Shown in pieces: positions 1 through 64,000 of a DNA stretch of 64,000 nucleotides; the stretch's first letter is position 1; each line of letters begins with the position of its first letter. The stretch is from the NCBI GenBank assembly GCA_903871545.1, contig CAIQHG010000034.1, forward strand, positions 1-64,000, given 5' to 3'. Source of the DNA: an uncultured Burkholderiales bacterium (GTDB taxonomy: Bacteria; Pseudomonadota; Gammaproteobacteria; Burkholderiales; Burkholderiaceae_C). The notes beneath the pieces are model-generated. The model did no database searches, was not told the origin of the DNA, and worked only from the letters and a program-made list of their open reading frames with translations. The translations under genes and the position numbers were made by a program.

Positions 1-90
1 ATCACCATTTCTCTTTTATTTGACCGCATACTTTCTTTCTACAATGCAATGTCCTGATTTCTTCTCCTTTCATTTAAACCTATCCCCTTT

Positions 91-1335
91 ATGAACTCTC
101 TTGACGGTATTCGTGTTTTAGACTTGTCCCGTGTTCTAGCAGGTCCTTGGTGCACCCAAACCCTAGCCGATTTAGGTGCTGACGTAATTAAAGTTGAAAG
201 GCCCGAGTGTGGTGATGATACTCGCGGTTGGGGCCCCCCCTTTTTGAAAGACGCCACAGGTAAGCTCACTCAAGAGGCGGCGTATTACCTTGGAACCAAC
301 AGAAACAAAAGATCTATCACCTGTGACATTGCCAACCCAGAGGGTCAAGCCCTTTTAAAAAAATTAGTGCTTGAATGTGATGTTTTTATTGAGAACTTTA
401 AAGTTGGAGATATGAAGCGTTACGGGCTTGATTATGACTCTTTAAAAATAATCCATCCTAAACTGGTCTACTGTAGCGTTACTGGATTTGGCCAAACGGG
501 CCCCTACAAAGACAGGGCCGGCTATGACTATGCAGTCCAAGGAATAGGTGGGCTGATGAGCATAACGGGGGAGCGGGATGATTTAGGAGGAGGGCCACAA
601 AAGGTGGGGGTTGCAGTTGCTGATTTGTTTACAGGGATGTATGCATCTGTAGCTATACTAGCCGCCCTGCGCCATGTGAGTGTCACTGGGCACGGTCAAT
701 ACGTCGATATGGCCCTTCTTGATACCCAAGTGGCTATGCTCGCTAATTTGGGTGCTAACTACTTGGTAGATGGTCAGTTTAGCGGCAAGATGCCCGCACG
801 AATGGGAAATGCACACCAAAATATAGTTCCCTATCAAGTTTTTGAGGTCGCACCGAACCCGTCTGGCGAGAAGGACTACATTATTCTCGCAGTTGGCAAT
901 GACCGACAATTTGCAAAGTTTTGCGAAGTTGCCGATCGCGATTGGCATAAAGACAGCCGCTTTATCTTGAATCAAGACAGAGTGAAAAATCGAGATATAT
1001 TGGTCCCAGAGTTGGAGAGTTGCTTGAAGACTCGGTCCAAACAAAGCTGGCTCTCGGATTTAGAAACATCAAAGGTCCCATGCGGGGCGATCAACAATTT
1101 TGCAGAGGTTTTTTCAGACCCGCATATTCGCCACAGAGGCATGGTTCAAAAATGGGATCACCCCTTAAGCCCGGATATTGAACTTGTGGCCAGCCCTATT
1201 AAATTATCTTTAACCCCGGTACAGCAAAAAAATCCACCGCCAACACTTGGACAACACACAGATCAAGTTTTAAAAGAGTTGCTGCACTTAAGCGATCAAC
1301 AAATCGAATCTTTAAAGTCTTCCAAAGTTTTGTAG
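91..1335 (+). CDS. Class III (CaiB/BaiF family) CoA-transferase
   Basis: A 414-residue protein expected to move coenzyme A between carboxylic acids in the cytoplasm by the ping-pong mechanism of family III CoA-transferases. The N-terminal signature LDLSRVLAGPW (about residues 10-20) and ADLGADVIKVE are typical, and the segment VGVAVADLFTGM places the expected catalytic aspartate at about residue 178, comparable to Asp169 of formyl-CoA transferase. Length is normal for the family. The substrate pair cannot be read from sequence; succinyl-CoA:dicarboxylate transfer is one possibility. It stands alone on the plus strand and is followed directly by a hairpin terminator, so it is probably monocistronic. 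Confidence 0.9.
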   Translation: MNSLDGIRVLDLSRVLAGPWCTQTLADLGADVIKVERPECGDDTRGWGPPFLKDATGKLTQEAAYYLGTNRNKRSITCDIANPEGQALLKKLVLECDVFIENFKVGDMKRYGLDYDSLKIIHPKLVYCSVTGFGQTGPYKDRAGYDYAVQGIGGLMSITGERDDLGGGPQKVGVAVADLFTGMYASVAILAALRHVSVTGHGQYVDMALLDTQVAMLANLGANYLVDGQFSGKMPARMGNAHQNIVPYQVFEVAPNPSGEKDYIILAVGNDRQFAKFCEVADRDWHKDSRFILNQDRVKNRDILVPELESCLKTRSKQSWLSDLETSKVPCGAINNFAEVFSDPHIRHRGMVQKWDHPLSPDIELVASPIKLSLTPVQQKNPPPTLGQHTDQVLKELLHLSDQQIESLKSSKVL

Positions 1336-1348
1336 CCCGAACTATGAA

Positions 1349-1391
1349 AGATCCGAACCGAAGAACCACAACAGGGCTCGGATCCTTTTTT
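1349..1391 (+). terminator. Rho-independent terminator after the CoA-transferase
   Basis: The arms GATCCGA and TCGGATC form a 7-bp perfect stem around a 21-nt loop, followed by a run of six T. It begins 14 nt after the CoA-transferase stop codon. Confidence 0.6.
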
Positions 1392-1438
1392 CTGAAACCT
1401 TGATTAAAAATGACTAAGTCATCAATCCCTTAACTTCA

Positions 1439-1897
1439 TTACTTAGATTTAAAGTTTTCGTGACAGTTTTTGCATGCACCACCAGTTGCGCTTACTGCTA
1501 CCTTCAAGTCTTCTAATTTACCTGTTTTAGCAGCAATGGCGAGCTTTGCTGTTTCCGTCATTAACTTGCCCTGGGCATCTTTAAATTTCGCAGCATCTGT
1601 CCAAATCTCAGGTCTGGCTTTAGTTTCACCCTTGTCTGTTCCTTCTGCAAAACCAGCCCAGGGAAGTTTAGAGAGCGCCTCCACCGCTGCAGCCCCCTCA
1701 GACGCGACTTTCGCATCGTAAGGTAGATTGCCTTTTGCCATGGACGCAAGTTGGTCAAATTGAGCGTTCATGACAGTAAACGCACCTTTCCTATATTTGA
1801 TGGCATCTTCAGATTTATTGAATTGCTGTGCATTGACACTGAAAGATGCGCTCACCACCAGAACCAAAGTTCCAGTTATTTTTTGAATTGATCCCAT
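1439..1897 (-). CDS. Cytochrome c' (cytochrome c class II)
   Basis: A 152-residue periplasmic haem protein. An N-terminal signal peptide ending near SFSVNAQQ precedes a helical domain, and the haem-binding motif CKNCH lies at the extreme C-terminus (about residues 142-146), the hallmark of class II cytochromes c. Family members bind NO or CO or carry electrons; which applies here is unknown. I chose the second ATG because AAAGGA sits about 6 nt upstream of it and would overlap the first ATG two codons earlier. It is divergent from a cytochrome b561-type gene 125 nt away, a common pairing that suggests electron exchange between the two. Confidence 0.88.
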   Translation of the reverse strand: MGSIQKITGTLVLVVSASFSVNAQQFNKSEDAIKYRKGAFTVMNAQFDQLASMAKGNLPYDAKVASEGAAAVEALSKLPWAGFAEGTDKGETKARPEIWTDAAKFKDAQGKLMTETAKLAIAAKTGKLEDLKVAVSATGGACKNCHENFKSK

Positions 1898-2022
1898 GTT
1901 CATCCTTTATAAAAAATTGATTTCTCAAAAACACTAACTCACCTCTTATTGCACAATAATACTACGCTAAATGATCTACTAGTTTTAAAACTCACTCACT
2001 CTCAAATCTTAGGATTTATTTT

Positions 2023-2709
2023 ATGTCTACTTTAAATGCCTTAAAAACCATATTGGTTTGGGATATTCCCACTCGACTTTTCCACTGGTCACTTGCGCTC
2101 TTGTTTGGTCTTCAGTTTGTAACGGGGTCTTTAGGAGACGATTGGTTGGTCATTCACTCTTACTTGGGATATACAACGCTTGTCTTGATTGTTTTCAGAA
2201 TATTTTGGGGAATATGGGGCGGACACTGGTCTAGATTCAGCTCTTTTTTCCCCGCCAAACGAGCCTCGCCGCCCAGCATAACTGATGGCCACCCTGTTAC
2301 TCAAACCACACTCTCGCCTGGGCATACATGGCTTGGATCTCTCTCAATAACAGTCATTCTTTTAAGTCTTCTTGCTCAAATCATCTCAGGTCTGATGACC
2401 AATGACGATGTCTCTTTTGCCGGACCATTCGTTAAGCGAGTCAGCAACGATGTTGTTGATTGGATGGGCTGGTATCACACTGAGGTTGGTTATTATTTAT
2501 TACTTTTTTTAGCAACGCTGCACATTTGTGCGATTGCTTATTACCAAATAATCGGTATCAATCTCATTAAGCCTATGCTCGATGGCTACAAGACAGTTGA
2601 GACCCCGGGTGAGGTCTCAACGGTTGACACTATAAAGAAGCGACTTTTTGCTTTAACGCTATTAGCTCTTAGCGCTTTACTGGTATTTCTACTCTTACTA
2701 TTAGCATAA
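2023..2709 (+). CDS. Cytochrome b561-type di-haem membrane protein
   Basis: A 228-residue inner-membrane protein of the prokaryotic cytochrome b561 / Ni-Fe hydrogenase b-subunit superfamily. It starts VWDIPTRLFHWSLALLF, the usual first helix with a haem-ligand histidine (His21), followed by IHSYLGY (His45) and later helices with WYHTEVGYY and LATLHICAIAYY. About five hydrophobic segments are visible, the last at the extreme C-terminus. Likely role: electron transfer between the quinone pool and the divergent periplasmic cytochrome c'. No hydrogenase genes are nearby, so a hydrogenase subunit role is unlikely. Confidence 0.87.
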   Translation: MSTLNALKTILVWDIPTRLFHWSLALLFGLQFVTGSLGDDWLVIHSYLGYTTLVLIVFRIFWGIWGGHWSRFSSFFPAKRASPPSITDGHPVTQTTLSPGHTWLGSLSITVILLSLLAQIISGLMTNDDVSFAGPFVKRVSNDVVDWMGWYHTEVGYYLLLFLATLHICAIAYYQIIGINLIKPMLDGYKTVETPGEVSTVDTIKKRLFALTLLALSALLVFLLLLLA

Positions 2710-2732
2710 ATCCTACGCGCCAACTAATTTTA

Positions 2733-3239
2733 TCAATGCTTGAGTTGTGAAAGCATGGTGGACGCATCACTGACCTCAAACTTGCCACCCTCTTCAACGT
2801 TAAGCGTTATGACCTTACCGTCTTTTACAAGCATTGAATATCTGTTACTTCTAATGCCCATACCGCGGGCCAACAAATCTAGTGTCAAACCGACAGCTTT
2901 AGCGAATTCAGCACTTCCGTCCGCAAGCATTCTGATTTTGCCTGCGGTTTTTTGATCCCTTGCCCAAGCACCCATTACAAATGTATCGTTCACACTCAGA
3001 CACCAAATTTCGTCTACCCCGCAGGCTTTAAGCTCTGCATATTTCTCCAAGTAACCTGGTACGTGTTTAGCAGAGCAAGTCGGCGTAAAGGCGCCAGGAA
3101 CAGCGAAGATGGCGATTGTCTTGCCAGCCACCGCTTTTGCTACTTCTACTGGATTTGGTCCAATGCTACAACCGCCTTCTTCCACTTCAGAAAACTCCAT
3201 CAACGTAGTGTGAGGGATCGTATCTCCTACTTTAATCAT
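2733..3239 (-). CDS. Peroxiredoxin (Prx5 / redoxin type)
   Basis: A 168-residue thiol peroxidase of the atypical Prx5 group that reduces hydrogen peroxide or organic peroxides in the cytosol. The peroxidatic motif PGAFTPTCS puts the catalytic cysteine at about residue 55; WARDQ and the C-terminal NVEEGGKFEVSDA are also characteristic. The ORF track begins 14 codons too early: AAAGGA lies at good spacing before ATG ATT AAA GTT at 3239, and MIKVGDTIP is the normal family N-terminus. It sits downstream of the ribosomal S10 cluster on the same strand but is separated from it by a hairpin, so it probably has its own promoter. Confidence 0.93.
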   Translation of the reverse strand: MIKVGDTIPHTTLMEFSEVEEGGCSIGPNPVEVAKAVAGKTIAIFAVPGAFTPTCSAKHVPGYLEKYAELKACGVDEIWCLSVNDTFVMGAWARDQKTAGKIRMLADGSAEFAKAVGLTLDLLARGMGIRSNRYSMLVKDGKVITLNVEEGGKFEVSDASTMLSQLKH

Positions 3240-3347
3240 TTTTTTCCTTTGTGCATTTAAATTTGATCGTTTACAGCTCAATTGACGACTTCAATTGGCA
3301 TGGGGAATAGTCTAACTGACAATGGCGAATAAGAACATCCAAAGCAA

Positions 3348-3379
3348 ACGGCCCATAACACGTGAGCATTATGAGCCGT
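3348..3379 (-). terminator. Hairpin closing the S10 ribosomal operon
   Basis: Arms ACGGCCCATAA and TTATGAGCCGT (11 nt, one mismatch) enclose a 10-nt loop. Read on the minus strand, it is followed by TTTGCTTT and lies 37 nt after the rpsQ stop codon. This fits an intrinsic terminator at the end of the ribosomal operon. Confidence 0.55.
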
Positions 3380-3415
3380 TAATTTAATGTTTACGCACAA
3401 AATAGCGTAAAAGCC

Positions 3416-3685
3416 TCAAAGCATTGCAGCTTTTTCAACTAAACGTGTGGCAACCCAATTTTTTGTTTTAGAAATCGGACGACTTTCAGTGATCTCTATT
3501 ACATCACCTATATTAAACTCATCTTTTTCATCATGAGCGTGGTATTTACTTGATTTAGCTACGATTTTCCCGTAAAGCGCATGTTTTACGCGACGCTCCA
3601 CAAGCACTGTCACAGTTTTTTCTCTTTTGTCGCTCACAACCTTGCCAATCAAGGTGCGATTGAGGGATTTTTTGGCTTCCGTCAT
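3416..3685 (-). CDS. rpsQ: 30S ribosomal protein S17
   Basis: An 89-residue primary 16S rRNA-binding protein of the small subunit with the S17 core ([21 protein letters not shown] and [16 protein letters not shown]). The track's GTG start lies inside the ribosome binding site. ATG at 3685 follows TAAGGAG at proper spacing and begins two bases after the rpmC stop, so translation is probably coupled. It is the last gene of the S10 operon here. The usual next gene, rplN of the spc operon, is absent and a terminator-like hairpin follows. Confidence 0.97.
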
Positions 3686-3687
3686 GG

Positions 3688-3888
3688 TCACTCCTTAGTT
3701 GTTGCAAGCTTTTCAGCAAGTATGGTTTTAGCACGTGCGATGCTACGGCGTGTAACACTTAACTGCGACGTATTATTCAGTTGTTGTGTTGCTTTCTGCA
3801 TTCTCAGATTAAAGTGGGCCTTTTGTAAGGACTTGACTTCTTCTGTTAACGCAGTCTTGTCTTTGCCTCTTAATTCAGATGATTTCAT
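3688..3888 (-). CDS. rpmC: 50S ribosomal protein L29
   Basis: A 66-residue helical protein located near the exit of the peptide tunnel, part of the docking surface for nascent-chain factors. It begins [18 protein letters not shown] and contains the L29 core [22 protein letters not shown]. It lies between rplP and rpsQ in the standard S10 operon order with 17 nt upstream spacing, and its last codons carry the ribosome binding site of rpsQ. Confidence 0.97.
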
Positions 3889-3905
3889 GTTTATTTACTC
3901 CTGAA

Positions 3906-4322
3906 TTATTGGCCGAGCATGCGAGCCACAAAAGTGGTGCGCAATGGTAGTTTAGCCGCAGCCAATCGGAATGCTTGACGTGCCAACTCTTCTGGGACAC
4001 CAACGATTTCATACAAAATTTTACCTGGCTGAATTTCAGCCACGTAGTACTCTGGATTTCCCTTGCCGTTACCCATACGAACTTCGGCAGGTTTTTGCGA
4101 GATAGGTTTATCTGGAAAAATACGAATCCAAATTCGGCCACCACGTTTGATGTGTCTTGAAATAGCGCGACGTGCAGATTCAATTTGTCGAGCCGTTAAG
4201 CGGCCACGATCAGTTGATTTGAGACCGAAGTCCCCAAATGCTACTGAATTACCACGAGTTGCAACACCTGTGTTGCGACCCTTTTGTTCTTTTCTATATT
4301 TACGCCGTGCCGGTTGCAGCAT
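3906..4322 (-). CDS. rplP: 50S ribosomal protein L16
   Basis: A 138-residue 23S rRNA-binding protein of the central protuberance that helps position A-site tRNA. It opens [17 protein letters not shown] and contains the family signatures FGDFGLKS and [18 protein letters not shown]. Length is standard. It starts 2 nt after the rpsC stop codon, consistent with translational coupling in the S10 operon. Confidence 0.98.
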
Positions 4323-4324
4323 GG

Positions 4325-5215
4325 TTATTCTCCTTGACCGTCCGCAGCCGTGCCAGTGGATGCGGGCGCGCTTATTTTTCTGACGCGCTTGACGGTAGTT
4401 TTAGGGGCATCTGTTGCTTCGAGTGGTTTATCACTTCCATCTTCAGGTGCGGCATTGGTTCCCGCGGGACGACGTCCGCCTGTGCGGGCAGGACGATCGC
4501 TTGTTGGGCGACTATCAGGACGACGATTACCTCGTGGGCGACGCTCATCGTCGTTGCGGGGCTCTGGAACTGCAGGTGCATCATTGCGTCCTAAAGTGTC
4601 ACCTTTATAAACCCAAACTTTGACTCCGATCACACCATAAGTAGTCTTTGCTTCAGAGAATCCGTAATCAATATCTGCCCTGAGTGTGTGAAGAGGAACC
4701 CTTCCTTCACGATACCACTCGGTCCTGGCAATCTCGATACCATTCAATCTACCAGAGGACATAATTTTGATTCCCTGCGCTCCTAAGCGCATTGCATTTT
4801 GCATCGCTCGCTTCATAGCGCGACGGAACATAATCCTTTTTTCCAATTGCTGAGTAATACTGTCCGCGATCAACTGAGCGTCAATCTCAGGCTTTCGAAC
4901 TTCCTCAATATTGACTGCTACCGGTACGCCTAAACGCAAAGCGAGTTCTTTTTTGAGCAACTCAATGTCTTCGCCTTTTTTACCAATTACAACCCCTGGA
5001 CGAGCGGAGAATATAGTAATCCTTGCATTCTTCGCAGGTCTCTCAATTAAGATCCTAGATACAGCAGCATTTTTAAGCTTAGCTTTCAAATACTCACGTA
5101 CCTTAATATCTTCTTGAAGCATGCCCGCGAAATCGCTGTTATTTGCATACCAACGACTAGACCAATTGCGGCTTACTGATAGTCTAAACCCGGTTGGGTG
5201 AATTTTTTGTCCCAT
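4325..5215 (-). CDS. rpsC: 30S ribosomal protein S3 with long charged C-terminal tail
   Basis: A 296-residue S3, which shapes the mRNA entry channel. [12 protein letters not shown] is the normal N-terminus; the track's eight extra residues overlap the rplV end and are rejected. The type-2 KH domain is visible with its GxxG loop in [11 protein letters not shown], followed by the S3 C-terminal domain ending near [10 protein letters not shown]. Beyond it comes a tail of roughly 80 residues rich in R, P, D and A (for example [12 protein letters not shown]). E. coli S3 is 233 residues; betaproteobacterial S3 proteins often carry tails, but this one is at the long end. Confidence 0.97.
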
Positions 5216-5228
5216 TCTTGTGTACCTT

Positions 5229-5558
5229 TCAGTTGCCAACCGTCACGTACACATGGCACGTGGGCTTAACGATTTGATTGCCACGGCCTTTGGCACGTGC
5301 GGTAAAGCGCTTGAGCGAAGGACCTTGCTCAACATAAATGGTTTTAACCATTAATTCGTCAATGTCTGCGCCATCGTTATGTTCTGCATTCGCAATAGCT
5401 GACTCAAGCACTTTTTTCACAATGCCAGCTGCCTTCTTTTGCGTGAAGTTCAATATGTTCAATGCCTGATCTACTTTTTTGCCTCTGATCAGATCTGCCA
5501 CCAACCGGCCTTTGTCAACCGATAAGCGGACACCTTTGAGGACTGCGCGTGTTTGCAT
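5229..5558 (-). CDS. rplV: 50S ribosomal protein L22
   Basis: A 109-residue 23S rRNA-binding protein whose beta-hairpin lines the peptide exit tunnel. It shows [19 protein letters not shown] and the C-terminal [18 protein letters not shown]. The track's GTG start overlaps the ribosome binding site; ATG CAA ACG at 5558 is preceded by TAAGGAG and is the better start. Ten bases separate it from rpsS. No macrolide-type deletion is evident in the tunnel loop by eye. Confidence 0.97.
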
Positions 5559-5567
5559 AACCACTCC

Positions 5568-5846
5568 TTACTTTTTCTGGACTTTTTTGTCCGCAGGGTG
5601 ACCTTTGAAGGTGCGCGTCAAAGCGAATTCGCCAAGTTTGTGCCCCACCATTTGATCGGTTATATAAACAGGTACGTGTTGCTTGCCGTTATGGACCGCA
5701 ATCGTTAACCCAATAAATTCAGGCAGGATCATCGAACGACGTGACCATGTCTTGATTGGTTTTTTATCTTTGATTGCAATGGCCTTGTCAACCTTGCTCA
5801 TCAAATGATGATCCACAAATGGACCTTTTTTAAGCGAACGTGTCAT
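5568..5846 (-). CDS. rpsS: 30S ribosomal protein S19
   Basis: A 92-residue protein of the small-subunit head that pairs with S13. It opens [19 protein letters not shown] and contains [23 protein letters not shown] and [16 protein letters not shown], all diagnostic. Standard length and standard position between rplB and rplV. Confidence 0.98.
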
Positions 5847-5857
5847 TTGCTATTCCC

Positions 5858-6682
5858 TTATTTCTTACGACGCGAAACAATCATGACTTGCGTCCGTTTG
5901 TTATTACGAGTTCTGTAACCTTTGGTCAAATTACCCCAAGGATCTACTGGTGCGCGTCCTTCACCTGTCTTGCCCTCACCACCACCGTGTGGATGGTCAA
6001 CAGGGTTCATGGCAACGCCACGTACAGTGGGTCGAATACCCATCCAACGCTTAACGCCTGCCTTACCTAATTGGCGAAGACTGTGCTCTTCATTTGCAAC
6101 TTCACCGATGGTGGCTCTGCATTCAATGTGTATTTTTCTTACCTCGCCAGAACGCATACGCACCTGTGCGTATGTTCCCTCTCGGGCAAGTAAAGTAGCC
6201 GATGTACCAGCGGACCTTGCAATTTGTGCGCCTTTTCCAGGCTTGATCTCGATACAGTGTATGGTTGATCCAACAGGTATATTGCGGATCGGCAGTGTGT
6301 TACCCGCGCGAATAGGGGCTTCGGAACCACTCATAATAGTAGCTCCAACTTCGAGCCCACGTGGAGCGATAATGTAGCGACGCTCACCGTCAGCATAACA
6401 AACCAAAGCGATATGAGCGGTACGATTTGGATCGTACTCTACACGTTCAACTTTTGCAGGTATGCCGTCTTTGCCGCGAACAAAATCGACGACACGGTAG
6501 TGGTGCTTGTGACCACCACCCTTGTGACGAGTCGTTATGTGTCCGTTGTTATTGCGACCAGCTTTTTGAAACTGGGGCTCAAGCAAAGGAGCGAAACCAG
6601 GCCCTTTGTACAAATGGTCCCTGGTTACTTTCACCACGGCGCGTTGCCCGGGTGATGTTGGTTTCATCTTAATGACAGCCAT
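5858..6682 (-). CDS. rplB: 50S ribosomal protein L2
   Basis: A 274-residue protein needed for subunit association and peptidyl-transferase function. It contains the hallmark C-terminal segment [15 protein letters not shown] with the conserved histidine, and the N-terminal [20 protein letters not shown]. Its start is 2 nt downstream of the rplW stop codon, so translation is probably coupled. Length matches the bacterial norm (about 273-276). Confidence 0.98.
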
Positions 6683-6684
6683 GA

Positions 6685-7017
6685 TTAAGCAGACTCCCCA
6701 GAAAGGTTGAGCTCTTGGCCAGGTTTAAGGGTTACATACGCCTTACGTATGTTGTCACGACGACCCATTGAGCGACCAAAACGCTTTGACTTACCTTTAA
6801 TAGATACAACAGAGACCCCTTTGACCTCAACTTTGAACATCAGCTCAACAGCGGCCTTGATTTCTGGTTTAGTTGCATCTTGTAAAACTTTGAAAGTGAC
6901 CGTATTATTCTTTTCAGCAACCATAGTGGCCTTCTCAGAAATAATCGGAGCTACGAGAACTTGCATTAAACGACCTTCGTCGTAAACGGTTCCGCTTGAA
7001 TTGTGACCACGATTCAT
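6685..7017 (-). CDS. rplW: 50S ribosomal protein L23
   Basis: A 110-residue protein at the tunnel exit, docking site for trigger factor and SRP. The core begins [16 protein letters not shown] and includes [22 protein letters not shown]. There are 15 extra N-terminal residues compared with common betaproteobacterial L23. The long start is supported because AAGGAG stands 8 nt before this ATG, which overlaps the rplD stop as ATGA. Confidence 0.95.
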
Positions 7018-7637
7018 GCGAACATCTCCTTAAGTTTGTCCATCGCACCCTTGGTCACTAAAATTTTCTTGTAGTGAACCAATGACAATGGGTCGGCATA
7101 ACGAGCCTCAACAACCAAAACATTAGCAAGATTTCTAGAAGCTAGATAAAGGTTATCGTCAACTTCATCAGAAATAACCATTACCGAATCAACAAGGTTC
7201 ATAGCCTTGAATTTAGCAGCTAATAATTTGGTTTTAGGAGAATCAACTTTCAACGCATCCACTACTGCAAGCCTACCTTCTCTAGCCAACTGTGAGAGGA
7301 TCGAAGCCATACCTGCACGGTACATCTTTTTATTAATTTTTTGAGTGAAATTTTCCTCTGGCATATTTGGAAATATGCGGCCACCGCCTCTCCAAAGTGG
7401 CGAAGAAGTCATACCAGCACGAGCACGTCCAGTTCCCTTTTGCGCAAATGGTTTTTTGGTTGAATGCTTAACTTGTTGACGATCCTTTTGAGCCCTTGTA
7501 CCTTGACGAGCATTAGCCTGAAAGGCCACCACAATTTGGTGGATCAAATCTTCGTTGTAATCGCGGCCGAATACAGTCTCAGGCGCATCATATTTGGCCG
7601 AAGCCTGGCCCTGGTCATTTAGGAGTTCTAATTGCAT
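7014..7637 (-). CDS. rplD: 50S ribosomal protein L4
   Basis: A 207-residue protein binding domain I of 23S rRNA, with an extended tunnel-lining loop visible as [15 protein letters not shown] plus [13 protein letters not shown]. In E. coli L4 also represses its own operon through the mRNA leader; whether that holds here is unknown. The start overlaps the rplC stop by one base (TAATG) and its own stop overlaps rplW, so the genes are tightly coupled. Confidence 0.97.
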
Positions 7638-8320
7638 TAGTTTGCTCCCTTGACATTGGTTTTTGAGACTGATTTGATGGCATGACGAATCGTTACATAT
7701 CCACCAGACGCCCCTGGCACAGCACCTCTAATCATCAACAACTGACGAGCTTCGTCTATACGAATAACGTCCAAGTTTTGAGTGGTTACGGTTACATCCC
7801 CCAAGTGCCCCGACATTTTCTTGCCCGGGAAAACGCGACCTGGATCCTGTGCCATAGAAATGGAACCAGGAACATTGTGCGATCTACTGTTACCGTGGGA
7901 GGCGCGTTGCGACTTAAAATTGTGGCGCTTAATAGTGCCAGTAAAGCCCTTACCAATTGAGGTGCCCTGAACATCTACTTTTTGACCTACTTCAAACACC
8001 GATGTCACAGGAACAGTCGTACCAGCCTGGTACTTGTCTGCAGTATCAGTTGTAACTCTAAATTCTTGTGTGATTTGACCGGCCTCTGTACCTGCTTTAG
8101 CAAGATGACCGGCCTGGGGCTTAGTGACGCGGGAAGCGCGACGCTGACCAAACGTAACCTGCAAGGCTACGTAACCATCGTTCTCTTGGGTTTTAATCTG
8201 GGTAACACGGTTGTTTGAAACATCTACTACAGTGACAGGAACAGTGTCCCCTTCATCTGTAAATAGGCGCATCATGCCCACCTTGCGGCCCAGCAACCCC
8301 AAACGGTTGCTTTGACTCAT
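7637..8320 (-). CDS. rplC: 50S ribosomal protein L3
   Basis: A 227-residue early-assembly protein reaching toward the peptidyl-transferase centre. It contains [26 protein letters not shown] and [17 protein letters not shown]; the glutamine in that segment corresponds to the one methylated by PrmB in E. coli. It is somewhat longer than E. coli L3 (209). A 163-nt gap separates it from rpsJ, and that gap holds a promoter candidate. Confidence 0.97.
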
Positions 8321-8423
8321 TTTTTTCTCCAGTTCCTCGCACCACGACCACTACAATTGGCGATCGTGTTTTTTGTGTGTAAGGCGGTTAATCGATCTCT
8401 GCAATTTTTTCACAGAGCCCTAA

Positions 8424-8452
8424 ATTATAACATTAAAAAACAAGGAGTGCAA
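8424..8452 (-). promoter_or_regulatory. Sigma-70 promoter candidate between rpsJ and rplC
   Basis: On the minus strand, TTGCAC is followed by 17 nt and then a perfect TATAAT preceded by TG one base earlier (TGTTATAAT, an extended -10). Transcription would start near 8417, about 100 nt before rplC, giving a leader with a small CTCTG/CAGAG hairpin. The -35 matches consensus only partly, but the extended -10 compensates. Confidence 0.6.
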
Positions 8453-8483
8453 CGTGTACTCCTTTTTGTAGGCACTAGTTGTC

Positions 8484-8798
8484 TTATTGCAACTTAATTT
8501 CTACGTCTACTCCCGCAGGCAAGTCAAGTTTCATCAACGCGTCCACAGTTTTATCAGTAGGGTCAACAATATCCATTAAACGTTGATGTGTTCTTATCTC
8601 GAACTGATCGCGACTTGATTTGTTTACGTGAGGTGAACGCAAAACATCGAAACGTTTCATTCGTGTGGGAAGAGGAACTGGCCCTTTAACGATTGCGCCG
8701 GTCCTTTTTGCAGTATCTACGATTTCAGCAGCCGATTGGTCGATCAATTTATAGTCAAAGGCTTTCAGCCTGATACGAATTTTTTGTTTTGTAGACAT
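8484..8798 (-). CDS. rpsJ: 30S ribosomal protein S10
   Basis: A 104-residue small-subunit head protein that also acts as NusE in antitermination. Signatures: [43 protein letters not shown] and [20 protein letters not shown]. It lies 11 nt after tuf with AAGGAA before the ATG, so str and S10 genes may be co-transcribed up to this point. The rest of the S10 operon follows after a promoter-bearing gap. Confidence 0.98.
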
Positions 8799-8809
8799 TT
8801 TTTTGTTCC

Positions 8810-10000
8810 TTATGCCAATATTTTCGCAACGACCCCGGCACCCACCGTTTTGCCACCCTCACGGATCGCAAATCTGAGTCCCTCTTCCATCGCAATCGGG
8901 TTGATCAACTTGACAGTTATCGTCACGTTATCCCCTGGCATCACCATCTCTTTTCCTTCTGGCAACTCAATCGCACCTGTCACATCCGTCGTACGGAAGT
9001 AAAACTGTGGCCTGTAGTTGTTAAAGAACGGCGTGTGCCGCCCTCCCTCGTCCTTTGACAACACGTACACCTCAGCCGTGAAATGTGTGTGCGGCTTGAT
9101 CGATCCAGGCTTACACAGCACTTGTCCGCGCTCTACATCTTCGCGCTTTGTACCGCGCAATAAAATTCCAACGTTGTCCCCCGCTTGGCCTTGGTCCAAC
9201 AACTTTCTAAACATCTCAACGCCTGTACAGGTCGTCTTTTGTGTGTCCTTGATACCCACAATCTCGATCTCTTCACCCACCTTCACTATCCCGCGCTCAA
9301 TACGACCCGTCACAACCGTGCCGCGTCCAGAAATAGAGAATACATCTTCTACAGGCATCAAAAACGCACCGTCAATAGCGCGCTCAGGAGTTGGGATGTA
9401 GCTGTCTAAAGCGTCCGCTAACTTTAAAATCGCTAATTCACCAAGCTCGCCCTTGTCGCCTTCCATGGCCAATTTTGCAGAGCCCTTCACAATCGGTGTG
9501 TCGTCGCCCGGGAAGTCGTACTTGGACAACAACTCACGCACCTCCATCTCCACCAACTCGAGCAACTCAGCATCGTCCACCATGTCGCATTTGTTCAAAA
9601 ACACGATGATGTAAGGCACACCCACTTGGCGTGCTAATAAAATGTGCTCGCGTGTTTGGGGCATCGGGCCGTCAGCAGCTGAACACACCAAAATCGCCCC
9701 GTCCATCTGCGCTGCACCCGTAATCATGTTCTTCACATAATCGGCGTGCCCAGGACAGTCCACGTGCGCGTAGTGGCGTGCAGACGTCTCGTACTCCACG
9801 TGTGCTGTGTTGATCGTAATTCCACGCGCCTTTTCCTCGGGCGCCGCATCAATTTGGTCATAAGCCTTCGCCTCGCCACCAAACTTAGCAGATAAAACCG
9901 TTGTGATCGCCGCTGTCAGCGTCGTCTTACCATGGTCGACGTGACCAATCGTGCCCACGTTAACGTGTGGCTTGGTACGCTCAAACTTGCCTTTTGCCAT
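8810..10000 (-). CDS. tuf: Translation elongation factor Tu
   Basis: A 396-residue GTPase delivering aminoacyl-tRNA to the ribosome. G-motifs are intact: [17 protein letters not shown] and NKCD. The track start adds 29 spurious residues; [12 protein letters not shown] at 10000 follows GGAGAG. The coding sequence looks more G+C-rich than neighbouring fusA in hand-counted lines, with many C-ending codons. Proteobacteria often carry a second tuf copy and gene conversion between copies is known, so one may exist outside the window. Confidence 0.98.
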
Positions 10001-10155
10001 TTTTCTCTCCAAAGAACAAAGCCCGTGATACGGTTTAACGTTTGCACAAAGTTGCTGGATATTTTTGCACGGGGAACAAAAAGGCACCTTGTCGCAGACG
10101 TGCGCCCCAAGGCATTGGGACGCGGTGAAAAATTAACTAATCTTGAATGCCTAGA

Positions 10156-12258
10156 TTATTTGGCGCGGGAGGCAACAATTGCCTCAGCAACGTTACGTGG
10201 CGCTTCTGTGTAATGCTTGAACTCCATGGTGTAAGTGGCGCGCCCTTGTGACATTGAACGAAGGGTCGTTGAGTAACCGAACATTTCAGACAAAGGTACC
10301 TCGGCCTTGATAGCCTTACCGCCACCGACCATATCTTCCATGCCCTGTACCATTCCTCGCCTAGAAGACAAATCGCCCATCACATTACCCGCGTAATCCT
10401 CAGGAGTCTCTACCTCGACAGACATCATTGGCTCCAGGATGACAGGGGAGGCTTTCCTACAACCTTCTTTAAAGCCAAAGATACCGGCCATCTTAAACGC
10501 CATCTCTGATGAGTCAACATCGTGGTAAGAGCCGAAATGCAGAGTTACTTTGACGTCCACTACAGGATAGCCGGCCAATACGCCAGAGGTTAGTGCTTCG
10601 ATAACGCCCTTTTCAACTGCAGGAATGTATTCTCTAGGGACGACACCGCCTTTAATTGCGTCTACAAATTCGAAGCCTTTACCCGCTTCGTTCGGCTCAA
10701 TCTTGAAGACTACGTGTCCATACTGACCCTTACCACCAGACTGACGAACGAATTTGCCTTCAGCGTCTTCAATAGTCTTGCGAATTGTCTCGCGGTAGGC
10801 AACCTGTGGCTTGCCCACGTTGGCTTCGACACCAAATTCACGCTTCATACGGTCCACGATAATTTCAAGGTGCAACTCACCCATACCTGCGATGATGGTT
10901 TGTCCAGATTCCTCATCGGTTTTTACGCGGAATGAGGGATCCTCAGCAGCCAAGCGTTGAAGGGCTATACCCATTTTCTCTTGGTCTACTTTTGTTTTAG
11001 GCTCAACCGCCTGAGCGATCACGGGCTCTGGAAACACCATCCGCTCAAGAGTGATAATCGCGTCAGGTGTACACAATGTTTCACCCGTAGTCACATCCTT
11101 CAATCCCACACAAGCCGCAATGTCGCCGGCGCAAATGGCATCAATTTCTTGGCGGTTGTTAGCGTGCATTTGAACAATACGACCAATACGCTCTTTTTTG
11201 CCCTTTATTGGGTTGTAGACAGTGTCTCCTTTGGAAAGAATGCCTGAATACACTCGGACAAAAGTCAGCTGTCCAACAAACGGATCGGTCATTAATTTGA
11301 ATGCAAGAGCAGAAAACTTTTCTCCGTCATCTGCTTTTCTATGAACTTCTTTTTCCTCATCATCCAAGCCACCAACTGGCGGGATGTCAACAGGGGAGGG
11401 CATCAACTCAATGACAGCATCTAACATTCGCTGCACACCCTTGTTCTTGAAAGCGGTGCCGCAAAGCATGGGCTGGATCTCGCCAGCAATGGTACGAGTT
11501 CTAAGTCCTAGTCGAATTTCATCCTCAGACAAATCCCCTCCTTCCAAGTACTTATTCATCAACTCTTCTGAAGCTTCAGCAGCCGCTTCGACCATTTTTT
11601 CTCGCCACTCTTTTGAGCTTGCTGCCAGATCAGCAGGAATCTCTTGATACTCAAATTTCATTCCCTGAGAAGCTTCATCCCAGATGATCGCTTTCATTTT
11701 TAAAAGATCGACGACACCCGTAAAATTCTCTTCAGCTCCAATCGGAATAACAATTGGAATTGGATTGGCTTTTAAGCGTAGACGCATTTGGTCATAAACT
11801 TTAAAGAAGTTAGCACCTGTGCGGTCCATCTTATTCACGAAGGCCAAACGAGGAACACGGTACTTGTTGGCTTGACGCCAAACTGTTTCGGACTGGGGCT
11901 GTACACCACCCACAGCACAATAAACCATACAGGCACCATCTAAAACACGCATAGACCTCTCTACTTCAATCGTAAAGTCAACGTGCCCAGGGGTGTCAAT
12001 AATGTTAATTCGGTGCTCAGGAAAAGATAAATCCATTCCCTTCCAAAAGCAAGTGGTCGCTGCAGAAGTAATGGTGATTCCGCGCTCTTGCTCTTGCTCC
12101 ATCCAGTCCATCGTTGCAGCGCCGTCATGAACCTCACCAATCTTATGATTTACACCGGTGTAAAACAAAATGCGTTCAGTCGTAGTAGTTTTACCAGCAT
12201 CAATGTGCGCTGAAATTCCAATATTACGATAACGCTCGATAGGAGTATTGCGAGCCAT
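10156..12258 (-). CDS. fusA: Translation elongation factor G
   Basis: A 700-residue GTPase driving ribosomal translocation. It opens [20 protein letters not shown] with the P-loop AHIDAGKTT (residues 18-26), then DTPGHVDF and NKMD in the G domain, and ends with the domain IV-V region [12 protein letters not shown] and [15 protein letters not shown]. Length is standard. It lies between rpsG and tuf, separated from tuf by 155 nt in which I see no convincing promoter. Confidence 0.98.
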
Positions 12259-12346
12259 GAATTTACCTTTTTTAAATCAATGTTTTCGCCATGGCCTGAT
12301 CATGTCGAAAATCGAACCAGCAGGCCTAAACGAAGGTTAGGGGGAA

Positions 12347-12817
12347 TTAGAAACGGAAATGCGAGAAAGCCTTATTAGCCTCTGCCATGCGGTGAACTTC
12401 GTCACGCTTTTTCATAGCACCACCACGACCCTCTGAGGCCTCTAGCAATTCATTAGCCAAGCGCAGTGCCATTGACTTTTCGCCGCGCTTGCGTGCAGCC
12501 TCCTTAATCCACCTCATGGACAATGCCAAACGACGGACTGGGCGCACCTCAACTGGAACTTGGTAGTTTGCTCCACCAACTCGGCGAGATTTAACTTCAA
12601 CCATTGGTTTAACATTGTTAATAGCCAACCCAAAAAGCTCCAAGGGATCTTTGTTGGCTTTTTTCTCAATTTGCTGCAATGCGCCGTAAATAATACGCTC
12701 TGCAACAGCTTTTTTACCGCTCTCCATGATGACGTTCATGAATTTTGAAAGCTCTACATTTCCAAATTTTGGATCCGGCAGAATTTCACGTTTAGGGACT
12801 TCGCGACGACGTGGCAT
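12347..12817 (-). CDS. rpsG: 30S ribosomal protein S7
   Basis: A 156-residue assembly-initiating protein of the 30S head. It opens [20 protein letters not shown] and contains [20 protein letters not shown] and the C-terminal [15 protein letters not shown]. In E. coli S7 represses translation by binding the rpsL-rpsG intergenic mRNA. The corresponding interval here is 179 nt long and contains a series of perfect hairpins, so similar feedback is plausible though unproven. Confidence 0.98.
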
Positions 12818-12847
12818 AACAATAACCTCTTATAAAAATTTCAGTTA

Positions 12848-13011
12848 GCGATTAATTTATCGCCTCGGTAGCCAAACAAGCTACCACTTACTATCCCCAG
12901 TAGTCATGGTGTCTTTTTAGACACGCACTTTAAGGAGACTCATATTCAGACATTGCTGCCAACCGTTTAGAGTAGAACAGCAACACCTAAAATTGTTTAC
13001 GCCTTTTTAGG
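12848..13011 (-). promoter_or_regulatory. Hairpin series in the rpsL-rpsG intergenic mRNA (possible S7 operator)
   Basis: Four inverted repeats occur in about 160 nt. CCTAAAA/TTTTAGG spans the rpsL stop; GTGTCT/AGACAC has a 4-nt loop (12909-12924); GGTAGC/GCTACC has a 7-nt loop (12867-12885); GCGAT/ATCGC lies at 12848-12863, about 30 nt before rpsG. All arms are perfect. Position matches the S7 feedback site known in E. coli; no sequence similarity to that site is claimed. Confidence 0.5.
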
Positions 13012-13374
13012 ACGCTTTGCTCCGTACTTGGAACGAGATTGCTTACGGTCTTTTACGCCCTGCAAATCAAGGGATCCGCGCACAATGTGGTACCTAACAC
13101 CAGGCAAATCTTTCACGCGTCCACCACGAACCAAAACCACTGAGTGCTCTTGTAGATTGTGACCTTCGCCACCAATGTATGAAATTACTTCAAATCCATT
13201 GGTTAAACGCACTTTGGCAACTTTGCGAAGCGCAGAGTTTGGTTTCTTAGGAGTTGTGGTGTACACGCGTGTACAGACTCCGCGCCTTTGTGGTGAGTTT
13301 TGCATAGCTGGACTTTTGGACTTGATCTTCTCGACCGTTCGTCCTTGTCTCACTAGTTGACTAATGGTTGGCAT
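12997..13374 (-). CDS. rpsL: 30S ribosomal protein S12
   Basis: A 125-residue decoding-centre protein. The two loops that carry streptomycin-resistance mutations are wild-type in appearance ([13 protein letters not shown] and [14 protein letters not shown]). It opens [12 protein letters not shown]. It is the first gene of the str operon here, with a good promoter candidate 65 nt upstream. rpoB and rpoC, which precede rpsL in many bacteria, are not adjacent; dacC lies upstream instead. Confidence 0.98.
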
Positions 13375-13438
13375 TTAACGTCCCTCAACGTTGTTATCGT
13401 AAATCTTAATCTCTCGGGGAATTTCCGAAAAGCCTTCT

Positions 13439-13466
13439 AGTATAACAGTTTTAAATAAACTTCAAA
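13439..13466 (-). promoter_or_regulatory. Sigma-70 promoter candidate for the str operon
   Basis: Minus strand TTTGAA, 16-nt spacer, TATACT, with TG one base before the -10 (TGTTATACT, extended -10). The predicted start lies about 55-60 nt upstream of rpsL. Confidence 0.55.
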
Positions 13467-13596
13467 CCCTAATTGCTAGATAAATCAGCCGTTTAGTGCA
13501 TTAAGGCACCAAAAAGGATCAGAAGAAATACAAACACTGGCTATTTGTACATGACACGCAGGATTCTTATCATTTACGAATCATAAAGCGACACAC

Positions 13597-14784
13597 TCAC
13601 TTAATCCACAAGCGAATGGCATCCCACGTTCTACCCATAAAACCAGCTTGTTCGACCGCTTGCAGACTTAAGAGCGGCAACTCCAACAATGTGGCCCCGT
13701 CCAATTTAACCAACAACTTGGCCACCGGTTGGCCTAGAGCAATAGGGGCCATTAATGGATCAACCCGTGAAACTTCTGTTGTAGTTTTACTGGCCTGGCC
13801 ACTTGGTACAGCAACAACAATAGGTTCGTTGCGTCCCAATTTGACCGTGGCATCTTTACCTTGCCAAACTCGAGGGGCTTGAACAACCTGCCCAGCCTCA
13901 TAAAGCTTTACGCCGTCAAACGCGGTATAGCCCCAATTTATGAGTTTTTGCGCCTCATTGGCTCTTGACACGTCGCTGGAGGCCCCCAAGATAATCGCAA
14001 GCAATCTTCGACCCGCTAAGTTAGGGAAGTCTCTCTTAGCTGTAGCGATCATGCAGTAGCCGGCCGCCTCGGTGTGCCCAGTCTTTAGTCCATCAACGGA
14101 GGGGTCTCTGAACAGCAAAAGATTTCGGTTATTTTCGTTTGAAACTGGGGTGCCCGGATATCTGTACTTTTTAATTGCGTAATAGCCTACATACTGTGGG
14201 AAATCTTGCATCAGACGGGTTGCCAAAACCGATAGATCTTTGGCTGTTGTTATATGGCCTTGCTCGGGTAAGCCTTCAGGGTTTTTAAAGGTAGTGTTTT
14301 TCATACCAAGCAGTTTTGCCTGTTCGTTCATCATTTGAACAAAATGCTCCTCATTGCCTCCTACTCCCTCTGCCAAAGCAATAGTGGCGTCGTTGCCAGA
14401 CTGGACAATCATGCCTTTGATTAAATCTTCCACGGGGACTTGCATTTTGGGATCAATAAACATTCTTGATCCCTCTACCTTCCAAGCATGAACACTAACA
14501 GGGAAAGTTTGATTAAGAGCGATTTTTTTCAATCTCAGCGCATCGAATACCAAATAGGCAGACATCAACTTTGTTAATGACGCAGGCTCAACTGGTTCAT
14601 CGGCCCCTTTCTCTGCCAATATCTGGTGGGCATTTACGTCCAACAACAAGTACGCTTTTGCAGCTATTTCTGGGGCCTGGAAAAGCTCAGCCCAAGCAAA
14701 ATTTACAAAAAAAATAAGCAAAAAAAATGCGCAAACTGCATCTCTTGCATGTCTTCTAAAACTAAAAAGTCGTAAGTGTTTCAT
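13597..14784 (-). CDS. dacC: D-alanyl-D-alanine carboxypeptidase (PBP5/6 type)
   Basis: A 395-residue low-molecular-weight penicillin-binding protein that trims the terminal D-Ala of peptidoglycan stem peptides in the periplasm. All three active-site motifs are present: SLTK (69-72), SGN (129-131) and KTG (234-236). A signal peptide covers about residues 1-33, and the C-terminal IRLWIK looks like the amphipathic membrane-anchoring helix. The ORF track begins at TTG one codon before; the ATG at 14784 is preferred. Whether this is dacA or dacC by ancestry cannot be decided, so the symbol is approximate. Confidence 0.9.
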   Translation of the reverse strand: MKHLRLFSFRRHARDAVCAFFLLIFFVNFAWAELFQAPEIAAKAYLLLDVNAHQILAEKGADEPVEPASLTKLMSAYLVFDALRLKKIALNQTFPVSVHAWKVEGSRMFIDPKMQVPVEDLIKGMIVQSGNDATIALAEGVGGNEEHFVQMMNEQAKLLGMKNTTFKNPEGLPEQGHITTAKDLSVLATRLMQDFPQYVGYYAIKKYRYPGTPVSNENNRNLLLFRDPSVDGLKTGHTEAAGYCMIATAKRDFPNLAGRRLLAIILGASSDVSRANEAQKLINWGYTAFDGVKLYEAGQVVQAPRVWQGKDATVKLGRNEPIVVAVPSGQASKTTTEVSRVDPLMAPIALGQPVAKLLVKLDGATLLELPLLSLQAVEQAGFMGRTWDAIRLWIK

Positions 14785-14804
14785 CAAAATAATCTTTTAT
14801 TAGT

Positions 14805-15482
14805 CTAATTTTGTATTTGGGCGGTCAAGTGTCTGATCACCAAAGACTTTAATAGAGGGAGCTGACCGTGAAAAAAATGGCCTACAGCCGGAATTACTGT
14901 AACGGGCAATACCTGCGGCTCAGCCCATTGCATAACTGAGCTCAAAGGAACAGTATCATCTTGTTCGCCGTGGATCACAAGCGTATGATTTTGCAACTCG
15001 GCAGGAATAGGGCGCACATCAAACCGCGTAGTCGCAGTTCCAACCAAAATAATTTTTCTCAATTCCCCCAACTCCTCGCCAGCTTTTGAGCGACCTTGGG
15101 CGTGCAGCTTCTCTACAGCGTGAGAGGCCACAAAGGCCCCAAATGAAAAACCTGCTATTGAAATGGGTCCTTTAGGAGCTATTTGATTGATGATTGACAA
15201 GAGATCTGCTGCCTCACCAACACCGCCGTCATGCACGCCCTCACTACCGCCTACACCGCGAAAATTAAAACGCAATACCCTCCATCCACAACCCACATAA
15301 GCTCGGGCCAAGGTTTGTACAACCTTGTTGTCCATCGTCCCACCAAATAAAGGGTGCGGATGGCATATGAAAGCCCAACCAGAATGTTGCTGGCTTAATA
15401 GCTGTGGATCTGGATAGTCCACTAAGCAGGCTAAAGCTCCAGCTTGGCCCTGTAGGATCATCGACTCACTTAATTTATTCAC
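14805..15482 (-). CDS. Alpha/beta hydrolase (COG2945-like)
   Basis: A 225-residue cytoplasmic hydrolase. CHPHPLFGGTMDNKVV near residue 40 and FNFRGVGGSEG near 73 are hallmarks of this group; the nucleophile elbow GFSFG places Ser at about 113, with the acid probably in HGEQDDTVP and the histidine in VGHFFHG. The natural substrate of the family is not established. It lies 3 nt after the 2Fe-2S protein gene and 20 nt before dacC, so it belongs to the same minus-strand transcription unit. Confidence 0.85.
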   Translation of the reverse strand: MNKLSESMILQGQAGALACLVDYPDPQLLSQQHSGWAFICHPHPLFGGTMDNKVVQTLARAYVGCGWRVLRFNFRGVGGSEGVHDGGVGEAADLLSIINQIAPKGPISIAGFSFGAFVASHAVEKLHAQGRSKAGEELGELRKIILVGTATTRFDVRPIPAELQNHTLVIHGEQDDTVPLSSVMQWAEPQVLPVTVIPAVGHFFHGQLPLLKSLVIRHLTAQIQN

Positions 15483-15485
15483 AGC

Positions 15486-15833
15486 TCAGCGTCCTACGTC
15501 AGGCGCGATCAACAATCGTTCAACAACTTTATTGTTTATTAAATGAGACTCAACTATTTCGTCAATGTCTGCGTTGTCTACGAAGGTGTACCAAATTCCC
15601 TCTGGGTACACAACTAGCACCGGACCGCCCGCGCACCGATCCAAGCACCCGGCTTTATTGATTCGAACGGATCCTGGGCCGTTTAAATTTAGATTTTTAA
15701 CGGTTTTCTTGCAGTAATCAAAAGCTTCTTGAGCCTTGTGCTGCGCGCAGCATGCCTCATTACCTGGGCGTTCATTCAAACAAAAAAATACGTGATGTTT
15801 GTAGTACGTTGAAGTAGTGGTTGTATTAGTCAT
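15486..15833 (-). CDS. Thioredoxin-like (2Fe-2S) ferredoxin domain protein
   Basis: A 115-residue small electron carrier of the shethna-type thioredoxin-fold ferredoxins. Cysteines fit the pattern: HVFFC (Cys18), EACCA (Cys28/29), and AGCLDRCAGGP (Cys63, Cys67). The proline-containing GGPVLVVYPEG segment is typical. The physiological partner is unknown. It is packed between the VanZ-like gene (9 nt) and the hydrolase (3 nt), implying co-transcription with hemJ. Confidence 0.85.
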   Translation of the reverse strand: MTNTTTTSTYYKHHVFFCLNERPGNEACCAQHKAQEAFDYCKKTVKNLNLNGPGSVRINKAGCLDRCAGGPVLVVYPEGIWYTFVDNADIDEIVESHLINNKVVERLLIAPDVGR

Positions 15834-15842
15834 CTATTTATT

Positions 15843-16988
15843 TTAAATCTGTTTACGTTTCAAGCCGTGGATGACCTTATAAAATATTAACGACAATACT
15901 GCAAAGGGCCACACCCACCCCAGCCACTGAGCCAATCCATTAAAACGTATGAATTTACCTTGCTCCCAGTTTTTAAGGGTCTGCGCCAAATAAACATCCA
16001 GCCCGCGTTGATTGATTAAAAACAATTGCACGGTTATGATAATGATTAAAAAAACGTCGTAACTGCTAGTATCAAGCCTCAAACTTACAAGGGACAAAAA
16101 CACGCCTAAAATTAACCCCGCATACACCAATGGGGTGAGCCAAGACCAGGCGTGAGTAGGTCCAAAGCTTAAAGCGGTGGACAAGCCTGTTAACAAAATT
16201 GCAGTTATAAAAACTAACCCCAAGAAAACCAACCTTTGCCAGGCTTTTTGAATCACCGCAGCGCCTAGTAAAAAAGGCGTCAACAGGCCAAGAGCTACAC
16301 AAACCAATTCCACGCTTGGCGCTAATGGCTGGGTCTGATAATTAAAAGCTGGTAGCCAATCTAAAAAGGGGGTTTTGTCTAAGAGTTCTTTTAACGCAAA
16401 ATAAACTCTTGCATGAATTTGCCCTAACCCCAGGGGCACCTCACTTGGGAACAAAAGTGAAAAGGGCCAAAGCGCAATTAGCACTAAACTGGCGTTCACT
16501 CCTTTAGTGGACGCACTTAGCCAGCGGCTTCTAAACAGACTCCACCTTTCCAAAAACCCAGCGCGCTCTAGAGCGAAAGACAAAGTAGAACCCATCATTG
16601 CACCAATACTATTAAACAATAGGTCAGCCAATGAGGGCACACGAGCAGGCAAGTAGCTTTGAATGCTCTCCATAAAAAGTGAAAGCAAAGTGGCAATTCC
16701 AACGCCATTTATCCAAGCAACGCTGCGTCTATCTGTTCTTACAAAACCAAGCGTTAAAAAAAATCCTAAGGGCGCGTACCCCAAAATATTAGAAACAACA
16801 TCAAATCCAGTCCAGTAATGGGGCCAGCCTGCCAAAAAAAAATCCCATGGATTCAAGTCTTGGTTGCGCCAATCTTGGAAGGGGTACAAACTTGCATAAA
16901 TTATTAATAAAACATAGACGATACTAAGGGACCAAGCCGAAGTGGGCTCGTCAATCTTTCTCAAATGACTGACTCGCTTTATAGTCAT
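15843..16988 (-). CDS. VanZ-like family membrane protein
   Basis: A 381-residue polytopic inner-membrane protein. The N-terminal half matches the VanZ-like pattern (ASLYPFQDWRNQDL, VSNILGYAPLGFFLTLGF, ESIQSYLPARVPSLADLLFNSIGA), and about eight to nine hydrophobic stretches run through to the C-terminus. VanZ itself confers low-level teicoplanin resistance, but the function of chromosomal homologues is not defined. The track start is a TTG inside the end of hemJ; ATG at 16988 is preferred although no strong ribosome binding site precedes either. Confidence 0.8.
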   Translation of the reverse strand: MTIKRVSHLRKIDEPTSAWSLSIVYVLLIIYASLYPFQDWRNQDLNPWDFFLAGWPHYWTGFDVVSNILGYAPLGFFLTLGFVRTDRRSVAWINGVGIATLLSLFMESIQSYLPARVPSLADLLFNSIGAMMGSTLSFALERAGFLERWSLFRSRWLSASTKGVNASLVLIALWPFSLLFPSEVPLGLGQIHARVYFALKELLDKTPFLDWLPAFNYQTQPLAPSVELVCVALGLLTPFLLGAAVIQKAWQRLVFLGLVFITAILLTGLSTALSFGPTHAWSWLTPLVYAGLILGVFLSLVSLRLDTSSYDVFLIIIITVQLFLINQRGLDVYLAQTLKNWEQGKFIRFNGLAQWLGWVWPFAVLSLIFYKVIHGLKRKQI

Positions 16989-17004
16989 GCCGTCACGCTT
17001 TTGT

Positions 17005-17451
17005 CTAAAAGGGTTTAACAACGACTAAGATAACTGTGGCAGTGAGAAAAACCACTGGTATCTCATTGAACCATCTGTACCAAATATGGGAGCGTTCATC
17101 AGTTCTTGTCTGAAATTGGCCTAGGTGTCTGGCGCACCAAAAATGATACAACACGGTGCAAAAAACTACAGTTAGTTTGGCATGCAGCCAACCGATATGA
17201 ACATTTGCGCTTTGAGGCGAAAAGAGATCTTCTTGCCAAACCAAAAGGAAACCTAGACTTAATGCGGGGACCATTAAGATCGTAGTAAATCTATAAAGCT
17301 TTCTGGCCATCAACAGCAATCGCTCATGCTCAGCAACTGATTCTTTTGGAACCATGGCTAAATTAACAAAAATCCGCGGCAGATAAAAAAGCCCAGCAAA
17401 CCAACTAGTAACAAAAATAATGTGTAATGATTTAATCCAAAGGATTTGCAT
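17005..17451 (-). CDS. hemJ: Protoporphyrinogen oxidase HemJ (CopD-like family)
   Basis: A 148-residue inner-membrane protein with four predicted helices. The first, LWIKSLHIIFVTSWFAGLFYLPR, is the diagnostic HemJ segment with its essential histidine (His10), and HAKLTVVF later carries the conserved lysine. HemJ oxidises protoporphyrinogen IX to protoporphyrin IX in haem synthesis, replacing HemG or HemY. The gene overlaps slightly with alternative starts of the downstream VanZ-like gene. It is preceded by a 12-bp perfect inverted repeat. Confidence 0.87.
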   Translation of the reverse strand: MQILWIKSLHIIFVTSWFAGLFYLPRIFVNLAMVPKESVAEHERLLLMARKLYRFTTILMVPALSLGFLLVWQEDLFSPQSANVHIGWLHAKLTVVFCTVLYHFWCARHLGQFQTRTDERSHIWYRWFNEIPVVFLTATVILVVVKPF

Positions 17452-17522
17452 AATGTGATCTTAGTGACAGCTCTTGCCAAACATTGCTCTTGACTAACCA
17501 TACTCTTGTCAATTTACTTCAA

Positions 17523-17555
17523 CTCTTTAAACCACGAGTTATTTGGTTTAAAGAG
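17523..17555. repeat. Perfect 12-bp inverted repeat between the dienelactone hydrolase gene and hemJ
   Basis: Arms CTCTTTAAACCA and TGGTTTAAAGAG with a 9-nt spacer, in the 127-nt gap between two minus-strand genes. No T-run follows on the minus strand, so it is a weak terminator at best; an operator or mRNA-stabilising hairpin are alternatives. Confidence 0.6.
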
Positions 17556-17578
17556 GACCACGCAAGGTCTTAAAAAAT

Positions 17579-18268
17579 TTAAGAAAAACTATGTATCAAG
17601 AATGCTAACGTTCGCTCCAAAGCTTCATCTGCTGCTTTCGCATTATGTGAACCCCTTTGATCGCAATTAAATCCATGGTCAGCCGCGTAAACGTGAACTT
17701 TCACTTCGGGTTGCTTTTTCTCGAAAGCCCTTACCGACTCCATAGAAATGTGTTGATCTTGTTCGCCAAAATGCGCCATGACCGGACATCTAGGCCGGCG
17801 AGATGACTCCTCCTCTGAGGTCATGCCTCCGCCGTAATAAGGAATAGCAGCGCTTAACCCCCTCACCAAGTCAGCGCTTCTCCAAGTCAAAAGCCCCCCC
17901 CAGCAATAACCCACCATTGCAACCTTACCTTTTGAGTTTAGACCGGCGTAGTCCACAGCAGCCTGTAGGTCTGTAATCACACCAGGGGCGGGGAGTGCCT
18001 CTACTCTGGCCTTAAGCTCGATACCCTTTTTCATGTCATCGCCCGTGTATCCAAGCTCGACCCCCTTTTCAACCCTATCAAACGTGGCAGGCGCTATGGC
18101 TAAAAAGCCTGCGAGCGCGTAGCTCTCTGCTACGGCTCGGATATGAGAGTTCACCCCAAAAATTTCTTGAACCACTACAACTGCCCCTCGAACCGAAACC
18201 TTAGGTAGCGCCAAATAAGCTGAAGACATGAATCCATCAGCAGCTTTTAATTGAATAGACTGTCCCAT
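17579..18268 (-). CDS. Dienelactone hydrolase family protein
   Basis: A 229-residue alpha/beta hydrolase with the cysteine-based triad of dienelactone hydrolase: GYCWGG gives Cys122, GEQD gives Asp171 and DHGFNC gives His198, almost superimposable on the classical 123/171/202 numbering. The true substrate may be dienelactone or another lactone; no chlorocatechol genes are nearby. It starts 2 nt after the HCCA isomerase gene, forming a two-gene catabolic-looking unit. Confidence 0.88.
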   Translation of the reverse strand: MGQSIQLKAADGFMSSAYLALPKVSVRGAVVVVQEIFGVNSHIRAVAESYALAGFLAIAPATFDRVEKGVELGYTGDDMKKGIELKARVEALPAPGVITDLQAAVDYAGLNSKGKVAMVGYCWGGLLTWRSADLVRGLSAAIPYYGGGMTSEEESSRRPRCPVMAHFGEQDQHISMESVRAFEKKQPEVKVHVYAADHGFNCDQRGSHNAKAADEALERTLAFLIHSFS

Positions 18269-18270
18269 GA

Positions 18271-18906
18271 TTAAATTGTCCCTTTATCAATTTTGTTTAA
18301 TATCCCGTCCGCCAAGCTCATATCCAAGAAATCGAGCCTATCTTGACCCCAAAAAATCTCGCCTCTCAACACATAACTAGGAGATCCGAATACACCCAGC
18401 TCGATAGCTTCATTGGTATTTTGATCGTACTCCTCTTGAACCCATTCATGACAGGTAAGTTCTTTAATATTATCATGCACTCCTAGCTTTAGCAAAAGGG
18501 TCCCAAGTTGTTGGGGATCGGCAATATTTTGTTCCTCCGCCCACACACTAGTGAGTATTGTCTCGAGCAGTTGCATTGCTACATTTGGCCCCTCTTTGGC
18601 TTGAATAGCAATAATTAATTTAGCCGCCAGGTCTGCGTCAACGGGAAAAAACTTTGGCTTTATGTTCAACGGTATTTTTAGATGTTGGCTGAACCGTTTC
18701 AACTCCAAAAGACGGTAGGCCTGCCTTTGCGCCGATCTTTGTCCAACGGGTAAACCCCCGGTCGCTGGGAAGATTTTTCCACCCAAGTCCACAGGAACCA
18801 AGCGAACTTGTGCGCCCCTATCATTTAGAATCCGAGAAAAGCGCCTGTGTCCTAAATAAGTCCAGGGGCTTGCCGGGGCAAGGTAATAGTCGATAGTTAC
18901 AGACAT
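18271..18906 (-). CDS. 2-hydroxychromene-2-carboxylate isomerase (DsbA-like fold)
   Basis: A 211-residue member of the HCCA isomerase / kappa-class GST family. It starts IDYYLAPASPWTYLGHRRF, where the serine of SPW (Ser13) takes the place of the DsbA catalytic cysteine, and ends with GSPSYVLRGEIFWGQDRLDFL, the standard signature. In naphthalene pathways the enzyme uses glutathione to isomerise HCCA; no other naphthalene genes are visible, so the substrate here is open. It is the first gene of a unit with the dienelactone hydrolase and is divergent from the SDR gene 188 nt away. Confidence 0.88.
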   Translation of the reverse strand: MSVTIDYYLAPASPWTYLGHRRFSRILNDRGAQVRLVPVDLGGKIFPATGGLPVGQRSAQRQAYRLLELKRFSQHLKIPLNIKPKFFPVDADLAAKLIIAIQAKEGPNVAMQLLETILTSVWAEEQNIADPQQLGTLLLKLGVHDNIKELTCHEWVQEEYDQNTNEAIELGVFGSPSYVLRGEIFWGQDRLDFLDMSLADGILNKIDKGTI

Positions 18907-19094
18907 GTTTTTTTATGTATTCACCAGGTTTTTAAAGTTGCTTTTCAAAAATTAACTTAGTTAAAAAAGTGATTCCACTTAATCTTATATGAATACGGGG
19001 CTAAACTCAAATTGAAAGTTAACAACAAATTCTCCCACCCTCCTTTTTTTGACGCCCATCTCATTTAACACCCCTATTGCTCACTGTATAACCT

Positions 19095-19859
19095 ATGAAT
19101 CCAAAGAAAAACTTTAAAAAAGTCGTATTAATAACAGGTGCAAGCCGTGGAATAGGAGCCGCAACAGCTAAGCTTTGCGCAAAAGCGGGTTGGGATATTG
19201 TTGTCAATTACACCCAAAACCAAGAAGCTGCTAACAGTTTATGTGCAGAACTCAAAGATTTGGGAGCCGCGACTCTTTGCGTGCAAGCCGATGTCGGAGA
19301 TGAGTCCCAAATTCTCAAAATGTTTTCGCAAATCGATTCACACTTTGGAGCATTACACGGCTTGGTTAATAACGCTGGCATCGTTGACATGACCAGCCAC
19401 GTAGTTGACATGAGTTGGAGTCGCTTAGAGCGAATGATGCGCATTAACATTTTAGGGTCCATTGTTTGCGCAAGGGAGGCCATCAAACGAATGAGCACCG
19501 ATCACAAAGGCTCGGGGGGGAGTATCGTAAACCTCTCAAGCGTTGCAGCACGAGTCGGCGCACCCAGCCAATACGTTGATTACGCCGCCAGTAAAGGCGC
19601 CATTGACTCCTTTACTTTCGGTCTTGCAAAAGAGCTTGCAACTCAAGGTATCAGAGTCAACGCGGTGAGGCCAGGCATTATTGATACAGATATTCATGCA
19701 AGCGGTGGACTCCCTAATAGAGCTAAAGACTTGGCTCCAATGGTCCCTATGCAGCGCGCAGGAACAGCCCAGGAAGTCGGTGAGGCCATTTTATGGTTGC
19801 TCAGTGATGAGTCCTCTTACACCACCGCTAGTGTGCTTGATGTGACCGGCGGTCGGTGA
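19095..19859 (+). CDS. Short-chain dehydrogenase/reductase
   Basis: A 254-residue classical SDR, probably NAD(P)-dependent. The Rossmann motif TGASRGIG (14-21), NNAG (92-95) and active-site SS...YAASK (Ser148/149, Tyr163, Lys167) are all present, as is [10 protein letters not shown]. Substrate unknown. No ribosome binding site is visible before the ATG, and TATAAC lies only 2 nt upstream with TTTAAC 17 nt further, so the message could be leaderless. It heads a plus-strand series with mmsA and a GMC oxidoreductase. Confidence 0.88.
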
Positions 19860-19890
19860 ATCTTTAATAAACTATCTTAAATCTTTAACA

Positions 19891-21399
19891 ATGTCTAACC
19901 TTATCTCCCACCATATCAACGCCCTGCCATTTGTTGGCAAAGGCCCTAGAGAACAAGATATTTTTAATCCCGCAACTGGCAAAGTAGCTGCCAAAGTAAA
20001 ACTAGCAAGCAGGGAAGATGTTGCCGTCGCGGTTGAGGCGGCGCAAGCTGCTTTTCCAAAATGGGCTGATTTGCCGCCACTTAGGCGTGCAAGGATCATG
20101 TTTAAGTTTTTAGAGCTTTTGAATAGTCGTCGTGATGAATTAGCTCACTTAATTACGGCCGAACACGGCAAAGTTTTTACGGACGCGCAAGGGGAAGTAA
20201 CAAGGGGCATTGAGATTGTGGAGTTTGCCTGCGGCATACCGCAGCTTTTAAAAACAGACTTTACCGATCAAGTTTCAACTGGCATAGACAACTGGGTTCT
20301 TCGCCAACCACTCGGTGTAGTTGCCGGCATCACGCCCTTTAACTTTCCTGTCATGGTGCCAATGTGGATGTTTCCCGTTGCCCTTGCATGTGGTAACACG
20401 TTCATCTTAAAGCCGAGTCCAACCGATCCGTCCCCCTCTATTTTCATGGCTGAGTTGCTTTATCAAGCCGGCTTACCTAAGGGGGTTTTCAACGTCCTCC
20501 AAGGTGACAAAGAGTGCGTGGATGCTTTAATTGATCATCCAGACGTCAAGGCGGTTAGTTTTGTGGGCTCTACTCCGATTGCCAATTATATTTACGAGTC
20601 AGGGGCCAGAAATGGCAAACGGGTGCAGGCCCTAGGAGGCGCCAAAAATCATATGGTCATCATGCCTGATGCTGACTTAGAGCAAGCTGTTGATGCGTTA
20701 ATAGGCGCAGCCTACGGCTCAGCAGGCGAGCGTTGCATGGCCATTAGTGTGGCTGTCTTGGTGGGTGATGTAGCCGAGAAAATTATGCCCAAACTAGTTG
20801 AACGCGCAAAAACGCTAAAGATAGTTAACGGTATTAATTTAGAAGCAGAAATGGGTCCAATTGTGACCCGAACCGCTAAGGAAAAAATTGTAGGCTACAT
20901 CAACAAAGGTGTATCCGAAGGAGCTCAGCTCTTGGTTGACGGTAGAAACTTTAATGCCGCCTCAACTGGTCAGGGGTGTGAGAACGGGTTTTGGTTAGGC
21001 GGCACTTTGTTTGACCACGTTACCCCGAGTATGACAATTTACAAGGAAGAGATATTTGGTCCCGTGTTGTCTTGCGTTCGGGTTAATGATTTCGCCGCCG
21101 CTGTAGATCTCATCAATGCGCACGAATTTGGTAACGGCGTTTCGTGCTTCACTAGAGACGGACACGTTGCTCGAGAATTTGGAAGACGCATCCAAGTCGG
21201 AATGGTGGGCATCAATGTGCCAATTCCAGTACCCATGGCCTGGCATGGATTTGGAGGTTGGAAGCGCAGTCTTTTCGGAGACATGCACGCCTACGGCGAG
21301 GAAGGTGTGCGGTTTTATACAAAACAAAAAAGCATCATGCAACGTTGGCCCGAAAGCACGCCAAAGGGTGCTGAGTTTGCAATGCCAACAAGCAAATGA
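19891..21399 (+). CDS. mmsA: Methylmalonate-semialdehyde dehydrogenase (CoA-acylating)
   Basis: A 502-residue aldehyde dehydrogenase that converts methylmalonate or malonate semialdehyde plus CoA and NAD to propionyl- or acetyl-CoA in valine and inositol breakdown. The MmsA-specific features are clear: [33 protein letters not shown] and the catalytic cysteine in AGERCMA (Cys282). The residue after the catalytic cysteine and the lack of the usual active-site glutamate match the CoA-dependent subfamily. It is 31 nt downstream of the SDR gene. A palindrome (GGGGGATCGATTCCC) follows the stop but has no T-run. Confidence 0.93.
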
Positions 21400-21451
21400 A
21401 GGGGGATCGATTCCCTTTAAATATTTGTAAATATTTAGAATCTTTATTATT

Positions 21452-23182
21452 TTGAACTCTCCTGTATTCGATTTCATCATCGTTGGGGCTGGTACTGCTG
21501 GGTGCTTGCTTGCCAACAGGTTAAGCGCTGACCCAAGTGTTAGCGTGTTGTTGCTGGAAGCAGGCCCTAAAGATAACTACCACTGGATTCACATTCCTGT
21601 GGGCTATCTATACTGCATCGGAAACCCTAGGACAGATTGGATGTACTCCACTCAGCCCTGCGCCGGACTTAACGACCGAACGCTTAAGTACCCCAGGGGC
21701 AGAGTCATGGGGGGTTGCTCAAGTATCAATGGCATGATTTACATGCGTGGACAGTCTAGGGACTATGACCAATGGGCTAGGCAAGTAAATGATGAGGGTT
21801 GGAACTGGAACAATAGCGTTCCCTTCTTTAAATTTCACGAACAACACCACCTCAACAGCACACCCCTACACTCCGGCGTTGATCAACAATTAAGTAAAAG
21901 AATTGACCCCTTAAATGCATCATCTTTTTACAAGCAAAGGCTAATGGATACTCACGCTGGAGGCGAGTGGCACGTACAGCAGCAGCGCTTGAGGTGGGAT
22001 ATCCTAGACGCATTTGCACTGGCAGCCCAGCAAACAAATATACCTCACTCGGAAGACTTTAATAAAGGCAACAATGAAGGTGTCGGCTACTTTGAGGTAA
22101 ACCAAAATAAGGGCTGGCGCTTAAATACCTCAAAAGCCTTTTTATCTCCCGAAGTTTTAAAAAGACCAAACCTAACAATTTGGACTAACGCGCAGGTCTC
22201 TCGCGTCTTGCTGAGCGAACAATCTACTACTTTTGGGCACCAATCATCGGGGGTAGAGGCAATCATTAAAGGAGAAAAAATTCAACTCACAGCCACCAAA
22301 GAAACAGTCCTTTGCTGCGGTAGTGTTGGAACTCCTCAAATTTTAGAGTTATCCGGTATTGGCAATCCAGCCCACCTGAAAAATGCTGGGATCCAGCCTA
22401 TAGTCCATTTGAAAGGGGTTGGTGAGAATTTACAAGACCATTTACAAATCAGAGCTATTTTCAAAGTAGAAAATGCAAAAACTCTCAACACACTTGCCAA
22501 TAGTTGGTGGGGAAAGATAAAGATAGGTGTTGAATACGCTTTGACCCGAAGCGGCCCTATGAGCATGGCCCCTTCTCAACTAGGGGTATTTGCTAAAAGT
22601 AACCCTGGGCTAGAGTGGCCCAATTTGCAATACCATGTGCAGCCATTAAGCCTTGATGCATTTGGCGAGCCGCTGCACGATTTCCCAGCTATTACTGCAA
22701 GTGTTTGCAATTTAAATCCGACAAGTCGTGGCTCAATACACATACAAAGTCCGGACTTCTCAGTCTCACCCAACATTCAACCTAATTATTTAAGCACCAA
22801 AGAAGATTTGGAGATCGCAGCTGATTCGCTAAGGTTAACTCGTCAGATTGTTTCACAGCCCGCAATGGCTGGTTATAAACCAAGCGAATACAAGCCTGGC
22901 AGTCAATTCCAATCTGATTCGGATCTTGCTCGTTTGGCTGGTGATATAGGGACCACTATTTTTCATCCTGTTGGCACTACAAAAATGGGGCTTACAAACG
23001 ATCCCATGGCTGTGGTCGATTCAAGACACCGTGTGCTTGACTCACGCGGCTCTTTTATTAATAAGTTGCGAATAGTTGATGCAGGTGTGATGCCGACCAT
23101 CACAAGCGGCAACACCAACAGTCCCACGCTTATGATTGCTGAGCGTGCGGCGTATTGGATCGCACAAGATCATAACGGGTAA
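21452..23182 (+). CDS. GMC family FAD-dependent oxidoreductase (choline dehydrogenase-like)
   Basis: A 576-residue flavoprotein of the glucose-methanol-choline family that oxidises an alcohol. The FAD fingerprint IIVGAGTAGCLLANRLS lies at the N-terminus, the first GMC signature GRVMGGCSSINGMIYMRGQ near residue 80, and the C-terminal VDAGVMPTITSGNTNSPT closes the FAD site. The substrate is undefined; no betaine aldehyde dehydrogenase is beside it. The only conventional start in frame is TTG at 21452 with no clear ribosome binding site; ATT codons just upstream are alternatives. A strong terminator follows. Confidence 0.9.
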   Translation: MNSPVFDFIIVGAGTAGCLLANRLSADPSVSVLLLEAGPKDNYHWIHIPVGYLYCIGNPRTDWMYSTQPCAGLNDRTLKYPRGRVMGGCSSINGMIYMRGQSRDYDQWARQVNDEGWNWNNSVPFFKFHEQHHLNSTPLHSGVDQQLSKRIDPLNASSFYKQRLMDTHAGGEWHVQQQRLRWDILDAFALAAQQTNIPHSEDFNKGNNEGVGYFEVNQNKGWRLNTSKAFLSPEVLKRPNLTIWTNAQVSRVLLSEQSTTFGHQSSGVEAIIKGEKIQLTATKETVLCCGSVGTPQILELSGIGNPAHLKNAGIQPIVHLKGVGENLQDHLQIRAIFKVENAKTLNTLANSWWGKIKIGVEYALTRSGPMSMAPSQLGVFAKSNPGLEWPNLQYHVQPLSLDAFGEPLHDFPAITASVCNLNPTSRGSIHIQSPDFSVSPNIQPNYLSTKEDLEIAADSLRLTRQIVSQPAMAGYKPSEYKPGSQFQSDSDLARLAGDIGTTIFHPVGTTKMGLTNDPMAVVDSRHRVLDSRGSFINKLRIVDAGVMPTITSGNTNSPTLMIAERAAYWIAQDHNG

Positions 23183-23335
23183 GCACCTACACCTTTTATA
23201 TCTACTGCCCTTTAAAGTCCTTAGATGCGCGGTCTTTATGAAGACTCACTTTTTTGTAAGCGCTTCTCGTTTTTCGGGGGAGGAGACAAATAAAAAAATA
23301 ACCCAGAAAATACAGTTGATTACAATACAGCCACG

Positions 23336-23374
23336 ACACCACCTAAACTTTATATGGTTTGGGTGGTGTTTTTT
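23336..23374 (+). terminator. Strong rho-independent terminator
   Basis: Arms ACACCACCTAAAC and GTTTGGGTGGTGT pair over 13 positions (one G-U) with an 8-nt loop, followed by TTTTTT. It ends the SDR-mmsA-GMC transcription unit 154 nt after the GMC stop codon, and lies 31 nt before the TauE/SafE gene. Confidence 0.85.
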
Positions 23375-23405
23375 ATGATGTATTTATTTTTACAGCTTTT
23401 CCCTC

Positions 23406-24194
23406 TTGGACTTTGCTAACTTTATTTTAATTGCCATTGCCGCAGGCCTCGCAGGTTTTGTGGACGCCGTTGTTGGCGGAGGGGGACTTATCTTGGTTCC
23501 AAGTTTTTTTGCAATCTACCCAGACTCTGCGCCTGCGAGTTTGCTTGGAAACAATAAGGCGACATCTGTGTGGGGAACTGCTTTTGCATCTTGGGCGTAC
23601 TCAAAAAAAATTCGACTGCCCATTAAAAGCCTAATCGCTGGGGCCACATTTGCCTTAGCGGGTTCTTTTACTGGAGCATGGTGTGTCACGAGAATTCCAG
23701 CTTCCATTTTTAAAGCCGCGTTACCTATCGTATTAGTGGCACTTTTAATTTACACACTTGTTAAAAAAGACTTTGGACAAGTGCACGCTCCTAAATTTGA
23801 AGCACGCGAGGAACTCTTTAGGATGGCCTTAATTGGTGGCTTTGTTGGGTTCTATGACGGTTTTTTCGGTCCCGGAGCCGGCAGCTTCTTTGTCTTTATT
23901 CTTGTCCGTTGGTTGGGTTTTGATTTTCTTCATGCCTCAGCGGGAGCTAAGATTTTAAATACAGCTAGCAATTCCGCTGCACTTTTATTATTCTCTATGG
24001 ACGGCTACATTTGGTGGCATATCGCCATTCCTTTGGCCATTGCTAATGTAGCAGGGAGTTTCTTAGGTACTAGACTGGCACTAAAAAAGGGTGCAGGATT
24101 CATTCGCTATTTCTTCATACTCGTCGTTTTCGTTTTAATTATAAAAACAAGCTACGAATTTATCTGGGGGCCTGCATTAGCTTTAATCAAGTAA
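23406..24194 (+). CDS. TauE/SafE family sulfite/organosulfonate exporter-like permease
   Basis: A 262-residue inner-membrane protein of the TSUP family with about seven to eight helices. Both halves of the internal repeat are visible: AGFVDAVVGGGGLILVPSFFA at the N-terminus and GFVGFYDGFFGPGAGSFFVF in the middle. Family members export sulfite, taurine or related anions, but the substrate cannot be assigned here. The only in-frame start is TTG at 23406, without a recognisable ribosome binding site, close behind the preceding terminator. Confidence 0.87.
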   Translation: MDFANFILIAIAAGLAGFVDAVVGGGGLILVPSFFAIYPDSAPASLLGNNKATSVWGTAFASWAYSKKIRLPIKSLIAGATFALAGSFTGAWCVTRIPASIFKAALPIVLVALLIYTLVKKDFGQVHAPKFEAREELFRMALIGGFVGFYDGFFGPGAGSFFVFILVRWLGFDFLHASAGAKILNTASNSAALLLFSMDGYIWWHIAIPLAIANVAGSFLGTRLALKKGAGFIRYFFILVVFVLIIKTSYEFIWGPALALIK

Positions 24195-24263
24195 ATCTTA
24201 TTTGCCTTGGTGTCGGCTTTTTTAAATTACCTAATTTAAATCCTTTAAAGTCATCGTCTTAAA

Positions 24264-26252
24264 TTATTGCTGAGCTGTCGTATCTTGTGAAACATCTGAC
24301 TTATGGTCTTCTTTGGGGGGCCAAGCTATTTTAGAGAGATCCCTTGCCTTTCCTATCGGCCTTGTCGCTTGTCCCTTTTGCACAGCTTCTATGTCCTCTG
24401 AGGAGGGGTATTGGCCTAGCAGTACATAATCAAAGATTCGCCTTGCGATAGGGGCCGCATTTTGCGCCCCAAATCCAGAGTTTTCAACAACCAAAGCAAT
24501 CGTCACTTTTGGATCTTCGGCAGGTGCATAGGCCATAAAAAGGGCATGATCGCGCATCCTCTCGTCTATCTTGTTGCTGTTGTATTTTTCATTTTCTCTG
24601 ACCGAATATACCTGTGCCGTGCCTGTCTTACCCGCACTCGTGTAGGCCGCTCCAATAAAGCTAGTTGCAGAAGTACCCTCTAAATTTACGCCGACCAATG
24701 CTCTTTTAATGGTATCAATATTTTCTTGTACCAAGGGCACTCGATCAATAGGTTGTTGCGCAACTGCGGTTCGCGCCTTTGTTTCAACATCTACCACTTC
24801 CCTTACTAAATGGGGGCGCATTTTCACGCCGTCATTTGCAACGATAGACAAAGCTTGGACGATCTGCAGTATCGTAAAGTTGTTGTAACCCTGCCCTATG
24901 CCTAAGGAGATCGTCTCGCCTGAGTACCATCTTTGTTGTTCAGGTTTGCGGTATGTCGCTTTCTTCCACTCCGTTGACGGAAGCACCCCCCTTGCTTCCC
25001 CCAAGATATCAATCCCAGTCAGCTGTCCAAAACCAAGGGGCTGCATTTGATCATGAATTACATTCACACCCAAATCTCTTGCCAGTGTAAAGTAATAAGT
25101 GTCACATGATTCAACAATGGATTTATACATATCCACTGTACCGTGTCCACCCTCTTTATCATCATGAAACCGGTGATTTCCAAACATAAAAAATCCAGGA
25201 TCAAATATTTGCTGAGAAGGAGTTCTCTTTCCCGTTTGGAGTGCGGCTAAAGCCATAAACGGTTTATAAGTTGACCCAGGCGGATAGGTACCCCTTAACG
25301 CCCGATTAAGCAAAGGCTTGTCTAATGACTCATTTAATGCCTGCCAATTCTCAACATCGATACCCTCGACAAACAAATTAGGATCAAACGTAGGTTTACT
25401 CACAAAGGCTAATATCTCTCCCGTTTTAGGGTCCATTGCAACCAATGCTCCACGTCGAGTCCCAAATAAATCCTCAACTAGTTTTTGCAGCTTAATATCA
25501 ATAGACAACACGACCGTATTTCCAGGGGTTGCTGGGCTGCTTCTAAGCCTTCTAACGGCTCGTCCACCTGCTGAGGTTTCCATCTCATGGACGCCAGTAA
25601 CCCCGTGCAACTGGGCCTCATAACTTTGTTCAACGCCTAGTTTGCCTATGTAATCCGTGCCCCTGTAATTGGCTTCATCCGAGTCATCTAACTTATCTTT
25701 TTCAGCTTGGTTGATGCGCCCAATATAGCCAATCACATGACTTGCAAGACTATTGAATGGGTAGGAGCGAAATAGTCTTGCTCGAATCTCTACGCCGCGG
25801 AATCGAAAACGTTGAGCTGCAAACCTTGCAACCTCTTGCTCTGATAATCGGGTGCGAATGGGTACAGAGTCAAAACTTTTGGACTCCTCCCTCATCTTTT
25901 TAAACCGCCTTCTGTCCCTGCCCTGTATATCAACAACTTCTGATAACCGGTCTATCAATTCGTCCATTGGGACTTTGACTTTTGAGGGTGTAATCTCAAG
26001 TGTGTACGCGGAATAATTGGTGGCTAACACAATCCCGTTGCGATCCATTATGACGCCTCGGTTGGGCACAATCGGTACGATGGCGGTCCTGTTGCTTTCG
26101 GCCTGTTCGTTTAAATCTTCATACCGCCAAAGTTGAAGATAAACAAGCCTTAGCGTCAAAAATAGAAAAGCGCCCAAAACAATAAAACTAACAATATAAA
26201 TGCGCTCTGTAAAGCGACGCACGTCCATCTCTACATTACGAATCAAACTCAT
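24264..26252 (-). CDS. mrdA: Penicillin-binding protein 2, elongasome transpeptidase
   Basis: A 662-residue class B PBP that crosslinks peptidoglycan in the rod-elongation complex. One N-terminal membrane helix (about 18-40) is followed by the dimerisation domain (PNRGVIMDRNGIVLA) and the transpeptidase domain with STYK (327-330), SCD and KTGTAQ. It overlaps the mreD stop by 4 nt (ATGA). In many Proteobacteria rodA, encoding its glycosyltransferase partner, comes next; here the next gene is a convergent TSUP permease and no rodA is seen. Confidence 0.95.
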   Translation of the reverse strand: MSLIRNVEMDVRRFTERIYIVSFIVLGAFLFLTLRLVYLQLWRYEDLNEQAESNRTAIVPIVPNRGVIMDRNGIVLATNYSAYTLEITPSKVKVPMDELIDRLSEVVDIQGRDRRRFKKMREESKSFDSVPIRTRLSEQEVARFAAQRFRFRGVEIRARLFRSYPFNSLASHVIGYIGRINQAEKDKLDDSDEANYRGTDYIGKLGVEQSYEAQLHGVTGVHEMETSAGGRAVRRLRSSPATPGNTVVLSIDIKLQKLVEDLFGTRRGALVAMDPKTGEILAFVSKPTFDPNLFVEGIDVENWQALNESLDKPLLNRALRGTYPPGSTYKPFMALAALQTGKRTPSQQIFDPGFFMFGNHRFHDDKEGGHGTVDMYKSIVESCDTYYFTLARDLGVNVIHDQMQPLGFGQLTGIDILGEARGVLPSTEWKKATYRKPEQQRWYSGETISLGIGQGYNNFTILQIVQALSIVANDGVKMRPHLVREVVDVETKARTAVAQQPIDRVPLVQENIDTIKRALVGVNLEGTSATSFIGAAYTSAGKTGTAQVYSVRENEKYNSNKIDERMRDHALFMAYAPAEDPKVTIALVVENSGFGAQNAAPIARRIFDYVLLGQYPSSEDIEAVQKGQATRPIGKARDLSKIAWPPKEDHKSDVSQDTTAQQ

Positions 26253-26779
26253 AATGGTCTGGTATTGTCTGGATTAGGGGATCGTTTTTGCGGCGCCAAA
26301 AGCAGCTCAGATACAACGGGCCACAAAATGGCCTGAATCACTGGTGACAAAAGTAACCCCCAGCCAGGGAATGGGCTGCCTGAGATCATCCGAATAACCA
26401 ACTCGATCATGTGCCCAACCAAGAAAATAGGAAACACTTGCAAAGACTGAGAGGACAATTTAAACCACAGAATACGGCGATGTATTAACAAGGCCAAAAA
26501 TCCTTGCGCCGTAAAAGAAAGCGCATGCTGACCTAGCATAGAAGACTGGTGTACATCGGTTAACAAGCCTAGAATAAATGCTGTCCCAATACTGACTCTT
26601 AAGGGTTGATGAATTCCCCAAAATAAAAGCACCAAAGCAATTAACTCTGGCGCCCAATTTGCGTTTCCAAATAGAGCAATGTTTTGCACCATATCTAGCA
26701 AAAGTGCTAAAAACAAAGTGGTGTAAATAAACAAAGGATTGGCAGGCAACAATAATTGTTGCCCTCTTGGCATAATCAT
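26249..26779 (-). CDS. mreD: Rod shape-determining protein MreD
   Basis: A 176-residue inner-membrane protein with about five hydrophobic helices, part of the MreBCD-RodA-PBP2 elongasome. LLLDMVQNIALFGNANWAPELIALVLLFWG and the later FILGLLTDVHQSSMLGQHALSF match the MreD family. It overlaps mreC by 4 nt (ATGA) and mrdA by 4 nt, indicating translational coupling through the operon. The ORF start is chosen because of the ATGA junction. Confidence 0.9.
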   Translation of the reverse strand: MIMPRGQQLLLPANPLFIYTTLFLALLLDMVQNIALFGNANWAPELIALVLLFWGIHQPLRVSIGTAFILGLLTDVHQSSMLGQHALSFTAQGFLALLIHRRILWFKLSSQSLQVFPIFLVGHMIELVIRMISGSPFPGWGLLLSPVIQAILWPVVSELLLAPQKRSPNPDNTRPL

Positions 26780-27693
26780 CTTTTGCCTGCCATCGAGTTA
26801 GAAGCGGGCGTCTTTTCAGGGGCAGGTTTTGCTGGTAATTGATTTAGTAGCGGATCTAAAATCATCACCATTCGAGCTCCTTGGACTTTGCCTTGGGGCG
26901 CGCATAGGATTCTTGCAAACACAGATTGCGCCTTACGCTCAACTTGCGTAACTTTTGCCACAGGGATGCCTGGTGGGTAAACTCCGTCTATTCCGCTCGT
27001 AGTTAAATCATCTCCAACTTCAATATCCGCATTTGTTGCCATGTATCTAAGCTCCAACAAAGGGGCCCCTCCTGCCTCTCCAAATGCGACACCTCTTGCG
27101 CCAGTGCGAGTATTTAAAACGGGTATAGAGTTCTCCGCATCGATTACCAGTGTAACTTCACTTACCAAAGGGTGAACAGCTGTGATTTGACCCAATATCC
27201 CAAATTCGTCCATAACAGGAGAGCTTAAACTAACGCCTTGAAGCGCTCCTTTATCTACAATCAACTTGCGCGTGTAGGGGTCAGCCGCATCGTACAAAAC
27301 CTCGGCTGCTGTGCCGTGAGTTTGTAGCCGCTCCCGTAAGCCTAAAATATTTCTTAACTGCAGATTCTCCAAAGCAAGCTGATCAACTTGTAAAGCGCGA
27401 AGAGATTGTTTTAATAATTTTTGATGTGTTTCAATCTCCTTATTCTGCGCTTCCTGTCTATCCTGGGTCATCTGTAAAAACTCACTCGACCACACAGTCG
27501 GGCGCATTGCTATCCACTGGATGGGATAAATAATAAACGAGAGCCCGGTGCGCAGAGGATATGACAAATTGAACCGGGAGTCTCCCATCATTAAGAATAA
27601 TGACAACGCACTATAAAAGACGAGCTTTGTGATAGCCGAATAGCCTTGCTTAAAAAACGGCTGTGGGGATGAATCTAGCGTACCAAAGGACAC
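26776..27693 (-). CDS. mreC: Rod shape-determining protein MreC
   Basis: A 305-residue bitopic periplasmic scaffold protein. A membrane segment at about 22-45 is followed by a coiled coil (roughly 75-115, with ESQ/L-rich heptads such as QEAQNKEIETHQKLL) and the two-lobed beta domain (VMDEFGILGQITAVHPLVSEVTL, DLTTSGIDGVYPPGIPVAKV). The start codon is GTG; no in-frame ATG exists upstream before a gap of stop-free but start-free sequence. A proline- and alanine-rich tail closes the protein. Standard order mreB-mreC-mreD. Confidence 0.92.
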   Translation of the reverse strand: MSFGTLDSSPQPFFKQGYSAITKLVFYSALSLFLMMGDSRFNLSYPLRTGLSFIIYPIQWIAMRPTVWSSEFLQMTQDRQEAQNKEIETHQKLLKQSLRALQVDQLALENLQLRNILGLRERLQTHGTAAEVLYDAADPYTRKLIVDKGALQGVSLSSPVMDEFGILGQITAVHPLVSEVTLVIDAENSIPVLNTRTGARGVAFGEAGGAPLLELRYMATNADIEVGDDLTTSGIDGVYPPGIPVAKVTQVERKAQSVFARILCAPQGKVQGARMVMILDPLLNQLPAKPAPEKTPASNSMAGKR

Positions 27694-27755
27694 AGTAGAA
27701 GCTCGCTTTAAATGCTGCTTAACGCATTAAGTAATGGATAGCAAAATGATCTTAA

Positions 27756-28850
<1,095 letters not shown>

Positions 28851-28955
28851 TTAGTTTCGGGACAAAATAGCCAGAATTGGTTAACTTGATATGGATTTTT
28901 AGCTATCCAACTCAATGAAACCTTAAAGGCGAGATAATACCCGATGCACGCAGTT

Positions 28956-28976
28956 AAATGTAAATCTTTTACATTT
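28956..28976. promoter_or_regulatory. Perfect dyad between mreB and gatC, possible operator
   Basis: AAATGTAAA and TTTACATTT flank a 3-nt centre, giving a 9-bp perfect inverted repeat. It is 45 nt before gatC and about 155 nt before mreB, overlapping a possible minus-strand -35 (TTTACA) with TATTAT 19 nt away. It could bind a dimeric regulator or form a short hairpin. No known regulator is assigned. Confidence 0.4.
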
Positions 28977-29020
28977 TCCCTCCAAGATTATCCCCCTTTA
29001 TACAGCCTTTAAACAAAATT

Positions 29021-29320
29021 ATGGCATTGAAACCTGAAGACATAACAAGAATTGAGCGTTTGGCCAGAATTGAACTTACCCCCCAAGAAGGGGAGAGAAT
29101 GTTGACGCAGATCAACTCTTTTTTCGAGCTTGTTGAGCAAATCAACGCTGTAGATACAAATGACGTAGAGCCCTTGGCTCACCCGGTTGAGCTTTTGACC
29201 CACATTCAGCTGCGACTAAGACAGGATGTGGTCTCAGAAATCGATGCCCGTACAGCAAATCAACAAAGCGCTCCCGCCGTGGAAAAAGGCTTATTTTTAG
29301 TCCCAAGGGTAGTCGAATGA
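29021..29320 (+). CDS. gatC: Aspartyl/glutamyl-tRNA amidotransferase subunit C
   Basis: A 99-residue helical subunit that stabilises GatA against GatB in the tRNA-dependent amidotransferase. Signatures [21 protein letters not shown] and [12 protein letters not shown] are typical, with the C-terminal [10 protein letters not shown]. The stop overlaps the gatA start (ATGA). Presence of gatCAB implies that Asn-tRNA and/or Gln-tRNA is made by transamidation in this organism. Confidence 0.96.
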
Positions 29321-30795
29321 GTTCAATTCACGATCTTAGTGTTTTCGAGTTGACGAAGGCCTTAAAAACCAAAACCCTCGGCGCTGTAGAAGTGGCTGAA
29401 CATTTTTTAGAGCGCATAGAACAGGAAAAACTTGGCTCCTTTTTAAGCCACAACAGAGAAACAACGATTAAATCTGCAAACGCGAGTCAGCTCAAGCTAA
29501 ATTCCAACAACGCTGGGCTTTTAGAAGGCGTCCCTGTTGGGCATAAAGATGTATTTGTGACGAAGGACTTTCCAAGCACCGCAGGATCAAAAATGCTGGA
29601 GGGTTACATGTCCTCATTTGACGCCACCGTTGTGGCAAGACTAACAAACGCTGGATGCGTAACAGTTGGCAAATTAAACTGCGATGAGTTTGCAATGGGC
29701 TCCTCTAACGAAAACTCTGCCTACGGGCCGGTTTTGAACCCCTGGGACCACACGAAAGTACCTGGAGGGTCCTCTGGGGGTAGCGCAGCCGCTGTCAGCG
29801 CTCGCCTCGTTCCTGCTGCTACAGGCACCGACACAGGTGGGTCAATCAGGCAACCGGCAAGTTTTTGTGGAATTACTGGTATAAAACCAACTTATGGTCG
29901 AATTTCTAGGTACGGGATGATCGCCTATGCCTCTAGCCTGGACCAAGCGGGGCCAATGACAAAAGACGCACAAGACTGCGCTTTGCTACTAAGCGCTATG
30001 TGCTCTGGGGACGCGGACAGAGACTCAACCTCCCTAGACTTACCCCCAAAAGACTATACAACCAACCTAAATGACTCCCTAAAAGGAGTCAAAATTGGCT
30101 TACCGGTTGAGTTTTTTGGAGAAGGTTTGGACCTAGGTGTACGCAAAGCCATTGAATTAGCGATAGAGGTATTTAAAGATTTGGGAGCTCAATTCGTATC
30201 TGTCTCGCTTCCAAAAACCCAGCTCTCAATCCCGGTTTACTACATCATTGCGCCAGCCGAGGCTAGCTCCAATTTAAGTCGCTTTGACGGCGTGCGCTAC
30301 GGCTACAGGGCTAAAGAATACACAGATTTAATCGATATGTACAGGAAGTCAAGATCCCAGGGGTTGGGCGAAGAGGTTAAAAAACGCATCATGACTGGAG
30401 CCTACGTCTTATCCCACGGTTACTATGATGCTTATTACTTAAAGGCACAAAAAATTAGACGCTTGATCGCAGAAGACTTTAGTGCCGCTTTCAAGCAGTG
30501 CGACTTAATCTTGGGACCCGTGGCTCCTTCTGTGGCCTGGGGATTAAATGAAAAAATAGCCGACCCGATCAGTAGTTACTTAGCCGACATCTTTACGCTT
30601 CCCGCCTCCTTGGCTGGATTGCCTGCCATGAGCGTTCCTTGTGGAATGAGTGAGGAGGTTAAACCCTTGCCAATTGGCTTGCAATTGATTGGCAACTACT
30701 TACAAGAGTCAAAGCTTTTAAATATTGCCCATATGTTTCAAACTCTTACACATTGGCACACCTTAAGCCCAGTCCAAGCTAAAACTAGTTCCTAG
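29317..30795 (+). CDS. gatA: Aspartyl/glutamyl-tRNA amidotransferase subunit A
   Basis: A 492-residue amidase that releases ammonia from glutamine for transfer to mischarged tRNA. The Ser-cisSer-Lys triad of the amidase signature family is visible: Lys77 in VGHKDVF, Ser152 in the glycine/serine loop [11 protein letters not shown], and Ser176 in [22 protein letters not shown] follows as expected. Length is normal. It is the middle gene of gatCAB, overlapping gatC and 2 nt ahead of gatB. Confidence 0.97.
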
Positions 30796-30797
30796 TT

Positions 30798-32282
30798 ATG
30801 AACAACAGCAAATCCAAAGAACATAAAACAACCTGCGAAGTTACTTCACTTATACAAGGATACGAGGTCGTAATCGGCTTTGAAACCCATGCACAACTTT
30901 TAACTAAAAGTAAAATTTTCTCCAGAGCCTCGACTCAGTTCGGAGCAGCACCTAACACCCAAGCCTGTGCGGTGGATTTGGCTCTTCCTGGAGCGCTGCC
31001 CGTAATGAACATCAAAGCCGTCGAGTGCGCCATTCGCCTAGGCCTGGCCTTGGGTTCTTACATCTCTGCAAAAAGCATATTTGCAAGAAAGAATTATTTT
31101 TATCCCGATTTACCAAAGGGTTACCAAATCAGTCAATTCGAAATACCCGTGGTGCAAGGTGGTGAGGTGCAGTTCTTCTTGGGAGAGCAGCCCAAAAAAG
31201 TTCGCTTAGTTCGCGCTCATTTAGAGGAAGACGCTGGAAAGTCTTTGCATGAAGATTTTGTTGGACTAAGCGGCATTGATTTAAACCGCGCTGGAACGCC
31301 ACTTTTGGAAATAGTAACCGAGCCTGATATGAGGTCAAGTCAAGAGGCGGTTGCTTACGCAAAGGAGCTGCACAAAATAGTGACCTGGATTCAGGTCTGC
31401 GACGGAAACATGCAAGAGGGCTCATTTCGGTGTGACGCAAATGTCTCCGTTAGAAAGCCTGGGCAGCCTTTAGGTACTCGGCGTGAAATAAAAAACCTCA
31501 ACAGTTTTAAATTCATGCAACAAGCCATTGACTACGAGGTTCTTTGGCAAATTGAGCAACTTGAGGACAATAAAGAAATTCAGCAAGCAACTGTTTTGTT
31601 TGACCCTGAAACCGGCGAAACAAGAAGCATGCGAACCAAAGAAGACGCAGCCGATTACCGCTACTTCCCCGACCCCGATCTCCCCCCCCTTGAGATATCA
31701 GCAGACTGGATCGAACAGATTCGGGCCTCCATGCCCGAACTTCCCCGCTCCATGGCCGAGCGTTTCATCAAAGAATACGCCTTACCCATTTACGACGCTT
31801 CAACACTAACGCAAAGCCCTCAAATGGCAGCTTTTTTTGAGGAGACCGTCCGCCACTGTGGCCAACCCAAACTTACAAGTAATTGGGTTATGGGGGAGCT
31901 TTCGAGGAAGTTAAACGAGGAGAGCGTTCAGATAGAAGCCTGCCCAGTAAGCGCTTTGCAGCTAGGCGCTCTTATTTCTAGGGTTGCTAATGCAGATATC
32001 TCCAACAGCTCTGCCAAGACCCTCTTGGATGCCCTTTGGTCTGACCCCAGTGCGGATATAGATGCTTTAATCCAGTCTAAAGGACTTAAACAGGTTAACG
32101 ATATAGGCGCGCTTGAAAAACTCATCGACTCTATCATCGCCGCAAACCCTGATAACGTCACTCAGTTCAAGGCAGGAAAAGAAAAAGCCTTCAATTCTCT
32201 TATCGGACAAGCGATGAAGGCCAGTAAAGGACAAGCCAATCCACAGCAACTAACTGAGCTTTTAAAAAAGAAGCTTCAGTAA
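30798..32282 (+). CDS. gatB: Aspartyl/glutamyl-tRNA amidotransferase subunit B
   Basis: A 494-residue subunit that phosphorylates and amidates Asp- or Glu-t[25 protein letters not shown] begins the catalytic cradle, and [44 protein letters not shown] and [10 protein letters not shown] are standard GatB blocks. The YqeY-like tail domain is present at the C-terminus ([23 protein letters not shown]). About 20 residues precede the core. It converges on pyrE with only 6 nt between stop codons. Confidence 0.97.
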
Positions 32283-32288
32283 AGATCC

Positions 32289-32987
32289 CTACGACCTTGG
32301 ACCGTACTGATCACGGTAGATCTGAACATTTTTCAAATGCTGCGATAGTTTAGGATCTTTGCTGGTTCTTAAAAAGGCCAAAAGGTCCTCGAGCAACGAA
32401 ATTGTTGATACTTTAAGCCCTAGCTCTAAGCGAACATAATCTACCGCGCTGTGCGCGGAATCCACTACTTTTCCCTCTTCAACAAAAGTGGCTCGCTCTT
32501 GGCGGTCAAGCGCGATCGCGATTGCGTAGGGCTGGGCACCTGCAGCGTTAATTAAATTGATTGACTCCCTAACCGCTGTACCTGCGCTTATGACGTCGTC
32601 TATGATAAGAACGCGACCCTCTAACTCCGCGCCCACAATTTGACCTCCTTCACCGTGGTCTTTTATTTCTTTGCGATTGTATGCAAAGGGGACAATTTTT
32701 CCTAACCGGGCAAGCTCTACGCTAACTGCAGCTCCAAGGGGAATTCCTTTATAAGCAGGACCAAAAATCATATCAAACTCTAGTCCGCTTGTTAGAATAC
32801 GCTCAGCGTAAAACTGCGCTAGTTTGCCAAGTTTTTGCCCGTCATTGAATAGGCCTGCATTGAAGAAATACGGGGATATACGGCCTGCCTTAGTTTTAAA
32901 TTCACCAAACTTTAAAACACCACAATCTAGCGAGAACTGAACAAAATTCTGGGCTAAATCATCCCCTTGCGAATTTATACTTTTCAT
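32289..32987 (-). CDS. pyrE: Orotate phosphoribosyltransferase
   Basis: A 232-residue enzyme of pyrimidine synthesis joining orotate to PRPP to form OMP. The N-terminal part FGEFKTKAGRISPYFFNAGLFNDG and PAYKGIPLGAA are diagnostic; the PRPP-binding motif is VLIIDDVISAGTA. The C-terminus is about 15 residues longer than in E. coli. It lies head to head with exoA across only 14 nt, so its promoter must lie within or beyond the exoA coding start. Confidence 0.96.
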   Translation of the reverse strand: MKSINSQGDDLAQNFVQFSLDCGVLKFGEFKTKAGRISPYFFNAGLFNDGQKLGKLAQFYAERILTSGLEFDMIFGPAYKGIPLGAAVSVELARLGKIVPFAYNRKEIKDHGEGGQIVGAELEGRVLIIDDVISAGTAVRESINLINAAGAQPYAIAIALDRQERATFVEEGKVVDSAHSAVDYVRLELGLKVSTISLLEDLLAFLRTSKDPKLSQHLKNVQIYRDQYGPRS

Positions 32988-32988
32988 T

Positions 32989-33000
32989 AAAGGAACCTTT
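32989..33000. promoter_or_regulatory. Palindrome serving as ribosome binding site for both pyrE and exoA
   Basis: The 12-mer AAAGGAACCTTT reads AAAGGTTCCTTT on the other strand. On the plus strand AAAGGA precedes the TTG of exoA by about 7 nt; on the minus strand AAAGG precedes the ATG of pyrE by about 8 nt. Both divergent genes thus use the same 12 bp for initiation. Confidence 0.6.
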
Positions 33001-33001
33001 T

Positions 33002-33793
33002 TTGTACAAACTTATTTCACTAAACCTCAACGGAATTCGCTCTGCCTACAAAAAGGGGGTCGAAAACTGGTTGAATCAAATAAAAGCCGATTGTATTTGC
33101 GTTCAAGAGCTCAAAGCTCAAAATGATGATGTACAAGATTCTCTCCTGCACTTAGCAGGCCTAAAGGGATACTTTCACTTTGCTCAAAAAAAGGGCTATT
33201 CCGGTGTTGGCATTTATTCCCGCCATGAACCCTCTGACGTTAAGATTGGTTTTGGATCTAATGAGTTTGATGCTGAAGGTCGCTACTTAGAGCTTTGCTT
33301 TGACACCCCCTCCCGCAAACTCTCCATCATAAGCGGCTACTTTCCAAGTGGCTCATCGGGGGAGGAACGGCAAGAGGCGAAATACCGTTTTTTAGACCAA
33401 ATGGAGCCTCATATTAAAGGGCTTAAAGGCTCGCGTGAGTTTATTTTATGCGGCGATGTAAATATAGCGCATCAAGAAAAAGATCTAAAAAACTGGAAAA
33501 GCAATCAAAAAAATAGCGGCTTTTTACCTCGCGAAAGACTGTGGATGACAAAACTCATTAACGAAATTGGGGTTAAAGATGTGTACCGACTCCTACACCC
33601 GGACACTACAGATGAGTGCTACACCTGGTGGAGCAATAGGGGACAGGCGTGGGCCAATAATGTGGGTTGGCGTTTAGATTATCAACTAGCGACGGAGAAA
33701 ATTGGGGCTCTTGCAAAGACATGTCAAATACACAAGGCAGAGCGTTTTTCCGATCACGAGCCACTTATTATTGATTACGATTTTTCTCTTTGA
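33002..33793 (+). CDS. exoA: Exodeoxyribonuclease III / AP endonuclease
   Basis: A 263-residue Mg-dependent enzyme of base-excision repair in the ExoIII family. LNLNGIRSA, CVQELKAQ (metal-binding Glu36), WRLDYQLAT and the terminal FSDHEPLIIDY with the catalytic Asp-His pair are all present. The start is TTG with a good ribosome binding site (AAAGGA); no in-frame ATG lies near. The ExoIII relative xthA is the alternative name. Divergent from pyrE with 14 nt between the start codons. Confidence 0.93.
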   Translation: MYKLISLNLNGIRSAYKKGVENWLNQIKADCICVQELKAQNDDVQDSLLHLAGLKGYFHFAQKKGYSGVGIYSRHEPSDVKIGFGSNEFDAEGRYLELCFDTPSRKLSIISGYFPSGSSGEERQEAKYRFLDQMEPHIKGLKGSREFILCGDVNIAHQEKDLKNWKSNQKNSGFLPRERLWMTKLINEIGVKDVYRLLHPDTTDECYTWWSNRGQAWANNVGWRLDYQLATEKIGALAKTCQIHKAERFSDHEPLIIDYDFSL

Positions 33794-33994
33794 AATTGGC
33801 AATCAAGTCCAAAATTTAACTATTTCATTTTTCTTTGAAAGGGCACAATTTCTTTTCGTTTTACCAGTGAATGCCACATAGGCACTTTTTAGGCGCCAGC
33901 ACTCTCTGTAGGAAATAAAGTTTTTCAATCAAACTACAAGTAAAATGCAATTAATAAAATCTAATGGATTGTTTTTTCAACTCTTTCAGCCAAG

Positions 33995-34960
33995 ATGCTC
34001 GCACAATTAGATCCTAGCTTTGAGCCAAGCAAGCCGTTATTTTTAACGGCAGCTTTTTATAAGTTTGTTTCCCTGCCAGATTACGAACACAAAAGAGATT
34101 CAATTTTGTCTTTTTGTGAATCTCAACAGATTAAAGGGATCATATTATTGGCGAAAGAGGGAATTAACAGCACCATTTGCGGGGAAGAGAAAAATGTACG
34201 CGCCGTTTTAGATTTCTTAAAGTCTGATCCCCCATTTTCTGATTTACAGCACAAAGAGTCCTGGACGCAGATTAAACCTTTTCGCAGAATGAAGGTGCGG
34301 TTAAAAAAAGAAATCGTTACTTTTGGCGTGCCTGGAATTGATCCTAACGTCACAACGGGTACCTATATTAAGCCTGAGGATTGGAACGCCCTTATCAATG
34401 ACCCTGAGGTCGTTGTGATTGATACTCGCAACGACTACGAGGTTGAATTGGGCACGTTTGCAGGGGCTATCAATCCCAACATTAAAAAGTTTACCGATCT
34501 CGCCGATTGGGTAAAAAATTCTTCAGCGCTTCAACAAAATAACTCCAAAAAAACCAAAGTTGCGATGTTTTGTACTGGCGGCATTAGGTGCGAGAAATCT
34601 ACCGCTTACTTAAAAAATCTGGGATACGACGAAGTTTTCCATTTGCAAGGAGGAATTCTCAAATACTTAGAAACTATTCCCAAAAAAGAAAGTCTTTGGC
34701 AAGGGGAGTGCTTTGTTTTTGACGAGAGGGTGAGTGTAGATCACAGCCTGAGACCTGGGCAATATTATTTATGCCGTGTTTGCAGACAACCCATCACAAA
34801 AGAAGATGAAAAATCTGCCAAATTTGAACTTGGAGTCAGTTGTGATAACTGCTTTGATCAAACAAATGCAGAACAAAAAATAAAAGCCCGGGAGCGTCAA
34901 AAACAGTGCCTTTTAGCCCACCTTAAGAATACCTCTCACATTGGCGATCAACCTGGATAG
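33995..34960 (+). CDS. trhO: Rhodanese-family tRNA uridine 5-hydroxylase TrhO
   Basis: A 321-residue protein of the YceA/TrhO family, which hydroxylates U34 of certain tRNAs using oxygen. An N-terminal acylphosphatase-like domain (LAKEGINSTICG) precedes the rhodanese domain with VIDTRNDYEVELGTFAGAINP and the active loop FCTGGIRCEKS (Cys193), followed by HLQGGILKYLE and the C-terminal CRVCRQPI...CDNC zinc-like cluster. The gene overlaps the convergent M48 protease gene by 13 nt at their 3' ends. Confidence 0.92.
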   Translation: MLAQLDPSFEPSKPLFLTAAFYKFVSLPDYEHKRDSILSFCESQQIKGIILLAKEGINSTICGEEKNVRAVLDFLKSDPPFSDLQHKESWTQIKPFRRMKVRLKKEIVTFGVPGIDPNVTTGTYIKPEDWNALINDPEVVVIDTRNDYEVELGTFAGAINPNIKKFTDLADWVKNSSALQQNNSKKTKVAMFCTGGIRCEKSTAYLKNLGYDEVFHLQGGILKYLETIPKKESLWQGECFVFDERVSVDHSLRPGQYYLCRVCRQPITKEDEKSAKFELGVSCDNCFDQTNAEQKIKARERQKQCLLAHLKNTSHIGDQPG

Positions 34961-35820
34961 GGATTATTTTTTTTCGCCTGAATGTAAAACGGCATCTCTT
35001 TCGTTAAGTTACGCTCCAATTCTTGGATCCTTGTGTGTGCTGCTGGGTGGGTGCTCAACCACTGAGGGGGGCTATTTGCACTCATCTGAGACATCTTTTG
35101 CCATAAACTTATTGCTGCTCTTGGGTCATATCCAGCGCGAGCAGCGATGTCCATTCCAATTAAATCTGCCTCAGTTTCATTTTGTCGGCTGAATTTCAAA
35201 AGAAGTAGCTCCGAGCCTTCGCGTGCAATCAGATCGGTTAATCTTGGATCTATACCGAACACCCCAGCAGCAACCAATCCCCCAACCCTTGCCGCCCCTT
35301 GGGTGACCGTGCCCTTACCTATTTGCTCCCTAGAATGCTCCCTTATTGCATGGGTCATTTCATGGCCCAAGACCATGGCAACTTCGTCATCGCTCAACTT
35401 AAGTTGTTGAATTAAGCCAGAATAAACAGCGATTTTCCCACCGGGCATGCAAAAAGCATTGATCGTGTTGGAGCCGATGATATTGACTTCCCACGTCCAG
35501 TTTTGTGCCCTAGGGTTCCAAGTTTTTGCGAAGGGAATTAATCGTTGACTAATATTATTCACCCGTACAGACAAAGGATGTGACGCAGTGGCAAGTGCTC
35601 GGTGGGCTTTTGCATCGTTGAGCAACTGGTAATATTGCTGTTTTGCCATTTGCTCAACATGCTCAGCAGAAACAAGACGCGTGAACGCTGACTCTGGAGG
35701 CCTACTGCTTCCAATGCCTGTATTTGCTGCATTTGCTGCATTTGATGAGTTAGCAGAACTGCCTGAGTTCGCCGCAAACATCGCCCACAATAATAGAAAA
35801 TAAACGATATTCTTTTTAAT
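34948..35820 (-). CDS. M48 family metallopeptidase with probable ATT start codon
   Basis: A periplasmic zinc protease related to LoiP/BepA. HExxH is visible in VLGHEMTHAIREHS, with the third ligand in NETEADLIGMDIAARAGYDP. The track begins at TTG 35790, inside what looks like a signal peptide. Extending upstream in frame gives IKKNIVYFLLLWAMFAANS, a textbook signal sequence, whose first codon is ATT at 35820, preceded by GGAAGG at 9 nt. No ATG, GTG or TTG lies between the upstream stop and 35790. I therefore infer an ATT start (290 residues), or an ATG changed by mutation or sequencing error. The mature N-terminus is S/N/A-rich. Confidence 0.85.
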   Translation of the reverse strand: MKKNIVYFLLLWAMFAANSGSSANSSNAANAANTGIGSSRPPESAFTRLVSAEHVEQMAKQQYYQLLNDAKAHRALATASHPLSVRVNNISQRLIPFAKTWNPRAQNWTWEVNIIGSNTINAFCMPGGKIAVYSGLIQQLKLSDDEVAMVLGHEMTHAIREHSREQIGKGTVTQGAARVGGLVAAGVFGIDPRLTDLIAREGSELLLLKFSRQNETEADLIGMDIAARAGYDPRAAISLWQKMSQMSANSPPQWLSTHPAAHTRIQELERNLTKEMPFYIQAKKNNPYPG

Positions 35821-35928
35821 AAAATTTAGCCTTCCAAAGGCTCCTCTTGTTATTGACGAATAACCTGCATTTCAAACTAATTTTCTAATTAAACTACTTA
35901 TTAAACCAAGATCCTAGACAATTACACA

Positions 35929-37275
35929 ATGAAAAAAATATTTAATCAATGGGTTAGTCAATGGATACCACCTTTGGTGCTTGTTTACCTAACTCCTTCA
36001 AGCCTTCGGATGTTAACGTTGGGCTTTGCTGCAGGTCTTCCTCTGCTCCTCGTATTGGGCACCCTAAGTTTTCGACTCCGTGAAGCCGGAGTAGATCTGT
36101 CCACGATAGGGTTTCTTAGTTGGATTGGCTTGACTTACGGGGTCAAATGGCTATGGGCTCCCTTGGTGGACCAACTAGATCTTCCTTTGCTCACCCGTTT
36201 TTTGGGCCGCAGAAGGGCTTGGCTGCTGTTGGCGCAGGGGATCGTCATTTGCGGTTTAGTTGGTATGGGAATGGTTGACCCACAGGCCCAGCTGAGCTTG
36301 TTGATTGGATACGCCGTGATGGTCGCATTTGGGTCAGCAACTCAGGATATTGCATTGGACGCCTTTAGGATAGAGTCCGCTCATTATGAGCTCCAAGGAG
36401 CTTTGGCTGCCTGTTATCAGACAGGCTACCGTCTTGCCATGATATGGGCAGGGGCTGGCTCTTTGTGGCTGGCCTCTTTAGCGACACAAGACTCTGTAGG
36501 CCTTGAGCCCTACAACCAAGCAGGCTGGCAAACAGCTTATTTTTGGATGGCCGCCTCGATGCTTGTAGGATCTGTGACCATTATGTTTTCAAAAGAGCCA
36601 AGCTATACCCCAAAGCCTCGCTCACCTGATTTAAAAACATGGCTTTTTACAACCCTAGTTGCGCCCTTTAAAGACTTTTATGTGCGCTTCCAATGGCGTG
36701 CAATCACCATTCTCGCTTTAATTGCCACTTACAGAATCAGTGACATCGTGATGGGCATAATGGCCAATCCCTTTTATGTAGACATGGGCTACTCAAAAAC
36801 AGAAATTGCAACTGTTAGTAAGGTCTATGGTGTTGTTATGACTTTACTTGGCGCTTTTATTGGCGGATCCTTGACGATTAGATACGGCATCGTTCGCATT
36901 CTCCTGTGGGGAGCGATTCTCAGCGCTTTTAGCAATTTACTATTTTCGTGGCTCAGCTTTCAAGGCCACGATGTAAGCTCATTAATTGGTGTAATCTCCA
37001 CAGATAATTTAAGCGCGGGAATAGCATCAGCAGCTTTTATTGCTTATCTTTCCTCGCTAGTTAACGTGCAGTACTCGGCCACACAATATGCGGTTCTAAG
37101 CTCTGTGATGCTCTTACTACCCAAGTTCTTAGCTGGATTCTCAGGTGTGTTCGTTCAACATTTTGGTTATCATTATTTTTTCATAGCAACAGCACTTATG
37201 GGTTTGCCAGTCATTTTATTGATTTTGGTCTTAGACAAGCAAAAATCAGTTGCCCCTTTTGCGAACGCCAAATAA
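35929..37275 (+). CDS. ampG: AmpG-family muropeptide permease (MFS)
   Basis: A 448-residue inner-membrane transporter with about twelve helices that imports anhydro-muropeptides for wall recycling. LGFAAGLPLLLVLGTLSFRLREAGVDLSTIGFLSW and WLWAPLVDQLDLPLLTRFLGRRRAWLL are characteristic, as is FGSATQDIALDAFRIE. In Enterobacteria the pathway also feeds beta-lactamase induction; no ampC or ampR is visible here. It fits with dacC, mrdA and amgK elsewhere in the window. Converges on waaF with 16 nt between stops. Confidence 0.9.
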   Translation: MKKIFNQWVSQWIPPLVLVYLTPSSLRMLTLGFAAGLPLLLVLGTLSFRLREAGVDLSTIGFLSWIGLTYGVKWLWAPLVDQLDLPLLTRFLGRRRAWLLLAQGIVICGLVGMGMVDPQAQLSLLIGYAVMVAFGSATQDIALDAFRIESAHYELQGALAACYQTGYRLAMIWAGAGSLWLASLATQDSVGLEPYNQAGWQTAYFWMAASMLVGSVTIMFSKEPSYTPKPRSPDLKTWLFTTLVAPFKDFYVRFQWRAITILALIATYRISDIVMGIMANPFYVDMGYSKTEIATVSKVYGVVMTLLGAFIGGSLTIRYGIVRILLWGAILSAFSNLLFSWLSFQGHDVSSLIGVISTDNLSAGIASAAFIAYLSSLVNVQYSATQYAVLSSVMLLLPKFLAGFSGVFVQHFGYHYFFIATALMGLPVILLILVLDKQKSVAPFANAK

Positions 37276-37291
37276 ACGAATTTTTAAAGGA

Positions 37292-38338
37292 TCAAGCATT
37301 TATGACCTCGTAAAAGCTTTCCTCAACCTGTGCAACACTAATATTTTTTAAACAATTCAGATGCCCCAAAGGACAGGTTCTCTTAAAGCAAGGAGAGCAA
37401 GGCAAAGACAGCCAAAGCACTTTAGCTAATTCATTAAGAGGTGGTGTGTGTAGTGGACTTGATGAGCCAAAAATTGCCACCTGCGGCCTCTTCAAACCCG
37501 CAGCAATGTGCATTAATCCCGAGTCGTTTGAGATAACCCCTCTCGCCTGTGCAACCAACGCAATCGCTTGGGCTAAATCAGTTTTGCCGGCAAGGTTTAA
37601 TACATTTAAGCCTTTAGCCTCGCACGCCTGTTCAATTTGATCAGCAGTGCCTTTGTCTGCGAGTGAGCCCAACACAACAACTTGTAATTGCGCTAGGCAC
37701 AGATCGATTGCGGTCTGTACAAAATACTCTGTTGGCCATCTTTTCGCTGGCCCGTACTCAGCACCCGGGGCAAGGACGCAATAGCCCAGTGGGCTTAGCT
37801 TAAATTGCAAAAGCGCCGCATCCACAATGATTGGATCTGCAGATAAATTGGGCGAATCAGCAACGCTTGCAACTGAAGTCGCATTTTGGCTCGACTCTGC
37901 AAATCCTTCTTTTGCTAATTTTTTGTAAAATTCGACCATTGAGCCGCGTTCATGTTTGTCTGGATTTGCAACCGCCTTGCTCAGCAATGAGGATCTAAAC
38001 TCTCCCACATATCCAATTCTTTGGGGTATGTCAGCAAAGAAGGGGATAAGCGCATTTTTAAATGAATTAGGACAAATAATGACTCGGTCAAATCTCCCGC
38101 GAATTAGCTTAGCCGTTCGCAAGCGCTTGATGAGCTGGAGTTGGCCGCGTTTAAAGGGCCATATTAATATTTCACGGATCCCGCTCATCGCTCCATAAAC
38201 TGGAGCTATATTAGGCAAAACGGCAACTGTCACCTCAACACCAAGGTTGATTAGATACCGAACCATGGGCTCCGTCATAACGGCATCCCCTATCCACTGA
38301 GGGGCAATAATAAGCGTTTTATTAAGCGTGCTTGCCAA
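37292..38338 (-). CDS. waaF: ADP-heptose:LPS heptosyltransferase II
   Basis: A 348-residue glycosyltransferase family 9 enzyme adding the second L-glycero-D-manno-heptose to the LPS inner core at the cytoplasmic face. The N-terminal ILIIAPQWIGDAVMTEP-type motif (here TLIIAPQWIGDAVM), APGAEYGPAKRWP, and GVISNDSGLMHIAAGLKRPQVAIFGSS are diagnostic, with PCFKRTCPLGHLNCL near the C-terminus. The start overlaps the zinc-finger gene by 17 nt, so the ilvE-zinc finger-waaF genes are coupled. Confidence 0.93.
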   Translation of the reverse strand: MASTLNKTLIIAPQWIGDAVMTEPMVRYLINLGVEVTVAVLPNIAPVYGAMSGIREILIWPFKRGQLQLIKRLRTAKLIRGRFDRVIICPNSFKNALIPFFADIPQRIGYVGEFRSSLLSKAVANPDKHERGSMVEFYKKLAKEGFAESSQNATSVASVADSPNLSADPIIVDAALLQFKLSPLGYCVLAPGAEYGPAKRWPTEYFVQTAIDLCLAQLQVVVLGSLADKGTADQIEQACEAKGLNVLNLAGKTDLAQAIALVAQARGVISNDSGLMHIAAGLKRPQVAIFGSSSPLHTPPLNELAKVLWLSLPCSPCFKRTCPLGHLNCLKNISVAQVEESFYEVINA

Positions 38339-38531
38339 TGTGTTCGGTCTCGCTGAGCTTCAGCGTGAACAAAGTACCACAGTAGGGGCACTTTGCAGAC
38401 CCCGTTTTAGCCACATCCAAGTAGACTTTAGGGTGCGAATTCCAAAGTTTCATATGCGCCTTGGAATTGGGACAAAATACACCGCCGTGTCCATTTAAAT
38501 CACTTAATAAAACTTCGACATCGTTGCTCAT
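38322..38531 (-). CDS. Small CHCC zinc-finger domain protein
   Basis: A 69-residue protein with the zf-CHCC pattern: GVFCPNSKAHMKLWNSHPKVYLDV then KCPYCGTLFTL. The fold is related to the mitochondrial complex I subunit NDUFS6; the role in bacteria is unknown. The track start lies inside ilvE; AAGGCG precedes ATG AGC AAC at 38531, which is the better start. It is conserved between ilvE and waaF in Burkholderiales, which supports reality despite small size. Confidence 0.88.
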   Translation of the reverse strand: MSNDVEVLLSDLNGHGGVFCPNSKAHMKLWNSHPKVYLDVAKTGSAKCPYCGTLFTLKLSETEHIGKHA

Positions 38532-38539
38532 ATTACGCC

Positions 38540-39478
38540 TTAGACTAAGGTCAGCCAATGTGCGTATTTATCATTGCGTCCATTCACAATATCAAAAAAC
38601 GCGGCTTGGAGTTTTTGAGTAATTGGACCACGTTTTCCCTCACCAAGCGTAATTCTGTCTAATTCCCTGATCGGCGTCACCTCTGCCGCAGTCCCAGTAA
38701 AAAATGCCTCATCCGCCAAATAAACCTCATCCCGGGTTAACCGTTTTTGGACAACATCGAGTCCGAAATCTTTGGCTATCTCGAAAATAGTGCTTCTTGT
38801 GATGCCACTTAATGCACCTGCCGACAAATCGGGGGTGTAAATGACGCCTGATTTGATGATAAATATATTTTCCCCCGCGCCCTCAGACACAAAGCCTGCC
38901 GTGTCCAACAACAATGCCTCATCGTAGCCATCATCAGTCACCTCCATATTGGCTAAGATCGAATTGGTGTAATTGCTGACTGCTTTTGCCTGAGTCATCG
39001 TCACATTTACGTGGTGGCGGGTATAGCTTGATGTCTTTACCCTTATACCCAACTCTAGGCCTTCCTCTCCTAAATACGCGCCCCAAGCCCAAGCAGCAAT
39101 CATCAAATGGATCGTGTTTCCCTTGGGAGAAACGCCTAGTCTTTGGGAGCCAATCCAAGTAAGGGGTCTAATATAACAACTCTCTAATTTATTTTCGCGA
39201 ACCACTTGCTTGTTGGCCTGAATAACTGCGTCTTTGCTAAAGGGAATATTCATCCGTAAGATTTTGGCGCTATTAAAAAGCCTTTCTGTGTGGTCCTCTA
39301 ATCTAAAAATTGCCGTGCCCTTTGGAGTCATATAAGCCCGTATTCCCTCAAAGGCACCACAACCATAATGAAGGGTGTGCGTAAGGACGTGAATCTTCGC
39401 ATCTCTCCATTCAACCAATTGACCGTCCATCCAAATTTTTCCATCCCGGTCAGCCATTGATGGGGGCATTGAGCTCAT
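38540..39478 (-). CDS. ilvE: Branched-chain amino acid aminotransferase
   Basis: A 312-residue class IV PLP enzyme performing the last step of valine, leucine and isoleucine synthesis. It contains HTLHYGCGAFEGIRAY, the PLP lysine in MTQAKAVSNYTNSILA, SEGAGENIF and DEAFFTGTAAEVTPI, all family markers. AAAGGA precedes the ATG. It heads a minus-strand operon with the CHCC zinc finger and waaF. Length matches bacterial IlvE (about 305-310). Confidence 0.96.
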   Translation of the reverse strand: MSSMPPSMADRDGKIWMDGQLVEWRDAKIHVLTHTLHYGCGAFEGIRAYMTPKGTAIFRLEDHTERLFNSAKILRMNIPFSKDAVIQANKQVVRENKLESCYIRPLTWIGSQRLGVSPKGNTIHLMIAAWAWGAYLGEEGLELGIRVKTSSYTRHHVNVTMTQAKAVSNYTNSILANMEVTDDGYDEALLLDTAGFVSEGAGENIFIIKSGVIYTPDLSAGALSGITRSTIFEIAKDFGLDVVQKRLTRDEVYLADEAFFTGTAAEVTPIRELDRITLGEGKRGPITQKLQAAFFDIVNGRNDKYAHWLTLV

Positions 39479-39570
39479 TGATATTTTCCTTTCAGGCGCT
39501 TTGCGCAGGCATTGAAACTTACTAATTGATACATCATTTTACAGTTTTAAATACCGTCACGTTCACTCCC

Positions 39571-40002
39571 TCAAGAATCTTGCGCGGGTCTGACTAATTC
39601 GTAATGTTTTAGCTTTCCGTCTACAAATTCACACCTTAGATACGACTCAGAAGCGTCTTGCCAGTAATACACCTCTTTTTCGGTAGGTAAAACGTCAGTC
39701 GAGTGCTCATCAGCCCTTTTTTCTCCTAAGCTTTTAGTTAGAGCAATGACGTGCAATAAAGTCAATCCTTTTTTAAGTTTCGCGTTAAGCATAACTGCAC
39801 TATCGACATAACCAATAGGTCGATTAGCCGCTTTTTTGAAAACTTGCAGCACTCTGGAGAAATGCAATAAGGCCCACATAATCCCGCCAGAAATCACAAA
39901 GACGACTCCTAACCACTCGTATGATTGATAAGCAAATATCACTAATCCAATTGCTAGAGATGGATATAAGTACTTTTCACTTTTACTGAGAATTGAATTC
40001 AA
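39571..40002 (-). CDS. Uncharacterised membrane protein (143 aa)
   Basis: Not recognised as a named family. Two adjacent hydrophobic segments lie at about residues 13-46 (LYPSLAIGLVIFAYQSYEWLGVVFVISGGIMWALL), followed by a soluble part with KKGLTLLHVIALTKSLGEK and ending YLRCEFVDGKLKHYELVRP. The layout suggests an inner-membrane anchor with a cytoplasmic domain. It is on the same strand as radA, 80 nt downstream, and upstream of ilvE by 92 nt. Function is unknown. Confidence 0.75.
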   Translation of the reverse strand: MNSILSKSEKYLYPSLAIGLVIFAYQSYEWLGVVFVISGGIMWALLHFSRVLQVFKKAANRPIGYVDSAVMLNAKLKKGLTLLHVIALTKSLGEKRADEHSTDVLPTEKEVYYWQDASESYLRCEFVDGKLKHYELVRPAQDS

Positions 40003-40082
40003 AATTGAACCTTATTGAGCAAGGGATTACACTAACGACAGAGTGCTTCTTACGGAAATATTGTATTTTTAATTTGCTTTTA

Positions 40083-41462
40083 CTAAAAAAGAGCCTCACG
40101 CACCAAATTCATTGCCTCATCCACTCTTTCCACAGCGTGCACGGTAAGCCCCTCAATTTTCTTTTTGGGTGCGTTGGCTTTGGGTATAACTGCAATTGAA
40201 AACCCCAGCTTGGCGGCCTCCTTAAGCCTTTCTTGACCCCTTGGCGCAGGCCTTACCTCACCCGCTAAACCAATCTCCCCAAACGCTATAAACCCCTTAG
40301 GCAAAGCCTTTCCTCTGAGGCTACTTTGGATGGATAGTAAAACCGCCAAGTCAGCCGCTGGCTCCGAAATCCTCACCCCGCCCACCGCGTTTACAAAAAC
40401 ATCTTGATCCATGCACGCCACGCCAGCGTGCCTGTGCAACACGGCCAACAACATCGCTAAGCGGTCTTTGTCGAGCCCCACGCTCAACCGTCTAGGACTG
40501 GGCCCTGATTGATCAACAAGTGCTTGTATTTCCACCAATAAAGGTCTGGATCCCTCGAGCGTGACCATCACACAACTGCCAGGAACAGGCTCAGAGTGCT
40601 GGCTTAGGAAAATAGCGCTGGGGTTACTAACCCCCTTTAAACCTTTTTCAGTCATCGCAAAAACACCAATTTCATTGACTGCGCCAAACCTATTTTTAAT
40701 CGCTCTGACTAATCTAAAGCTGGAGTGCGTTTCCCCTTCAAAATATAGCACCGTATCCACCATATGCTCCAGTACTCTGGGTCCCGCTAAAGCACCTTCC
40801 TTTGTCACGTGGCCGACCAAGATGATTGAGATGCCGCTAGTTTTTGCAAGCCTGGTGAGATGAGCTGCGCATTCCCTCACCTGTGACACCGAGCCTGGTG
40901 CGCTACTTAACTGTTCTGAATAAACCGTTTGAATAGAGTCAATAACTGCAATGCTAGGTGTCTGTGTTTCAAGAGTAGCTATTATTTTCTCTAACTGAGT
41001 TTCTGCTAAAACACTCACACCACTTTGCTCTAGCCCTAAGCGTCTGGCCCTCATTGCAACTTGTGCTCCCGACTCCTCTCCAGTTACGTACAAGGTGTGA
41101 CCACCCCTCCTTTGAACAGCGTCCAATGCCTGGAGTAAAAGGGTTGACTTACCAATCCCAGGGTCTCCACCAATAAGCACCACTCCAGCAGGCACGATGC
41201 CTCCCCCTAAAACTCGGTCCAACTCTTCGATACCCGTGGGGGTTCGATCCACGTCTTGGGCCTCAATTTGTGACAACACACTAACCTCACTTGCTGGAGC
41301 AAGGCTTTTTGCGCTGCTATATCTATTCTTGCCAGAAGATCCCCCTTCTTCGATGCCTTCGATGAGTGTGTTCCACTCCTCACAATGAGGACATTTACCA
41401 AGCCATTTTGCATTCGTGCCACCACAACTCGTGCAGGTATAAATTGTTTTATCTTTTGCCAT
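40083..41462 (-). CDS. radA: DNA repair protein RadA
   Basis: A 459-residue ATPase helping process branched recombination intermediates. The N-terminal C4 zinc finger (YTCTSCGGTNAKWLGKCPHC), Walker A (GGDPGIGKSTLL), the RadA-specific KNRFG motif and the C-terminal Lon-like domain (VNAVGGVRISEPAADLA) are all present. MAKDKTIYTC at 41462 is chosen over the track's TTG two codons earlier. It is divergent from an LplT-type transporter; the alanine racemase often found between these genes in related genomes is not here. Confidence 0.96.
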   Translation of the reverse strand: MAKDKTIYTCTSCGGTNAKWLGKCPHCEEWNTLIEGIEEGGSSGKNRYSSAKSLAPASEVSVLSQIEAQDVDRTPTGIEELDRVLGGGIVPAGVVLIGGDPGIGKSTLLLQALDAVQRRGGHTLYVTGEESGAQVAMRARRLGLEQSGVSVLAETQLEKIIATLETQTPSIAVIDSIQTVYSEQLSSAPGSVSQVRECAAHLTRLAKTSGISIILVGHVTKEGALAGPRVLEHMVDTVLYFEGETHSSFRLVRAIKNRFGAVNEIGVFAMTEKGLKGVSNPSAIFLSQHSEPVPGSCVMVTLEGSRPLLVEIQALVDQSGPSPRRLSVGLDKDRLAMLLAVLHRHAGVACMDQDVFVNAVGGVRISEPAADLAVLLSIQSSLRGKALPKGFIAFGEIGLAGEVRPAPRGQERLKEAAKLGFSIAVIPKANAPKKKIEGLTVHAVERVDEAMNLVREALF

Positions 41463-41644
41463 GATCAATCATAAAGCCCAATGCGCGCCAATTTAAACTC
41501 TTGCCTTAAATCTCTACCATTTACCCTCTTTATTTCAATATCTACGCCATAGCCTGGAGACTTGGCCTGTACAAAAATTATTCTAAGCAGTGTAAGATAA
41601 AGTTCTTTAGTCTTCTCGCACAGTAGATTTAATAGAAAGTTTTT

Positions 41645-43108
41645 GTGAATTTAGACCGCTCTACGAATCAATTCAAGCTGATAACCCAGAAAAGGTTTGG
41701 GCCTTTCTTTGCCACCCAGTTTTTGGGTGCCTGCAATGATAATTTATTTAAATTTGCCGTCACACTCTTGATCACTTATCAGTGGCATGTGGACTGGCTA
41801 CCCCCCGCATTAGCGGGTCTTGTTATTGGGGCCCTTTTCATATTGCCATTTCTGCTATTTTCAGCTTTTAGTGGACTGCTTGCTGACCATTTCAATAAAA
41901 CTCGCATATTGCAAACCGTAAAAGCTTTAGAGATAGCCATCATGGGGGTTGCTTACTACGGGTTTATTTACCACTTCGCCGCCTTGCTGCTTTTCTGTAT
42001 TTTTCTGATGGGCTTGCACTCAACTTTATTTGGTCCTGCTAAATATGCTTATTTACCAGAACACATCAAGCGCGATGAGCTAATGGGGGCAAACGCAGTA
42101 GTTGAAGCTGGAACCTTTCTCGCCATATTAATGGGTAACCTTACTGGTGGAATTCTAGTTTCCAATCAACTGTTAATTTCGTCTTTTACGAATTTTTCCC
42201 CTCCAGAGCAATTTGTCGCATTCCTTTGTTTAGGTTTGTCCGGGTTAGGTTTAATCATCAGTTTATTTATTACCAACTCCCCAGCGGCTCGTCTAGTAGA
42301 TGAAGCGGCCCATCAAAGTGATGCAAAAGACTATCTCCTTCAGGGCCTAAACCCTTGGAGACAAACAATCCAAAACCTTCGTGAATCCGAACAAACCCCT
42401 GGCATGAGTGCCGCTTTATACGGCATTAGTTGGATGTGGTTTTATGGCGCTGTTTTCCTCAGTCTTTTCCCAAGTTTTACAAAAGAGCTCCTGCACGGTA
42501 ATGCAAACGTTGCTTCGCTGCTTTTAGTCGTTTTCTCAATTGGCATTGGAGTTGGCTCGTTGCTGTGTAATTCTTTGAAGGATCCACAGTATGAGCTGTC
42601 TCTTGTTTTCCTAGGGCTATTTGGAATGACCATTTTCACCCTTGATTTGGCGTTCACTGTAAATTCACAAGCGTATGGTGGCTCGTTGTTTGATGTAAAA
42701 GCACCCGCTTTTTTGACCCATATCGCCGCTCTTCCTTTGGTATCGATTCAGGAATTTTTATTCAAATCTGGTAGCTCGCACGTTCTTATTGATATTGGCT
42801 TTTTATCCGCATTTATCGGTATTTTTAGCGTCCCTTTGTACACTTTCATTCAAACTCATAGTCCATCTAACAGATGCGCTCAAACGGTTGCGGCTAATAA
42901 TATTTTAAATGCGGCATTTATGATTTGTAGCGCTCTATTGGTGGGCATTATTTTGTCGCTAGGACTGACTATCGCGCAAGTTTTCCTCCTTTTAGGGCTC
43001 TCCAATGTTGCCTTTTTGGTACTTTTAGCTTTTAAATTGCCCGACTTGAAAACGCATTTTTTCAATTGGACTAAGAAAATTATCATTAACTTTAAAAATC
43101 CTTTTTAA
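41645..43108 (+). CDS. MFS transporter, lysophospholipid transporter-like
   Basis: A 487-residue inner-membrane protein with about twelve helices resembling LplT. FFATQFLGACNDNLFKFAVTLL, the cytoplasmic loop FSGLLADHFNKTRIL and STLFGPAKYAYLPEHIKRDELMGANAVVEAGTF are diagnostic. LplT flips lysophospholipids inward for re-acylation; no acyltransferase fusion is present in this protein. The start is GTG at 41645. An internal insertion of roughly 60 residues relative to short LplT proteins sits in the second half. Confidence 0.83.
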   Translation: MNLDRSTNQFKLITQKRFGPFFATQFLGACNDNLFKFAVTLLITYQWHVDWLPPALAGLVIGALFILPFLLFSAFSGLLADHFNKTRILQTVKALEIAIMGVAYYGFIYHFAALLLFCIFLMGLHSTLFGPAKYAYLPEHIKRDELMGANAVVEAGTFLAILMGNLTGGILVSNQLLISSFTNFSPPEQFVAFLCLGLSGLGLIISLFITNSPAARLVDEAAHQSDAKDYLLQGLNPWRQTIQNLRESEQTPGMSAALYGISWMWFYGAVFLSLFPSFTKELLHGNANVASLLLVVFSIGIGVGSLLCNSLKDPQYELSLVFLGLFGMTIFTLDLAFTVNSQAYGGSLFDVKAPAFLTHIAALPLVSIQEFLFKSGSSHVLIDIGFLSAFIGIFSVPLYTFIQTHSPSNRCAQTVAANNILNAAFMICSALLVGIILSLGLTIAQVFLLLGLSNVAFLVLLAFKLPDLKTHFFNWTKKIIINFKNPF

Positions 43109-43235
43109 AGTTAATTTATGTTCACTTTTTCATCACAATTCGAAATTATTACAAAGTTTCTTGATCTACCTTCGTCTTAATTGGGGTTTTCTCAAGCCAT
43201 AATCTAGTCTTATCTACTGTATTTTTAAGGCGTAT

Positions 43236-43709
43236 ATGGCATCTGTAAATAAAGTTATCTTGGTCGGCAACTGTGGCCGCGATCCCGAAATAAGGTACCT
43301 GCCTTCTGGACAAGCGGTAGCAAACATAAGCATAGCAACCTCTTCTAAACGAAAAGATAAGACCAGCGGTGAATACATAGAAGATACGCAGTGGCACAGA
43401 GTCACCTTCTATGATCGCCTTGCAGAAATTGCGGGGGAATACGTCAAGAAGGGCCGTCCCGTTTATGTTGAAGGCCGACTCAAATACGGAAAATATACAG
43501 ACAAAGACGGCGCAGAAAAAAACACCGTAGATATTATCGCCACAGAGCTTCAACTCCTTGGAGGAAGAGAGGGGGGATCTGGTACTTCCTCTGAAGAGGG
43601 TGCTCAACCCCGCGCAGCTGGGCATGCGAGTGCTCCCAAGCCTGAAGCAACTTCAAAATCTGCTCCGAAAACTGGCTTTGATGACATGGATGATGACATC
43701 CCCTTTTAA
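43236..43709 (+). CDS. ssb: Single-stranded DNA-binding protein
   Basis: A 157-residue SSB essential for replication and repair. The N-terminal OB-fold (MASVNKVILVGNCGRDPEIRY, DTQWHRVTFYDRLAEIAGEYV, VYVEGRLKYGKYTDKDG) is complete, followed by a glycine/serine/alanine-rich linker and the acidic protein-interaction tip DMDDDIPF. A terminator overlaps the stop codon. The upstream 127 nt separate it from the MFS gene and probably hold its promoter, which I could not define. Confidence 0.98.
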   Translation: MASVNKVILVGNCGRDPEIRYLPSGQAVANISIATSSKRKDKTSGEYIEDTQWHRVTFYDRLAEIAGEYVKKGRPVYVEGRLKYGKYTDKDGAEKNTVDIIATELQLLGGREGGSGTSSEEGAQPRAAGHASAPKPEATSKSAPKTGFDDMDDDIPF

Positions 43710-43739
43710 AAAACTGGCTATTTTCTATCCGGTTTTTTT
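43708..43739 (+). terminator. Rho-independent terminator after ssb
   Basis: Arms AAAAAACTGG and CCGGTTTTTT (one G-U pair) with an 11-nt loop and a T-run of seven. The left arm begins inside the ssb stop codon. Confidence 0.7.
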
Positions 43740-43835
43740 GTGCAATGAGGATGTAAGGACTGTTAAGGATAAGTGACTGTGATTTTTTATAATTTCAAAC
43801 AGTACTTATATTTGTAGAAAGTCACTTTTACGAGC

Positions 43836-44717
43836 TTATCTTATTTGTTGCTCCTCTACGCTTATTGTCATTTGAGCTGTGAAGCTTTCCTCGGGTAAAA
43901 GAACTTTGATACCCAATTCCTCAGGATTTACGCCAATTTGACTGCCCATGTTAATTGCATTGTTGACGTGACTTACTGGCTCAATTGCAACCGAGTCCAT
44001 TTTAGGGTTTGTATAAACCACCAACCTGTTTAAATTAGACCTTACTGTAACGCTTAACTCTTTATCTGCGAGCCTCGCACAACCTGACCAATTCTCAAAG
44101 CAATGGTCCACGGTAAGGTCCGTACAACTTTGGTCTAGCCCCTTACTACTGCCCAGTTTAGTGGGCAAACGGTCCTCTCCCATTAGCCAAATTCCATTTG
44201 CCTTAAAGCTAACAGAGGTATCTTCTCTCTTTACAAAATAAGGGTGCCAACCAAGCCCTACCGGTGCCGCCTGTCTGCTTTTATTTGTAATGGATAGTGT
44301 GTGGTGCAGTTCATTTTCCGAAATACTCAACGCTTGAGAGGCTATGAAATCAAAAGGCCAACATTCATTTGCCAGGTGCTCATAGGATAAAAGTAAAAAT
44401 TCTTCTCCCCACTCCTGGACGCTCCAAGGCTGTTGCCAACCCACCCCGTGTATGCTGTGAGGCTCATTGGCATTATTTATCGTCAATCGATGGCTCGTTC
44501 CCAACCACCTGAGGGTTGCATTTGCTATTCTGTTGGAATATGGAATCAGTGCAAAATTTGCGGCCTGTCTAGAGCTATCAATTAAATGAGCATCTACTGG
44601 TCTAAGAACAGGTTTACCGCGGAAGATTAATTTAAGGACCGCACCGCCTAAGTGCGGTCGGACAGTGCAAGTTAGGCTTTTATTTCCTATTTCAATATCA
44701 AGAGCGTTCAAAATCAA
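43836..44717 (-). CDS. Aldose 1-epimerase family protein
   Basis: A 293-residue mutarotase-like protein. The family histidines are visible in PHSIHGVGWQQPW and PVGLGWHPYF, and RPHLGGAVLKLIFRGKPVLRP is the usual N-terminal strand pair. Members interconvert sugar anomers or, in the YeaD group, hexose-6-phosphates; the exact sugar is not evident. No sugar-utilisation operon is nearby. It is followed on the minus strand only by the ssb region and is 98 nt downstream of the P-II gene, taking the place where amtB would be expected. Confidence 0.83.
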   Translation of the reverse strand: MILNALDIEIGNKSLTCTVRPHLGGAVLKLIFRGKPVLRPVDAHLIDSSRQAANFALIPYSNRIANATLRWLGTSHRLTINNANEPHSIHGVGWQQPWSVQEWGEEFLLLSYEHLANECWPFDFIASQALSISENELHHTLSITNKSRQAAPVGLGWHPYFVKREDTSVSFKANGIWLMGEDRLPTKLGSSKGLDQSCTDLTVDHCFENWSGCARLADKELSVTVRSNLNRLVVYTNPKMDSVAIEPVSHVNNAINMGSQIGVNPEELGIKVLLPEESFTAQMTISVEEQQIR

Positions 44718-44815
44718 AGAGCCTAGATATTATTAAACACCACAGTTGACCTTTTGATCTTCCTGCGCTTAAGCGATGCACGCCGAACGCTGCACGCTGT
44801 AAGTAAAACTCTAAA

Positions 44816-45166
<351 letters not shown>

Positions 45167-45193
45167 TTAAATAAATTTAATGTTTGTAGCGTG

Positions 45194-46033
45194 TTAGAAA
45201 TTCTTTTTAACGCCTAAAACAATCGTGCTTCCTGCAATATTTGTAGTTCCTGATCCTGCCAACATGTCTGGTACGTGAAGATAGCCTCGCTTAGCCCAGT
45301 CCGTGGTGCTGAGAGTTGCACTCACTACCAAGCCATCAAAGTCTTTATTCAAAGACATAGAGATATCGTTGATGTCAGTCACGCCCAAAGTCACGTAATG
45401 GGCGTTGGACATTTTCATGGACTGATTGCCGTAATGTGCAACACTGGTCAGCCCATCCCCAAAGTCAAAGCTATAACTCAGGTCGACATAAATGCTATTT
45501 TTGGTGCCAACGTAGCCAAATAAGTTTGTCAGTGAGTTCGATATTTTCATCGTTAAAGAACCAACGCTTATAGAGCCGTAAATCTCGGTGGTGCTAGCAT
45601 CAGAAAAATTAGCATTCGGGCCGTTCGTGACTCCATTCAAATTGTTGGTTGGATAATAGGATTCGAACAGTCCCACATCGTAGCCAATAAGCTCGGAATA
45701 AGAGCCTTTATACCCCCCGTAAAAATCAACCTCTACTGGCGCCCTAGCTGATTGTGGTGGTGTCAGGCTACCATTCGCTGTATCTTTAATCCAAGTAATC
45801 GTGGAATCCCAATTTCCCACGTAAAAACCGCTTTTGTCAACATAATCCACACCCCCCTGCAAAGCTGGCTTGCGACCTGTTTGAGAGATACCGCGGTATC
45901 TGTAGTCGCTCACAAATCCTACGTTGTAGGTGAGAGTGGACTCGGGTTCAGCCGTTGTAGTTTGCGCAAAAATAGGCAAACTAAGCAACGTGGATGAAAC
46001 CATTAAAGTGGCGGCTATTTTTTTAAATTTCAC
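45194..46033 (-). CDS. TorF family putative porin (outer membrane beta-barrel)
   Basis: A 279-residue outer-membrane protein of the TorF / Gcw_chp group. A signal peptide (KFKKIAATLMVSSTLLSLPIFAQ) precedes the family block TYNVGFVSDYRYRGISQTGRKPALQGGVDYV, and the protein ends in a phenylalanine (VKKNF) as barrel proteins do. The ORF track starts 25 codons early; GTG at 46033 follows GGGAG at 6 nt and directly begins the signal peptide. It is followed after 39 nt by the P-II gene, a pairing that suggests nitrogen control, although I found no sigma-54 site upstream. Confidence 0.87.
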   Translation of the reverse strand: MKFKKIAATLMVSSTLLSLPIFAQTTTAEPESTLTYNVGFVSDYRYRGISQTGRKPALQGGVDYVDKSGFYVGNWDSTITWIKDTANGSLTPPQSARAPVEVDFYGGYKGSYSELIGYDVGLFESYYPTNNLNGVTNGPNANFSDASTTEIYGSISVGSLTMKISNSLTNLFGYVGTKNSIYVDLSYSFDFGDGLTSVAHYGNQSMKMSNAHYVTLGVTDINDISMSLNKDFDGLVVSATLSTTDWAKRGYLHVPDMLAGSGTTNIAGSTIVLGVKKNF

Positions 46034-46219
46034 AATGTCTCCCGTGCTTTTTATGGCAATTTTGTAATTATTAAGGTCAATTAACCTGTCATTTGCACAT
46101 TTTCTCACGTTTTGTCACCAACTTGACGCCCTAATTTTTTCTAGTATCGTAACTCTTATCTTAAGGGAGCAAAAAACAACGTATGAATCTGATTTCAGAA
46201 ATTCGAGCTAATACTAAAG

Positions 46220-48937
46220 TTATATGTTAGGAGCTAACAACCTTCTCAGCGCGTGTTCTTCAGTTCCTTGCCTTTTAGCTAAATCACTAACTTGGTCCGC
46301 CCCAATTCTTCCTACGTTGAAGTATTTAGCACTTGGGTGAGCGATATAAAAGCCGCACACACTAGCCGCGGGAGACATAGCAAGGCTTTCAGTCAAAGAC
46401 ATCCCAATGTCGGTGCATTGCAAAACATTAAACATTTCCTTTTTAACACTGTGATCTGGACACGCGGGATACCCTGGAGCCGGGCGAATTCCAACGTACT
46501 TTTCTGCAATTAAGTCTTGAACACTCAAGTCCTCCTCATCGCTGTAACCCCAAAGGTCCATTCTCACCCTAGCATGAAAGCACTCTGCCATGGCCTCAGC
46601 TAAACGGTCTGCTAATGCTTTAAACATAATTGCACTGTAGTCGTCGTGATCGTCCATGAAAAATTTTTCCCTCAACTCCACCCCTATGCCGGACGTCACT
46701 GCAAACATGCCGACATAGTCAGCGACTCCGCTTTGCCCAACAAAATCGGACAAACACCTATTGGGGCGACCATCGGGCTTTGTTGTTTGCTGGCGCAGTC
46801 CTGACCAAGTCAACAACCTGTCTCTTCTCGTTTCATCGCTCCACAAAACAATATCGTCCCCGATCGCGTTTGCAGGATACAAACCCACTATCGCTTGAGC
46901 CGTTAACCATCGACCGTCAATCAAGCGAGTAAGCATTCTTCTTGCATCACTCATGAGACGCACCGCTTCCGCGCCCACAACATCGTCTTTAAGAATAGCT
47001 GGATAAGGGCCCGCCAGATCCCATGTTTGGAAAAAAGGTCCCCAATCTATAAACTTTTCAAGATCCGATAAGTTAAAGTTTTTAAATACCCTTCGTCCAA
47101 TAAATTTGGGGACAGTTGGCTTGTAATTGATCCAATCTACTTTTGCTTTATTTTCTCTGGCTTTTGTAAGCGTTAAAAGCGGAGTTTGTTTTTTATTGGC
47201 ATGCTGGTGTCTTACGCGGTCATAGTCCGCATTTAGCTCTTCAATAAAAGCACTTGCCTTGTTAGATAAAAGTCCCTGCGCTACTCCCACGCTCCTTGAT
47301 GCATCCGGGACATAAACCACTGGGCCCTCATAATGAGGTGCAATTTTCACCGCCGTGTGAACGCGACTGGTTGTTGCACCACCTATTAACAAGGGTATCT
47401 TGCGGATCCTAAAGTAATCATCCTTTTGCATCTCACTTGCAACATACTGCATTTCCTCCAAACTTGGCGTAATCAAACCCGATAGCCCAATAATGTCTGC
47501 ACCTTGAATTTTTGCATTCGCAAGTATTTCGTGGCAGGGCACCATCACGCCCATATTGACTACATCAAAATTATTGCATTGCAGTACAACTGTGACAATA
47601 TTTTTACCGATATCATGAACGTCACCTTTGACTGTTGCGATGACTATTTTCCCTTTGGTTTTTACCTCTTCGCCTGCCTCTTTTTGTCTTATTTTTTCTG
47701 CCTCTATGTAGGGAATCAAATGCGCCACAGCTTGCTTCATGACCCGAGCAGATTTGACAACTTGTGGTAAAAACATCTTGCCTTGGCCAAATAAATCACC
47801 AACAATGTTCATGCCCTCCATCAGCGGGCCCTCAATCACCTCTAAGGGTCGGCCCCCGCGTAATAAGATCTCCTGATAGGCCTCTTCTGTGTCTAAGGTA
47901 ATGAACTCTGTGATGCCGTGTACCAATGCATGAGACAACCGCTGGGTGACATTAACTGGACTGTCTAAGCTCCCTCGCCAACTATTTTTTTCGCTCACAT
48001 CTTTTGCAGACCCTTTGGCCTGCTCTGCAACCTCAATCAATCTCTCTGCCGCATCCTCTCTGCGGTTTAAAACCACGTCCTCAACTCGCTCCTTCAATAC
48101 TGGCTCTAAATCGTCGTAAACTCCGATCATTCCCGCATTTACGATGCCCATGTCCATTCCTGCTTTAATGGCATGGTAGAGAAAAACGGTGTGAATTGCC
48201 TCCCTTACTGGGTCATTGCCCCGAAAAGAAAAACTGACATTGGAGACCCCCCCAGAGACCTTTGCACCAGGCAGGTTTTGTTTTATCCAACGCGTTGCAT
48301 TTATAAAGTCAACGGCGTAATTGTTGTGCTCCTCAATTCCCGTAGCTACCGCAAATATATTCGGATCAAAGATGATGTCCTCGGGCGCAAAATCCAATCT
48401 CTCGACTAGTAGTTTATAAGCGCGCGCGCAAATCTCAATTTTGCGCTCATATGTATCAGCTTGACCTTTTTCGTCAAACGCCATCACCACGGTTGCGGCT
48501 CCGTAGCGTTTGATGAGTTTGGCTTGACGCAAAAACTCCTCCTCTCCCTCTTTCATGCTGATGGAGTTAACGATCCCTTTGCCCTGTAAACAGCGTAGTC
48601 CAGCCTCTATAACTGACCACTTGGAGCTGTCCACCATTATTGGGACTCTTGCTATGTCGGGTTCAGAGGCAAGCAAGTTAAGAAACTTAACCATCGCAGC
48701 TTGGCTATCAAGCATGGCCTCATCCATGTTGATATCTATAATTTGCGCTCCATTTTCGACCTGTTGTCGAGCAACTTGAAGAGCCTGTTCGTACTCTTCG
48801 TTTAGGATCATACGAGCAAAGGCTTTTGAACCAGTTACATTAGTGCGCTCACCAATGTTGACAAACAATGTGCTTTGGTCAATCAACACTGGTTCTAATC
48901 CAGCAAGCCGAAGTGGGGATATATTATCTAAATTCAT
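46220..48937 (-). CDS. metH: Methionine synthase, folate/cobalamin/activation part
   Basis: A 905-residue protein with the last three MetH modules: the pterin-binding domain ([28 protein letters not shown]; about 25-300), the cobalamin domain with [10 protein letters not shown] and its lower-ligand histidine, and the AdoMet-binding reactivation domain ([13 protein letters not shown]). It lacks the homocysteine domain, which is encoded by the next gene upstream, so the enzyme works in trans as two polypeptides. Its AGGTGAG ribosome binding site lies in a hairpin controlled by an SAH riboswitch. Splitting of MetH is common in Burkholderiales. Confidence 0.96.
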
Positions 48938-48942
48938 TCACA

Positions 48943-49032
48943 CTCACCTGAAGATATTGAACAGGTGAGCGTGGTTAGATTTTTTGAATTGTCCCAAGCC
49001 TGTCAAATAAATTTGATGCAACGCTCCTTGGT
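48943..49032 (-). promoter_or_regulatory. S-adenosylhomocysteine (SAH) riboswitch controlling metH
   Basis: Minus-strand order: P1 arm CCAAG, the conserved GGAGCGTTGCA, a small P2 hairpin (TCAAA/TTTGA), AGGC, P1 partner CTTGG, a linker, then ACGCTC, which pairs perfectly with GAGCGT as the family's pseudoknot. This matches the SAH riboswitch consensus (GAGGAGCGCUGC...AGGCUCG...GCGCUC). The ACGCTC strand (48967-48972) overlaps the first three bases of an 8-bp anti-Shine-Dalgarno arm CTCACCTG (48962-48969), which otherwise pairs with CAGGTGAG just 5 nt before the ATG. SAH binding should free the ribosome binding site and turn translation on. The assignment is from motif memory, not a covariance search. 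Confidence 0.85.
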
Positions 49033-49053
49033 CATTAAATTTTACTACTTTTT

Positions 49054-50100
49054 TTATTCTGCGTAAAAAACGCCTCTGGTAATTTTTCTCGTCTGCAAGC
49101 TATCCACGCTTTTTGCAATGGCCGCGATATGCTCGGGCGTTGTCCCACAACACCCGCCTAAAATATTAACAAGTCCGCTGCTTGCAAAATCATGCAACAA
49201 ACGGCTAGTTACCTCTGGGGTCTCATCAAAGCCCGTGTCACTCATTGGATTTGGAAGGCCTGCGTTAGGATAGCAACTTATAAAGGTGTCTACAGCGATC
49301 TTCGACAACTCTTGCATATAAGGTCGCATTAGTGCCGCCCCTAGGGCACAATTTAATCCAACGGCCAAAGGCTTTGCATGTCTAATGCTGTGCCAAAAAG
49401 CCGTAACCGTTTGCCCACTTAATATACGCCCCGAAGCGTCCGTAACCGTACCGCTTATGATCAATGGCAATCTTTCCTTGGATTGATCAAAATACTCTTC
49501 AATCGCAAATAGGGCTGCCTTAGCGTTTAAGGTATCAAATATAGTCTCAACCATCAACACATCAGCCCCATTTTCCACCAAAGCTTGTACTTGCTGAAAA
49601 TAAGCCGCTCTGAGCTCCTCAAATGTCACATTCCTAGCTCCTGGGTCATTGACATCAGGGGATAAACTGGCAGTTTTAGGGGTAGGTCCAAGGGCCCCTA
49701 CAACGAAGCGGGGTTTGTCCGCCGTTGAAAACTCATCGCACGCGCGACGTGCCAGCTTTGTGGAAGCCGCATTCATCTCTACTGCGTACTCTTGCATGTC
49801 GTAATCTGCTTGAGCAATCGTTGTGGCACCAAAAGTATTGGTCTCTATTAAATCAGCACCTGAAGCTAAGTACCCGCGGTGAATATCCAAAATCACATCG
49901 GGTCGAGTTAAGCTCAATAATTCGTTGTTACCTTTAACGTCTTTGTGAAAATCTTTAAACCGTTCTGATCTAAAGTTTTCCTCCGTCAATTTAAAACGCT
50001 GAATCATGGTCCCCATTGCCCCGTCTAATATGGCAATTCTCTTTCTCAATATTCCAGGCAATTCCTTAGCTCTGGTGTATGTGTTATCTGGCGTTTTCAT
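49054..50100 (-). CDS. Methionine synthase, homocysteine-binding part
   Basis: A 348-residue homocysteine S-methyltransferase domain protein, equivalent to the N-terminal module of E. coli MetH. It opens with RIAILDGAMGTMIQRF, and the zinc ligands are Cys251 (GLNCALGA), Cys317 and Cys318 (GGCCGTTP). It must act with the downstream 905-residue protein, which supplies folate, cobalamin and reactivation domains. The two genes are 116 nt apart with an SAH riboswitch between. A stable-looking hairpin lies in its own leader. Betaine- or S-methylmethionine-dependent methylation is less likely given the neighbour. Confidence 0.94.
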   Translation of the reverse strand: MKTPDNTYTRAKELPGILRKRIAILDGAMGTMIQRFKLTEENFRSERFKDFHKDVKGNNELLSLTRPDVILDIHRGYLASGADLIETNTFGATTIAQADYDMQEYAVEMNAASTKLARRACDEFSTADKPRFVVGALGPTPKTASLSPDVNDPGARNVTFEELRAAYFQQVQALVENGADVLMVETIFDTLNAKAALFAIEEYFDQSKERLPLIISGTVTDASGRILSGQTVTAFWHSIRHAKPLAVGLNCALGAALMRPYMQELSKIAVDTFISCYPNAGLPNPMSDTGFDETPEVTSRLLHDFASSGLVNILGGCCGTTPEHIAAIAKSVDSLQTRKITRGVFYAE

Positions 50101-50124
50101 CTCTTTATTGTAAGTTGTTCCTTC

Positions 50125-50161
50125 GCTAGGCGGCTTTTACAAGTTTTTAAAAGACCCTAGC
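50125..50161 (-). promoter_or_regulatory. Leader hairpin upstream of the first metH gene
   Basis: GCTAGG/CCTAGC enclose an inner CTTTT/AAAAG stem with a small internal loop; an alternative pairing GCGGC/GCCGC uses overlapping bases. It ends about 24 nt before the ATG and so lies in the probable 5' leader. I see no SAH riboswitch consensus here. Function is unknown. Confidence 0.4.
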
Positions 50162-50259
50162 CGCTGAACTAGACTTGGAAAATTGTTCTCAGCGTTCTTG
50201 AATTAATTCTCTTAAGGCCTTAAAATACTCTGTATTTAGTTTTCTTTAAGGTTAGTTTT

Positions 50260-50406
50260 ATGTCCGCACCAGACCATTCTAAGTTACCCCTTGATCATGA
50301 GGAAGATGTGATTGAGTCTTTAGTTCCATTGATGCCCATCGTCTTACCTGTTGCTGGTGGAATACTGATTTTCTTATTGGCCTTTATTGCCGTCTACATG
50401 GCTTAG
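50260..50406 (+). CDS. Small single-span membrane protein (48 aa)
   Basis: Too short for the ORF track. ATG at 50260 follows AAGG at 8 nt and reads through 48 codons to TAG. The product has an acidic N-terminus (DHEEDVIESLVP) and one strong hydrophobic segment, PIVLPVAGGILIFLLAFIAVYM, ending at the C-terminus. This layout looks like a tail-anchored small membrane protein. I believe similar short proteins occur in Burkholderiales but cannot confirm it without a search. It is divergent from the metH pair and upstream of pckG. Function unknown. Confidence 0.7.
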   Translation: MSAPDHSKLPLDHEEDVIESLVPLMPIVLPVAGGILIFLLAFIAVYMA

Positions 50407-50473
50407 CGCGAACTAGACAAGTATCTTTTCGATTTACTTGTGAATCCATACTTTTAATAACAAAGTATTCATG

Positions 50474-50507
50474 TATATGGTTTCCCTGATAGATTAAAAA
50501 CCATATA
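50474..50507. repeat. Perfect 10-bp inverted repeat upstream of pckG
   Basis: TATATGGTTT and AAACCATATA, spacer 14 nt, in the 231-nt gap between the small membrane protein and pckG. No T-run follows on the plus strand. It might terminate the small gene or act in the pckG promoter region; nothing else is evident in the gap. Confidence 0.45.
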
Positions 50508-50637
50508 GGTCTAAAATTTTCTTCTGCCCTAAAGCAAAGTTCTTTATGGTGAGCCGTAGTCCTCAGTAAACTTGCATTCAATCATCATGGATTGCAGGGG
50601 GCTTTCCTTAAATAACTTAAATTTGGAGTTCCTAACT

Positions 50638-52488
50638 ATGAACACGTCTACTCAATCTGGCGTTGATATCCAAGCACCGTCTTTCGTTCAGCATCCTCGG
50701 ATCATTTCTTGGGTTTCTGATATGGTAAAACTTTGTAAACCTAGTGCCGTGCATTGGTGCGATGGCAGCGAGCAAGAATACCAATTCCTATGTGAACTAC
50801 TTGTAAAGGCGGGGACTTTTAAAAAACTCAATCCTTTACTGAGACCTAATTCATTTTTAGCTTGCTCAGACCCCAGTGATGTTGCACGCGTAGAAGACAG
50901 AACATTTATTTGTTCAAAAGACAAAAATGAGGCAGGCCCAACCAACAACTGGATGGATCCTGATCAAATGCGTCAAACACTACAACCCTTATTTGAAGGC
51001 TGTATGAAAGGAAGAACACTTTATGTGGTGCCTTTCTCTATGGGTCCATTAAACAGTCCAATCTCCCACATAGGTATTGAGCTCTCAGATAGTCCCTATG
51101 TAGCAGTAAATATGAGAATGATGACTCGAATGGGCAAAGCCGTTTACGACGTACTTGGCAAGGAAGGTGAATTCGTGCCTTGCATTCATACTGTTGGGGC
51201 TCCACTCGAAACTGGAGAGAAGGACTCCAACTGGCCCTGTAATAAAACCAAATACATCGTTCACTATCCTGAATCGCGCGAGATTTGGTCTTTCGGCTCG
51301 GGATATGGTGGCAATGCATTGCTTGGCAAAAAATGCTTTGCCCTTAGAATCGCCTCCATCATGGGGCACGATGAGGGGTGGCTTGCTGAACACATGCTTA
51401 TATTGGGCGTCACTTCCCCTGAGGGTAAGAAATACCACGTCGCCGCAGCCTTTCCCAGTGCATGCGGTAAAACAAATTTCGCCATGCTCATTCCCCCCAA
51501 AGGGTTTGAAGGCTGGCGCGTGACAACAATTGGGGATGACATTGCTTGGATCAAACCTGGCAAGGACGGCCGACTTTATGCCATCAACCCAGAAGCTGGT
51601 TATTTTGGTGTAGCTCCAGGTACCAATGAAAAAACCAACCCCAACTGTATGAAAAGTCTTACGCATGACGTAATTTTTACCAATGTCGCGTTAACGGACA
51701 ACGGTGACGTGTGGTGGGAAGGCATGGGGTCGGACCCCGAACACTGCATAGACTGGCAGGGTAAGGACTGGACTCCCGAGATCGCAAAGGCCACGGGTGC
51801 TAAAGCCGCTCACCCTAACGCTAGGTTTACCATTTCGGCCACCAACAACCCTGCCATTGACATGGCATGGGACGACCCACAAGGTGTTGCCATTGATGCC
51901 TTTATCTTTGGCGGAAGGCGCTCAAATACAGTCCCCCTCGTCACCGAAGCCCGCGATTGGGTTGAGGGTGTCTATATGGCAGCAACAATGGGGTCTGAAA
52001 CTACCGCCGCGGCAACTGGCGCGCAAGGCGTAGTGCGACGCGACCCCTTTGCAATGATTCCGTTTGCTGGCTACAACATGAGTGACTATTTTCAACATTG
52101 GCTTGATATTGGGGACAAACTAGCTGCGACGGGCGCAACTTTACCAAAAATCTTTACAACCAATTGGTTCACAAAAGATGCTGATGGAAAATTTGTTTGG
52201 CCTGGCTACAGTGAAAATATGCGTGTCTTAAAATGGATGATTGATAGATTAGAGGGCAGGGCAGACGGAGTTGAAAACGTCTTTGGAATAAGCCCGTCTT
52301 ACTCTGAAATTAATTGGAATGGGCTAAATTTCACAGCTAAGTTGTTTGATCAAGTTACTCAGTTTGATAAGGATTTAATTGTCAAAGAACTTAAGCTGCA
52401 TGAAGAGCTTTTCGAACAACTCGCATACCACCTTCCCAAAGAGCTAACAAGGACCAAAGTAAAACTAGAGGAGCGTTTAAACGCTTAA
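50638..52488 (+). CDS. pckG: Phosphoenolpyruvate carboxykinase (GTP)
   Basis: A 616-residue enzyme converting oxaloacetate and GTP to PEP, CO2 and GDP. The GTP-type P-loop with reactive cysteine, FPSACGKTN (Cys276), is diagnostic, together with [30 protein letters not shown] and the C-terminal [16 protein letters not shown]. The track start adds 22 residues without a ribosome binding site; [10 protein letters not shown] at 50638 follows GGAG and is preferred. It gives the cell gluconeogenesis or anaplerotic flux from propionyl-CoA and amino acids, which fits mmsA in this window. Confidence 0.97.
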
Positions 52489-52527
52489 CCCTGGAATACT
52501 TTTTAGGTTTTATTGTTATCGATGAGT

Positions 52528-52552
52528 GTCAAAGGTTTTACAAACCTTTGAC
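52528..52552. terminator. Hairpin between convergent pckG and ksgA
   Basis: GTCAAAGGTTT and AAACCTTTGAC form an 11-bp perfect stem with a 3-nt loop in the 68-nt gap between the two stop codons. TCTTCT follows on the plus strand. It may stop transcription from both sides. Confidence 0.6.
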
Positions 52553-52556
52553 TCTT

Positions 52557-53369
52557 CTAAGCAACAAACTTTTGGGCTAGGGCCAAGTACTCATCTACGC
52601 TAACTTCCTCTGCGCGTCTTTTCAAATCAAATACTCCCTCGAACTGCCTATCCTCCAGCCAATGACCTAGGGTGTGCCTTAAAAGTTTTCTTCTCTGACT
52701 AAATGCGATTTGCACTAAGTTTTGGAAAACTTCAAATTTTACGTTCTCAAAAATTTCCTTTGGCCTCATCCTTACTACTGCACTTTTAACCCTCGGGGGG
52801 GGATCAAATGATTCGGGGGGCACGTCCACAAGTTGTTGCATCTCATACCTCCATTGGAGCATCACGCTTAGTCGTCCATAATCAGAGGTGCAGGGCTTGG
52901 CCACCATTCTGTCGACCACTTCTTTTTGAAGCATGAAGTGCTGATCTTTGATGTGATCTACATACTTTAATAAATGAAAGAGTATCGGCGTTGAGATGTT
53001 GTAGGGAAGATTGCCTACAATTCTCATCAAATTTTTCTGCCTCGCTTGGTCAATGTGTTGGATTTGAGAAAATAAATCGTTGCAAAGTAATTTATCTTCT
53101 AAAAGAGAAAAGTTTACATTTAAAACGTCTCCTTCAATGACCACTAGCGCAGCATTTGTTTTTAACTGCTTGACCAAGTCTTTGTCAAGTTCAATGACAC
53201 AAAGTTGCCCAATCCTGTCAACAAGTGGTTTTGTCATTGCCCCCATACCGGGCCCAATCTCTATCATTAAGTCATGCCCATGGGGAGCAATCGCGTTAAC
53301 AATTTCTTCTATGACGCCTTGATCAACTAAGAAATGTTGTCCAAAGCGTTTACGGGCAATATGTTTCAA
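52557..53369 (-). CDS. rsmA: 16S rRNA dimethyladenosine transferase KsgA/RsmA
   Basis: A 270-residue SAM-dependent enzyme dimethylating two adjacent adenines near the 3' end of 16S r[18 protein letters not shown] starts the protein, the SAM motif is [11 protein letters not shown], and the catalytic N-L-P-Y is in [13 protein letters not shown]. It lies 44 nt after surA in the lptD-surA-ksgA arrangement; pdxA, which commonly sits between surA and ksgA, is absent. Confidence 0.97.
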
Positions 53370-53413
53370 AAATTTATCCTTTGATATAAAGTGAAAAACT
53401 TTTGCTTGTCATA

Positions 53414-54937
53414 CTACATTGGAGGATCTCTATATTCAACAAACGCGTGCCCTCGTAGCTCCCTCTCCCAGACCGCATAACTTTCCTCAAATTTCTTTTC
53501 TTGCATTTGTTTTTTTGCATTTTCGCGTTTTTCTTTCTCAGAGATAGGCGCTTGTTTGCGCTCTATCACTTGTATTAAATGAACACCAAATCTTGAAACT
53601 AAAGGATCAGCAATTTGTCCTGCTGATAGCTTACTCATGGCCGCCTCAAATTCGGGCACAAATTGTCCGGGCACAGCCCATCCCAAATCGCCCCCAGAAT
53701 TAGCGCTCGCATCCTGCGAGTTCTCCTTTGCCAATTTCGCAAAGTCAGCCTCACCACGCTCTATGCGTCTTTTAAAATCGGCCAACTGCGCGCGCGCCGC
53801 ATTTTGACTAAGTTGGCCGCCAGGGCGCAATAAAATATGCCTGGCATGTGTTTGGGTCACCATTACGGACTCAGAATCGACTTGTTGGCGCTCAATTAAC
53901 TTTAATATGTGAAATCCAGCTCCAGACCTTACCGGTCCCGTTACTTGGCCTGGTTTAACACCCTTTAAGGCGTTTAAGAAAAGCGCTGGATAGCGACTCT
54001 CTGCGCGAAGACCCATTGAGCCTCCGTTCTTACTGTCCGCCGATTCGGAGGTGCTTCTCGCCAGCTCTGCAAAATCCTCGCCCGCTTTAGCTTTACGCAA
54101 AATCTCATTCGCCTTCGCTTTAAAGGGCTCGAGTTGAGCCTCAGCTACTCCATCAGGTATAGAGACAAGGATTTGGGAAACATTAAGAAGCTGGACCGTA
54201 GAAGCACCTTTTTTTTGTTGATCCAGTAAGTATTTGTCTGCTTCTAAGTCAGAGATTTTTACCCTGGAAATTACATCTCTTTCCCTCAGCTTTTGCAGAA
54301 TCATCTGCTGCCTTAGTCGAACTTTATAAAGATCGACATTTTGGCCCTGCGTTTTTATTTGCGAAATTAACTGATCAAGCGTCAATGAATTTCTCTCAGC
54401 AATTACATTCAGCGATTGAAGCAGCTCCTCATCTGAGACGGTTATCCCAGTTTCCAAAGCCAATTGGAGAGCCGCTTTCTCAATTATTAATTCTTCAAGT
54501 ATTTTACTTAGAACGCTCTCTTTTGAGGGGGGCATCACCCCCTGTGACCTCATCTGTTCTAAACGCTCCGAAGCCCTTAAGTTAACTTCTCTATTCGTAA
54601 TTGGCTCACTGTCTACAATCGCCACTATATAGTCAGAGTATTCCTTGTCGTTTTCACTCGCAGTAAGTAATAGATTTGGAGCCCCCACTTCAGTTTGAGC
54701 ATCCGCGCCTGACAAACTCTTTGTCCCTTGGGCAGGCGCCGTGCGCAGCCCCGCTTTACTGGAACTCGGTGTAATTGAGGGCGGGGCGCTAGGAGAGTTG
54801 AGGGCACCACTAGACGATCCAAGTCCAGGGATTTTTAAGCCCTGAGCGAAGACAACTTGGGCGCACACTGCGGCGGCAATAGATAGCTTTAGTGCCAAGA
54901 GCTTCATGTTAAGTTGGTTGATATACATTTTTTTCAT
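53414..54937 (-). CDS. surA: Periplasmic chaperone / peptidyl-prolyl isomerase SurA
   Basis: A 507-residue outer-membrane protein chaperone. A signal peptide (KLLALKLSIAAAVCAQVVFAQG) is followed by a low-complexity S/P/A segment, the SurA N-terminal domain (IVAIVDSEPITNREVNLRASERLEQM), and two parvulin domains (around SQILVSIPDG and HARHILLRPGG). It is longer than E. coli SurA (428) mainly because of the N-terminal linker and spacer. The start overlaps the lptD stop (ATGA), so translation is coupled; an internal ATG ten codons in is an alternative. Confidence 0.94.
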   Translation of the reverse strand: MKKMYINQLNMKLLALKLSIAAAVCAQVVFAQGLKIPGLGSSSGALNSPSAPPSITPSSSKAGLRTAPAQGTKSLSGADAQTEVGAPNLLLTASENDKEYSDYIVAIVDSEPITNREVNLRASERLEQMRSQGVMPPSKESVLSKILEELIIEKAALQLALETGITVSDEELLQSLNVIAERNSLTLDQLISQIKTQGQNVDLYKVRLRQQMILQKLRERDVISRVKISDLEADKYLLDQQKKGASTVQLLNVSQILVSIPDGVAEAQLEPFKAKANEILRKAKAGEDFAELARSTSESADSKNGGSMGLRAESRYPALFLNALKGVKPGQVTGPVRSGAGFHILKLIERQQVDSESVMVTQTHARHILLRPGGQLSQNAARAQLADFKRRIERGEADFAKLAKENSQDASANSGGDLGWAVPGQFVPEFEAAMSKLSAGQIADPLVSRFGVHLIQVIERKQAPISEKEKRENAKKQMQEKKFEESYAVWERELRGHAFVEYRDPPM

Positions 54938-57381
54938 TGATAATTAGCGTACCGACTCGCGTCCGAAAAGGGGTCTCTCAAATTTTGATACCTAGGAATA
55001 TTTTGCTTGAGTGCAGATAGAGGATTCGACCCCACTCTTGAAATACCATCAAACTCAACTTGGAACATAATTCTTTGATTTGTCGTTGTTGAATTAATTT
55101 GTATTCTCTCTAGTACAACCCTTCCTAGCCAACACCCTGCATCATATTCAAATCCAGCAACGGCGTCTCCAATTTGACCCGTATCTTTGTTGTAGTTTAT
55201 CCTTCCTACTGCATACCAGCGATTCTCACCTAAACCCCTTCCCGGCCCTGAGTCTCGTCCTTTATCCCCCCACAGATCGTTGATCGGCCACTGCCAGCCT
55301 GTATCTATCATATAAGCGCCTAGGCGTCGATCATATCTGTATCCCGCCGTCAAAAGTCTGTAATTAGTCGGGTTATACCGCACATTTCCAGCTGAGAGAT
55401 CAGATTGTTCAGTTTGAGGGTTGTACTCGTAGGTAGAGTCTATCTTCCAGCGCTCATTCAAGTTGACTTGACCTCCCACTAAAAAATCACTTAACCTACC
55501 TGTGATGGGTTTAGGATCGGTCGGCAAATAAATATCTTGGTTCCTAAGCAGGATCCTTTGTGCTACCCCAAGCCTTGCAGCTTCAAATCCCGTTTCAGAG
55601 TCGATTAGCCTAGAGTTTCCTCCAAGAGTGACCATTTTGCTATCCGAAATTCGGTCATTTCCAGAGAATGCATTTTCATTAAAAATCGAAGCAAAACTGA
55701 AATCGTATGTACTTGAGTCATAAACAGGTAAATCATTTTGACTTCTAAAGGGTGTGTAAACAAAGAACACTCTTGGCTCAAGTGTTTGGGTCCACGCATG
55801 ATTAAAGAGATCGGTTGATCTCTCAAAGTTAAGCACCCCGTCCAGACTGAATGTGGGCACAGTTACGTTTGCAGCAAGTAAGCCACTTGTGGTTGGAGAC
55901 TCAAACGCATAGGAGCGCGAATGCAGCATTAATTTGGGCGTCAAGTAACCGTACTCATTTAGTACTGGATAACTCAACTGAGATAAACCGTATATTCTTT
56001 GTGCGTTGGGCTGACAATCTACAGTTGCTTGAAGGCAAGAATAAGTCCTATCCGATTTAAATTCGGTGTAATCGCCCTCCACTGAGAAGTTTAATCCTCT
56101 CATATCGTAAGCTGCGAACCTTGAGTTTACCTCTGGTAAACGGTCATAGGGGGGCGTTATTCTGGTTCGGGCGTCTTGTAAGGTTTGCCATTTTAAAGAT
56201 CTCACAAAGGTTGTAACGTTTTGAGTTGTCCAACTCAGGCTTAAATCGGTGGGTAAAAGTTGCTGCGATAACAGACCCGGGGCCCTTGGAAAGTCTTGCC
56301 AATATAGATCATCACTTACCCGATTTAGATTTAAGTAGTAATTGACTTTACCTATTTCTTTGTCATCAAAATTAGCGCTCCCTGCATGTTGCTGACTGTA
56401 CCCCCAGCGGTCTCGGTCTCTTAGAGGGTCTTTGGACATGTAATCGTAATAAATTTGACCTCTTTCCTCAGCGTGCTCCCCCTCTAAATACCTAAACTCT
56501 GTCCCTATATCTGTACCTCTTCTGCTCCAATAGGTTGGTGTAATAGTTGCATCCCTATTTGGAGCAATGTTCCAGTAATAGGGTTGACTTATTTGGATAC
56601 CGCTTATGTTATCAACTCCAATTGTTGGCGCTAGCAAACCAGATTTTCGCTCATTCGTTAAAGGGAACGAAAGACTTGGCAAAGGTACATTTGGAAAGTC
56701 TTTCATCACAAGCGTTGCCCCTTTTGCGCTCCCCTCGTTTGTCAATGTATTTAAACTCAACGTATCCGCTTTTAATATCCATGCAGGCGCCCATCCGGGG
56801 GCGGATTGGGCACGGCAGGTTGTGTAAGTGGCACGCTGAATAATTGCCCGTTTATCATCTAAAAAGTCTATTTTTTCTGCGCTTCCGTAAGCGTTATTTT
56901 TAACTAAAGAGAAGTCTGTAGCGATAAAGTAACCCTCAAAACTGTCAATTTGTATATCTAAGAACGATCCCCTAAATAAGTTGCCAGCCCTATTCAGTGA
57001 AACCGTGCCTCTAGCTTGTAATTTTTCACTCAAACTTGAGTATTGAATATGATCGGCCTTGACTTGGGTATTTCCTCGTCTGAAAGTGACATTTCCATCT
57101 AAGTTTGTTTGCTCCGCTGATATCCCCTCAAGTGAATCACTTTGAATATAGATAGGTAACAAACTTGTCGCGTTCGATGCTGCTTTTTCTTGCAAAAGAG
57201 AGCTTGCCCTTAACACCAGTGGCGCGCTTTTACTTGCCTGGTTTACAAGCTTTTGGGGTTCCCTATTCTCTACATTTTTAGACAACTCATCCGATTCATG
57301 CAACTTAATAGAGTCTGCAAATGATGTTTGCAAATAAACGAGAGAGCTCAAAAGTAAAATAAATCTGCAGAAAAATGACAT
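54934..57381 (-). CDS. lptD: LPS-assembly protein LptD
   Basis: An 815-residue outer-membrane beta-barrel that inserts LPS into the outer leaflet with LptE. After a signal peptide (MSFFCRFILLLSSLVYLQTSFAD) comes the OstA/LptA-like jelly roll (QSDSLEGISAEQTNLDGNVTFRRGNTQVKADHI), then the barrel. A single cysteine (DAGCWLGRVV) stands where E. coli has a Cys-Cys pair. The track start is a TTG too close to the AAAGG site; ATG at 57381 gives a clean signal peptide. SurA, its folding chaperone, is encoded immediately downstream. Confidence 0.94.
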   Translation of the reverse strand: MSFFCRFILLLSSLVYLQTSFADSIKLHESDELSKNVENREPQKLVNQASKSAPLVLRASSLLQEKAASNATSLLPIYIQSDSLEGISAEQTNLDGNVTFRRGNTQVKADHIQYSSLSEKLQARGTVSLNRAGNLFRGSFLDIQIDSFEGYFIATDFSLVKNNAYGSAEKIDFLDDKRAIIQRATYTTCRAQSAPGWAPAWILKADTLSLNTLTNEGSAKGATLVMKDFPNVPLPSLSFPLTNERKSGLLAPTIGVDNISGIQISQPYYWNIAPNRDATITPTYWSRRGTDIGTEFRYLEGEHAEERGQIYYDYMSKDPLRDRDRWGYSQQHAGSANFDDKEIGKVNYYLNLNRVSDDLYWQDFPRAPGLLSQQLLPTDLSLSWTTQNVTTFVRSLKWQTLQDARTRITPPYDRLPEVNSRFAAYDMRGLNFSVEGDYTEFKSDRTYSCLQATVDCQPNAQRIYGLSQLSYPVLNEYGYLTPKLMLHSRSYAFESPTTSGLLAANVTVPTFSLDGVLNFERSTDLFNHAWTQTLEPRVFFVYTPFRSQNDLPVYDSSTYDFSFASIFNENAFSGNDRISDSKMVTLGGNSRLIDSETGFEAARLGVAQRILLRNQDIYLPTDPKPITGRLSDFLVGGQVNLNERWKIDSTYEYNPQTEQSDLSAGNVRYNPTNYRLLTAGYRYDRRLGAYMIDTGWQWPINDLWGDKGRDSGPGRGLGENRWYAVGRINYNKDTGQIGDAVAGFEYDAGCWLGRVVLERIQINSTTTNQRIMFQVEFDGISRVGSNPLSALKQNIPRYQNLRDPFSDASRYANYQ

Positions 57382-57491
57382 GAATTGATTATGATTGCTT
57401 CGCAAAACCTTTTATTGCTTTAAAGTAATGGGTCATTTGTAAAATTAAGATTATCTCTGAGCTTTTAAGCTTTAAACACACCTTTTTACGC

Positions 57492-58607
57492 ATGCAAGTT
57501 AATATACCCACAAAGCCACCCATCGTTTGGAGTAATCCAGAGCGTGAAAAAGCCTTTTTCAGCTGGTTAGATCGAGTTGCAATAGAGTTTTCTTTAAATA
57601 AAGAAAGCTTGTCTTTGGCTTCAGCAGATGCAAGTTTTAGGCGTTATTTTCGACTAACCAGTCAGTACGAGCTAGCCAAATCGTTTGTCATTATGGATGC
57701 TCCCCCCGATAAAGAGAACTGCTCCTCATTTGTAGCCATCGCCTCTTTAATGGCTCGTGCGGGGTTGCTGGTGCCGCAAATCCTCAATTGGAGTGAGCCT
57801 TTGGGATTCATGCTCATCTCAGACTTGGGCAATCAAACTTTGCTAGAACAGTTGCAAACTACCCTTGACCTGACAGCCCCTGAAGCAACACCACCTCTGG
57901 CCCCGTTTAACAAAGCACTTGACGCTCTTCTGCTTTGGCAAAAGGCGAGTAAACCCAATACGCTTGATCTTTATGATGAGTCCGTTTTGATGAGGGAGCT
58001 CTACTTATTTCCTGAATGGTATATCTCCCAACACAAAAAAATTGCTCTCACTGTAGATCAACAAAACGTATTACAAAGCGTTTTCAGTCTTATTGTTAAA
58101 TCCAATTTAAGCGCCCCCCGTGTCTTTGTACACCGAGACTTTATGACTCGTAATCTGATGGTCTCGCAAGACAAAAATGAGCACCGCCTTGGTGTGCTAG
58201 ATTTTCAAGACGCTTTAATGGGGCCAATCACTTACGACATAGCAAGTTTAATGCGCGATGCTTTTTGCAGCTGGTCAGAAGAGTTTGTACTGGACATTAC
58301 CATTCGCTATTGGGAACGCATTCGCTCAAGTGGGATGATTGATCAAAACGGTTGGTCTGAGGATTTTGGAGAATTTTGGCGAGCTGTCGAGTGGATGGGG
58401 CTTCAAAGACACTTGAAAGTAAGCGGCATATTTGCAAGATTAACTCTAAGAGACAATAAGCCTAAATATTTATCCGATACTCCTCGGTTTATTAAATACA
58501 TTAGAAGCACCGGAGCAAGGTATAGGGAACTATTTCCTTTGATTCGACTATTAGACTCGTTTGATAGCCAAAATGATAAACAAGTTTTCTCATTTGGACG
58601 CTTGTAA
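57492..58607 (+). CDS. amgK: N-acetylmuramate/N-acetylglucosamine kinase AmgK-like phosphotransferase
   Basis: A 371-residue aminoglycoside-phosphotransferase-fold sugar kinase. SADASFRRYFRL, VIMDAPPDKENCSSFVAIASLM, the catalytic loop VHRDFMTRNLMV and LDFQDALMGPITYDIASLMRD match AmgK, which phosphorylates MurNAc at C1 for a wall-recycling shortcut to UDP-MurNAc. It is divergent from lptD as in relatives. murU, the nucleotidyltransferase normally next in the pathway and operon, is not downstream; rsmE follows after 14 nt. The AmpG permease in this window could supply the pathway. Confidence 0.87.
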   Translation: MQVNIPTKPPIVWSNPEREKAFFSWLDRVAIEFSLNKESLSLASADASFRRYFRLTSQYELAKSFVIMDAPPDKENCSSFVAIASLMARAGLLVPQILNWSEPLGFMLISDLGNQTLLEQLQTTLDLTAPEATPPLAPFNKALDALLLWQKASKPNTLDLYDESVLMRELYLFPEWYISQHKKIALTVDQQNVLQSVFSLIVKSNLSAPRVFVHRDFMTRNLMVSQDKNEHRLGVLDFQDALMGPITYDIASLMRDAFCSWSEEFVLDITIRYWERIRSSGMIDQNGWSEDFGEFWRAVEWMGLQRHLKVSGIFARLTLRDNKPKYLSDTPRFIKYIRSTGARYRELFPLIRLLDSFDSQNDKQVFSFGRL

Positions 58608-58621
58608 CCTAGACGTTTAAA

Positions 58622-59383
58622 ATGCCCAGAATTTTCTGCGATTCCCCTATTCAACTTATAAATAGTTGGTCTTTGCCTGCAGATACGGCCCGCCATATTC
58701 AAGTCTTAAGGCTTCAGCCTGGTGACAAATTTACTTTATTTAACGGCCGAGGAGGGGAGTTTACGTCGCAAATTTTAGAGATGGGCAGAAAAGAAGTTGT
58801 AGCCTCTGTTTTAAGTTTTAATCCTGTAGAACGCGAATTAAATGCTCAAATCCACCTACTAATGGGTATGCCCGCCAACGATAAAATGGATTGGATTATT
58901 GAAAAAGCAACTGAGCTTGGAGTTCGTCAAGTTACCCCCCTAATGACGCAGCACAATGTTGTTCGCTTAAGTGGTACCCGGGCTGACAAAAAGACCCTTC
59001 ACTGGAGTTCCATCGCCACAGCCGCGTGCACTCAGTGTGGCAGAAATACGGCCCCCGTTATTGAAAGCCCTATTGAGCTTTCAAATTGGCTTGCAACTGA
59101 GCTCGGCTCTGTATCAAACCCGTCTTTTAAATGGTTTTTTTCTCTTAATTCTTTGGCCCGCTCGATTGGTCCTCAAATCCAAGAACTCTTAAAACTTCCC
59201 CTTAATAACAATCCCCATATCTTGATTGCATTTGGCCCAGAAGGTGGATGGTCTTCGCAGGAGGAGACGACACTTATAAATTACGGCTTTACGGCCCTTA
59301 GCCTTGGCAATAGAACGCTTCGCGCAGAAACTGCCGCAATAGCAACACTAGCCACGTTAAATTTAATGCTAGAACAAAGTTAG
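58622..59383 (+). CDS. rsmE: 16S rRNA (uracil-1498-N3)-methyltransferase
   Basis: A 253-residue SPOUT methyltransferase that methylates U1498 of 16S rRNA. An N-terminal PUA-like part (HIQVLRLQPGDKFTLFNGRGGEF) leads to the knotted domain, with EKATELGVRQVTPLMT and the SAM-binding FGPEGGWSSQEE and LGNRTLRAETAAIATLA. Standard length. It is close behind amgK (14 nt), and its 3' end overlaps the convergent metW by 4 nt. Confidence 0.95.
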   Translation: MPRIFCDSPIQLINSWSLPADTARHIQVLRLQPGDKFTLFNGRGGEFTSQILEMGRKEVVASVLSFNPVERELNAQIHLLMGMPANDKMDWIIEKATELGVRQVTPLMTQHNVVRLSGTRADKKTLHWSSIATAACTQCGRNTAPVIESPIELSNWLATELGSVSNPSFKWFFSLNSLARSIGPQIQELLKLPLNNNPHILIAFGPEGGWSSQEETTLINYGFTALSLGNRTLRAETAAIATLATLNLMLEQS

Positions 59384-59961
59384 TGCTCAATTTTAAATAC
59401 CGCGGTCGGTGCTAGCAAATTTGGAAATAAGCGGATAATACTTGAGTCTTTGACTCCAAAAGAATCCAAGATTTTTATTTTATTTTTTTTAGCTAGCAAC
59501 TCAAAATCGTAAAAAGTTCCCACACGAATATTAGGCGTGTCATACCACTGATAAGGGAGCCTTTTTGTCACTGGCATCGCCCCGCGCAAAATACTAATCC
59601 TATTTGGCCAGTGTGCGAAGTTTGGAAAAGCAACTATGCCGATTTTCCCCACCCTTACTGTCTCCATAACCATAGTTTCTGCGTTTCTCAAATTTTGTAA
59701 GGTATCAATCTGCAGTACAACGTCGAAAGAAAAATCCTCAAAAATTGTTAAACCTTCATCCAAATTTAACTGCAACACCTGAACACCACGACGAACACAC
59801 TGCAAAACATTTTGGTCATCTATTTCAACGCCGTAACCGTCGCATCCTCTGTGGAGCTGTAAATAATTTAATAAGTCACCATCCCCACAACCTAAATCAA
59901 GCACCCTGCTCCCCACAGGCACTAGCTCGGCGATACTTGAGATGAAGGCTTGCTTATTCAT
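59380..59961 (-). CDS. metW: Methionine biosynthesis protein MetW
   Basis: A 193-residue class I methyltransferase-fold protein. The SAM-type motif RVLDLGCGDGDLLNYL lies near residue 19, and GVEIDDQNVLQCVRRGVQVLQ and NFAHWPNRISILRGAMPVTKRLPYQWYDTPNI are MetW hallmarks. MetW is needed with MetX for homoserine acylation in several Proteobacteria, probably as an activating partner. It lies 10 nt downstream of metX, forming the usual pair. Confidence 0.94.
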   Translation of the reverse strand: MNKQAFISSIAELVPVGSRVLDLGCGDGDLLNYLQLHRGCDGYGVEIDDQNVLQCVRRGVQVLQLNLDEGLTIFEDFSFDVVLQIDTLQNLRNAETMVMETVRVGKIGIVAFPNFAHWPNRISILRGAMPVTKRLPYQWYDTPNIRVGTFYDFELLAKKNKIKILDSFGVKDSSIIRLFPNLLAPTAVFKIEH

Positions 59962-59971
59962 CTAATTTGTC

Positions 59972-61102
59972 CTAATTTTTTAAATTCTTAAATATTTCCG
60001 CAAAATAGGATTCCACAACGCTCAAGTACCGATGGTCATCAAGTAAAAAAGCATCGTGCCCATGTGGTGCGTCAATCTCTGAATACGTTACGGCTATTTT
60101 GTTATCAATTAGAGCTTTTACGATTTCCCTGCTCCTTGCCGGCGAAAACCTCCAATCTGTTTTGAAACTAATCACTAAGAATTTACTTTTTATTTTTTTG
60201 AATGCCAGACTTAAACTATTCTGATGCTCTTTCGCTGGATCAAAATAATCAAGAGCTCTTGTAATCAATAAGTAAGTGTTGGCGTCAAAATATTCACTGA
60301 ATTTTTCCCCCTGATGCCTTAAATAACTCTCTATTTGAAACTCTACATCTTGAGTGGAATACTTTAAGGTGTCATTTCTCAACGTTCTTCCAAATTTAGT
60401 GTTCATCACATCATCGCTTAAATACGTAATATGGCCCACCATTCTCGCGATTTTTAAACCCCGGCGAGGGATAACATTGTGCTCGTAAAAGTAGCCCTCA
60501 TGAAAGTCCGGATCATTTACGATTGCGCGTCTCGCGACTTCATTAAATGCAATATTTTCGGCATTTAAATTGGGCGCGCTTGCGATCACAACTGAGTTCA
60601 ATACTTTATCCGGGTACTGCAGCGTCCAACTTAAAGCTTGCATTCCCCCTAAACTGCCACCCATAACTGCACATAGCCGTTCGATACCAAGAGCATAGAC
60701 TAATCTTTGCTGAGCGTTAACCCAATCTTCTACAGTTACAACAGGAAAGGCGCCACCCCAAATTTTTTGATTCTTTGGGTTTACGTGTGTGGGCCCAGTA
60801 GAACCAAAGCATGATCCCAAATTGTTAATTCCAATTACAAAAAATTGATCCGTATCCACAGATTTCCCCGGACCAATCATCTTATCCCACCATCCCGCTG
60901 ATTTAAAACCCTCTCCCTCATACTCACCCGCAACATGGTGAGAGGCGTTTAGCGCGTGACAAATTAAAACCGCATTCGATTTCGATTCATTTAGCTGGCC
61001 ATAAGTTTCGTACGCAAGTTGATAACTGTCTAATACCCCACCAGAGCGCAGTTTGAGTGGCTCACTGAAGTTCATGATTTGCGCTCGGGCGATAAAGCTC
61101 AT
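59972..61102 (-). CDS. metX: Homoserine O-acyltransferase MetX
   Basis: A 376-residue alpha/beta hydrolase-fold enzyme acylating homoserine for methionine synthesis. The nucleophile is in [12 protein letters not shown] (Ser150), the acid in FKTDWRFSP and the histidine in [25 protein letters not shown] and [19 protein letters not shown] are standard. MetX proteins paired with MetW often use succinyl-CoA, so acetyl versus succinyl donor is left open. Together with the split metH this window supplies two steps of methionine metabolism. Confidence 0.94.
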
Positions 61103-61462
61103 ACTTTTAATTTAGTCAACTTGCTCTTAACATTCCACATTTTTCTTGGTCTTTTTTTATTAGTTGACCTTATCAAGCATCACAATTGTTGAATAATTCA
61201 ATTTTATTAACACCAAGCAATTTTTGGGCTCTTTTATCTTAGCTTTCTGCTTCAGTTTTCAATCCCGCTGAGGGTTTTTAAACAAAAAACATGAATTTAT
61301 TCTGCTTTTTAGCTATTTTTCTTCCTAATAGTAGTAAATCCTAAGCACTAAATGTCATTTGTGCCTCATAATGTCAGAACACGTATTTAATGTAACAGTT
61401 TATGCGTGGTTTCTGGTGATCGGTTAGTTTCGCGCTTCGCTTTTCTTTATTGTGGTGCATTC
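61103..61462. other. Non-coding stretch between divergent metX and the RRM gene
   Basis: About 400 nt lie between the metX and RRM start codons, the longest gap in the window. It is A+T-rich and has no credible ORF. A 13-nt perfect dyad TTGAATAATTCAA lies at 61189-61201. The right part is probably a long 5' leader for the RRM gene, as expected of cold-shock type genes; I could not define either promoter. Confidence 0.5.
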
Positions 61463-61500
61463 GGGACTCCATCGCTTTTCATTGTGTTTCAAGGAGTCCC
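61463..61500 (+). promoter_or_regulatory. Hairpin sequestering the ribosome binding site of the RRM gene
   Basis: GGGACTCC pairs perfectly with GGAGTCCC across a 22-nt loop. The right arm contains the GGAG Shine-Dalgarno element, 8 nt from the ATG at 61505. In the folded state the site is hidden; opening by temperature, a protein or autogenous RNA binding would permit initiation. Confidence 0.6.
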
Positions 61501-61504
61501 TTTC

Positions 61505-61915
61505 ATGGGCAATAAATTATACGTAGGCAATCTGCCTTATTCTGTTCGCGACAATGATTTGGAGCAAGCATTTGGGCAATATGGTGGCGTCACAAGCGCT
61601 AAAGTAATGATGGAGAGAGACACTGGCAGATCCAAAGGATTTGGCTTTGTTGAAATGGGCAACGACGCGGAAGCTCAAGCCGCAATCGCTGGCATGAACG
61701 GCCAATCTCTTGGTGGCCGTAGCCTCGTTGTAAACGAAGCTCGCCCAATGGAGGCTCGCCCACCCCGCACTGGCGGTGGCGGCGGATATGGTGGCGGCGG
61801 TTATGGCGGTGGCGGTGGTGGTGGTGGTCGACGTGAAGGCGGCGGCGGATATGGCGGCGGCGGCGGTGGCGGTGGCGGTGGCCGACGCGAAGGCGGCGGC
61901 GGCGATTACCGTTAA
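61505..61915 (+). CDS. Glycine-rich RNA-binding protein (single RRM)
   Basis: A 136-residue protein with one RRM and an RGG-like tail, similar in build to cyanobacterial Rbp and plant GRP proteins. RNP2 is LYVGNL (5-10) and RNP1 is SKGFGFVEM (43-51); aromatic residues needed for RNA contact are present. From about residue 90 the chain is nearly all glycine with YGGGG and RREGGGG units, encoded by G+C-rich DNA repeats. The track start adds 33 residues; ATG at 61505 follows AAGGAG. Such proteins are often cold-induced RNA chaperones; that role is inferred. A strong terminator follows. Confidence 0.93.
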   Translation: MGNKLYVGNLPYSVRDNDLEQAFGQYGGVTSAKVMMERDTGRSKGFGFVEMGNDAEAQAAIAGMNGQSLGGRSLVVNEARPMEARPPRTGGGGGYGGGGYGGGGGGGGRREGGGGYGGGGGGGGGGRREGGGGDYR

Positions 61916-61974
61916 TCTAAGACGTGGCAGCTAACCACTGCGTTATTGATAGATTAATGTAGATCTGACCTAAG

Positions 61975-62001
61975 GGATACTGTTCACAGTATCCTTTTTT
62001 T
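61975..62001 (+). terminator. Rho-independent terminator after the RRM gene
   Basis: GGATACTG and CAGTATCC make an 8-bp perfect stem with loop TTCA, followed by seven T. The T-run overlaps the stop codon of the convergent lptC. Confidence 0.85.
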
Positions 62002-62623
62002 ATTTTTTAGCGAACGTTACTTTTACATTTCCGACTAACTGCATCCTTCTATCAATATTGTTGTACTGCATTGAATCAGCCGTTATCTTTTCCAATCCCC
62101 TATCAATTTGAACGGGCAAATTAGTATAAATTTTTTCAATTTCTGAATTGATTTTTAAATATTGGCTTTTAATACTCAAAAAAGTTGGTGCTACTTTAGT
62201 CCCACTCCAGTCTTGCTTTATGAGCTCAACATCTCCCCTCAATTCAATGAGAGAGGCGTCGGCATTAGTTGTTGCTGTCTTAGCAGTCCCTTGCGTTCTT
62301 TGCACACCGCTAAAATTTGAATGTGATTGAGAATAAACTCGCGGACCTTCTATTTCTGTAGTGTCCGTATCGGCAAAATGTCGGGCATATCTTCCCAGTA
62401 TATGAGACTTAACTTCACCATTTGGCTCATAAGTCGTAACAGAAAACCCTCGCATAAAGTAATCTTCGACATGAGCCAAAGGCAAGACACTCTCTTTTTT
62501 GATTGCTTTTGGCGTAACTTGAAGCAACCAATAAGTAAACATCGCAAATATTAACATCAAAATGACTGGCAAGTAGCCACTTAAATTGTCCCAACTGCGT
62601 TTGAATATTTGTATACCTTTCAT
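62000..62623 (-). CDS. lptC: LPS export ABC transporter periplasmic protein LptC
   Basis: A 207-residue bitopic protein that passes LPS from LptBFG to LptA. One N-terminal membrane helix (about 18-36, LPVILMLIFAMFTYWLL) is followed by the LptC jelly roll, with YFMRGFSVTTYEPNGEVKSHILGRYARHF and ADSMQYNNIDRRMQLVGNVKVTF. It starts 27 nt after kdsC. lptA and lptB, which usually follow in this cluster, are absent; a convergent RRM gene is next. Confidence 0.92.
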   Translation of the reverse strand: MKGIQIFKRSWDNLSGYLPVILMLIFAMFTYWLLQVTPKAIKKESVLPLAHVEDYFMRGFSVTTYEPNGEVKSHILGRYARHFADTDTTEIEGPRVYSQSHSNFSGVQRTQGTAKTATTNADASLIELRGDVELIKQDWSGTKVAPTFLSIKSQYLKINSEIEKIYTNLPVQIDRGLEKITADSMQYNNIDRRMQLVGNVKVTFAKK

Positions 62624-62650
62624 GGTGTATTTTTTTACTTTTCAAAGAGA

Positions 62651-63187
62651 TTAACTCTCATTTAAAGCCTCATTTAATAGGTCAAGATACTTACCCTTTG
62701 CCGTCAACAATAGATCACAAAACTCGCGCAACGCACCTTCACCACCTTTTTTGAGAGTCACATAATCTACCCGGCTTAAAACTTCACGATGCCCGTTTTG
62801 AGGAGCACATGAAAAAGCAGCTTTTACAATCATTTGCAAATCAGGCCAGTCATCACCCATGCAAGCCGCTTGAGTCCAGTTTAATTGTAATTCTTGTAAT
62901 ATTTTTTCTGCAACTGATACCTTTCTTTCTGCCCCCAAGTAGATATGTTTCACGCCTAAATCTACCAACCTATTTTTTACATGCTCTCCGACTCTGCCAG
63001 AGATGATGACTGGAACAATACCAATTTTTTGTATTAATTTGATACCCTGTCCATCCAAAACATTGAATTGTTTTAATGATTCATTTTTTTCTGAATAGAG
63101 CAATCGTCCATCTGTGAAAACACCGTCAACATCTAAAAATATGACTCTTATATTTTGAGCTAATAGCAAATTTTCTGGACTGTACAT
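62651..63187 (-). CDS. kdsC: 3-deoxy-D-manno-octulosonate 8-phosphate phosphatase KdsC
   Basis: A 178-residue HAD-superfamily phosphatase producing KDO for LPS. Motif I is FLDVDGVFTDG (nucleophile Asp19, acid Asp21), motif II is in VIISGR, and motif III/IV is CMGDDWPDLQMI. The small C0-type tetrameric KdsC lacks a cap domain, and the length fits that. It lies 8 nt downstream of kdsD, so the two KDO steps are coupled. Confidence 0.95.
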   Translation of the reverse strand: MYSPENLLLAQNIRVIFLDVDGVFTDGRLLYSEKNESLKQFNVLDGQGIKLIQKIGIVPVIISGRVGEHVKNRLVDLGVKHIYLGAERKVSVAEKILQELQLNWTQAACMGDDWPDLQMIVKAAFSCAPQNGHREVLSRVDYVTLKKGGEGALREFCDLLLTAKGKYLDLLNEALNES

Positions 63188-63195
63188 AAAATAAT

Positions 63196-64000
63196 TTAAA
63201 TGACTTTTGCACGCATTAAATCATTTGTATTTAATGCACCTATCAACACCTGTGTTTCATCAACAACTAGCAAGGTATTAATTCTTAACTTTTCCATCTT
63301 ACCGACAACGTCGACAGCTAGAGATGTTTGAGATATTGTCTGCGGGTTTTTCTGCATTATGTCTTTGGCCAATAACTCCTTAAGCGACCCCCCCTTTTCT
63401 ATTAGTCGCCGCAAATCACCATCCGTGAAAATCCCGCAAGGTCTTCCTAAATCATCGACAACAGCCGTAACACCAAGCCCTTTTTTGCTCATCTCGCTTA
63501 AAAGCTCATTCATGGTTGCAGTTAATCCTACACGGGGGATCTGCTCTTTTTTCCTCATGATATCTGAAACATGAGTCAATAACTTGCGCCCTAGTGCACC
63601 TGCTGGATGGGACTTTGCAAAGTCTTCTGATTTGAACCCCCTCGCATCTAACAACACCACGGCGAGAGCGTCCCCAATAGCTAATTGGGCAGTTGTGCTG
63701 GCTGTGGGGGCAAGGTTTAGGGGACACGCCTCTTTTTTTACGCTGCAGTCAATTGCAATCGTTGACTCTTTTCCGAGGGTTGAGTCTAAATTGCCTGTAA
63801 TCGCAATCAATGGCACGCCCAAGCGTTTAATCAACGGGATTAGCTTGGTTATCTCCTCCGTTTCCCCGCTGTTTGATAAAGCAATCACAACATCATTAGA
63901 AGTTATCATCCCGAAATCTCCATGGCTGGCCTCAGCTGGGTGGACGAACATAGCAGGGCTTCCTGTCGAGGCAAGAGTTGCTGCGATTTTTGAAGCAATG
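63196..64000 (-). CDS. kdsD: Arabinose-5-phosphate isomerase KdsD (N-terminus outside window)
   Basis: The C-terminal 268 residues or so of an isomerase making D-arabinose 5-phosphate from ribulose 5-phosphate for KDO synthesis. The track begins at an internal ATG (63951), but the frame stays open to the window edge and reads ASKIAATLASTGSPAMFVHP, a normal KdsD continuation, so the start lies beyond 64000. The SIS sugar-binding core (VVIALSNSGETEEITKLIPL) is followed by two CBS domains (about the last 120 residues). It is first in the kdsD-kdsC-lptC unit. Confidence 0.95.
   Translation of the reverse strand, partial: IASKIAATLASTGSPAMFVHPAEASHGDFGMITSNDVVIALSNSGETEEITKLIPLIKRLGVPLIAITGNLDSTLGKESTIAIDCSVKKEACPLNLAPTASTTAQLAIGDALAVVLLDARGFKSEDFAKSHPAGALGRKLLTHVSDIMRKKEQIPRVGLTATMNELLSEMSKKGLGVTAVVDDLGRPCGIFTDGDLRRLIEKGGSLKELLAKDIMQKNPQTISQTSLAVDVVGKMEKLRINTLLVVDETQVLIGALNTNDLMRAKVI

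Follow-up and report, generated by a model that had tools for sequence, protein, structure and literature searches.

Candidate promoter elements embedded in opposite coding sequences at a compact, divergent pyrE-exoA locus of Burkholderiales

Introduction

When two divergent genes are separated by little more than their ribosome binding sites, where are their promoters? This question is raised by pyrE and exoA, which stand head to head in the 64 kb window (i.e., the whole stretch of 64,000 nucleotides that was analyzed). An earlier note on this DNA had proposed that the two genes share a 12-bp palindromic ribosome binding site, that the promoter of each must lie inside the other gene, and that the two mRNAs have complementary 5' ends of unknown length. 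The closeness and orientation of the genes would by themselves predict promoters nearby. Here we ask where these might be placed, using comparison with related genomes.

Results

The gene pair and its start codons

The genes and the gap between them are as follows.

32289..32987, minus strand: pyrE, orotate phosphoribosyltransferase, 232 aa, ATG start (TIGR00336, 178 bits, above cut-off)
33002..33793, plus strand: exoA/xth, exodeoxyribonuclease III (AP endonuclease family), 263 aa, TTG start (TIGR00633, 239 bits, above cut-off)
32988..33001, no strand: intergenic gap of 14 nt, TAAAGGAACCTTTT

The distance of 14 nt between the divergent start codons, as given previously, was an exact count. Both start codons are unambiguous: on inspection of the two genes, no alternative in-frame ATG, GTG or TTG was found upstream of the conserved core of either, so that initiation elsewhere, which the earlier note had named as its own refutation, is unlikely. 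The columns of the ExoA catalytic motifs GD-N-H and SDH were invariant in A1. Across the window, eight other ORF pairs are divergent, with spacings of 86-517 nt compared with 14 nt here, and it is this tight spacing that is remarkable, unlike the palindrome taken alone.

Shine-Dalgarno sequences on both strands of the gap

Three features lie within the gap.

32989..32995, plus strand: exoA Shine-Dalgarno sequence AAAGGAA (-5.6 kcal/mol to the anti-SD)
32995..33000, minus strand: pyrE Shine-Dalgarno sequence AAAGGT (AAAGGU in RNA; -3.4 kcal/mol to the anti-SD)
32989..33000, no strand: imperfect inverted repeat AAAGG-AA-CCTTT (10/12 on comparison with its own reverse complement)

Each strand does therefore carry a Shine-Dalgarno sequence, AAAGGAA for exoA and AAAGGU for pyrE, and the small gap would contain nothing but these two, adjoining or overlapping. 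The 12-bp sequence AAAGGAACCTTT is not a perfect palindrome, however: its reverse complement is AAAGGTTCCTTT, which agrees at only 10 of 12 positions, and it is better described as an inverted repeat of 5-bp arms around a central 2 bp, AA. The idea of a single shared palindromic site thus stands in a loose sense, in that the two Shine-Dalgarno sequences adjoin or overlap; as to the palindrome, it is imperfect in the window, although a perfect version, AAAGGATCCTTT, was found in the nearest relatives (the sister genomes L003 and L004). While AAAGGNNCCTTT occurs once in the window, about 260 of its 12-mers are at least 10/12 self-complementary. Because such 12-mers are common, and because back-to-back Shine-Dalgarno sequences automatically form an inverted repeat, the palindrome by itself is little informative.

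The named relatives found with exoA belonged to Burkholderiales, and closest among them were Comamonadaceae and allied genera such as Acidovorax, Limnohabitans, Rhodoferax and Variovorax; pyrE and exoA are divergent in most loci across the order. It is the tight spacing that Comamonadaceae and allied genera keep, the perfect palindrome being reported in the two sister genomes. The commonest spacing among relatives, exactly 10 nt from start to start, occurs in 36 of 100 order-wide loci with usable starts; the gap in the window's clade is slightly wider, at 13-14 nt. The typical 10-nt junction reads CAT-GGGGAATTCC-TTG, in which GGGGA is the exoA Shine-Dalgarno sequence and CAAGGAA that of pyrE, the latter overlapping the complement of the exoA TTG start. 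TTG is the exoA start in 50 of 55 aligned genes, and this overlap may account for the retention of such a poor start codon.

Some loci depart from this pattern. Two (L073 and L075) have lost the exoA TTG, and exoA there likely starts at the ATG inside a CATG that is common with the pyrE start, i.e., with overlapping start codons. Some members of the window's own genus (L140-L146) have a divergent exoA, 55-58% identical and starting with ATG; in those whose contig also includes pyrE (L140 and L142-L146) the gap is 138-315 nt, and the local exoA has possibly been replaced.

A conserved pyrE element inside exoA

A simple consensus promoter scan of the window gave no excess over shuffled sequences. 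When exoA was shuffled among synonymous codons, the only clear promoter-like excess on the pyrE side lay 88-107 nt upstream (5.09 versus 2.52; mean z 1.64). A match further away (TTTAGA-17-TATATT, 473 nt upstream of pyrE) was among the strongest single-genome scores, and was rejected as not above the synonymous-shuffle null. The region of excess contains the following candidate.

33090..33095, minus strand: candidate pyrE -10 hexamer TACAAT, antisense in exoA codons 30-32 (GAT TGT ATT)

The hexamer, read from 33095 to 33090, ends 102 nt before the pyrE ATG, and would place the transcription start about 7 nt downstream, at approximately 33083.

Among the 55 aligned exoA genes of the family, codon 30 was [GC]AT in all, codon 31 was TGT in 54 and TTT in one, and codon 32 was ATT or ATG; read on the pyrE strand, all 55 have TACAAT or TAAAAT, which agree with TATAAT in having A at position 2 and T at position 6. 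The lone TTT, which substitutes Phe for Cys, yields TAAAAT, still a good -10. The adjacent Cys33 varies (TGC in 26, TGT in 24), and at other positions of exoA most Asp and Ile codons end in C (GAC:GAT 567:226; ATC:ATT 401:156). A genome pattern search allowing GAY and TGY returned 107 matches from 54 genera, every one with T at both synonymous third positions; a looser pattern matched in 198 of 301 genomes, with G513, G415, G344, G460, G547, G424 and G446 as exceptions among the matches listed. In GC3-rich members of the family, AT-ending codons reach 100% at exoA codons 30-32, versus a background of 16%, making this the strongest such island in exoA. On sequence comparison, then, TACAAT is essentially invariant in tight-gap relatives, including those with GC-rich genomes.

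Could this conservation reflect a constraint on the ExoA protein (Asp-Cys-Ile) or on its mRNA, with no pyrE element at all? The hexamer does fall in a conserved stretch of ExoA. Yet the synonymous T's are fixed where the neighboring Cys33 is free to vary, the single Phe comes as TTT and so preserves TAAAAT, and the element disappears where pyrE has moved away and survives in the non-coding stubs next to it (see below). This explanation is already contradicted, and we consider it extremely improbable.

The element follows pyrE rather than exoA

We counted the motif in 154 distinct loci of the family, defining head to head as pyrE within 60 nt. In the first count, 121 head-to-head loci had the motif and three did not, while of those with pyrE farther away or absent three had it and 27 did not. 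Two loci (L010 and L021) were then reassigned, being contig ends at which the pyrE start and the gap are visible, and one (L091) was taken out as belonging to another lineage. The corrected figures were 123 with and two without the motif among tight loci, and one with and 27 without among separated ones (Fisher 1.4e-26, kinship ignored). The exceptions were L184 and L185, with a tight gap and no motif, and L076, with the motif and no pyrE. On an exoA tree built after masking the codons of the motif itself, the motif changed seven times and the arrangement eight; independent contrasts on supported branches gave about three in the same direction and none in the opposite one, events so few that a sign test was not significant.

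Three rearranged loci bear on which gene owns the element. At L024 a repeat has been inserted between the genes, and the motif is lost; the insert is a REP-like repeat, AATTGGGGTCAGACCCCAATT, which separates pyrE and exoA by about 160 nt. At L186 and L187, exoA lies 516 and 832 nt from pyrE, respectively, and a stub about 130 nt long, homologous to the exoA 5' end, stays beside pyrE with its reading frame broken, although both are draft MAGs and the arrangement is repeated in no close relative. These stubs retain CCTTGTTCAA(A/G)TTAACCAGCC next to the Shine-Dalgarno sequence and, at 95-100 nt from the start of pyrE, ATTGTATTTG, which contains TACAAT; the stub in G460 matches the same genome's own exoA start at 69%. 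The functional, moved exoA copies read GATTGCCTT and have lost the hexamer. Because the stubs beside pyrE keep TACAAT and the moved exoA genes have lost it, the element follows pyrE, not exoA, and on this comparative evidence TACAAT is a pyrE element.

A separate block, CCTTGTTCAAATTAACCAGCC, just upstream of the pyrE Shine-Dalgarno sequence (exoA codons 2-9 in relatives), also displays synonymous conservation. It is kept in the decayed stubs of L186 and L187 and lost in the window's clade.

What kind of element is TACAAT?

We infer that TACAAT acts as a -10 of the sigma-70 type. Variation in the hexamer is confined to position 3 (C in 60, A in two), with T1, A2, A4, A5 and T6 fixed, among loci pre-selected with that pattern. 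Upstream of it, no TTGACA-like -35 is conserved at 15-18 nt (3/6 at 19 nt), a TTGA occurs at 13-nt spacing, and the extended -10 motif TGn is absent before the hexamer. Because there is no conserved -35 at normal spacing, a standard sigma-70 promoter for pyrE is not proven, and this promoter may depend on an activator or belong to an unusual class. On inspection by eye, a sigma-32-like interpretation of CTTGA...CCCCAT was rejected because the spacing is wrong.

The same want of a -35 would suit an operator, or another kind of site belonging to pyrE. Variation at position 3 only, in these pattern-selected loci, is what would be expected of a -10 hexamer, however, and no dyad was seen by eye; we regard a site other than a -10 as quite unlikely.

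A search of Rfam gave no match at the pyrE/exoA locus. Elsewhere in the window, on the minus strand at 46220-50100, the methionine synthase MetH is split into two ORFs, a 348 aa N-terminal and a 905 aa C-terminal part, between which lies a SAH riboswitch (RF01057, 48960-49035), 22 nt upstream of the second half.

A weaker candidate counterpart inside pyrE

Two sequences inside pyrE could serve as the -10 of exoA.

32793..32798, plus strand: candidate exoA -10 TAGAAT, antisense in pyrE codons 64-65 (within CGT ATT CTA)
32976..32981, plus strand: alternative exoA -10-like sequence TATACT in pyrE codons 3-4, window only

In pyrE the top island of AT-ending codons spans codons 58-61 (frequencies of 0.88, 0.88 and 0.73 at codons 58, 60 and 61, versus 0.19, in GC3-rich members); on the exoA strand it reads TAGAAT or TAAAAT. 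Of 122 tight loci, 90 had TANAAT in pyrE codons 58-60 (among GC3-rich ones, 73 of 79), compared with none of 12 separated loci (Fisher 5e-7). The position is not constant, and many low-GC relatives are without TANAAT; the TAGAAT of the window's clade (common to L001, L003, L004 and L005) is six codons off the family position. With moderate confidence, TANAAT in pyrE probably serves exoA, as a weaker mirror of TACAAT; from the TAGAAT of the window, exoA transcription is predicted to start about 7 nt downstream, at approximately 32805. An apparent synonymous constraint in pyrE codons 97-112 was set aside, being due to preferred C-ending codons in the catalytic loop.

The second sequence raises the possibility of plain gene compaction, with the gap and the dual Shine-Dalgarno sequences a by-product of deletion bias, and with promoters just outside the gap, very short leaders and little overlap. 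TATACT does sit just before the gap in the window, and some more distant relatives (e.g., L104, L107 and L112) have TAAAAT- or TGGAAT-like sequences at the pyrE start codon. Nevertheless, TATACT occurs in only one of 52 pyrE 5' ends, there is no synonymous constraint in the first pyrE codons, and the conserved pyrE element is about 100 nt upstream, away from the gap. Compaction of this sort appears improbable.

A proposed model with promoters face to face

Comparison among relatives establishes the tight spacing, the dual Shine-Dalgarno sequences and, for the pyrE element, both constraint at the nucleotide level and association with pyrE. The reading that we think likely is of a compact divergent pair whose core promoters would be reciprocally embedded in the opposite coding sequence, face to face. 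Thus, pyrE would be transcribed from TACAAT in exoA codons 30-32, and its leader, about 95 nt long, would be antisense to the exoA ribosome binding site and to codons 1-27 of exoA. Transcription of exoA would begin from the -10 in pyrE (at codons 58-60 across the family, and as TAGAAT at codons 64-65 in the window's clade), its leader, about 200 nt long, would be antisense to the pyrE start, and polymerases from the two promoters would converge. The exoA promoter and both transcription start positions are placed by sequence features, as is the resulting overlap.

32805..33083: predicted region transcribed on both strands, about 279 bp, with complementary mRNA 5' ends and both ribosome binding sites inside (from the two candidate -10 elements)

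The earlier proposal that each promoter lies inside the opposite gene is in this way supported by position-specific nucleotide conservation, strongly for pyrE (TACAAT) and moderately for exoA (TANAAT), and the length of the complementary 5' ends, previously left open, can be estimated from the candidate -10s at about 280 bp in the window.

Might the overlap have a function, such that pyrE and exoA repress each other because their RNAs pair, are cleaved by RNase III, or are made by polymerases that collide? The family as a whole keeps the arrangement, and both ribosome binding sites lie inside the predicted double-stranded stretch; on the other hand, the genes are separated in several lineages, and weak activity of both promoters could render interference negligible. 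We treat a functional excludon as a tentative and rather doubtful proposal. Because genomes with separated pyrE and exoA exist, the 5' overlap is dispensable in evolution. A still bolder version, to which we give slightly less credence, is a family-wide dual-coding lock, in which codons 30-32 of the DNA-repair enzyme ExoA would be dictated by its neighbor's promoter, and the converging promoters would couple pyrimidine synthesis (pyrE) to base-excision repair (exoA) through mutual exclusion, either transcriptional or antisense.

Finally, exoA might be the distal part of a noncontiguous gatCAB-exoA operon, with pyrE antisense inside it. The window has the gatB-pyrE-exoA geometry, with the gatB and pyrE stop codons 6 nt apart (32282-32289) and no strong terminator between them. 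Most relatives, however, have 600-900 nt between gatB and pyrE, occupied by an ORF co-directional with pyrE, so that such an operon is not the ancestral logic; we judge it very unlikely.

Discussion

Comparison of pyrE-exoA loci appears to offer a clear instance of a regulatory element that is preserved within the codons of a different gene across a whole bacterial family, and in which natural experiments (an insertion, a relocation and a decayed stub) assign the element to its own gene. It also counsels caution, in that a neighbor's promoter may impose conserved residues or codons on a protein. If the promoters converge and the 5' ends overlap in antisense as predicted, the effect on two housekeeping genes would be testable by single synonymous changes. 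A search of the literature found no map of transcription start sites for Comamonadaceae.

Several known systems invite comparison. The pR and pL promoters of phage 186 are arranged face to face, with transcriptional interference. The predicted arrangement at pyrE/exoA is alike in having converging polymerases and opposed promoters a few hundred base pairs apart or less, and differs in that it concerns a bacterial housekeeping pair with promoters predicted inside coding sequence.

Excludons with long overlapping 5' UTRs, such as Listeria mogR (reviewed in PMC7154746), likewise involve divergent neighbors whose mRNAs have complementary 5' ends, each antisense to the other, as predicted here. The pyrE/exoA overlap would be short (about 280 bp) and reciprocal, with promoters inside the opposite coding sequences, and would join two housekeeping genes; membership of the class requires overlapping transcripts, predicted here from the candidate promoters, and mutual repression.

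Bidirectional promoters with pseudo-symmetrical elements (Warman, Grainger and colleagues; PMC12825309) resemble this locus in that a symmetrical sequence serves two divergent genes within little space. At pyrE/exoA, however, it is the ribosome binding sites that are symmetrical, and the predicted promoters are separate, face to face and about 280-290 bp apart; the candidate elements, about 290 bp from each other, are neither shared nor overlapping.

An AP-endonuclease family gene also adjoins pyrE in the Pseudomonas pyrE-crc-rph region, so far as can be told from its citation (MacGregor 1996, cited in PMC3662782); beyond that one citation, we found nothing on pyrE-crc divergence in the open-text literature. 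Crc no longer has the catalytic Asp and Asn (PMC3662782), whereas the ExoA of the window retains GD-N.
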